From Gimesia sp. (GTDB taxonomy: Bacteria > Planctomycetota > Planctomycetia > Planctomycetales > Planctomycetaceae): 33,987 nt of DNA. Position numbers and translations under genes: made by a program. Of this stretch, positions 1 through 33,987 are shown in pieces; within the stretch, counting starts at the first letter, position 1; each line of letters opens with the position of its first letter. The stretch is from the NCBI GenBank assembly GCA_002706765.1, contig PAJV01000011.1, positions 12,534-46,520 of the forward strand. The letters are read 5' to 3'. The notes beneath the pieces are model-generated. The model was not told the DNA's origin, ran no database searches, and was given only the letters and a program-made list of their open reading frames with translations.

Positions 1-5
1 TTCCT

Positions 6-38
6 GTTGTCTGTGACAACCCCGAATTGCATTCGGGG
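6..38. repeat. Two abutting perfect hairpins, possible REP-like element
   Basis: GTTGTC (6-11) pairs with GACAAC (15-20) over a TGT loop. CCCCGAAT (20-27) pairs with ATTCGGGG (31-38) over a TGC loop, and a T-rich run follows at 44-56. The second hairpin plus T-rich run could end rightward transcription entering from outside the window. The compact double-palindrome form also fits an extragenic palindromic repeat. Which of the two it is cannot be decided from one copy. Confidence 0.5.
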
Positions 39-677
39 CTACCCTTTTCTTTATTTAAATTAGCCGAACAGTGTTAGCTGCAGTTTCTGCAAACTTCGAT
101 CGGGCAAGCTGAAAGATGGTACCCGTGGTGTGAGAGGATGTTGAGTTATGTTTGTGGTTGTGGAGTTCAATATGTTGTTCCATTTGTTGACTGATATCTG
201 GTATCTCGTTTCATTGCATGGTGATTATTTTGTGGAAGGGCGCGGGGAGGTCAAGGGGGATGTACAATCCAATGTGGCGATACGGGTTGACAGCGGACCG
301 ATACAGGGCGGTGCAGTGGTGGTGCCGTGGCGAAGGGCTGCGATGTGCGGCGACCCGCAGGGTACCATTACGAACGGGTGTGGTTTCGAGCAGTGCAAAT
401 CTGGAAAAAACAAGCTCATTTGTAGTGAAGACCTGGAACAAGTGGCTTGTGTTATGGTGCACTGTAAACTGGACACGCGCGCGACTCAAAACATCGCTTA
501 TCGTCGACGGCGCGGCGGCGTCAAGGGGAGTTTGAGCAGTCGGGGTGGTCCGATTCTCAGCAGTGCCGTTTATGCAGGTGTTTCAGATTTGATGATGAGA
601 GGAGACAGAGATTGCGATGAACCTTCACGACCAGGTCTGATATGTTGACCTGGCCGTGCGGAGATTATAAACGGAGA
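39..677. other. Stretch without a convincing gene
   Basis: The segment from about 240 to 540 is G-rich on the + strand and stays open in several frames at once (148-648 +, 218-535 +, 211-489 - and 225-476 -). None of the translations has a recognisable domain, a clear signal peptide or a well-placed ribosome binding site. Such overlapping openness is typical of GC-skewed non-coding or decayed DNA. The longest candidate is 148-648 + (166 codons, ATG, Cys- and Arg-rich); I do not call it. Confidence 0.4.
629..655 (-). terminator. Possible terminator after the TolC-like gene
   Basis: GACCAGGTC (629-637) pairs with GACCTGGCC (647-655), a 9-bp stem with one G-T pair and a 9-nt loop, beginning 22 bp past the stop codon of the leftward efflux gene. 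There is no U-tract after it on the minus strand, so it would be weak or factor-dependent. Confidence 0.3.
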
Positions 678-2297
678 CTACTGACCGCTGAGGGCCTGTC
701 CGCGGTTGCTGGTGCCACCGACTCCCTGCGAGATATCGCGGACGTCGTTTAAACCACCGGAGAGGACCATGCCGTTCACGCTGACTTCGGACTGTCGGAG
801 GCTGATGAGTGAATTGACATAGCTGATGTTGGTTTCGAAGTAGGTTCGACGCGCGGTTAAGACCCGCAGGAAGTCAAACTGCTGACTTTCGTATCCCTGG
901 GTGGTGAGATCGAGGTTTTTCTGGGCGCGGGGCAGGATGTCTGCCTGGTAGCGTTCGACCTGTTTCAGGGCTTTTTTATAGTCGCGATAGGCTTTGGAGA
1001 GTTCGACTTTGAGAGAGAGTTGCAGACGTTCCACATCTTTGACGGCACGATGGTATTCGGAATTGGCGGTATCGATATTACCCTGGTTACGGTTGAAGAT
1101 GGGGATGGGAAGGCCGATCTGAACGTTGGCAATCTCTGACCCCGTAGCGTTGTCATGGGCGGCGCCGATCTGGGTTTGAACGTTCGGAATCGCCTGGACT
1201 TCCTGTCGGGAAATCTGGGCGCGGGCGCGATTGACGCGTGCACAAGCCGCCTGAATTTCAGGGCTGTTGGTGACGAGGTTACTGTAAGCTTCGTCCCAGT
1301 CCCATTTGACTGTATCGACGTCAAGTTTTCCGGTGAAGGAATAGTAGGAAAGGTCATCATGGCCGACGAGACTCGCCAACTGCTGTTTTGCAGATTCAAG
1401 ATCGTATTCGGCATTCTGACGCAGGATGCGGACTTCACCCAGCTGGACTTCGGCCTGCAGGATATCGGGTTGAGCGGCCTGGCCTGCTTTATAAAGTGAT
1501 TGAGCAATCTCGACGCCGGCTTCGGCGACTTTTTCCAGCTTCAATGTGATTTCCAGCCGCTTCTGGGCACCGAGGGTGGCGTAGAATTGTGATTTCACAT
1601 CGTTCGTGACGCGAAACCGCTGGGCTTCCAGTTCCCAGGAGAGCGACTGCACATCGTGGTGGGCGACGTCCTGGTTGAGTTGCAGCTTGTTGCCTCGCAC
1701 GTATGTCTGGCTGAAGAAGGCTCCCTGCTGACCGCCTCTGCCATCGTCTCCGATTTCGACACCGGAATAACCAATGACGGGATTCGGACGCAGACCAACC
1801 TGGGTTTTGATACCTTCCGCTTTATAGACGACCGCCGTGGCTTCGGCGAGCGTGGGGTTGGAATCCAGCGCCATCTGCAGCAGGCTTTCCAGGTCAAGGG
1901 TCATGCCGATCAGATCCGGTTCAGCCGGTGAATCCGTTCCCGATCCTGCTGCGGGCGCTGGAGGAATTGTTGTGCTTTTTGATTGAAAGCCGGTCTGCAG
2001 CAGCTGATCGTTTTCGTGGAAGATGTCTTCCAGCGGAATGAGGATGTCCTCTTCCTGTTGTGGGGATACAGGACTGTCTGCGACTTTCGGTTCCGGAGTT
2101 TCAGTGGGCCGCGTTGACTTTGTGGTTTGCTTCTGAGCCGATCGCTTTGATGTTTGCGGCTTGTCTTCCGTCTGGACAACATCAATGCTGGCAGGTGTTT
2201 TGTGATCAGAGACCTGCGACTCACTGAAGTGGGCGCAGGAGACCAGGCATGAGCAGGGCAGGACCATACATAATCGGATCAGTCGTAAATGAATCAT
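678..2297 (-). CDS. TolC/CzcC-family outer-membrane efflux lipoprotein
   Basis: This 539-residue protein has a lipoprotein signal: a hydrophobic start and a LVSC lipobox with Cys21 as the expected acylated residue. A Pro/Thr/Lys-rich linker (about 25-115) precedes two long helical halves (about 130-330 and 335-520) with the coiled-coil, Ala/Gln-rich repeats of outer-membrane efflux proteins. By family it would form the outer-membrane channel of a tripartite exporter, probably of the CzcC/CusC heavy-metal type. The metal role rests on the upstream Cys/His-rich gene, 72 bp away and probably co-transcribed. The start is supported by AAGGA about 9 nt before the ATG. No RND pump or adaptor gene follows in the window, which is odd for this family; they may lie elsewhere. 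Confidence 0.85.
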   Translation of the reverse strand: MIHLRLIRLCMVLPCSCLVSCAHFSESQVSDHKTPASIDVVQTEDKPQTSKRSAQKQTTKSTRPTETPEPKVADSPVSPQQEEDILIPLEDIFHENDQLLQTGFQSKSTTIPPAPAAGSGTDSPAEPDLIGMTLDLESLLQMALDSNPTLAEATAVVYKAEGIKTQVGLRPNPVIGYSGVEIGDDGRGGQQGAFFSQTYVRGNKLQLNQDVAHHDVQSLSWELEAQRFRVTNDVKSQFYATLGAQKRLEITLKLEKVAEAGVEIAQSLYKAGQAAQPDILQAEVQLGEVRILRQNAEYDLESAKQQLASLVGHDDLSYYSFTGKLDVDTVKWDWDEAYSNLVTNSPEIQAACARVNRARAQISRQEVQAIPNVQTQIGAAHDNATGSEIANVQIGLPIPIFNRNQGNIDTANSEYHRAVKDVERLQLSLKVELSKAYRDYKKALKQVERYQADILPRAQKNLDLTTQGYESQQFDFLRVLTARRTYFETNISYVNSLISLRQSEVSVNGMVLSGGLNDVRDISQGVGGTSNRGQALSGQ

Positions 2298-2369
2298 GGA
2301 AGATTCCTTGCATCGTTACTTTTCAGGAGAGAAGAATATCAATCGAGACACACTGGAATGGTGCTCGAA

Positions 2370-2792
2370 TTAAATGAGTTGTCTCCCCAGGAAAGTGACG
2401 ATGGAGCATTGCTTACTGTTGGCCTCATTCGGCAGCCAGATTCTGTGTACGGTGATTTCATTGGTTTGATCGCCGATGATCTGCAGGCTGCTTGAACAGA
2501 ACAGGTTCAGGTTCTGTAATTGAAACGTTTGCAACTGATGTATCTGGCTGGGAGTCAGGACCAGATTCTGCTTTACACTGCAAACACAAAACGGACACTG
2601 TGAGTCAGGGCTCTGCTGAGCCGACTCTAATGCGGGATCAATGTGCCTGTGCTGCTGGCAGGAATGAGCTGTCTCTGGATGCGATTTGCATTCATGGTGC
2701 TGGCAGCAGCAGGCGGCGCAGGGAATGATCGTCTGTACGAGAATCGTCACCGCAAAGCAGAGGCAGACCAAATTGTTAAACCGCCGTCTCAT
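2370..2792 (-). CDS. Exported Cys/His-rich small protein
   Basis: The 140-residue product starts with a basic tip and hydrophobic stretch (about 1-26, signal peptide) ending in a dense Cys/His cluster: Cys25, Cys28-30, His32-33, Cys35, His38, His43, Cys45, His48 and His50. A CPFCVC motif follows at 66-71. The C-terminal half is Gln/Leu-rich with no known fold. The cluster looks suited to binding soft metals in the periplasm, and its place directly upstream of a TolC/CzcC-like channel supports a metal-handling or sensing accessory role; this is inference. AGGAT lies 7 nt before the ATG. It could instead be a DUF2946-like protein. I do not recognise a named family with certainty. Confidence 0.7.
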   Translation of the reverse strand: MRRRFNNLVCLCFAVTILVQTIIPCAACCCQHHECKSHPETAHSCQQHRHIDPALESAQQSPDSQCPFCVCSVKQNLVLTPSQIHQLQTFQLQNLNLFCSSSLQIIGDQTNEITVHRIWLPNEANSKQCSIVTFLGRQLI

Positions 2793-2852
2793 CCTGAGAT
2801 CCTGGCTATGATTAAGAGAATACGAATCCTCTTCTCTGATCGGTTCTTCGGA

Positions 2853-3038
2853 TTATACTTGATAAACCCGTTCTTCCGTTTCGAACTGCAGCAGGGATTT
2901 CAAGGGTCTTCCCGGGGGAGCAATCCATATAACCGGCACGACCTGCAGGGGAATGTTGGTGTAAATGTACAGTTTGATTGTGATGAGCTGGTTTCTGGAG
3001 TGGATGAGCCCAGGTGTCTTTCGGGTCAGTTCGCTGGT
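2853..3038 (-). other. Protein-like open stretch without start codon, possible gene remnant
   Basis: In one minus-strand frame the stretch is open for 62 codons, closed by TGA upstream and TAA at 2853-2855, and encodes a hydrophobic, protein-like sequence including KLYIYTNIPLQVVPVIWIAPP. There is no ATG, GTG or TTG in a sensible position. A second minus frame (2812-3072, ATG start) covers the same DNA. It may be the tail of a decayed or frameshifted gene, or chance. The rest of 2793-3153 should hold the divergent promoters of the leftward metal genes and the sulfatase; I see no clear elements. Confidence 0.2.
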
Positions 3039-3153
3039 TCAGCAAAGCTGTTAACTTACTTGATTCACCCATGCGTTCTGATACATTGAAGTCTCAAGTG
3101 GCCTTCAGATTGTTCAGACGATAAATAATGAATCACAACCAGGAGCAGTATTC

Positions 3154-4587
3154 GTGAAATGTTTTCCCCGGTTTGTATCACTGCCGATGCTGGTCTGGTG
3201 TGGTCTGATTGTCTGTTCGACTCTGAATGTAGTTTCTGCCGAAACAGCTCCCGCGCGGCCTAATCTGGTTGTGGTTCTGGTGGATGATCTTCGCTGGGAC
3301 GAACTGGGGTGCATGGGACATCCCTTTGTGCGGACGCCACACATTGATCGGATTTCCCGCGAAGGAGCCCGTTTCCGGAATGCTTTCTGTTCGACGCCCC
3401 TTTGTTCTCCCGTGCGGGCCTGTCTGCTGACGGGGCGGTACACGCACAACCATGGGATTTTCGATAACATTAATCGCAGCGAACACAGTCACACGCTGAA
3501 GACATTTCCCCAGGAACTTCAGAAAGCCGGCTATGAGACCGCTTATGTGGGAAAATGGCATATGGGCAACGACGATACGGCCCGTCCCGGATTTGATCAC
3601 TGGGTGAGTATGAAGGGGCAGGGGATGTCGTTTGATCCGACGTTGAATATCAATGGCAAGCGGATTCAGTTCACGGGGCATACAACGGATGTGTTGAACC
3701 AGAAGGTGAATGAATTCGTGAAGCAGCAGGGGGAGAAACCGTTCTGCCTGTATATAGCGCACAAGGCATTACATCCGGAACTGACGCAACGCGACGATGG
3801 GAGCATTACTGATCCTTCTGCGGCGAAATTTTTGCCTGCCAGACGACACGAGAAACTGTACAGCAACGATGCGATTCCCCGCCGCTTGAATGTGGTGGAT
3901 ACACTGGAAGGCAAACGGGCATTAAAACGAAGTGTGCCGGGACTGCCTCCGTTAAGTCAGAAGACGGGAACCAGTGATGCAGTCATCCGCGATCGCCTGC
4001 GGATGCTGGCCGGGATTGATGAAGGGGTGGGTTCGCTCTGCAAACTGCTGGAGTCGCAAGGAGAACTTGACAACACCGTATTTGTCTTCACCAGCGACCA
4101 CGGGTACTGGTATGGCGAACATGGATTGAGTGTCGAGCGACGGCTGCCTTATGAAGAAGGGATACGCGTGCCTCTGCTGGTGCGTTATCCTCCGCTCATC
4201 AAAGCGGGCACGCTGATTGATGAATTCGCTGTCAGCGTGGATCTGGCACCGACGATGCTGGAACTGGCGCAGGTCAAAACCGATCAGCAGTATGATGGTC
4301 GTAGCCTGGTTCCCCTGCTGAAAGGAGAGCATCCGGAGAACTGGCGTCGGTCCTTCCTGGTGGAGTACAACAGTGACACCGTCTTTCCGAGGCTGGTCAA
4401 AATGGGATATAAAGCGGTTCGCACACCGCGCTGGAAGTACATTCAATTCAATGAACTGGAGGGGATGAATGAACTCTACGATATGCAGCATGATCCTTAT
4501 GAGATGAAGAACCTGATCAATGCTCCGGCTGCGAAAGAGACGGTCAAACAGATGCAGGCGGAACTGAAGCAGCTGATGAAGAACTAG
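3154..4587 (+). CDS. Exported sulfatase (arylsulfatase A-like)
   Basis: The 477-residue product has a signal peptide (about 1-29, cleavage near VVSA-ET). The N-terminal metal site is seen as VVLVDD (Asp44-Asp45), and the active-site signature is CSPVRACLLTG with Cys84 as the formylglycine precursor; the fourth position is Val instead of the commoner Ser. Later motifs are YVGKWHMG, FTSDHGYWYGEHGL and a C-terminal DPYEMKNL typical of planctomycete sulfatases. It should hydrolyse sulfate esters, probably on polysaccharides, in the periplasm. The substrate cannot be read from sequence. The start is GTG, chosen because AGGAG lies 8 nt upstream and the signal peptide begins there. Maturation needs a formylglycine-generating enzyme encoded elsewhere. 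Confidence 0.93.
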   Translation: MKCFPRFVSLPMLVWCGLIVCSTLNVVSAETAPARPNLVVVLVDDLRWDELGCMGHPFVRTPHIDRISREGARFRNAFCSTPLCSPVRACLLTGRYTHNHGIFDNINRSEHSHTLKTFPQELQKAGYETAYVGKWHMGNDDTARPGFDHWVSMKGQGMSFDPTLNINGKRIQFTGHTTDVLNQKVNEFVKQQGEKPFCLYIAHKALHPELTQRDDGSITDPSAAKFLPARRHEKLYSNDAIPRRLNVVDTLEGKRALKRSVPGLPPLSQKTGTSDAVIRDRLRMLAGIDEGVGSLCKLLESQGELDNTVFVFTSDHGYWYGEHGLSVERRLPYEEGIRVPLLVRYPPLIKAGTLIDEFAVSVDLAPTMLELAQVKTDQQYDGRSLVPLLKGEHPENWRRSFLVEYNSDTVFPRLVKMGYKAVRTPRWKYIQFNELEGMNELYDMQHDPYEMKNLINAPAAKETVKQMQAELKQLMKN

Positions 4588-4649
4588 CAACTTTTCTACT
4601 TTCTAGAATGAAATAGATCAGCGAATACTGATTTGTATAAAATGGACCA

Positions 4650-4704
4650 GTTTCTGCATCGCATGCTTCAACTTGCTATGATACCTGCTTTATAATGCAG
4701 AAAC
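4650..4704 (+). promoter_or_regulatory. Perfect 10-bp inverted repeat enclosing a TATAAT box
   Basis: GTTTCTGCAT (4650-4659) and ATGCAGAAAC (4695-4704) are exact inverted copies 35 nt apart. Inside is TATAAT (4691-4696) with a poor -35 (TTCAAC, 4667-4672) at 18-nt spacing, which would start transcription about 70 nt before the gene at 4771. The right arm overlaps the -10 box. The repeat could be a split operator with DNA looping, or a long hairpin at the end of the sulfatase transcript. Confidence 0.4.
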
Positions 4705-4770
4705 CTTATAAATTAGGGATGTTAAATAAAGTCCCTTTCCCGCCTCCTGAGTCTTCAACAGGATTGATTC

Positions 4771-7700
4771 ATGCCTGCCTTTATTCCGACCTCGCGTTTT
4801 CGTATTTCTGCTTTTGTTTCCGCTCTGTTTTTTGCCTTGTTGATCGGGTTGACCATCACAGCTCGGTCAGCAGATAAATCGGAAACAAAACCCAAGGTGG
4901 ATTACTCTGCTGAAATGCCTCGGATTTTACCGCGGAGTCCGGAAGAGGCGCTGAAGTCATTTAAAATCCATCCCGATTTTGAGATTCAGCTGGTGGCGGC
5001 AGAGCCTCTGGTTCGAGATCCGGTCGCGATGTGCTTTGATGCCCGCGGTCGTGCTTATGTCGTTGAAATGCCGGAATACAACGATGCGAATCAGGAAGGA
5101 TACAGTTCTGTTAAACTGCTGGAAGATACGGACGGCGATGGCCGATTCGATAAGAGTTATCCGTTTCTGTCCGGTCTGACTCTGCCGACGGCGGTTTTTT
5201 GTTACAAAGGGGGCGTCTTTGTCGGGGCACCACCTTATGTGTATTACTGCAAAGACACGGATGGAGACCGCATTGCGGATGTACGCGAAGTCGTGATGAC
5301 GGGATTTGGCCGGGATAAAGGCGATGAGGGGATGATCAATTCCTTCCGCTGGGGCCTGGATAACAAAATCCATTTTTCTACAGGCATCGATGGCGGAGAT
5401 GTGACCATCGCTGCTGACGAGAACAAGAAGACCTACAATACCAAGGGGCGCGGCGTTATCCTGGATCCCGAGACCCGCACGATTGAACTGACGACCGGCG
5501 GCGGACAGCATGGGATGAGCCTGGGCAACTGGAACCGTGAGTTTGTCTGCGCCAACAGCGTTCCCATGCAGGTGCTGATGTACGATGATCGTTATATCGC
5601 CCGCAATCCCTATCTGGCGCCTCCGGCAGCTCCGGTTTCGATTGCTCCCGGGGGAAAATTCACGAAGCTGCTCCGCATCAGCCAGGTCGAACCATGGCGG
5701 ATTCTGCGGTCCCGGATCCGTGCTGCGAGCGAGCGGGGCGACGCTGAAAAAGGTCAGCCTTCCGGTTTCTTTACCGCGGCGACTGGAATTACCGTTTATC
5801 GTGGGGACGCCTGGCCTGCTGAATATCAGGGCAATATTTTTGTGGGCGAACCGGCTAACAATCTTGTTTATCGTGCTGCTCCCCAGCCGGACGGACTGTC
5901 GCTGGTTGCTCCCCGGGCCGACCAGGATGCCGAGTTCCTGGCTTCAACGGATATCTGGTTTCGGCCGGTTCAATTTGAGAATGGCCCGGAAGGCGCACTG
6001 TATGTGCTAGACATGTATCGCGAGCTGATTGAAGGGGCTCCCTTTATTCCGGAAGAGGTGATCAAGCATCTGGATCCGGTGGGCGGACAGGATAAAGGAC
6101 GGATTTACCGAATCGTACCCAAAGGCTTTCAGCAGCCTCAGTCAGCCGATCTGACAAAACTGAGTTCACAGGAACTGGTTGAGTTATTGGAAAGTGATAA
6201 TGGCTGGACACGCGATACGGCGCAAAGACTGTTATACGAGCGTCAGGATACCTCGATCGCCGGGGACCTGAAGCAGCTGGCGACAGGATCTACAAAACCG
6301 ATTACGCGGGCGACGGCACTCTGGTCGCTGCAGGCTTTGAAATCACTCGATTCTGCGACGCTGCTGAAAGGACTGCAAGACAAAGAATTCCAGGTCCGTA
6401 AGCAGTCGTTGAAAATTGCCGAGCAGTATGCAGATGCGAACGAGATTCAACAGCAGATGATTGCTCTGGCGACCGATCCTTCACTGGAAGTGCAATATCA
6501 GGCGGCTTTCTCGCTGGGGGCATTCGAATCGTTGGCACGCAACGCGGCGCTGGCGGATCTGCTGGAACGGCATGCGGCCAATCAGTGGATTCGGATGGCG
6601 GTGCAGAGTTCGCTGGATCAGGGGACCGGGGAAGTCTTCGAAATTCTGATCAAGAATACCGATGCGTTGAAAGAGAAACAGATTGAACAGTTTCTGGTTG
6701 CGTTAGCCGTTCAGATCGGTGCGCAGCAGGAAGCAGCGAATGTGAAACGGGTTCTGGCTGCACTGGAAGCTCTGCCCGAATCAAATCAGAAGCTGGCGGA
6801 AATTCTGTTTCGGAATCTGCTGTCTCGCGCCTCGGGTGTGACCAAGCAGGTGATTGCCAAATCTGACAGTGAGCACACTGCAAAACTTCTGAAAGGAATG
6901 ATGCAGTCGGCGATTGCCCAGGCGACGAATGACAAAGCGGCGGTGAAAGGACGCGTGGCAGCCATCCCCACATTGAGCATCGGACTGTTCGATGAGACGC
7001 AGCCGGTATTTGAAGAGTTGCTTTCCGTGCAGCAGCCTTTGCCGGTTCGCCAGCGGGCGATTACTGCGCTGGGACTGGTTAATGATGATCGCGTGGCGGA
7101 ACTGCTGATTGAAGCCTGGCCGGGACTGAGTCCGCAATTACGGATGAGTGCAGTAGAGACGCTCTTCTCCCGTAAACCATGGCTGCTCAGTCTGCTGGAT
7201 GCGGTGAAAGCGGGGGACATCAATCCCGGAGACATCGGCCCCGAGCGTGTGCAACTGTTGAAAACCAACCAGGACAGCACCGTCAAAAAACTGGCAGAAT
7301 CGTTATTTCATAATGAGCGATTGACCGGGCGATCCGACGTGATTAAAGAGTATCAGGCATCTTTGAAACTGAAGGGGGATGCGGCCAATGGGAAACAGGT
7401 CTTCAAGAAATCCTGCTCAGCCTGTCATCGCCTGGAGAATGTCGGCGTGCAACTGGGAGCCGACCTGAAAGCGATTAAAGATCGGGGCACGGACGCGGTG
7501 CTGCTCAATATTCTCGATCCCAACCGGGAGGTCAAACCTCAATATGTGACGTACCTGCTGGTGACGACGCAGGGAAGAACGATTACCGGTCTGATCAAAG
7601 AAGAAAATGCGAACAGCATCACAATCGCCCGGGCGGATGGCACGAGTGATACGGTACTGCGAATTGATATTGATGAACTGATCAGTTCGCGGCTGTCATT

Positions 7701-7779
7701 CATGCCTGAGGGACTGGAAAAGCAGATCAATCCCCAGGAAATGGCCGACCTGCTCGCCTATTTGAATTCAATTAAATAA
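4771..7779 (+). CDS. PVC-type dehydrogenase / HEAT / cytochrome c exported protein
   Basis: The 1002-residue protein has a signal peptide (1-33, cleavage near ARS-AD). Residues about 55-450 form the beta-propeller-like PVC membrane-bound dehydrogenase domain, with HPDFEIQLVAAEP near its start and two DTDGDG-type acidic loops. About 460-840 is an alpha-helical HEAT-like repeat region. The C-terminal heme domain carries CSACH (Cys882, Cys885, His886) and a late Met in SFMPEGLE as the probable second heme ligand. The family is typical of Planctomycetota and Verrucomicrobia; it is thought to oxidise sugars or similar compounds and pass electrons to the heme, but substrates are unproven. AGGA lies 7 nt before the ATG. 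The 1731-residue protein at 12182 contains the same three modules. Confidence 0.9.
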   Translation: MPAFIPTSRFRISAFVSALFFALLIGLTITARSADKSETKPKVDYSAEMPRILPRSPEEALKSFKIHPDFEIQLVAAEPLVRDPVAMCFDARGRAYVVEMPEYNDANQEGYSSVKLLEDTDGDGRFDKSYPFLSGLTLPTAVFCYKGGVFVGAPPYVYYCKDTDGDRIADVREVVMTGFGRDKGDEGMINSFRWGLDNKIHFSTGIDGGDVTIAADENKKTYNTKGRGVILDPETRTIELTTGGGQHGMSLGNWNREFVCANSVPMQVLMYDDRYIARNPYLAPPAAPVSIAPGGKFTKLLRISQVEPWRILRSRIRAASERGDAEKGQPSGFFTAATGITVYRGDAWPAEYQGNIFVGEPANNLVYRAAPQPDGLSLVAPRADQDAEFLASTDIWFRPVQFENGPEGALYVLDMYRELIEGAPFIPEEVIKHLDPVGGQDKGRIYRIVPKGFQQPQSADLTKLSSQELVELLESDNGWTRDTAQRLLYERQDTSIAGDLKQLATGSTKPITRATALWSLQALKSLDSATLLKGLQDKEFQVRKQSLKIAEQYADANEIQQQMIALATDPSLEVQYQAAFSLGAFESLARNAALADLLERHAANQWIRMAVQSSLDQGTGEVFEILIKNTDALKEKQIEQFLVALAVQIGAQQEAANVKRVLAALEALPESNQKLAEILFRNLLSRASGVTKQVIAKSDSEHTAKLLKGMMQSAIAQATNDKAAVKGRVAAIPTLSIGLFDETQPVFEELLSVQQPLPVRQRAITALGLVNDDRVAELLIEAWPGLSPQLRMSAVETLFSRKPWLLSLLDAVKAGDINPGDIGPERVQLLKTNQDSTVKKLAESLFHNERLTGRSDVIKEYQASLKLKGDAANGKQVFKKSCSACHRLENVGVQLGADLKAIKDRGTDAVLLNILDPNREVKPQYVTYLLVTTQGRTITGLIKEENANSITIARADGTSDTVLRIDIDELISSRLSFMPEGLEKQINPQEMADLLAYLNSIK

Positions 7780-7791
7780 GTGAGTAAACTC

Positions 7792-7840
7792 GTCTTTCCT
7801 GAAATCAGCCGGCCCGGTTCAGGTTACAAGCCTGAAAGAC
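7792..7840. other. Nested inverted repeats between genes
   Basis: GTCTTTC (7792-7798) pairs with GAAAGAC (7834-7840). Alternatively CCTGAA (7798-7803) pairs with TTCAGG (7818-7823) around a GC-rich loop. No T-tract follows, so a transcript end here would not be classical. A TATACT box at 7855-7860 might serve the next gene but has no good -35. Confidence 0.25.
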
Positions 7841-7904
7841 AGACAAGTTTCGTGTATACTACAGAAAAACTGGAATCGACTTTAATGCGCTGAAAGGTCA
7901 TCCC

Positions 7905-9710
7905 ATGAAAACTGTGTTGACGCTGATGGCCTGCCTGGTGTTTCCTGCTGCATTGATTGCCGCGGACGATGTGATTTATCAAACTGGATTTGAAGCAGAT
8001 CAGGTGGGAACCGTTCCGGAGGGCTGGTCTGTTTTTCTGTCAGGCACTTCTCCCGATGTAAAAGTAGTTGCGCAGGGAGCAGGGGCATCGAAGCAGGCTC
8101 TCAAAAGCGTGCGTTCTACATCAGGTCGTCTGACTGCGATCACTCAGCGGTTTTCTCAGCCACAACAGAGACTGTTGATTGAACTGTCTTTTGCATTTTC
8201 ACCCGGTGCGGGTCGCTCTCTGAATCTATGGTCTTTCGAACCGGAGGGGACTGATGCCAGCCAGCTGAATCTCTGTATTCAAAATGGCAAATTGCAGCAG
8301 TATGATGGTCGTACCCGTGCCTGGCGATTGATCTCAAGTGACGTCGAACCTTCAAAGGATCCGGCGGATCCGATCTGGCATCGCCTGCGGATCCTGGTTG
8401 ATGCAAAGCAGACGGGCATTGATTTCTGGTTATCGAAACCGGGAGAACTCAAGCTGCCAGGATCTCCAACGGGAACTCTGCACGCTTACAGGACTGATCT
8501 GCAACTGTCAGGGCTGGCGCTGGTTTCGGGTACACGACTGGCGCAGGATGCCTGGTATCTGATTGATGATCTGGTGATCCAGGGAGGGACTCAACTGCCA
8601 GATCCGGGAAAAGTGGATCCACTGCCGGAACCGGTTATTCTCTGGACGGGACCGCCAATTCCCGCTGATCTCGCAGAGATTCCCACAGTGCCGGGTATGA
8701 CGCACCAGACAATTCATCGCGCCGAGAAGGACGGCTATAAATTTCTGCATGGTGCGGCCATCATTGCTCATCAGGGGGTTTTGTATGCGAACTGGGCTAA
8801 CAGTCCGGAACATGAAAATGGGCCGCATGAAACACTGCAGGGCCGTCGTTCTGAAGATGGCGGGAAGACCTGGTCGGAACTGGAAGTGATCGGACCCGGT
8901 TTCGAGGGGTCCGAGCGGCACAGTCATGGCGTGCTGTTGAAGCATCAGGGGAGATTATGGACGATCGGCAGTCGATTTGGAGTGGGTAAACCGGCAAAGC
9001 GTTTTCCCGGCCTCAAGGGAGAAGCATTCGTGCTGAATGAGGAAACGGATCGGTGGGAATCAAAGGGCATCGTGATGCAGAACTGCTGGCCTTACGATGA
9101 ACCGGTTCGCATGCCCGATGGGAATCTGATTACCGGCGGACAGGATCAGGATGGCCTGCCTGTCGTCGCCATCAGTCATGGCAATGATCTGCTGCATTGG
9201 GATACGGTTCAGATTCCGTATCCTCCCGAGCTGTCTCCCTCTTTTGCGGAGACGACGGTGGGCCTCGACGGGAAGAATGTTCGCGCGGTGATTCGTGGCG
9301 GCGGGGGAACGGCCTGGATTTCTGTCAGTCAGGATAACGGTCGCAGCTGGTCTCAGGCCCGACCCGCAAATCTGCCGATGCCGCGCGCCAAGGCGTATCT
9401 GGGGACACTTAGCACGGGACAGCAGTACCTGGTTTCCAATCTGAAAAACCGGGATACGCTGGTGATCTCTGTCAGTCAGCTTGGCGAATCTGCATTCAGT
9501 CGGATGTGGACGATTCGACATGGGAAATCGGTGCCTCCCCGCTTTTCCGGTTTCGCGAAAAGCAAGCAATGGTCATATCCCTATGCCCATGAACATGACG
9601 GCAAGCTCTACGTGGTGTACTCGATCGGGAAGGAAGATTGTGGCTTGTCGATACTGCCGGTGAAGTCACTGAAACCGGGCTCTCCTGCAGCAGGCAACGT
9701 CGTGAAGTAA
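7905..9710 (+). CDS. Exported sialidase-like (BNR repeat) protein with N-terminal jelly-roll-like domain
   Basis: The 601-residue protein has a signal peptide (1-20, cleavage ALIAA-DD). Residues about 22-230 look like a beta-sandwich of the concanavalin A/LamG type. A Pro-rich linker leads to a beta-propeller (about 258-590) with two clear Asp boxes, SEDGGKTW (316-323) and SQDNGRSW (475-482). This is the sialidase/neuraminidase superfamily fold, but I could not place the catalytic Arg triad, so exo-sialidase activity is not established. A glycan-binding or other glycosidase role is possible. AAAGG lies 7 nt before the ATG. It follows the sulfatase and dehydrogenase genes in the same direction, which suits breakdown of sulfated or complex glycans. 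Confidence 0.75.
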   Translation: MKTVLTLMACLVFPAALIAADDVIYQTGFEADQVGTVPEGWSVFLSGTSPDVKVVAQGAGASKQALKSVRSTSGRLTAITQRFSQPQQRLLIELSFAFSPGAGRSLNLWSFEPEGTDASQLNLCIQNGKLQQYDGRTRAWRLISSDVEPSKDPADPIWHRLRILVDAKQTGIDFWLSKPGELKLPGSPTGTLHAYRTDLQLSGLALVSGTRLAQDAWYLIDDLVIQGGTQLPDPGKVDPLPEPVILWTGPPIPADLAEIPTVPGMTHQTIHRAEKDGYKFLHGAAIIAHQGVLYANWANSPEHENGPHETLQGRRSEDGGKTWSELEVIGPGFEGSERHSHGVLLKHQGRLWTIGSRFGVGKPAKRFPGLKGEAFVLNEETDRWESKGIVMQNCWPYDEPVRMPDGNLITGGQDQDGLPVVAISHGNDLLHWDTVQIPYPPELSPSFAETTVGLDGKNVRAVIRGGGGTAWISVSQDNGRSWSQARPANLPMPRAKAYLGTLSTGQQYLVSNLKNRDTLVISVSQLGESAFSRMWTIRHGKSVPPRFSGFAKSKQWSYPYAHEHDGKLYVVYSIGKEDCGLSILPVKSLKPGSPAAGNVVK

Positions 9711-9945
9711 CCTCTGTCTCAGTAATGCCTGCAGCGCCTGCTTGACTTAACCTGATCTTAATCAGAAGTCGCTTCCTGGAATGTGGTGCCGGGGAATTTC
9801 AGGATTCTTCTCAAACCGCTGGTTGTCAAATCGGCTCGTTACTCTAAGGTATTAATAGACTGGAAACTGTAGTGGCCACTCATGTTTCTCATAAGTAACT
9901 CAGAAATCGAGTCAATTGTATCAAATCACTCAAGGAGTCTGTTTG

Positions 9946-11127
9946 ATGAATCGCTTACTAAAGCAGTCAGCGGCTGTGGCCACCGCCTTTGCTGTCACAT
10001 TATCAGCCACGTTAATACAAGCCGCCGAAAAGAAAGATATTGTCGAAACTGCTGTCGAAGCAGGATCCTTTAAAACGCTGGCCGCCGCCCTGGGAGCAGC
10101 CGATCTGGTCGGCGCATTACAAGGGGAGGGGCCAATTACAGTACTTGCTCCGACCGATGCCGCGTTCAGCAAGTTACCTGCGGGCACTGTCGAAACTTTA
10201 TTGAAGCCTGAGAATAAAGATCAGCTGATCGCCATTCTGAAATACCACGTGATTTCAGGAGAGGTACCAGCCAGTCAGGTGGTAAAGTTGAAAGGAGCTA
10301 AAACTCTGAATGGCCAGCGTGTGGACATCACAGCTGCAGATGGTCAGGTCAAGGTCGATGGTGCAACCGTCGAAGCGACCGATATCATGTGTTCCAACGG
10401 GATCATTCACGTTATTGATTCAGTGATTCTTCCCAGCGATAAAAACATCGTCACTACCGCAGCCGAAGCAGAGAAATTCAATACTCTCATTGCGGCAGCC
10501 AAGGCTGCTGGACTTGCCGGCGTGCTGTCTGAGCAAGGGCCTTTCACCGTGTTCGCACCTACCGATGAAGCATTCGCGAAGCTCCCGGAAGGAACAGTTG
10601 CATCACTGTTGAAGCCGGAAAACAAAGACAAGCTGGCAGCGATCTTAAAATATCATGTCGTTGCGGGACGTGTTTATTCCGAAGATGCTTTAAAAGCAGG
10701 GAAAGCTAAAACTCTGCAGGGCAAACCAGTGAAAATTAAAGTGGTGGATGGGGTTGCGAAAGTCAATAACGCCAAACTTCTCGTAACTGATCTGGATGCA
10801 TCCAACGGCGTGATTCATGTGATTGATACTGTGATCATGCCTCCCGACGATAAGAAGTACAGCGCTACGGAAGCCCGCGAGAAAATCCGACAGGCAGTAG
10901 CACAGGGAGCAAACCTGTATAACTGTGGTGATTATCATGCGACTACAAAGCTGTATCAGAAAACGATGCAGGATGTACTCCAGGGGGCAGACAGCATGCC
11001 TGCTACCATTCGCATGAATATGAAACATGCGTTGAGCGAGTCGCAGCAGATGAACTGTGTCTCACAACAGGCATGGCGATTGAGAAATGCCCTGGATCAT
11101 GCTTATACAGAAATGTCTTCACTTTAA
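9946..11127 (+). CDS. Exported double fasciclin (FAS1) domain protein
   Basis: The 393-residue protein has a signal peptide (about 1-27, cleavage near IQA-AEK) and two FAS1 domains (about 27-160 and 165-300). Both carry the family motifs: [14 protein letters not shown] with YHVISGEV, and [18 protein letters not shown] with YHVVAGRV. An extra C-terminal helical region of about 85 residues, with two Cys, has no known match. FAS1 proteins usually mediate adhesion outside the membrane. The start at 9946 is preferred over an upstream in-frame TTG at 9916 because AAGGAG sits 8 nt before it and the signal peptide begins there. It ends just before a strong terminator and is probably its own unit. Confidence 0.9.
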
Positions 11128-11164
11128 TTCTATATTTTGTGTTCACGTAGTTTGAAACCTGGGG

Positions 11165-11206
11165 CTCCCGCAGTCACTTCGAGTATGGTGGCTGCGGGAG
11201 TTCTTT
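11165..11206 (+). terminator. Rho-independent terminator
   Basis: CTCCCGCAGTCAC (11165-11177) pairs with GTGGCTGCGGGAG (11188-11200), a 13-bp stem with one G-T pair and a 10-nt loop, followed by TTCTTTTT. It ends the FAS1 gene and lies directly against the stop codon of the convergent GntR gene, so the stem may also limit leftward transcription. Confidence 0.85.
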
Positions 11207-11207
11207 T

Positions 11208-11828
11208 TCAATCGATATTGGAAATCAGAGCCTGCATTGATGGTTCCAGTTTGCCTGTGCGAAACATGGCGACAATCGCGACATGTTCATAATAGACTTT
11301 CATCGGATCATTGGGCTTCTGGAATCCTGCAAGGAAGTGCCTGCGCAGGCGAGAGACGAGTGTGACCCAGATCGACATCAGACCCTGCTCAGGAGATTTC
11401 ATCACAATCGATTGATGGAACTTGATATCGAGTTCGGTGAGTTGTGCATAGTCTCGGGTTTCGCAGGCGGTTCTCATTTCTTCGAGAAGGGTTTCCCATT
11501 CCTGAAAGTCCGCTTCAGATAATTCTGCGAAGATGGACTTGAGTGCAAACGATTCCACGGTCTGCCGGAGTGGAATCACCAGTTCCTGCATGGATTCCGA
11601 AGACGCAGGCGCCACGCGCATGCCGCAGTTGGGCTTGGATTCTACCATTCCTTCATGAGCCAGTTGCTTGAGTGCCTCGCGAATGGGGGCGCGGCTCACC
11701 TGGAACCGCTCTGCTAAACTGACTTCTCTTAAAGGCATGCCTTCTTCCAGGCGTCCCGTGATGATCTCCATCCGTAATTGCTCGACGATGTCCTGGCTCT
11801 GGTTCGCGGTTGACTCGATCTGGGGCAT
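11208..11828 (-). CDS. GntR-family regulator, FadR/FCD type
   Basis: The 206-residue protein has a winged helix-turn-helix (about 12-72) with the GntR signature EVSLAERFQVSRAPIREAL and GMVESKPNCGMRV as the wing. An all-helical FCD effector domain follows (about 80-200) with the Asp and His of LDIKFHQ and the later His of YYEHV expected to bind a metal and an acidic effector. FCD regulators usually respond to organic acids or sugar acids and repress nearby genes. Divergence from the large deacetylase/dehydrogenase gene suggests it controls that gene. Two ATTG-N4-CAAT sites in the shared region are candidate operators. AGGT lies about 6 nt before the ATG. Confidence 0.88.
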   Translation of the reverse strand: MPQIESTANQSQDIVEQLRMEIITGRLEEGMPLREVSLAERFQVSRAPIREALKQLAHEGMVESKPNCGMRVAPASSESMQELVIPLRQTVESFALKSIFAELSEADFQEWETLLEEMRTACETRDYAQLTELDIKFHQSIVMKSPEQGLMSIWVTLVSRLRRHFLAGFQKPNDPMKVYYEHVAIVAMFRTGKLEPSMQALISNID

Positions 11829-11896
11829 GGTGGTACCTGGTTCATTTCAGACGGGGTGATGCTCTGATATCAGTAGGAGTTCCCTATTCTGTTTAA

Positions 11897-12052
11897 TTGT
11901 GAACAATATTGCAATTCTGATGGAGCACATTCGATACCAGCCATTCTCATGAAATGATATGAAAACAGGTTCTAATTGTGCATGTGGTTGGTTTTCTGTC
12001 AAATTGGCGGGATTTCTGGGAAAATATCGATGTGAGGTAAATTGTATGCAAT
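11897..12052. promoter_or_regulatory. Candidate GntR operators: two ATTG-N4-CAAT sites
   Basis: ATTGTGAACAAT (11897-11908, arms ATTGT/ACAAT) and ATTGTATGCAAT (12041-12052) share ATTGT-N3-CAAT, and are 144 bp apart in the space between divergent genes. Another perfect palindrome, ATTGCAAT (11909-11916), abuts the first. Their size and symmetry fit dimeric GntR/FCD regulators. The rest of 11829-12181 shows no clear sigma-70 promoter. Confidence 0.45.
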
Positions 12053-12181
12053 ATTCTGGTGGATTGGTTGACATGCCGTAATGAGACAGCCAGACTCAAA
12101 GGAAGAGTGTTTTCGGAAAACTCATCGGAAACCAGGTTCATAACTCAGTCTGGCAATCTACTACATACCGGAGAATTGCAG

Positions 12182-15100
12182 ATGCTTCTGTCAGTCACAG
12201 ATGTTTTTCAATCCGCCTGTTCGAACCGGAATCGAATTCGGAGACTCGCGATTCTGATATTGAACTGTCTGTTTTTTCTTCCTTACTCGCTGCGGGCAGC
12301 AGAGAAAACCGTCGAAACCGGTAATCGGCTGGTTTACCTGGATCAGGATGATCCCTATTACGTTTCGCGGGATTTTCCCAGGCTGACAACACCCCAGTGG
12401 TATGGAGATCCCACTGTCAAAGCGGTCTGTGTACTCGCCATTGATGACATGCGGGATATTCAGAAATACGAAACCTATCTGCGGCCGATTCTGGAGCGAC
12501 TCAAAGAAATCAACGGGAACGCGGGTGTCAGTATCATGACCTGCCGAGTTGATCCAGCTGATCCCCATCTGCAGAAATGGATACAGGAAGGGGTCAGCAT
12601 TGAAGTGCACACTTATGATCATCCCTGTCCACTCTTAAAAGATCGCGATTTTGAGAAAGCCAAAGGGACGGTGGATCGCTGTGTTGATCTGTTGAACGAG
12701 ATCCCAGGTAGCCGACCAGTTGCCTATCGCATGCCCTGTTGTGATTCGCTCAATACCGTCAGTCCCCGTTTTTTTACCGAGATCTTCAACAGTCGGTCTC
12801 CCCAGGGAAACTTTCTGCAGATTGACACTTCGGTTTTTCAGGTCTTCACAGACAAAGATCCGAAAATTCCGAAGGAGTATGTTGTCGATCCGGATGGACA
12901 GGGGCGGATTGAAAAGTATGTGCCCGTCGATCGGGGTTTTGTGAATACGATTTTTGACTATCCCTATCCGTACCCCATTTCGCGACTGTGCTGGGAGTTC
13001 TCCTGTGTGACTCCCAGTGACTGGTCTGCCCAGCATCGCCAGAAGCCGATGAACCCGCTGACGGTGCGTGACTGGACCGCCGTACTCGATGCGACTGTTG
13101 TCAAGCAGGGAACGTTCAATCTGGTCTTCCATCCGCATGGCTGGATCAGTAACGAGCAGGTCATCAAATTGATCGATCACGCGACCGAGAAACATGGAGC
13201 CGCGGTGCAGTTTCTCTCGTTTCGTGAAGTCCTCGACCGCATGAACCAGCACCTGCTGGCCGGACAGCCCCTGCGAAATCAGCAGGGGGCTGACAATGGC
13301 GTGAGACTGCTGGACTTGAACGGCGACGGTTTTATGGATGTCGTGATCGGTAATCAGAGTGTGCAGAAAACCCGCATCTGGAATCCGGATCAGGAAAACT
13401 GGGAGGAAAGTGCATTTCCGACACAACTGGTCTCAAAGCCTGCTGCGAACGGAACCCAGTCCATTCGCAGTCGCTTTGGAATTATGAATGACCAGGTGGT
13501 GCTGTTCACGCTGACTCCTGAGGAATCCAGCGCCTGGCGTTATGACGGCAAAAACTGGATCGAAGACAGTTCGCTTCTGGCCGGTTTACCTGCGGGCGAC
13601 GAATCTCTGTTCATTCTCAATTCGGGTATCGATCAGGGGCTCCGCCTGCGCGATTTGAACCACGATGGTCGATGCGAACTGATCATCTCAAATCCAGATC
13701 GGCAGGCTGTTTATATGTGGTCCGAGCAGAATTCAGAATGGCAGCAGCTTTCCTGGTCCCTTCCCGCAGATGCTCTGATCGTCGATGCGAAAGGTCGTGA
13801 CGCCGGCCTGCGGTTTGTCGATATCAATGAAGATGGTTTGGATGACGCTCTGTTTTCCAATGAAAGTCGCTATTCGCTGCATCTGTTTAAATCACTTGAG
13901 GAAGGCTGGAAGACGCTGTTTGAAAAGCAGAGAATGGGGGCCGGCGAAGTCCCCGCCATTTCCCGTAATGGCACGAATAATGGCGCCTGGTTTCATTCAA
14001 AACATCTCTGGGTTCAAAATGAAGACACAGTCAAACTGAAACATCTCGTCGCCGGTAAATCGTTTGCAGAACTGATGGAGTTACAGGGACCGCAACCCAA
14101 ATCTCCTTCGGCGGCGCTGGAAAGCATTCAAGTCAAACCGGGATTTCATGTGGAGCTGGTTGCCGCCGAACCTCTGGTGCAGGACCCGGTTGCCTTCGAC
14201 TGGGGACCAGATGGGAAACTCTGGGTAACAGAGATGGCTGACTATCCATTGGGGGTGGATGAGTCCGGAAAATTCGCCGGACGGGTTCGCTATCTGGAAG
14301 ACACCGACGGTGATGGTACGTATGACAAATCGACTTTGTTTTTAGAGGGACTGGGATATCCTACCGGTGTCATGTCCTGGCGCAACGGGGTGATTGTGAC
14401 GACGGCCCCGGAAGTGTTTTATGCGGAAGATACCGACGGAGACGGCAAAGCGGATCTGCGCGAATCGCTGTATACCGGCTTTGGAGAAGGGAACCAGCAG
14501 CATCGTGTCAATGGCCTGCGCTGGGGACTGGATAACTGGATTTATCTGGCCAATGGTGATTCCGGCGGTGATCTGCTCTCGGTCAAAACGGGAGAGAAAC
14601 TGACATTGGGGCGTCGGGATTTACGCGTCAGACCGGAGAGCGGCCTGATGGACCCGCAGTCGGGACAGACTCAGTTTGGTCGGGAACGCGATGACTGGGG
14701 CAACTGGTTCGGCAGCAACAACAGTAATCCTGCGTTTCATTATGCACTGACAGATCACTATCTCCGACGGAATCAAAGTCTCATTGCCCCCGATGCGAAA
14801 GTCCAGATTTCCAACCGGCCAGGTGCAGCGACTATATTTCCTGTCAGTCGGACTCAGGAACGCTTTAATGATTATAATAAAGTCAATCGCATCACCTCGG
14901 CATGTGGACTCTGTTTTTATCGGGATGAAATACTGGGCCCCGAAATCGTCGGCAATTCGTTTATCTGCGAACCGGTTCATAATCTGGTGCATCGGGAAAT
15001 TGTCACTCCCCAAGGGACCACTTTCACCAGCCGGCGGGCAGAGAATGAGCAGGATTCGGAGTTCATGTCTTCGACGGATAACTGGTTTCGCCCCACAATG

Positions 15101-17377
15101 GTACGCACTGGCCCTGACGGGGCACTCTGGGTGGCAGACATGTATCGCCATGTGATTGAGCACCCCCAGTGGATTCCACAGGAAATGCAGGAAAAGCTGG
15201 ATCTGCGTGCCGGGAAAGAGCAGGGGAGAATCTATCGAATCGTAAAAGATGAGACTCCGTTACGTTCAGTTCCCCGCCTGGATCAGTTGTCAGATTTCGA
15301 ACTGGTACAGGTGCTGGAGAGTCCCAACGGGACGCAGCGCGACATGGCCCATCAATGGCTCGTCAGTCGGAAGCAGAATGCGGCAGCACCAGATTTGAAG
15401 AGGATGGTATTCAACGGCAAAGCAGCGACGGCCCGGATGCATGCACTGTGTGTGCTGGATGGTTTAGGTGAAGTGACCGCGGAAGAAGTGCTCGCTGCTT
15501 TATCGGACTCACATCCGGGGGTACGCCGCCATGCGATTCGAATTGGGGAAGCTTTCGTCAATGAGACTCCCGAGATAGGATCGAAGTTGCTCAGCATGGT
15601 GAATGATCCGGATGCCCAGGTTCAAATGCAGCTAGCTTATTCTCTGGGAGAATGGAATTCACCGGAAGCGGGAGTTGCTCTGGCACAACTGGCGCTACAG
15701 CATGACCGGGATGCTTACCTGCGGACAGCGGTCTTGAGTTCGGTTGGAGCCCATCTGGATTCCTTCACCATCGCGCTCTTTCAAGAACTGAATGGCAAAC
15801 AGCCTCCCGCAGAGAGCTTTAATGCTCTTGTGGCGATGGCGGTTGCGGAGAATAATCAGGAGACGCTGAAGTATATTTATGATGTCGCCGCCAAGCGGAC
15901 TGCCGGGAAATCCTTTGAGCCGTGGCAGTTCCAGGCCATCTCTACTCTGCTGCAATCGCTGGGACGTCGCAATCTGTCTCTGCCTCAATTTTATCAGAAA
16001 TCCAGTCCACAATTGCAGCAGACACTCGATCAAATCAAACCGCTGTTCGCAGCAGCGCGCACTCTCGCTGCAGATGAATCTGCTTCAGTGCAACAGCGTC
16101 AACGGGTAGTCCCGATGCTGGGGCGTGGATTTGCGCATCGCGATGAAGATTTGGAACTGCTGTCCGATCTGCTTTCTCCCCGGAACTCACGGGAACTTCA
16201 GAGCGCCGCGGTTGTCGCGCTGACGCAATTCGGGAATCAGCAAACGCCGGAGATTCTGCTGAGCCGCTGGAAAAGCTTTGGTCCCGTGTTACGCACCGAT
16301 GTCTTGAATGCCCTGTTGAGTCGCAGTGCCTGGAGCCAGTCCGTGTTAACCGCACTCGAACAGAAAACAATACTTCCTGCCGAGATCGATGCATCGAGTC
16401 GTCAACTCCTGTTAAGCAGCAAAGACAATCAGGTCCGTAAACAGGCAGAACAGCTGCTGGCTTCCTCACTGAACTCGGATCGCGTGAAGGTTGTGGAAGA
16501 GTATTCAAAAGTGCTGGAGCTCAAAGGAAATGCCGAGGCGGGACATCAGATATTTGTCAAACGTTGTTCGGTCTGTCATCAACTGAATCAGGAAGGCAAG
16601 CCTATCGGCCCGGATTTGTCGGCATTGACTGATAAGTCTCAGCGCGCGTTGATCACCGCGATTCTGGATCCGAACCGGGCGATAGAAAATAAATATGTGA
16701 GCTATCTGGCGGTCACCGTCAACGGGCTGACATTTAATGGGTTGCTGGCAGGAGAAAGCGGGGAGAGTATTACGCTGATTCAGAATGATGGCAAAACAAA
16801 AACGCTGTTGCGTCATGATCTGGAGGAACTGCTCAGTACTGGAAAATCACTGATGCCGGAAGGATTGGAAAAAGACATGACTCTGCAGGATCTGGCTGAT
16901 GTGATTGCCTATCTGAATGCCACGGAATTACCCCGCAAGACGTTTAAGGGCAACGAACCGGCTGTAGTGGAAGCGGAAGCACTGAGGGGAGACTACTTTT
17001 TAACACCACAACTGGCTGAGATTTATGGGCAAACTTTGAAGTACGAAAACAAGTACAAAAATCTGGGATACTGGCAGAGTGAAAATGACCGGGCCGTGTG
17101 GACAATGGATGTGCCGAAGTCCGGCAAATATGATGTCTACCTGGAATATGCCTGCCCCCAGGGAGTCGCTGGCAATCTGATGCAGATGGAAGTCGCAGAT
17201 CAGCGATTGACCTGGACTGTAACCGCCACGGGCAGTTGGGACATTTATCAAAGCCGTAAACTCGGGACGATTGATATTCCCAGTGGTAAGACACGACTGA
17301 CGGTTCGCAGTGATGGTAAAATCAACCAGGCGCTGCTGGACCTGAAGACGGTTCGTCTGCGGGTTGCCAGTCAATAA
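12182..17377 (+). CDS. Giant exported fusion: NodB-like deacetylase, FG-GAP, PVC dehydrogenase, HEAT, cytochrome c, CBM-like
   Basis: The 1731-residue protein has a signal peptide (about 1-40, cleavage near RAA-EK). Residues 55-355 resemble polysaccharide deacetylases: Asp88-Asp89 in AIDDM, His143 and His147 in HTYDH (metal site), RMPC, and a late FHPHGW. Three FG-GAP-like repeats with DLNGDG, DLNHDG and DINEDG follow near 377, 492 and 545. About 645-1090 is a PVC dehydrogenase propeller, about 1100-1440 HEAT repeats, then a heme domain with CSVCH (Cys1462, Cys1465, His1466). The last ~140 residues form a beta-rich carbohydrate-binding-like domain. It may remove acetyl groups and oxidise a glycan product. 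The start at 12182 is chosen over an upstream GTG (12059) because GGAG lies 8 nt before it and the signal peptide follows. Confidence 0.88.
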   Translation: MLLSVTDVFQSACSNRNRIRRLAILILNCLFFLPYSLRAAEKTVETGNRLVYLDQDDPYYVSRDFPRLTTPQWYGDPTVKAVCVLAIDDMRDIQKYETYLRPILERLKEINGNAGVSIMTCRVDPADPHLQKWIQEGVSIEVHTYDHPCPLLKDRDFEKAKGTVDRCVDLLNEIPGSRPVAYRMPCCDSLNTVSPRFFTEIFNSRSPQGNFLQIDTSVFQVFTDKDPKIPKEYVVDPDGQGRIEKYVPVDRGFVNTIFDYPYPYPISRLCWEFSCVTPSDWSAQHRQKPMNPLTVRDWTAVLDATVVKQGTFNLVFHPHGWISNEQVIKLIDHATEKHGAAVQFLSFREVLDRMNQHLLAGQPLRNQQGADNGVRLLDLNGDGFMDVVIGNQSVQKTRIWNPDQENWEESAFPTQLVSKPAANGTQSIRSRFGIMNDQVVLFTLTPEESSAWRYDGKNWIEDSSLLAGLPAGDESLFILNSGIDQGLRLRDLNHDGRCELIISNPDRQAVYMWSEQNSEWQQLSWSLPADALIVDAKGRDAGLRFVDINEDGLDDALFSNESRYSLHLFKSLEEGWKTLFEKQRMGAGEVPAISRNGTNNGAWFHSKHLWVQNEDTVKLKHLVAGKSFAELMELQGPQPKSPSAALESIQVKPGFHVELVAAEPLVQDPVAFDWGPDGKLWVTEMADYPLGVDESGKFAGRVRYLEDTDGDGTYDKSTLFLEGLGYPTGVMSWRNGVIVTTAPEVFYAEDTDGDGKADLRESLYTGFGEGNQQHRVNGLRWGLDNWIYLANGDSGGDLLSVKTGEKLTLGRRDLRVRPESGLMDPQSGQTQFGRERDDWGNWFGSNNSNPAFHYALTDHYLRRNQSLIAPDAKVQISNRPGAATIFPVSRTQERFNDYNKVNRITSACGLCFYRDEILGPEIVGNSFICEPVHNLVHREIVTPQGTTFTSRRAENEQDSEFMSSTDNWFRPTMVRTGPDGALWVADMYRHVIEHPQWIPQEMQEKLDLRAGKEQGRIYRIVKDETPLRSVPRLDQLSDFELVQVLESPNGTQRDMAHQWLVSRKQNAAAPDLKRMVFNGKAATARMHALCVLDGLGEVTAEEVLAALSDSHPGVRRHAIRIGEAFVNETPEIGSKLLSMVNDPDAQVQMQLAYSLGEWNSPEAGVALAQLALQHDRDAYLRTAVLSSVGAHLDSFTIALFQELNGKQPPAESFNALVAMAVAENNQETLKYIYDVAAKRTAGKSFEPWQFQAISTLLQSLGRRNLSLPQFYQKSSPQLQQTLDQIKPLFAAARTLAADESASVQQRQRVVPMLGRGFAHRDEDLELLSDLLSPRNSRELQSAAVVALTQFGNQQTPEILLSRWKSFGPVLRTDVLNALLSRSAWSQSVLTALEQKTILPAEIDASSRQLLLSSKDNQVRKQAEQLLASSLNSDRVKVVEEYSKVLELKGNAEAGHQIFVKRCSVCHQLNQEGKPIGPDLSALTDKSQRALITAILDPNRAIENKYVSYLAVTVNGLTFNGLLAGESGESITLIQNDGKTKTLLRHDLEELLSTGKSLMPEGLEKDMTLQDLADVIAYLNATELPRKTFKGNEPAVVEAEALRGDYFLTPQLAEIYGQTLKYENKYKNLGYWQSENDRAVWTMDVPKSGKYDVYLEYACPQGVAGNLMQMEVADQRLTWTVTATGSWDIYQSRKLGTIDIPSGKTRLTVRSDGKINQALLDLKTVRLRVASQ

Positions 17378-17870
17378 AGATTGACTGATGTTTCTCAAGA
17401 AGCATGACTGCCTTGAAGCGAAAGAAACTGGCTCGAAGTACAACTCGAATCGAATCTTTTATGCCAGTTATTCTGATTCTACAGTCTCCGAGATCCCTGT
17501 TTCCGGTACAGGAAAAACTCTGCTCGTTCTGAAAATAATCGACGAAAAACAGGTGTCAACTCCAACGTTCTGCCGTTATTGGATGTAGATAAGTGGAACG
17601 AGTGGGTACATTCCCTGTTCTTATTGAATTTTCATGAATATTCTGGCGAGTTTAAAAAAAAACGATTGCGTAAATTATTTTATGAACGATGATTTTGTAT
17701 ATCTCTAAAAGTCTCATTTCAATTTCGACGTCATTACGATATGTTCAAGAGAGCACTGGGCGTTGAGATCAATAAGTATTTCACTAAATTTAAAGCTGCC
17801 TGGCTGGAATCCTGCATTCCGGGGCTGAAATACTACCCGATTGAGACGATCGAATTCTGGAAACTGACCC
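17378..17870. other. Intergenic region, no gene seen
   Basis: The region is AT-richer than its surroundings. It holds a short open frame (17388-17588, 66 codons) without a ribosome site or recognisable fold, an imperfect palindrome (ATGTTTCT/AGAAGCAT) just after the large gene, and a small GGAAT/ATTCC repeat near 17807-17820. It presumably carries the promoter of the kinase gene, but no clear -35/-10 pair stands out. Confidence 0.5.
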
Positions 17871-20249
17871 GTGTCGGACAAAGGTTATCAAGATCCTGTA
17901 GATGGTGAAGAAACCGTCGATGAATTTCCCCCCGTCGACCCTGCGCAGGAAGAAACGGTGGATGAAGTTCCACCGCTTAACATCAAAGAGATCGACAAAA
18001 CCATGATTGGCGGTGACAGTATCACCGGCAAGTCTGCCCCTCATCTGGAAGGACCTTCCGCCGAGAAAGCTGCGGCCTGGATCGGAAAAAAACTGGGCAA
18101 ATATACGATTACCGGTCTCCTGGGACAGGGAGGGATGGGAGTCGTTTATAAAGCACATGACTCAACGATCGAACGTGACGTCGCCATCAAACTGCTGCCA
18201 GCCGAACTGGCTTCAGATAAAATGATGCTGGATCGATTTCTGGCAGAGGCAAAAGCCGCCGGTCGCTTAACGCATCCTCACGTGGTTTCGATTCACGAAA
18301 TCGGCCAGGAGGGGGATGTCAATTATATTGTGATGGAGCTGATGACAGGTGGCAGTACTGATGACCATCTGGAATCGATCGGGCCTTATTCCCCTCTGGA
18401 GGCTTCACGCATTATCGCGGATGCCTGTGAAGGCTTGATGGTGGCCCATGCCTCCGGACTGGTGCACCGTGATATCAAGCCGGGAAATCTGTTGCAGTCG
18501 GCACATGGCACGATCAAGGTTGCTGATTTTGGTCTGGCGAAACGCATCATTCAACAGTCGATGCAGCTGACCCAGGATGGCCAGCTGATCGGGACGCCTT
18601 ACTTCATGAGTCCCGAACAATGTGAATCCAAACCCGTCGATATGCGGAGTGATATCTATTCTCTGGGGGCTACGTATTACACACTGCTGACAGGCGATCA
18701 TCCCTATGAGGATGCTGGCAGCATTGTGCAGATCATGTATGCCCATTGTCATGCCGACATTCTTGATCCCCGTGATGTGAATTCGAGTATTCCCGATAAA
18801 TGTGCTTCCATTGTCAGTAAGTCGATGGCAAAAAATCCGGAAGACCGGTATCAGTCTGCCAGAGAAATGCTGCTGGATCTGAAAGCGGTCACTGCCAGTG
18901 CAGAAAAATATGATGACACAAAGATTCTGAGCCGGGAAGAACTGGAAGGCGAAGCGGTACCCGCTCCGTCTGCTGCACCCTGGCGGGGGACGGTGTTTAG
19001 CACGATCATTTTTCTGGTGACCTTTCTGTTATTAACGCTGGTGCCTTACTATTACTGGAACAACGGTCCCCGCGAGAATGCGACGGGGCCGGCTGCTCCG
19101 AAACAACAGGCGGGATCTGTCGCGCAGGGAATTACGAAAGATAAAATCATTCTGGCGACTTCAACCGCCATGACCGGTGCCAACAAGGAACTGGGAACCA
19201 ATATGGTCATGGGGATGCAGGCCTGTTTTAAATCGATCAACGAAGCGGGCGGTATCGGTGGGCGTCAGATTGAACTGGTTGTGAAAGATGACGGGTATGA
19301 GCCGGACCAGGCCCTGGAGAACATGCAAACACTGTTCGAAAAGGAAAAAGTGTTTGCCGTGATTGGGAATGTCGGCACTCCGACTGCCCAGGCGACCGTG
19401 CCTTATGCCAACGAGAATCAGCATCTGTTCTTTGCACCCTTCACAGGAGCGCAGAGCCTGCGACGTGATCCCCCCGATCGCTATGTATTCAATCTCCGTG
19501 CCAGTTATGCTGATGAAACCGCAGCAATGGTTAATTATTTTGTTGAAAAGAAACGCATCGCACCTGAGAAAATTGCTGTATTCGCTCAAAATGATTCCTT
19601 CGGCGATGATGGTTTTGCAGGTGTGGCGAAAGCACTGGAAAAATATAAAATCCAGCCGGAAAATATTATCCGGGTTGGTTATGAGCGAAACACCACGCAG
19701 ATTACAGATGCTTTCAAACAGATTGAACAGAACCAGGACCGAATCGAAGCCTTGATCATGGTGGCCACTTATAAACCGGCAGCATTAATGGTACAGAAAA
19801 TTAAAGATAGTAATCTGAATATTCAAACTGCCGCGGTATCCTTTGTCGGGAGCGAACTGCTGGCCCAGCAGTTTAAAGAAATGGGTTCTCAGTATGCAGA
19901 AAAAGTGATTGTGACCCAGGTGGTACCCTACTATCTTTCGAGTGCCACCGGCGTGTTACGGTATCGTAATGCCATGAAAAAGTTCTACCCCCTTTCCAGG
20001 CCGGGTTTTGTTTCACTGGAAGGCTACCTTGCGGCTGAATGCCTGGTGGAAGGCTTCAAGGTACTGGAGAAATCAGGCAAACCCCTCACGACAGAAAATC
20101 TGATCAATGCGCTGGAACAGATTAATGGTCTGGATCTGGGGATCGGCCCGATCATTACTTTCGGTCCTTCACGGCATCAGGCTTCCAACCGGGTCTGGGG
20201 CACTGTCTTGGATAAAGAAGCACGATACAAAGAGCTGGACATGGAGTAA
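17871..20249 (+). CDS. Receptor Ser/Thr kinase with LivK-type periplasmic binding domain
   Basis: The 792-residue protein has three parts. After a Glu/Pro-rich, acidic start comes a Hanks-type kinase (about 78-340): GQGGMG glycine loop (85-90), Lys107 in VAIK, HRD (199-201), DFG (219-221) and SPE (247-249), so it should be active. One membrane helix spans about 374-395. The outside part (about 420-790) resembles type-I periplasmic binding proteins of the LivK/branched-chain amino acid family: KIILATSTAMTGANKELG at its start, then IGNVGTPTAQATVPYANE and FAQNDSFGDDG. The design suggests a small-molecule receptor that signals by phosphorylation. The GTG start is set by a TGA three codons earlier in frame; its ribosome site is weak. 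Cognate transporter genes are not adjacent. Confidence 0.9.
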   Translation: MSDKGYQDPVDGEETVDEFPPVDPAQEETVDEVPPLNIKEIDKTMIGGDSITGKSAPHLEGPSAEKAAAWIGKKLGKYTITGLLGQGGMGVVYKAHDSTIERDVAIKLLPAELASDKMMLDRFLAEAKAAGRLTHPHVVSIHEIGQEGDVNYIVMELMTGGSTDDHLESIGPYSPLEASRIIADACEGLMVAHASGLVHRDIKPGNLLQSAHGTIKVADFGLAKRIIQQSMQLTQDGQLIGTPYFMSPEQCESKPVDMRSDIYSLGATYYTLLTGDHPYEDAGSIVQIMYAHCHADILDPRDVNSSIPDKCASIVSKSMAKNPEDRYQSAREMLLDLKAVTASAEKYDDTKILSREELEGEAVPAPSAAPWRGTVFSTIIFLVTFLLLTLVPYYYWNNGPRENATGPAAPKQQAGSVAQGITKDKIILATSTAMTGANKELGTNMVMGMQACFKSINEAGGIGGRQIELVVKDDGYEPDQALENMQTLFEKEKVFAVIGNVGTPTAQATVPYANENQHLFFAPFTGAQSLRRDPPDRYVFNLRASYADETAAMVNYFVEKKRIAPEKIAVFAQNDSFGDDGFAGVAKALEKYKIQPENIIRVGYERNTTQITDAFKQIEQNQDRIEALIMVATYKPAALMVQKIKDSNLNIQTAAVSFVGSELLAQQFKEMGSQYAEKVIVTQVVPYYLSSATGVLRYRNAMKKFYPLSRPGFVSLEGYLAAECLVEGFKVLEKSGKPLTTENLINALEQINGLDLGIGPIITFGPSRHQASNRVWGTVLDKEARYKELDME

Positions 20250-20665
20250 GGCATCCCTCAAGAGATCGCAGCTGATACCTGGTTCAAAATTGCTCACTCG
20301 AATTTCTTTATGAAAAATCAATGAAATTGGCGGTAGCTTTCCGGAAACTGCTTTCGTTATAGAAATGCGGGCCCATCTGATGATTACCAGCCTTCCAGCG
20401 AACGTAGATCGTCAATCCTACGGATGAAACCAGATGGAACCGTGTGAAGTCAGCTCAGGCGTCTGTGTTGTCCGATCTGCTGAAACTGTTGTAATACGAG
20501 CTCCTTCCCCATGCTCCGATTGAACTGAAGACTGACTGTCATTGAAAAACCGGTTGTCAATAAGTCAGTAAGCTTTTCGAGACGGTTGAAGCGGGAAGAA
20601 GGTCGAACCAGCGATAGTCAACAGGACACAAGCCGGCTGACTTCAGAATTCCTTGAGGGGCCAAC
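20250..20665. other. Intergenic region, no gene seen
   Basis: About 415 bp between the two rightward kinase-type genes. Frames are short and lack ribosome sites. There is no clear terminator after the receptor kinase and no convincing promoter for the pseudokinase, although TTGTCA near 20556 is a possible -35. Confidence 0.45.
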
Positions 20666-21895
20666 ATGAGTTCTGAGTCATCATCTGGGATTATCGAACA
20701 GCCGGGAATCGCTTCCGAGCGCATGACACTTGAGGTAATGGCTTCCCGGTTTCTGGAAGAACATCGCCGCTGGCTCAATCCCTCCATAAAAGCATATGTG
20801 AATTCCTGTCCGGAATATGCTGACGAAATCCGCGAAAGTTTTCCTGTTCTGATCGCGATGGAGGAGTGGAAAACGAATCAGGAATTTACCAGGTTGAGAA
20901 AACAGGTTCCAGCAGATTTCGAGAACCGTCATTTGGGGAACTGTCGGATCTTGAAAGAAATCAGCCGAACTCGTACTTCAATCATCTACTCCGCGGAGCA
21001 GGGGCCTCAGCAGCGCAGTGTGGCGATTAGACTGTTTCCCTGGAAATCGGAATGTTCTCCTCGCTGGCGAGACCGTTTTCTATGCGAGTCGCGCCTGGTG
21101 TTTCAATCGAGACATCCCAATATTGTTTCGGTTGACAGCATTGAGAAAGACCAGGGGTATACTTACACGGTGATGCAACTGGTTTCCGGGATCAGTCTGG
21201 ATCAGGTTTTACAAGGCCTGGGCTGTAAACAGGCAGGGGCAGGGGGCTCTGACCAATTCGAATCCCAGACGGGTTACCTGTACCAGGAACAGCTTACTCA
21301 GGTCGTGAATTCTTTCAGGCAGAACTACTGGCGGTCGGTTGCCCGTCTGGGACTACAAGCTGCCAATGCTCTGCGTTTTGCTCATAGACGGGGTAAGTTA
21401 CACTGTGATTTGAGGCCCGCTCATCTGATTGTGAACCGGGAAGGACACTGCTGGCTGACAGGTTTCAGTTTACCACAACAACTGGAGGGCACACTTAAGC
21501 AGCAACGTGTCCCGACTCTGCAGTACCAGTCTCCGGAACGGATTCAGGGGGAAATGGGTAAAATCAGTGACCTCTATTCTCTGGGATGTGTTCTGTACGA
21601 ACTCGCTACGCTCACGCCGGCATTCCAGGCAGCGAACTCCGGCGCGCTGATCGAGCAGATTCTGAAGGGGAGATATACCCGTCCGTGTGAAATTGTCAGC
21701 GAGATTCCCTCTGCGCTGGAAAATATTATTTCCAGATGTCTGGCCAGTTCGAGGCAGGATCGATTTCAGTCGGCTGACGAACTGAGTATCAACCTGGTCC
21801 GTTTTCTGAACGGTCATGACTTTAAAAACCATGTGAAGTCTGATTGGAAGGGACGCGGTAAATGGTCTGTCTTCAGGAAAAATGACATTCAGTAA
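20666..21895 (+). CDS. Cytoplasmic pseudokinase
   Basis: The 409-residue protein starts with the planctomycete kinase preface (about 22-70: SIKAYVNSCPEYADEIRESF), then a kinase-like fold (about 90-395). Catalytic features are lost: the glycine loop reads EISRTRTSIIY, the ATP-binding Lys is Arg122 (VAIR), the loop reads HCDLRPAHL (Asp248 kept, Asn now His253), and DFG reads GFS (266-268). The SPE motif and C-lobe (DLYSLGCVLYEL) are kept. It has no membrane helix. Such proteins usually act as scaffolds or allosteric partners. It resembles the kinase encoded tail to tail 34 bp away (similar preface, inserted segment before the catalytic loop, FAHRRGKLHCD versus YAHDRGILHRD), which suggests duplication and decay. 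GAGGGG precedes the ATG. Confidence 0.88.
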   Translation: MSSESSSGIIEQPGIASERMTLEVMASRFLEEHRRWLNPSIKAYVNSCPEYADEIRESFPVLIAMEEWKTNQEFTRLRKQVPADFENRHLGNCRILKEISRTRTSIIYSAEQGPQQRSVAIRLFPWKSECSPRWRDRFLCESRLVFQSRHPNIVSVDSIEKDQGYTYTVMQLVSGISLDQVLQGLGCKQAGAGGSDQFESQTGYLYQEQLTQVVNSFRQNYWRSVARLGLQAANALRFAHRRGKLHCDLRPAHLIVNREGHCWLTGFSLPQQLEGTLKQQRVPTLQYQSPERIQGEMGKISDLYSLGCVLYELATLTPAFQAANSGALIEQILKGRYTRPCEIVSEIPSALENIISRCLASSRQDRFQSADELSINLVRFLNGHDFKNHVKSDWKGRGKWSVFRKNDIQ

Positions 21896-21929
21896 CTCAT
21901 TCGATTGGCTGGGAGGGAGTCCTGAATTT

Positions 21930-24839
21930 TCAAAAGCGAGGAGGACCAGGTCTGTTGGGGCCGCGGTGAGGACGTCTGTGTTGCAACGGATGGAGACCAC
22001 CGTGCCGCGATGAATGAGATTCATCGGACATGGGTAATGCTGCATGAGGGAACTTCTGCTTGAAATCTTCCATGAGCTGATCGTACTGGTCCCACATGAT
22101 CCAACTTTCAACCTCGTTGCCGACATGATGATAGATGCGGGCCAGCCCTTCTGTGGCACCTGAAAGCTCACGATACACAGGGTAGGAGTGGGGGTCCGTT
22201 TTCAATTCGAGCTGGAGTATATTTATCGCACTTTTGAGAAGGCTGATGGCTTCGGTTTCGCTCCCTTTTTTATAGAGGATTTCAGCCAGTCCGGCTTCAA
22301 ACTTGGCCATCCAGAGGCGGTGTTCTGGTGCTTCCGGGAACTGAAGGGTCAGTTCTTTCTGTAACCTGAGAGCCGTTCTAAGCGAGAGTTCAGCAGTATC
22401 GTGGCGCGTACGGATTTCGTTAGATGCTCCTGACAGCCTGGTCATTTTATCGAGGCCATGGGCCAGCTTGTTATGCGCATGGATCAGAGAAATTTTGTAT
22501 TCCGGAATGGTGGGGTAATCAGAGACGAGACGGCTGGCATGCTGGATGGCCTGTTCCAGCCGTCCGATGACATTCTCATCGATTTCTTCCGGATTCACAC
22601 GTCTGATATCAATTCGCTCATAAGATTTCACAACAGCCTGACGGTAATCTGCGACATGGGGATGCTCTTCAACCAGGGTTTCCAGGATTTCCAGCGCGCG
22701 CGCCTGTTTGCCCTGATCTTGTGTTGATCGTACATACTCGGCGGGAAGCTGTTCCTGCAGGCAAAGCGCAAGCAGATAGCGATATTCCGGATTGGTCTGA
22801 TCTGATTTACTCAGATTTTCAAGAATGTCGATGGCCTGCTGGAGCTGAATTCGGTCCTCTGCTGCTGGCATGGATCCGTCTGGCGGGGAAGGCCGTTCGA
22901 TTTCCGAAATCGCGTTTCCTAATTGATCGGGTCGAAGCTGGATGACCTTCAGAAAAAAGGTTCGTGCGAGTTCAAATTGCAGATCATTCTGTTCCTGGTC
23001 GGCAACAAGCGTTGCCTCTAAGAGTTTTTCTGCTCGCTTATGAGCAAGTGTCGCTTCATTCTGTTGGCCCAGATAGCGGTAAATTCGCCCGATTTCATTA
23101 TATAAAGTGGCAATGATCAGTGCGTTCGCTTCCCCGGTGTTTTGTTGATAGAGGTGAAGTGATTTCTGATATGAAGCCAGGGCAGAACTGAAGTCTCCCA
23201 GCCGACGATGAATATCACCGACCTTCCGTTGTGCGTTTGCGGCTTTGTTCTGGAACTCTTCCTGTTCCCCCGTCGATTCTGCCAGCTGTTCATAGAACTG
23301 GACCATGCCCGCCAGCAGGTCTGCTGATTCACGGGACAGTATCGGCTCTGCATAGCCATCCCCGGCTCCGGAAACCTCGGTTGTATGCAGGCGCGCAGGG
23401 ACAAAGCGGTCGAAGAGACGATCCAGGGCATTCGTTGCCAGTTGAGCCGTTGATTCCGCTCGCTTTCGTTCCCGCCGCTCTCTTTCAAATCCCACTGCCA
23501 GGGAAATTCCCAGAGCCAGCATCAGCAGCAGAGCCAGTCCGGATAGAGATGCAACTGCAGGATTGCGGCAGCTCCAGCGCCACAGAGATTCGAGAAGGGA
23601 AACCCGTTTCGCCCGGATGGGGCGATTCTCCAGAAAGCGATGCAGGTCGCTGGCAAGTTCACTGGCTGACTGATACCGGTGTTTCGTATCAGGGGCGATC
23701 GCTTTGAGAATAATGGTTTCCAGATCGCGGGGAATTCGTGGATTGATTCGCCTCAGAGAGGGGATCGTGCCATGAGTGATTTGTTCAATCATGACGTGCC
23801 GACTGGTTCGCTCAATCGCATACTGTTTCGTTAGAAGTTCATAGAGCGTAATTCCCAGTCCATAAATATCACTCTGGCGGCAGGTTTCTCCCCGAAACAT
23901 TTCCGGAGCCATATATCCCAGCGTTCCCACGATGTCAGTCGACTTACTGAGGTCGCTCTGTTCGGCGGCGCGTGCCAGCCCGAAATCGGTGATACACAAC
24001 AGGCCCTCGCGGTCGAGCAGCAGATTTCCTGGTTTAATATCGCGATGCAGGATACCCCGATCGTGTGCGTATTGCAGAGCATTGGCCGCCTGAATTCCCA
24101 GTTCAGCAATCTTAGCAGGTGTTGAGACAAACTTTGCGAAGTCTGCTGAGCTCTGACCTGCGACCTCCGAAATTTCGGATCGCTGGAACTCAACAGTTTC
24201 ATCCAACGCAGTAGAAATGTCAGTGCTGGTATGGGTCTGTGAACCAGGCTTGATAGTCTGGCTTTTGAGGTCTGTATTTGCAGCAGTTGCAACGAGTTTC
24301 TGTGTCAGTTCATCCAGTCCGAGGCCTTCAATCAACTGCATGACGTAATAGTGGAAATTGCCGTTTTCACCCACCCCGAATACCGGAACAATATTCGTAT
24401 GATGCAGTGAAGCCGTCAGCTCCGCTTCTCTGCGGAATCGTTTCAGTTGTTTGTCATCAAGCAGCGAATGTCGTGGCAGCAGTTTCAAAGCCACACGACG
24501 ATTGAGTGATTCCTGGATTGCTTCGTAGACGACGCCCATGCCGCCACGACCGATTTCCCGGACAATCTTAAAATCACCCAGTTGTTCTGGTGCGCTGGCT
24601 CCCAGGGAGACTTTGCCAGGAGTTTGTGCGGTATATTTCCCACCTTCCAGGGCTAAGATGGCGGGAAAAAACTCTTCGATTTCACTGGCGAGTTCCGGAT
24701 AACGGTTTACATATTCCGGGATGGTCGGCTTTTCACCCTGGCGAATTTTTGCGATGAATTCGTCAGCGACCCGGTCCAGATCGGTGGTTTCCGGAGGAGT
24801 CAGATTTTTGATCGATTGAGGTGAATCGGGAGATGACAT
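21930..24839 (-). CDS. Membrane Ser/Thr kinase with C-terminal TPR-like region
   Basis: The 969-residue protein has the planctomycete preface (about 20-65: PEYVNRYPELASEIEEFF), then a complete Hanks kinase (about 88-400) with GRGGMG (98-102), Lys119, HRD (265-267), DFG (285-287) and APE (311-313). A low-complexity Thr/Ser-rich insert lies at about 180-240. One membrane helix (about 431-451) and a basic juxtamembrane stretch follow, then a helical TPR-like region (about 455-930) likely outside, and a short His/Pro/Arg-rich tail. An ECF sigma gene lies 56 bp upstream in the same direction, a pairing well known in Planctomycetota, where the kinase probably controls sigma activity. AGGA lies 9 nt before the ATG. 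Confidence 0.92.
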   Translation of the reverse strand: MSSPDSPQSIKNLTPPETTDLDRVADEFIAKIRQGEKPTIPEYVNRYPELASEIEEFFPAILALEGGKYTAQTPGKVSLGASAPEQLGDFKIVREIGRGGMGVVYEAIQESLNRRVALKLLPRHSLLDDKQLKRFRREAELTASLHHTNIVPVFGVGENGNFHYYVMQLIEGLGLDELTQKLVATAANTDLKSQTIKPGSQTHTSTDISTALDETVEFQRSEISEVAGQSSADFAKFVSTPAKIAELGIQAANALQYAHDRGILHRDIKPGNLLLDREGLLCITDFGLARAAEQSDLSKSTDIVGTLGYMAPEMFRGETCRQSDIYGLGITLYELLTKQYAIERTSRHVMIEQITHGTIPSLRRINPRIPRDLETIILKAIAPDTKHRYQSASELASDLHRFLENRPIRAKRVSLLESLWRWSCRNPAVASLSGLALLLMLALGISLAVGFERERRERKRAESTAQLATNALDRLFDRFVPARLHTTEVSGAGDGYAEPILSRESADLLAGMVQFYEQLAESTGEQEEFQNKAANAQRKVGDIHRRLGDFSSALASYQKSLHLYQQNTGEANALIIATLYNEIGRIYRYLGQQNEATLAHKRAEKLLEATLVADQEQNDLQFELARTFFLKVIQLRPDQLGNAISEIERPSPPDGSMPAAEDRIQLQQAIDILENLSKSDQTNPEYRYLLALCLQEQLPAEYVRSTQDQGKQARALEILETLVEEHPHVADYRQAVVKSYERIDIRRVNPEEIDENVIGRLEQAIQHASRLVSDYPTIPEYKISLIHAHNKLAHGLDKMTRLSGASNEIRTRHDTAELSLRTALRLQKELTLQFPEAPEHRLWMAKFEAGLAEILYKKGSETEAISLLKSAINILQLELKTDPHSYPVYRELSGATEGLARIYHHVGNEVESWIMWDQYDQLMEDFKQKFPHAALPMSDESHSSRHGGLHPLQHRRPHRGPNRPGPPRF

Positions 24840-24895
24840 TCACTTTGGTCCTGGCGATTTCGCTCTGTGAAGAAATGCACTTCAGAGAAGACTGG

Positions 24896-25528
24896 TTAAT
24901 CTATAATACCGGGGATCTGAACCAGAATGGAGCGTAATCTGGTCAGGGCCCGAAAATATCGCATACTGGCAGTTTTGGGTTCGATTTCCAGAACTTCGGA
25001 AGCCTCGAGGTTGGACAGTTCTTCGAAATGTCTCAAGACCAGAATTTCCCGATCAATCTCATTTAATGATTCGAGTGCTTCACGCAGTTGAATGGCCAGT
25101 TCTTCCTTGAGGGCCGCCTGACTGGGAGATGTCATATCACCCAGAAGGACATTGGCAATCTGAAAAGAAGTCGAGGCTGAGAAAACACGACGCCTGGCAT
25201 TGGCTTCACGCCGCACATCCCGTTTTTGCGCCCCCAGATGTCGTCGATGGACGTCAATCAGAGTCTGTCCGACAATGGTTCGGAGCCAGATGAAGAATGT
25301 GGTAGCCGGGTCATTCAGATAATGTCCAATTCGCGTGGAGGCATCAAGATATGCTTCCTGCAGTATGTCATCCGCATCAACACGACCCAGCAGGCGTGTA
25401 TCCAGACGAAAATTAACGATCCGCCACAATCGTTCCCGGTAGCGGTTATATTCGTCTGCAAGCACCCCTTCCGGATTCGCTTGTAGCCGGTTGAGAAAGA
25501 TCTCAGGGTCTTCTTGCTCATCACACAA
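24896..25528 (-). CDS. ECF-type RNA polymerase sigma factor, kinase-linked
   Basis: The 210-residue protein has region 2 (about 25-95) with DADDILQEAYLDA and the FFIWLRTIVGQTLIDVHRRH helix, a variable linker, and region 4 (about 150-205) with LNEIDREILVLRHFEELSN and a recognition helix near EIEPKTASMRYFRALTRL. It should direct RNA polymerase to its own promoter set. No anti-sigma gene is adjacent; instead a Ser/Thr kinase gene follows 56 bp downstream, as in kinase-linked ECF groups of planctomycetes, so control by phosphorylation is likely. The start is TTG, supported by GGGGAG about 9 nt before it. The stretch 25529-25806 upstream holds no gene I trust. Confidence 0.9.
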   Translation of the reverse strand: MCDEQEDPEIFLNRLQANPEGVLADEYNRYRERLWRIVNFRLDTRLLGRVDADDILQEAYLDASTRIGHYLNDPATTFFIWLRTIVGQTLIDVHRRHLGAQKRDVRREANARRRVFSASTSFQIANVLLGDMTSPSQAALKEELAIQLREALESLNEIDREILVLRHFEELSNLEASEVLEIEPKTASMRYFRALTRLRSILVQIPGIID

Positions 25529-25806
25529 TCAACAACTCTCCCCGTCTATGGTGCATCAATTTCATGAATCGAGATCAGGATCCGGACCACGCCGGAGCAT
25601 TCAGGGACGATTGTAACCGATTGCCTGCAATCTCGACAAGCCGTGCTGTTCATGTGTGAATTTCACAGAATCTCGACCGACTGATCTCAATCTTATGCAA
25701 CGGCTTATTGAGAGGACTGATCTTCTCTACGTGCTTATTGCAGCTGGTGACGGAACTGCTTTAAGAAAATTAGAATGTAAAACAAGCAGTTTGTACAACA
25801 CTTCGA

Positions 25807-26781
25807 TTATATGGCCTTGTCGTGTTGTTTATCTCGATCATTATTATTGTGATCCGGTTTTGGGGAGTTTTCTTTTTCCTGAGAAGCAGGATCTTCTGAA
25901 GTACCGGTATCTGCTTCCAGGGAATCAGCCAGCAAAACGTCCTGATCTCCGAGATCCAGAAACCTGGCAACCACGGCTGTGATATTGTCTGTCCCTCCCT
26001 GATCGATTGCCTGATTGATGAGACGGATACAGGTTTCATCGGCCATCCGGTTCTGGCTGAGAATTTCGGAGAGAATCAGATCAGGAACCTGTCTGGTTAA
26101 GCCATCGGTACATAACAGCAAAGTGTCTCCAACGCGAACTTCTGTTTTGACAATTTCGGGATTTAAATTACTGTCTCCGTTACCTCCGATAGAATTTACC
26201 AGGAGTTCCTGCCAGATTTCCGGAACTTCATCGACATCTAATGCGCCGCTGGTTACCAGTTGTTCTGCAAAATTGTGATCTCTCGTTAACTGATGCAGGT
26301 GGGAGTTGCGAAACAGATAGCAGCGACTGTGCCCAGTGTGAACCAGATACAACTGAGGCCAGACCAGATAGGCCAGGGTTAATGTGGTCTCCATTCCGGA
26401 ACGTTCAGGATGTTCCTGAATATCATCCTCCAGTCGCTCCTGGCAAAGTTCAAAGGCATTTAAGAATTCTCGATACAATTCTGCATCGGTATCCTCATTG
26501 TAATGCAGAAACCATTCCATCTCATTCAACAGGTATCGGGAAATGCAGTCTGTCACCAGGCGACTTGCCAGATCCCCTGAATTAGAACGACCCACTCCGT
26601 CTGCCACCATCATCAGTTTAGCCTGGGAGTTCCCATAGAGCCTGGAGTTTTCATCCAGGCTCAGGCTGCTGCAGTGGACCCGCATCGATTTTTCCAGATC
26701 CGCAATCAGAAACTGGTCCTGGTTGATTTCATATCGGGAGCCACTACGGGATAGGCCATAACAGTCCATTTTGCCGGTCAT
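25807..26781 (-). CDS. PP2C-type Ser/Thr protein phosphatase
   Basis: The 324-residue protein shows PP2C motifs in order: NQD (Asp22), ADGVGR (Asp61-Gly62), GMETTLTLAYL, HTGHSRCYLFR (149-158), TRDHN, CTDGL (Asp226) and GGTDNITAVV (Asp265). These keep the two-metal centre residues. In the fourth motif the usual Asp of GDSR is His151; in some PP2C enzymes that Asp helps hold a third metal. A charged tail (about 285-324) is likely disordered. It has no membrane helix. By family it reverses Ser/Thr phosphorylation and probably opposes the nearby kinases. AGGAGG lies 7 nt before the ATG. It is set 278 bp upstream of the sigma-kinase pair, same strand, so may be transcribed separately. Confidence 0.9.
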   Translation of the reverse strand: MTGKMDCYGLSRSGSRYEINQDQFLIADLEKSMRVHCSSLSLDENSRLYGNSQAKLMMVADGVGRSNSGDLASRLVTDCISRYLLNEMEWFLHYNEDTDAELYREFLNAFELCQERLEDDIQEHPERSGMETTLTLAYLVWPQLYLVHTGHSRCYLFRNSHLHQLTRDHNFAEQLVTSGALDVDEVPEIWQELLVNSIGGNGDSNLNPEIVKTEVRVGDTLLLCTDGLTRQVPDLILSEILSQNRMADETCIRLINQAIDQGGTDNITAVVARFLDLGDQDVLLADSLEADTGTSEDPASQEKENSPKPDHNNNDRDKQHDKAI

Positions 26782-27465
26782 TGCAGATCCTCCTCAGTTA
26801 TCGCATGACACCTGCTTCAAGAGCCTCATTCATCAATTGAAGTCGTCGGGCATGTCAGAATAGGTAATTGGAGAGAGTCAAATCTCAGAAAGACACCACA
26901 TGACAGCGGCCCGCCAATGAGTGTCAGATCAAAGTGTGAGGTGTGGATCTGATCATTTTCTACGCTGGGAAAGAAGGTGCATATCGTATTCCAATTCCAA
27001 TGATTTCTCTGGCTGGAAAATGAGATCTGAAATCAGCCTGGATTAGTAACCTGTTGTCAGGGTTGACTCTCCAGAACAAATTTGGATGAAAGCTTTCGAA
27101 GAGAAACCCGGGTGTGGTGATCTGTTGAAATGTCCATGTGTCAGGTCCCGTTCCCGGTGCAGGCAGTAATTTTTTAATACAGAAGGGGCATTTTGATCGA
27201 AAGGGAGTCAGTCTGGCACACTGGCGACCGTTTCAACAGCAACTGTACGGGTCTTAACTGCGGGTATTCTGAATGTCTCTCAGCCATTCAATAATGATTT
27301 TCATGCAATGATTAAAGGGTTTTTCTGATGGTTGCGTCTGGTTTTATTCAACTGCAGGGGAGTGAATATTCAAAGTGGCATACGACTTGCGAATCAATAC
27401 TAATAACGCTCTGCGTTTTTAAATATCAGATAATCAATCCCACTAATTAAGGTAAGGAGAGGAAG
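26782..27465. other. Long intergenic region before the small-membrane-protein cluster
   Basis: About 680 bp between divergent genes with no credible open frame. It ends in a good ribosome site (AAGGAGAGG) for the gene at 27466. The promoters of the PP2C gene (leftward) and the stress-type cluster (rightward) should lie here, but no sigma-70 pair is clear, which leaves room for an alternative sigma factor. A small regulatory RNA cannot be excluded. Confidence 0.45.
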
Positions 27466-27915
27466 ATGACCACTCGAGAAGAACTTCGCGGTCACTGGAA
27501 CGAAATTCGGGGACGCATTGAGGAACGATGGAGCCAGCTAAATTCGAGTGATCTAGACGGGCTGGAAGGTAAGACAGATCAGCTTGTGGGAAAGATCCAG
27601 CAGAAGACTGGCGAAACGAGCAAGGATATCCGGAAAGAGCTGGATAGCATTATTGAAAACCTGTCCCAGTCGGCTTCTTCCATGGCTGGAAAGATGGGAG
27701 ATACTTTCAATGAAGCCGTTAAGAATTCGAAAGAACAATTCTCTCATGCATCGGATGCAGCTCGCGAGCAGTATGAGCATATGAATGAGTCAGTCCAGAA
27801 AGGGTATCGTGAAGCAGAACGCACGGTGCGTAAGCATCCCGCCGAATCAGTTGCGGTAGCCTTTGGTACCGGACTGATCGCAGGTGTGATTGTAAGCCTG
27901 GTCTGGCGTCGATAA
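27466..27915 (+). CDS. CsbD-like / DUF883 (ElaB/YqjD-type) fusion protein
   Basis: The 149-residue protein has a CsbD-like N-terminus (about 8-50): HWNEIRGRIEERWSQL, a Leu-Asp run and GKTDQLVGKIQQKTG. A long amphipathic helical region (about 50-120) follows, then the DUF883-type tail HPAESVAVAFGTGLIAGVIV and a WRR end (one membrane anchor). In E. coli, ElaB/YqjD proteins sit in the inner membrane, bind ribosomes and are made in stationary phase; CsbD is a general-stress protein. A stress role is therefore likely but inferred. AAGGAGAGG precedes the ATG. It heads a run of similar genes ending at the AI-2E permease gene. Confidence 0.85.
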   Translation: MTTREELRGHWNEIRGRIEERWSQLNSSDLDGLEGKTDQLVGKIQQKTGETSKDIRKELDSIIENLSQSASSMAGKMGDTFNEAVKNSKEQFSHASDAAREQYEHMNESVQKGYREAERTVRKHPAESVAVAFGTGLIAGVIVSLVWRR

Positions 27916-27963
27916 TTCTGAATTTCATTCCCGCTCAATACTGAATCTTAAAAGGAGTCAAAC

Positions 27964-28266
27964 ATGATTCACCAATACGAAGATCTGGATAAACGCATTG
28001 TGCCTGTCTCACACGATCAGATAGAGGACACGGTAGCAGCGAAATCATCACAGCTGTGTCAATATGTGGAGGAAGAACCAGCCAAATCAGTGCTGATTGG
28101 ACTGGGAGTCGGAATTGGCGCAGGGCTGGTCCTGGGTTCCCTGTTCCGGGGCTCGTCTCGATATTTTACTCGCGATCAGGCTTTCATGGACCGAGTGGGG
28201 AACAGCGTGAGAGAATCACTGTCTGAAATTGTTCCCGCCTCTCTGAAAAAGCATTTTCGTTCCTGA
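27964..28266 (+). CDS. Small DUF883-like single-anchor membrane protein
   Basis: The 100-residue protein has a charged N-terminal part (1-40), then EEPAKSVLIGLGVGIGAGLV and an RG boundary: the same Pro-plus-Gly-rich tail as its neighbours, but here followed by about 40 more residues (RYFTRDQAFMDRVGNSVRES and a basic end) instead of stopping at the membrane. AAAGGAG lies 7 nt before the ATG. It follows the CsbD/DUF883 gene by 48 bp. Function is unknown; probably an envelope-stress or membrane-shaping factor, by family only. Confidence 0.75.
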   Translation: MIHQYEDLDKRIVPVSHDQIEDTVAAKSSQLCQYVEEEPAKSVLIGLGVGIGAGLVLGSLFRGSSRYFTRDQAFMDRVGNSVRESLSEIVPASLKKHFRS

Positions 28267-28358
28267 TGTCGATCACACGAAGACCATCAGAATGGAATTG
28301 CATTCGATAGAGTAGCATTGAACCTGAACAAGTGAAATATCAGACAGGAGCCGAAACA

Positions 28359-28856
28359 GTGGCCAGTCAGCCTCAAGACAATCGAGCAAATGAGATACGT
28401 CGTGAGATGTATGAAATTCGCTGCGAACTGGATGATGATGTAAGCCAGATAAGACAGTCTGCCTCGGCACTGACAGACTGGCATTACTATATCAGACATT
28501 ATCCCTGGGCTTGCGTCGGGGCGGCAGCTGCCTTGGGTTTTTTGATTGTTCCCAGAAAGCTGAAGGTAAGTAATCCCTACACCGACGAATTGTTAAAACT
28601 GGCGAAAAAGAAGCGTCTGGTAGTCAATCAGGAAGAAGATGAGGATTCAGTAAAAGCAGGAGTTGTCAAGACAGCGTTTACATTTTTGTCGGGTTTGGCG
28701 ATGCGGGCTGCTGCCGCTCAGGTGGCTCAGCATTTGACATCAATTCTGAATCAGGATCAGGGGAGCAGGAAGGAATCTGGTGCCACAGGGGCTTCCGACA
28801 GCACTGGTCCCACTTCATCCAATCCGTACGAAAATCATCTCGACCGGAGATTTTAA
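28359..28856 (+). CDS. Small membrane protein of the DUF883-like cluster
   Basis: The 165-residue protein has an N-terminal helical region rich in Glu/Arg (IRREMYEIRCELDDDVSQIR), a membrane stretch with the cluster motif (YPWACVGAAAALGFLIVPRK, about 54-73), a basic Lys-rich loop, a second hydrophobic helix (about 108-135) and a Ser/Gly/Asn-rich tail. The GTG start at 28359 is preferred over the in-frame GTG at 28332 because AGGAG lies exactly 8 nt upstream of it. It is 4 bp from the next gene, so they should be co-transcribed. Function not recognised beyond the shared tail motif. Confidence 0.72.
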   Translation: MASQPQDNRANEIRREMYEIRCELDDDVSQIRQSASALTDWHYYIRHYPWACVGAAAALGFLIVPRKLKVSNPYTDELLKLAKKKRLVVNQEEDEDSVKAGVVKTAFTFLSGLAMRAAAAQVAQHLTSILNQDQGSRKESGATGASDSTGPTSSNPYENHLDRRF

Positions 28857-28860
28857 TCAA

Positions 28861-29076
28861 ATGAGTCCATATCACATGCAGATTGAAAAAAATCCACACC
28901 AGAGGAGAAGCGAAAGGGTTTCTCAGGCTCAAGCACAGCAGGATGAAGTAAGCCCTGTTTCAATACTTACAAAGATCAAAGAACAATTACGTGAGCAGAT
29001 TTGCGATCATCCCGGCGAGGCTTTGAAGCTCAGTCTGCTCACAGGACTATTTGCAGGATGGTGGGTGAAACGATGA
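28861..29076 (+). CDS. Very small DUF883-like tail-anchored protein
   Basis: The 71-residue protein has a polar, Gln-rich N-terminus, a short helix (ILTKIKEQLREQI) and the cluster tail HPGEALKLSLLTGLFAGWWV ending in KR. The ATG at 28861 is chosen over an upstream frame start at 28780 that would run over the preceding gene; GGAG lies about 11 nt before it, a weak spacing. Its stop codon overlaps the next start (ATGA at 29073-29076), which implies translational coupling. Essentially only a linker plus anchor, it resembles the smallest YqjD/ElaB relatives. Confidence 0.7.
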   Translation: MSPYHMQIEKNPHQRRSERVSQAQAQQDEVSPVSILTKIKEQLREQICDHPGEALKLSLLTGLFAGWWVKR

Positions 29077-29522
29077 TCGGTCAAAATGGTACGACCCAGG
29101 CAGATTACAAGCCAGACATGCGAGGAGACCTGGGAGATCTCGGAGCCGATCTGCTGGCACTGAGTGAACTGCAGGTCGAGCTTCTTGCAGTCGATACGCG
29201 GGACGCGGTACGAGAATCATTTGCTCCGACCGTCTTTCTGGCACTGGGCATTGGATTGTGTATTGGCGCATTCCCGGTTTTACTGCTGGCTTGCGCCTGG
29301 TGGATAAGCAATGTTTTTGAACTGACTCTGGCCTCTTCCATGCTGACAGTGGCAGTTCTGGGCTTGTGTATTGCCAGCATATTTCTGTTTATCTCCTGGA
29401 AAGGTTTCAGGAAAAGCTTACGTATTTTAAAGCGATCCGGTACGGAATTACGCAGTAATATCCATTGGATTAAAGCAATTGTCTCTGATAAACATCGTAA
29501 CCGTCGAAAGACGTTTCAATAA
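29073..29522 (+). CDS. YqjE-like / phage holin 3_6 superfamily membrane protein
   Basis: The 149-residue protein starts at the ATG overlapping the previous stop. An amphipathic helix (about 20-50: DLGDLGADLLALSELQVELL) leads to two membrane helices (about 55-80 and 85-112), then a basic tail with KGFRKSLRILKRSGTELR. The layout of Leu-rich amphipathic helix, two adjacent helices and basic end matches the YqjE/Phage_holin_3_6 group, whose genes in enterobacteria lie beside yqjD. No lytic enzyme is nearby, so a phage holin role is unlikely. The gene could be read from an upstream GTG in the same frame (29001 region), but the ATGA overlap favours 29073. Confidence 0.75.
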   Translation: MIGQNGTTQADYKPDMRGDLGDLGADLLALSELQVELLAVDTRDAVRESFAPTVFLALGIGLCIGAFPVLLLACAWWISNVFELTLASSMLTVAVLGLCIASIFLFISWKGFRKSLRILKRSGTELRSNIHWIKAIVSDKHRNRRKTFQ

Positions 29523-29563
29523 AAATGAGATTGATCTCAATATATAAATTTGAAAGGAAATCA

Positions 29564-29779
29564 ATGATGAATATGCACACAAGCTCTTCACGAAACCCTC
29601 AGGCGACAGGGCGACCGACTGAAACTGCGGCGGCTTCTGCAGAGCAATACGACCAGTTGAAACCCGTTGATGATCTGGTCGAGTATGTTTCCACTTACGC
29701 ACAACAGAATCCGGGAACGGCTGCGCTATGGTGTTTTGGAATCGGATTTATTGTGGGATGGAAGTTAAAGCCCTGGTAA
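29564..29779 (+). CDS. Small DUF883-like tail-anchored protein
   Basis: The 71-residue protein has a Ser/Thr/Ala-rich polar part, an acidic helix (LKPVDDLVEYVSTYAQQ) and the cluster tail NPGTAALWCFGIGFIVGWKL ending in KPW. The start is ATG 29564 or the next ATG (29567), with AAGGA 5 or 8 nt away; the longer frame from 29525 lacks a ribosome site. It is 41 bp after the YqjE-like gene. Function unknown; family resemblance as for its neighbours. Confidence 0.7.
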   Translation: MMNMHTSSSRNPQATGRPTETAAASAEQYDQLKPVDDLVEYVSTYAQQNPGTAALWCFGIGFIVGWKLKPW

Positions 29780-29843
29780 GAAAAATCAGTCCCTCAGGGA
29801 GCGAGTTCTCTGCTTTGATAGTTGCCAGTAAGGAGCATCACCC

Positions 29844-31049
29844 GTGTCCCTGATTACATCGTCGAACGAATCCGATAGCCAGAATCCCAGCCAGGAAGCT
29901 CAAACCGGTGATGAGCCGGATGCTGAGCTTTCGTCTTCTGAAAAACAGGAGCAGATCAGAGAAGAGCAGGCAGTGTCGGCTGCTCTCTTGAAAGACAAGG
30001 TAGAGAGTCACTCTTATGGTCGAATTTCACTGGCCATTCTCGCGACCCTGGGCGTGGTTCATGCCTTGTATTTTGCCCGAGCTATTTTCATTCCTATCGC
30101 CCTGGCGATTGTGCTGTTCTTTCTCTTAGCACCGTTGGTACGTTTTCTGACCCGTGTCTTTCCCATCCCTGAATCACTTTCTGCGGCGATAGTGGTACTC
30201 TCCCTCACGTTTACCATCGGTCTGGCCAGCTATTTTCTGGCAGCACCGGTTTCAGACTGGCTATCGAGTGCTCCAGCAACCTTCAGAAAAGCAGAACAGA
30301 AATTACGCTTCATCATCGACCCGGTTGATAAAATCGATCAAGCCTCTACCCAGGTTTCTGAGATAGCTGCGGGAAAAGAAAAAGACGATGTGGTCAAAGT
30401 TTCAATTCAGCAACCGCCGGTGACCAGTTACCTGTTAAGCTCAACCGTTAACTTTCTGGCTGGAGTTACCATTACGGTAGTGCTGGTCTATCTGCTGCTG
30501 GCGATGGGACATCGAACCTTAAATTCAGTAGTCGAATTGATGCCGACCCTGGAAAATAAACGCGGACTTGTGACGATGATCCGTAACGTGGAACATGGTA
30601 TTTCCCGATACCTGATGACAATCACAGCAATCAATATCGGGTTGGGAATTATCATTGCGACAGCAATGTGGCTGCTCGGCCTTCCCGATCCCATTTTGCT
30701 GGGCATCATGGCAGCGACACTCAATTTCATTCCCTTTATCGGTGCATTCATAGGTGCCGGCGTTACTTTTTTGATCGGCATCGTTTATCTGGATACACCT
30801 GCAGAGGCCCTGTTAGGACCGCTGCTGTATATCGTGATTAATACTCTGGAAGGGAATGTCTTTACCCCCATGATTTTAGGGCATTCGATGAAACTCAACC
30901 CGGCACTGGTCTTTATCTGTATCATATTCTGGGGCTGGGCCTGGGGAGTCGGTGGCATCTTACTGGCAGTGCCCCTGATCGGCATGGTCAAGATCTCCTG
31001 TGACCATTTCAAAAGCCTGCAGCCCGTGGCCCGTATTCTGTCTGGCTGA
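29844..31049 (+). CDS. AI-2E/PerM-family transporter
   Basis: The 401-residue protein has an acidic, soluble N-terminus (1-50) and about eight membrane segments, including paired helices at about 62-105, a hydrophobic VTITVVLVYLLLAMG stretch, ALVFICIIFWGWAWGVGGIL near the end and the family's PFIGAFIGAG region. This is the AI-2E transporter family (YdiK/PerM/TqsA type), proposed to export autoinducer-2 or act in Na+/H+ exchange; the substrate here is unknown. The start is GTG with AAGGAG 8 nt upstream. It is 64 bp behind the small-membrane-protein cluster and probably shares its transcript, suggesting an envelope-stress link. Confidence 0.9.
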   Translation: MSLITSSNESDSQNPSQEAQTGDEPDAELSSSEKQEQIREEQAVSAALLKDKVESHSYGRISLAILATLGVVHALYFARAIFIPIALAIVLFFLLAPLVRFLTRVFPIPESLSAAIVVLSLTFTIGLASYFLAAPVSDWLSSAPATFRKAEQKLRFIIDPVDKIDQASTQVSEIAAGKEKDDVVKVSIQQPPVTSYLLSSTVNFLAGVTITVVLVYLLLAMGHRTLNSVVELMPTLENKRGLVTMIRNVEHGISRYLMTITAINIGLGIIIATAMWLLGLPDPILLGIMAATLNFIPFIGAFIGAGVTFLIGIVYLDTPAEALLGPLLYIVINTLEGNVFTPMILGHSMKLNPALVFICIIFWGWAWGVGGILLAVPLIGMVKISCDHFKSLQPVARILSG

Positions 31050-31094
31050 TCATTCTCCATAGTTGAAGAATTACAAAACCTGAGCCGAGATCTG

Positions 31095-32654
31095 TCAGGA
31101 ATGCCGATCGTTCAATGGTTTATTAATCGCACTTTCACCAGGCATACGCGGCGGTTTCAGTCCCAGCAACTGCAGGCAGACTGGGGTGATATCGATGATG
31201 CGAGGGGCATCCGGCAATTGGAAATCATCCGGCAGTCCCGCTGCAATGAGGGGGGCCGTTGAATCTAAATGATGCAGTGATCCATGTGACCCTGCCGGAT
31301 TACACTTGATCGCCGGTATGCAGAATTCTTTCCCCAGGCGGGCAGTGACCCAGATATTGCCCGTTTTCTCGGAAAACCCGGTCGCAATTCGCTCAAAGGC
31401 GTTGGGGTAATCCCCAAATTCTATTTGACCGTTTGAAGATATACTGGCATCAACGGCGCTTAACTCGCCCTTCCAGATCCAGGCCGTTCCATAAATGTCG
31501 AGGGCGTCGCCTGTCGAGTCTGGTGCCGGTTTAAATACCAGGTCACCCCGTTCATGTGTGTGAACATAAAAGGAAGGCCTGTCTGTCCCGTTCAGTCCAC
31601 TGTCGTGGTCGCACCATATGACCTGATCAATTTCCGGACACTTCAACAGGCAGTCAATGACGTCATGGCGACGAGCCCATAATTCTGGTTGCATATAGAT
31701 TTGTGCTGAACGCATATTAGGACAGACCATCAATTCTTCTGAACTGCTCCAGGGTTTTCCCGCCTCAGCGATCTGGAACTTCGCGAGGACTTCGTTCAAT
31801 TCGATTGCGGGATTTTCGTCCAGATCACTCTGTGAATGATCGCCTGTCATCAGGAGCACATGGTTCTCCAGAAACTGGTCAATGCCGCCGAGAATTTCAA
31901 TCAGTTTTCCCAGGTGGCTGTCGACAGCCTGCAGAGTCGAGACTGCATTTTCCGGTCCTTCCGCGTGGCTGTCAAAATCATTATTCGGAAAATATGCCAG
32001 GGTAAAGTCCGGTAGACAGTCCTGCTCAGCCATCCCCAGCAGATAGTCGGCAGTGGTGTCGTCGTGGAAGCCAAATCGTCTTGTCACTCCCCCTCGCGCC
32101 GCAAGGGTATTCCCTAGAAGCGGAGTCGAAACGAAATCTCCCAGAAACATGGTATGCGGCCCGATCATCGATTCTTCGAGAGAGACGCCGGGAGTCAGAT
32201 TCAGGAGCAGAGGTGTGCTGGTATCATGTGCCACGGTCCCTCGATACCACATAAAATTGACCACTGCATCGGACAGAGTTCCATGCTTCTCGATCAGTTC
32301 AAAAATTGTGGGTACCAGGAGGCGATCTCTATTCAATTTGATTTGAAAATCATTGATATAACGTCCCATGCCTTCATTCATGATCGCCGGCAGGTCGGAC
32401 CCGAAATAGGCGATTTCATCATGGTCGCGGTCATACCAGTATGCTCCGGAAATACCATGTTCAAACGGATAAGTTCCCGTTGCCAGCGCACAGGTTGCGG
32501 CAGGAGTAATCGAAGGAAAGATAGACGTACATTCCTGGCATAATACGCCCCGTTCCACCAGTTGCTGGAAATGAGGCAGCAAGCCTTTCTGCAAGGCTGG
32601 TTGGACGACTCGAGACGCCAGCGCATCAATAATGATTAATATTACTTTTTTCAT
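31095..32654 (-). CDS. Nucleotide pyrophosphatase/phosphodiesterase, alkaline-phosphatase superfamily
   Basis: The 519-residue protein has no signal peptide: the hydrophobic start (KKVILIIIDA) is the first core strand of the fold, with Asp10 as a metal ligand. The nucleophile is Thr50 in FPSITPAATCALATG. Further metal ligands are Asp226 and His230 (NNDFDSH), Asp272-His273 (GDHS) and the late His of GSHGSLH. This is the NPP-type phosphodiesterase pattern. It may cleave nucleotides, phospholipids or sugar phosphates; the substrate cannot be chosen from sequence. It is probably cytoplasmic, unlike the exported sulfatase at 3154 of the same superfamily. The ribosome site is weak (GGAG about 13 nt before ATG). 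It converges on the AI-2E gene with no clear terminator between. Confidence 0.88.
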   Translation of the reverse strand: MKKVILIIIDALASRVVQPALQKGLLPHFQQLVERGVLCQECTSIFPSITPAATCALATGTYPFEHGISGAYWYDRDHDEIAYFGSDLPAIMNEGMGRYINDFQIKLNRDRLLVPTIFELIEKHGTLSDAVVNFMWYRGTVAHDTSTPLLLNLTPGVSLEESMIGPHTMFLGDFVSTPLLGNTLAARGGVTRRFGFHDDTTADYLLGMAEQDCLPDFTLAYFPNNDFDSHAEGPENAVSTLQAVDSHLGKLIEILGGIDQFLENHVLLMTGDHSQSDLDENPAIELNEVLAKFQIAEAGKPWSSSEELMVCPNMRSAQIYMQPELWARRHDVIDCLLKCPEIDQVIWCDHDSGLNGTDRPSFYVHTHERGDLVFKPAPDSTGDALDIYGTAWIWKGELSAVDASISSNGQIEFGDYPNAFERIATGFSEKTGNIWVTARLGKEFCIPAIKCNPAGSHGSLHHLDSTAPLIAAGLPDDFQLPDAPRIIDITPVCLQLLGLKPPRMPGESAINKPLNDRHS

Positions 32655-32819
32655 ATTCGCGATATCACTCCAGGGCAGGACTCAAATTCCCGCACGAGAA
32701 TTGACCAGTCATTCTTATGGGAAAAATTGAGGTTACCATTTCAGCTCCCAAAGGACAAATTGAGTGCCAAAATGTCTCAGTAAATTCGCAGATATTCAAG
32801 AGTCGCTAACATTCAGAAA

Positions 32820-32849
32820 TTAACTAGAGGATCTTCGATTTGATATACT
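32820..32849 (+). promoter_or_regulatory. Candidate sigma-70-type promoter of the ANTAR gene
   Basis: TTAACT (32820-32825) and TATACT (32844-32849) are 18 nt apart, matching 4 and 5 of 6 consensus positions. Transcription would start near 32856 and give a leader of about 124 nt containing the hairpin at 32880-32913. Confidence 0.4.
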
Positions 32850-32879
32850 GAGAACACAAACATTTCCTCAATTTTAAAA

Positions 32880-32913
32880 ACCAGATTGATGGTGTAAAGC
32901 CTGTCAATCTGGT
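32880..32913 (+). promoter_or_regulatory. Perfect 10-bp inverted repeat in the ANTAR leader
   Basis: ACCAGATTGA (32880-32889) and TCAATCTGGT (32904-32913) are exact inverted copies around a 14-nt spacer. As RNA it would form a stable stem with a large loop 67 nt before the ANTAR start codon; as DNA it could be an operator. Known ANTAR targets are paired six-base-loop hairpins, which this is not. No T-run follows immediately, so it is not a simple terminator. Confidence 0.5.
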
Positions 32914-32979
32914 CTAATAGGACCTGATTGTATATTTTTATGAGAATTTCGATAGTAAATAAAGGGCCAGGTAGCTTTG

Positions 32980-33585
32980 ATGGTGGAGATGGAATCGCTG
33001 CAGATACTGATTGCACACAGTAACAGTGAGACCCTGCAGCTGATCCGGAAAGCGGTTCTTAAACAGGGTCATCAGATCATGGGGGCTGTTCAAACGGGGG
33101 AGGAAATCATTCAAGCCTGCGCCAGTCAGCTGCCAGATATCGTAATTAGTGGTGTGCGGATGCCTGATATCGATGGAATTCGCGCACTGACACTGATTGG
33201 TAAAGAAACTCCTGTGCCGGGAATTATTGTTACTCCCAAATCCGATCTGGAACTGGTGGAAACTGCTGCTCTGGATCATATTATGGCCTGGCTTGTCGAG
33301 CCGATTCGCATGGTTGATCTCGGACCTGCCATTCTTCTGGTCCACCGGCGCGCTGCAGAATTTGCTGATCTTCGGAAAGAGAATCAAGATCTGCGCGTCG
33401 CTCTGAATGATCGAAAGATTATAGAACAGGCAAAGGGAATCCTGATGAAAACGGCTGGTCTCGATGAAGGAACCGCCTTTCGTCAGCTGCAAAAAATCGC
33501 CAGCCGTAAACGAACGAAACTGGTCGAAATTGCCCAGGCTATCATTACTGCTGAAGGCGCCTTCGACCTCATTCAGGATGGCTGA
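32980..33585 (+). CDS. ANTAR-domain regulator with degenerate receiver
   Basis: The 201-residue protein (201 from ATG 32980; an in-frame TTG at 32977 gives 202) has a receiver-like domain (about 5-120) and an ANTAR RNA-binding domain (about 140-195: IEQAKGILMKTAGLDEGTAF, LVEIAQAI). The receiver has lost its chemistry. Counting from the TTG, the acidic pair is His14-Ser15, the phospho-Asp of PDIVISGVRMPDIDG is Gly59, and the Lys is Glu108 in LVEPI. Phosphorylation is therefore not expected. ANTAR proteins bind nascent RNA and block terminators. AGG lies 8 nt before the ATG. Input may come through another partner. It converges 8 bp from the GlsB/YeaQ gene. Confidence 0.88.
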   Translation: MVEMESLQILIAHSNSETLQLIRKAVLKQGHQIMGAVQTGEEIIQACASQLPDIVISGVRMPDIDGIRALTLIGKETPVPGIIVTPKSDLELVETAALDHIMAWLVEPIRMVDLGPAILLVHRRAAEFADLRKENQDLRVALNDRKIIEQAKGILMKTAGLDEGTAFRQLQKIASRKRTKLVEIAQAIITAEGAFDLIQDG

Positions 33586-33593
33586 ACTCTGCT

Positions 33594-33869
33594 TTATTTC
33601 TTCCGATATGAGATCAGATTAAGCACTGCCACAAACAGGGCAGCTCCAATAATCGACCACAGAATTGGGAAGGGTTGATCCCCAAATTCAATCGTCAGTA
33701 ATTCTGGCAGCCCCAGTTTTCCGGAAATCCACGTACCTAACAAGGCACCGATGAATCCCAGTGCGATCGAGGTCAGGCAGCCACCCCGGGAATATCCTGC
33801 CAGTGACTGCGCAATGCCTCCACAGATGGCTGCGACCAGTAATAATAGTAAGAATTGAAAGATTCCCAT
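33594..33869 (-). CDS. GlsB/YeaQ/YmgE-family small membrane protein
   Basis: The 91-residue protein has three membrane helices (about 3-24, 31-50 and 68-87) and the family pattern GGIAQSLAGYSRGGCLTSIALGFIGALLG. This is the transglycosylase-associated family (PF04226), small stress-induced membrane proteins (YeaQ, YmgE, GlsB) with no proven activity. The start is supported by GAGAAG about 9 nt upstream. A 13-bp tandem array lies directly upstream, where its promoter should be. The window starts and ends its last third with stress-type membrane genes. Confidence 0.9.
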   Translation of the reverse strand: MGIFQFLLLLLVAAICGGIAQSLAGYSRGGCLTSIALGFIGALLGTWISGKLGLPELLTIEFGDQPFPILWSIIGAALFVAVLNLISYRKK

Positions 33870-33887
33870 AACAGTGTTCTTCTCTCT

Positions 33888-33987
33888 TGATTGACGTTTA
33901 TGATTGACGTTTATGATTGACGTTTATGATTGACGTTTATGATTGACGTTTATGATTGACGTTTATGATTGACGTTTATGATTGACG
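33888..33987. repeat. 13-bp tandem repeat, at least 7.7 copies
   Basis: The unit TGATTGACGTTTA is repeated exactly from 33888: seven full copies plus nine bases up to the last base of the window, so the true number is unknown. On the minus strand the unit reads TAAACGTCAATCA. It begins 18 bp upstream of the GlsB/YeaQ start codon, overlapping the expected promoter and leader of that gene. There is no spacer variation, so it is not a CRISPR array. Confidence 0.95.

Follow-up and report, generated by a model that had tools for sequence, protein, structure and literature searches.

Domain organisation of the probable receptor

The window analysed here, a 33,987-nucleotide stretch of DNA from Gimesia sp., carries at positions 17,871-20,249 an ORF that is an intact Hanks-type Ser/Thr kinase followed by one membrane helix and a type-I periplasmic binding domain. 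The features of the locus are as follows.

17871..20249, + strand: kinase-transmembrane-binding-domain receptor of 792 aa; GTG start, single unbroken frame
17871..18053, + strand: disordered cytoplasmic N-terminal tail, residues 1-61, with two EETVDE(F/V)PP motifs; pLDDT < 50
18102..18863, + strand: Hanks-type kinase domain, residues 78-331; Pfam, invariant columns and fold of PknB 5u94
18984..19061, + strand: single transmembrane helix, residues 372-397; hydrophobic stretch and helix of moderate pLDDT in the model
19122..20246, + strand: extracytoplasmic type-I periplasmic binding (Venus flytrap) domain, residues 418-792; Peripla_BP_6 and 4kv7

When the 792 residues were scanned with Pfam, Pkinase (PF00069) matched residues 78-331 (E 1.6e-50, 172 bits) and Peripla_BP_6 (PF13458) matched residues 430-781 (E 8.2e-56, 190.6 bits), both far above their cut-offs of 31.7 bits. 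The latter match spanned profile positions 6-339 of 343, and the receptor was also matched by ANF_receptor (E 3.3e-8). The kinase displayed the motifs GQGGMG, K107, E126, HRDIKPGN, DFG and SPE, and alignment columns identified T234 as an invariant residue of the activation segment, where it is a candidate autophosphorylation site. A sequence search against the PDB returned 4kv7 as the top entry for the second half (E 4.4e-75), followed by M. tuberculosis PknB for the first half. An AlphaFold model, built on a 27-row alignment of the query with 26 kinase-fused relatives, had a mean pLDDT of 78.5 with both the kinase and the binding domain folded. The helix at residues 372-397 was modelled with moderate confidence (pLDDT about 60-80), and pLDDT fell below 50 at residues 1-61, 225-239, 345-373 and 398-415. 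The pTM of the full chain was 0.52, and the relative placement of the two halves is therefore not predicted. The top PDB matches in Foldseek were 4kv7 for the binding half (TMt 0.87, 36% identity) and PknB 5u94 for the kinase (TMt 0.92). Pfam, AlphaFold and Foldseek thus agree on a complete kinase core, one membrane helix and a full type-I binding domain, as a preliminary description of this DNA had proposed, and the domain calls together with the model bear out its view of a one-chain membrane receptor with the kinase inside and the binding domain outside.

Conservation of the ORF within Gimesia

The host genome assembly comprises 7.9 Mb in 78 contigs. Among 16 other Gimesia genomes, 13 carried the same ORF as a single open frame (779-825 aa), nine of them on one-contig assemblies. 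This survey of homologues removed the concern, voiced in the preliminary description, that two separate genes had been joined by an assembly or frame error. The G-loop, VAIK, HRDxKPxN and DFG motifs were kept in all 13 full-length relatives, and at least one copy of ETVDEF was present in all 14 full-length Gimesia proteins, the second copy being varied or absent in some. As to the remaining genomes, the G011 copy was cut by a contig end, and the 74% complete genome G015 gave no match to the ORF. G004 retained only a decayed remnant with stops, over which 98 residues were matched, indicating that the receptor gene is dispensable in G004.

Both halves of the protein are under strong constraint. 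Six pairs were measured for dN/dS and the two least diverged, with G008 and G014, were used, since dS was below 1 in the kinase and binding halves of these pairs and was above 1.6 or infinite in both halves of the other four. The kinase gave dN/dS values of 0.026 and 0.029, the binding domain 0.040 and 0.045, and the linker and helix 0.16 and 0.24 for G008 and G014, respectively (dS of this last part in G008 was 1.08). Compared with the query, the binding half was better kept than the kinase in G020 (59% versus 43%) and in G053 (44% versus 35%); within Gimesia, the kinase was kept as well as or better than the binding half in five of six comparisons.

Recurrence of the kinase fusion

Relatives of the sensor were collected by scanning genome_contigs with nine binding domains, which yielded 419 loci, of which the best 80 were kept; one of the motifs used to fetch these loci, ASY..ET, overlaps the cleft positions discussed below. 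A kinase was encoded upstream in the same ORF in 23 of the best 80 of the 419 loci, a count that is not a frequency, as these were the best matches and seven of the nine alignment rows were themselves kinase-fused. HRDxKxxN was present in 22 of the 23, the remaining locus, L049, having HRDVTPSN. The kinase-fused form was labelled Planctomycetota, Acidobacteriota, Myxococcota and Pseudomonadota, mostly from metagenome bins, which are the sole source of the Acidobacteriota and Myxococcota labels; named strains included Hahella ganghwensis DSM 17046 and Zavarzinella formosa DSM 19928. The bin labels need care, because the kinase-fused L046 and L048 encode identical proteins under different phylum labels and L042, titled Emcibacter, shares 80% identity with the Gimesia binding domain.

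Of 392 Planctomycetota genomes sampled, 34 gave a match at E 1e-40 or better and 11 of these matches were kinase-fused, namely nine from Gimesia (that of the window included), G020 and G177. No kinase-fused relative was found on plasmids, where none of the 1138 matched records covered 80% of the query in one place. Other arrangements were also seen. In three scanned examples, L047, L054 and L060 (titles Acidobacteria, Myxococcales and Myxococcaceae), a DUF4388 domain and then a hydrophobic stretch preceded the binding domain, and in L059 and L072 of Bradyrhizobium a signal-like start and about 110 further residues preceded the binding domain without a kinase.

Phylogeny of sensor and kinase

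For a quick tree of the binding domain, 131 rows were found, of which 128 were usable, and removal of near-copies above 75% identity left 61 rows, to which LivJ and LivK were added. The 21 kinase-fused rows required 2 changes on this tree compared with 17.7 in shuffles. All five rows linked to histidine kinases fell inside a single group of nine rows (support 91), and of the nine rows linked to methyl-accepting chemoreceptors (MCPs) eight fell inside a single group of 13 (support 100). The architecture labels on this tree are rough: DUF4388 was recognised from a short pattern, and the label 'alone' stands on L060 although Pfam finds DUF4388 there.

A more careful tree was made of 33 kinases, 21 fused and 12 for comparison. 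A single common kinase ancestor of all the fusions was rejected by the AU test (p-AU 0.0066), a result to be read with the caution that the comparison set of 12 kinases is small, that two rows are on long branches and that a quick tree had been seen beforehand. Two further groupings were chosen with a tree already in view: groups A plus C were rejected (p 0.020) and groups A plus B were not (p 0.27). The fused kinases of Gemmataceae, Zavarzinella, G053 and L052 grouped with two sensor-less kinases from the Gimesia genome (support 98/93). As the fused kinases fall into more than one group, related sensors have been joined to different kinase lineages, and this mismatch has arisen either through separate fusions or through kinase replacement.

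Genes adjoining stand-alone relatives

Stand-alone relatives of the binding domain were analysed at 22 Planctomycetota loci (21 from the 392-genome sample and G041; G385 and the broken G174 were left out), with flanks reaching about 10 kb at most and in many cases less. Neighbouring partners were first found by phmmer with a few queries and then checked with Pfam. A same-strand histidine kinase gene lay downstream, with spacings from overlap to 44 bp, at seven of the 22 loci (L136, L137, L168, L170, L173, L176 and L187), and a same-strand MCP gene lay downstream within 84 bp at another seven (L169, L177, L178, L181, L182, L183 and L186). Pfam, applied to six of the seven histidine kinases (those other than L168) and to all seven MCPs, confirmed every one; the histidine kinases of L137 and L187 have HATPase_c without HisKA. 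MCP genes also adjoin the plasmid relatives in Ruegeria and Halomonas. Five loci (L172, L175, L179, L180 and L184) showed neither arrangement, nor a Hanks kinase gene upstream; an upstream ORF of L175 had a response-regulator match, and the scanned downstream ORFs of L172, L179 and L180 gave no Pfam match. Such adjacency of signalling genes is not in itself proof of a partnership with the sensor.

A Hanks kinase gene lay upstream at the remaining three of the 22 loci, by a 4-nt overlap at L185 and at 225 bp and 516 bp at L171 and L174, the last two being weak links. The overlapping pair at L185 illustrates how little would be needed to fuse a kinase gene with a binding-protein gene, or to separate the two, and might raise the suspicion that the Gimesia ORF is itself a chance or artefactual joining. 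The single open frame in the 13 Gimesia genomes and the recurrence of the fusion in 23 of the best 80 loci refute this, and we regard such an origin as having practically no likelihood.

Peripla_BP_6 proteins are mostly the partners of importers, and the domain could still serve an ABC importer, handing its substrate to a permease while the kinase reports on transport. In favour of this, LivH and LivM genes were found nearby at three of 83 loci scanned in genome_contigs and plasmids, all outside Planctomycetota (L051, titled Deltaproteobacteria, and L072 and L116 of Bradyrhizobium), and at these three a transport role may exist. Against it, neither LivH nor LivM was found near any of the 22 Planctomycetota stand-alone loci within the flanks of about 10 kb or less, and no Liv-type permease was found in the host genome. 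The fusion protein was the sole Peripla_BP_6 protein above cut-off in that genome; a second match, at 29.4 bits against 31.7, was closest to allose/ribose-type binding proteins. Three host BPD_transp_2 stretches scored 171-229 bits against sugar (ribose-type) permease families and at most 39.5 bits against LivM or LivH; for these and the second Peripla_BP_6 match the matched stretches alone were scanned, and none reached a family cut-off. An ABC import role in the host is thus without support, and we consider the importer explanation highly improbable. The binding domain is probably a sensor and not part of an importer, as the preliminary description had suggested, given the lack of a host Liv permease, the absence of LivH and LivM from the 22 loci and the signalling genes found there. 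The neighbours of the receptor in the window (sulfatase, DUF7133/cytochrome c, fasciclin and GntR genes) gave no clue to the ligand.

Comparison with known systems

Proteins that combine a Ser/Thr kinase and a solute-binding domain in a single chain, or SBP kinases, have already been named in PMC6069109, with MSMEG_1200 as the example and "a further 260" in InterPro. The Gimesia receptor, which has its kinase and solute-binding domain in one chain, falls under this definition; its kind is therefore not new, and the contrast drawn in the preliminary description with the sensors known from other Hanks kinases was overstated. It is not a member of the StpK7/MSMEG_1200 equivalog, NF052427, which it matched at 207 bits against a cut-off of 900, with residues 73-416, the kinase-to-helix part only, aligned to profile positions 4-337 of 601. 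As the rest of that profile did not align with the Peripla_BP_6 half, the sensor of StpK7 is probably of another type. Membership of the PASTA kinases (NF033483) was similarly rejected, at 308.4 bits against 450 and over residues 76-348 only, with no PASTA family in the Pfam list. NCBI may carry a product name for kinase/ABC-binding-protein fusions in Streptomyces; no paper under that name was found among open-licence papers, and it plays no part in the argument here.

Other systems share part of this design. In the PknG-GlnX-GlnH system of actinobacteria, an outside solute-binding protein controls an inside Ser/Thr kinase, according to PMC6069109 and PMC9769921; there, however, three proteins act in trans through GlnX, whereas the Gimesia receptor is one chain. 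The VKRs of invertebrates, Venus-flytrap receptor tyrosine kinases, are described in PMC2680970 as dimers activated by L-arginine. Like the Gimesia receptor they combine a Venus-flytrap domain, one membrane helix and a kinase domain, but the kinase is a tyrosine kinase close to insulin receptors. The sensor of VKRs is at the N-terminal end, and we infer that the two receptors are of separate origin. The BvgS-type proteins covered by PMC4352136 likewise have Venus-flytrap sensors fused to a bacterial kinase, but this is a two-component histidine kinase. The closest solved structure to the sensor half is 4kv7, a possible leucine/isoleucine/valine-binding protein of Rhodopirellula baltica, the solved chain of which, unlike the Gimesia receptor, has no kinase.

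In a table of PMC13293324, Pkinase is the co-occurring domain for five SBP_bac_3 proteins, and DAO, not Pkinase, is given for Peripla_BP_6. The main partners of Planctomycetota kinases in PMC11032199, the text of which counts 105 accessory domains and 307 architectures, are TPR, WD40, sulfatase-modifying, DUF1080 and tubulin-like domains. The terms Peripla_BP, solute-binding, substrate-binding and ABC transporter are absent from the main text of that paper, the supplement of which may list the combination of Pkinase with Peripla_BP_6. What is added here is a sensor subfamily with several types of output, together with the mismatch between the histories of sensor and kinase; no paper on either was found among open-licence papers.

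The putative ligand pocket

The preliminary description had assigned the binding domain to the LivK kind. The family score does not support this assignment, as the whole fusion protein reached 53.5 bits against the LivJ/K family of NCBIfam (NF011933), far below the cut-off of 477. The pocket was compared with that of LivJ, the ligand contacts of which we take to be S79, T102, Y202 and E226. In both alignments, by MAFFT and by hhalign, S79 met Thr503 and T102 met Gly526, while Y202 and E226 met Thr633 and Ser657 by MAFFT but Tyr634 and Glu662 by hhalign. Over the 61 rows of the subfamily, Thr503 was conserved in 58, Gly526 in 61, Tyr634 in 57 and Ser657 in 61; residue 662 was Glu in 13 rows and Arg or Lys in 8. 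Candidate pocket residues of the query are T503, T505, F524, G526, S545, Y546, E549, D575, Y634, S657 and E662.

Amino acids are the ligands of many type-I domains, and that of the Gimesia receptor could be an alpha-amino acid, which would be one case of a receptor kinase and not an alternative to it. The hydroxyl of LivJ S79 is kept in Thr503, Tyr634 and Glu662 stand opposite Y202 and E226 under hhalign, and the VKRs offer a precedent in their activation by L-arginine. Set against these points are the invariant Gly526 in place of T102 in both alignments, the pairing of Y202 and E226 with Thr633 and Ser657 under MAFFT, the scarcity of Glu at position 662 with Arg or Lys in its place in some rows, and the poor score to the LivJ/K family. 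A firm rejection of an amino-acid pocket fell with the second alignment, which paired Y202 and E226 differently. As the partners of these two residues depend on the alignment and residue 662 is variable, an amino-acid ligand is neither shown nor excluded; we give it a real, if somewhat less than even, chance. No ligand information for 4kv7 or 3lop was found in open-licence papers searched by entry code.

Conservation of the cleft was then compared across output types. At 21 cleft-aligned positions of the MAFFT alignment, identity to the query was 0.90 for 20 kinase-fused, 0.90 for five histidine kinase-linked and 0.89 for nine MCP-linked rows, against whole-domain identities of 0.50, 0.39 and 0.38; LivJ/LivK matched the query at 0.10 of the 21 positions by MAFFT and at four of them by hhalign, counted by eye. 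These numbers are indicative, the list of positions having been derived from the presumed LivJ contacts, widened after the first MAFFT alignment, and being dependent on the alignment. The effect of selection on them is limited, since most of the histidine kinase- and MCP-linked rows were retrieved by profile searches, not by the motif scan. Conservation of the cleft across output types points to one ligand, or one ligand class, common to the subfamily, and, judged from these sequences, the ligand is probably shared within it.

The same comparison bears on whether the domain might instead recognise a soluble protein carrying its ligand, or a fragment of the cell wall, and so report protein contact or envelope state. 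Both have precedents, as the soluble binding protein of the PknG system acts through another membrane protein (PMC6069109) and wall fragments are read by PASTA kinases (PMC5786024). However, across the output types conservation at the cleft positions far exceeds that elsewhere in the domain, as a small ligand predicts, and we hold such a reading to be unlikely.

Proposed function

We therefore favour, with good though not complete confidence, a ligand-gated, single-pass and probably dimeric receptor Ser/Thr kinase that phosphorylates cytoplasmic targets. On the outer side of the cytoplasmic membrane, the C-terminal Venus-flytrap domain would close on a small ligand, and closure would rearrange the chains, presumably paired as dimers, through the single helix. 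The rearranged chains would then switch the cytoplasmic PknB-like kinase, in one direction or the other, and the switched kinase would phosphorylate its putative cytoplasmic targets. Phosphorylation by the Gimesia receptor would thereby presumably be ligand-dependent.

The outputs seen alongside this sensor are Hanks kinases of more than one kinase lineage and DUF4388 in cis, and a histidine kinase, a chemoreceptor or a Hanks kinase in trans. It is conceivable, although we would put it only tentatively, that one Venus-flytrap clade reads a single small molecule across four or more phyla and is wired to these different outputs (Hanks kinases, DUF4388 proteins, histidine kinases and MCPs). If so, the Gimesia protein would be the Ser/Thr-kinase receptor for an environmental or community cue that is widely shared.

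What stimulates bacterial Ser/Thr kinases is called an outstanding question in PMC6069109. Here, the presumed ligand domain lies in the kinase's own chain and is related to the solved 4kv7, and some of its stand-alone relatives are encoded next to histidine kinases and chemoreceptors. A ligand identified for any member can be assayed on the rest, which makes the stimulus directly testable for an entire group of Ser/Thr kinases.

Gene neighbourhood of the receptor

The window has the following features in and around the kinase-binding-domain receptor:

12059-17377, + strand: 1772-aa protein with polysaccharide-deacetylase, FG-GAP, DUF7133, HEAT and cytochrome c matches in one chain
17871-18053: disordered N-tail of the receptor, with a repeated EETVDE(F/I/V)PP motif
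20666-21895, + strand: kinase-like protein, directly downstream of the receptor
21930-25528 and 25807-26781, both - strand: TPR-repeat kinase adjoining a sigma-70/ECF-type factor, with a PP2C-type phosphatase after them

Six Gimesia flanks were examined, and a homologue of the 1772-aa protein was present in all of them. Homologues of the kinase-like protein were found in four (L129-L132) and were not seen in the other two, L133 and L138, while those of the TPR-kinase and sigma factor came after the receptor in the same four flanks and that of the phosphatase was found only in L130. Alignment of five Gimesia copies of the kinase-like protein revealed TGFS, TGFC, TGFA or NNFS at the DFG site, and because the aspartate is thus missing from all five, the protein is likely to be a pseudokinase.

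In the Gimesia genome G004 (locus L138) the receptor is reduced to a decayed C-terminal remnant at about 8131-8412, upstream of which the genes for the DUF7133 protein, GntR and fasciclin are still present.

Related forms of the sensor and the receptor N-tail

At locus L185 (1-2277), a Hanks kinase gene and a stand-alone binding-protein gene overlap by 4 nt, and this pair is a two-gene counterpart of the receptor fusion. Three Bradyrhizobium loci (L097, L106 and L108) each carry three sensor-subfamily ORFs in succession, and no kinase match was found at these loci.

Some metagenome bins are probably mislabelled or mixed. The fusion proteins of L046 and L048 are identical and come from the same groundwater project, yet are labelled Chloroflexi and Planctomycetota; the domain from L042, in a bin titled Emcibacter, is 80% identical to the Gimesia one.

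All 14 full-length Gimesia receptor proteins contained at least one copy of ETVDEF, and the EETVDE(F/I/V)PP motif of the N-tail is a candidate phosphorylation or docking site.
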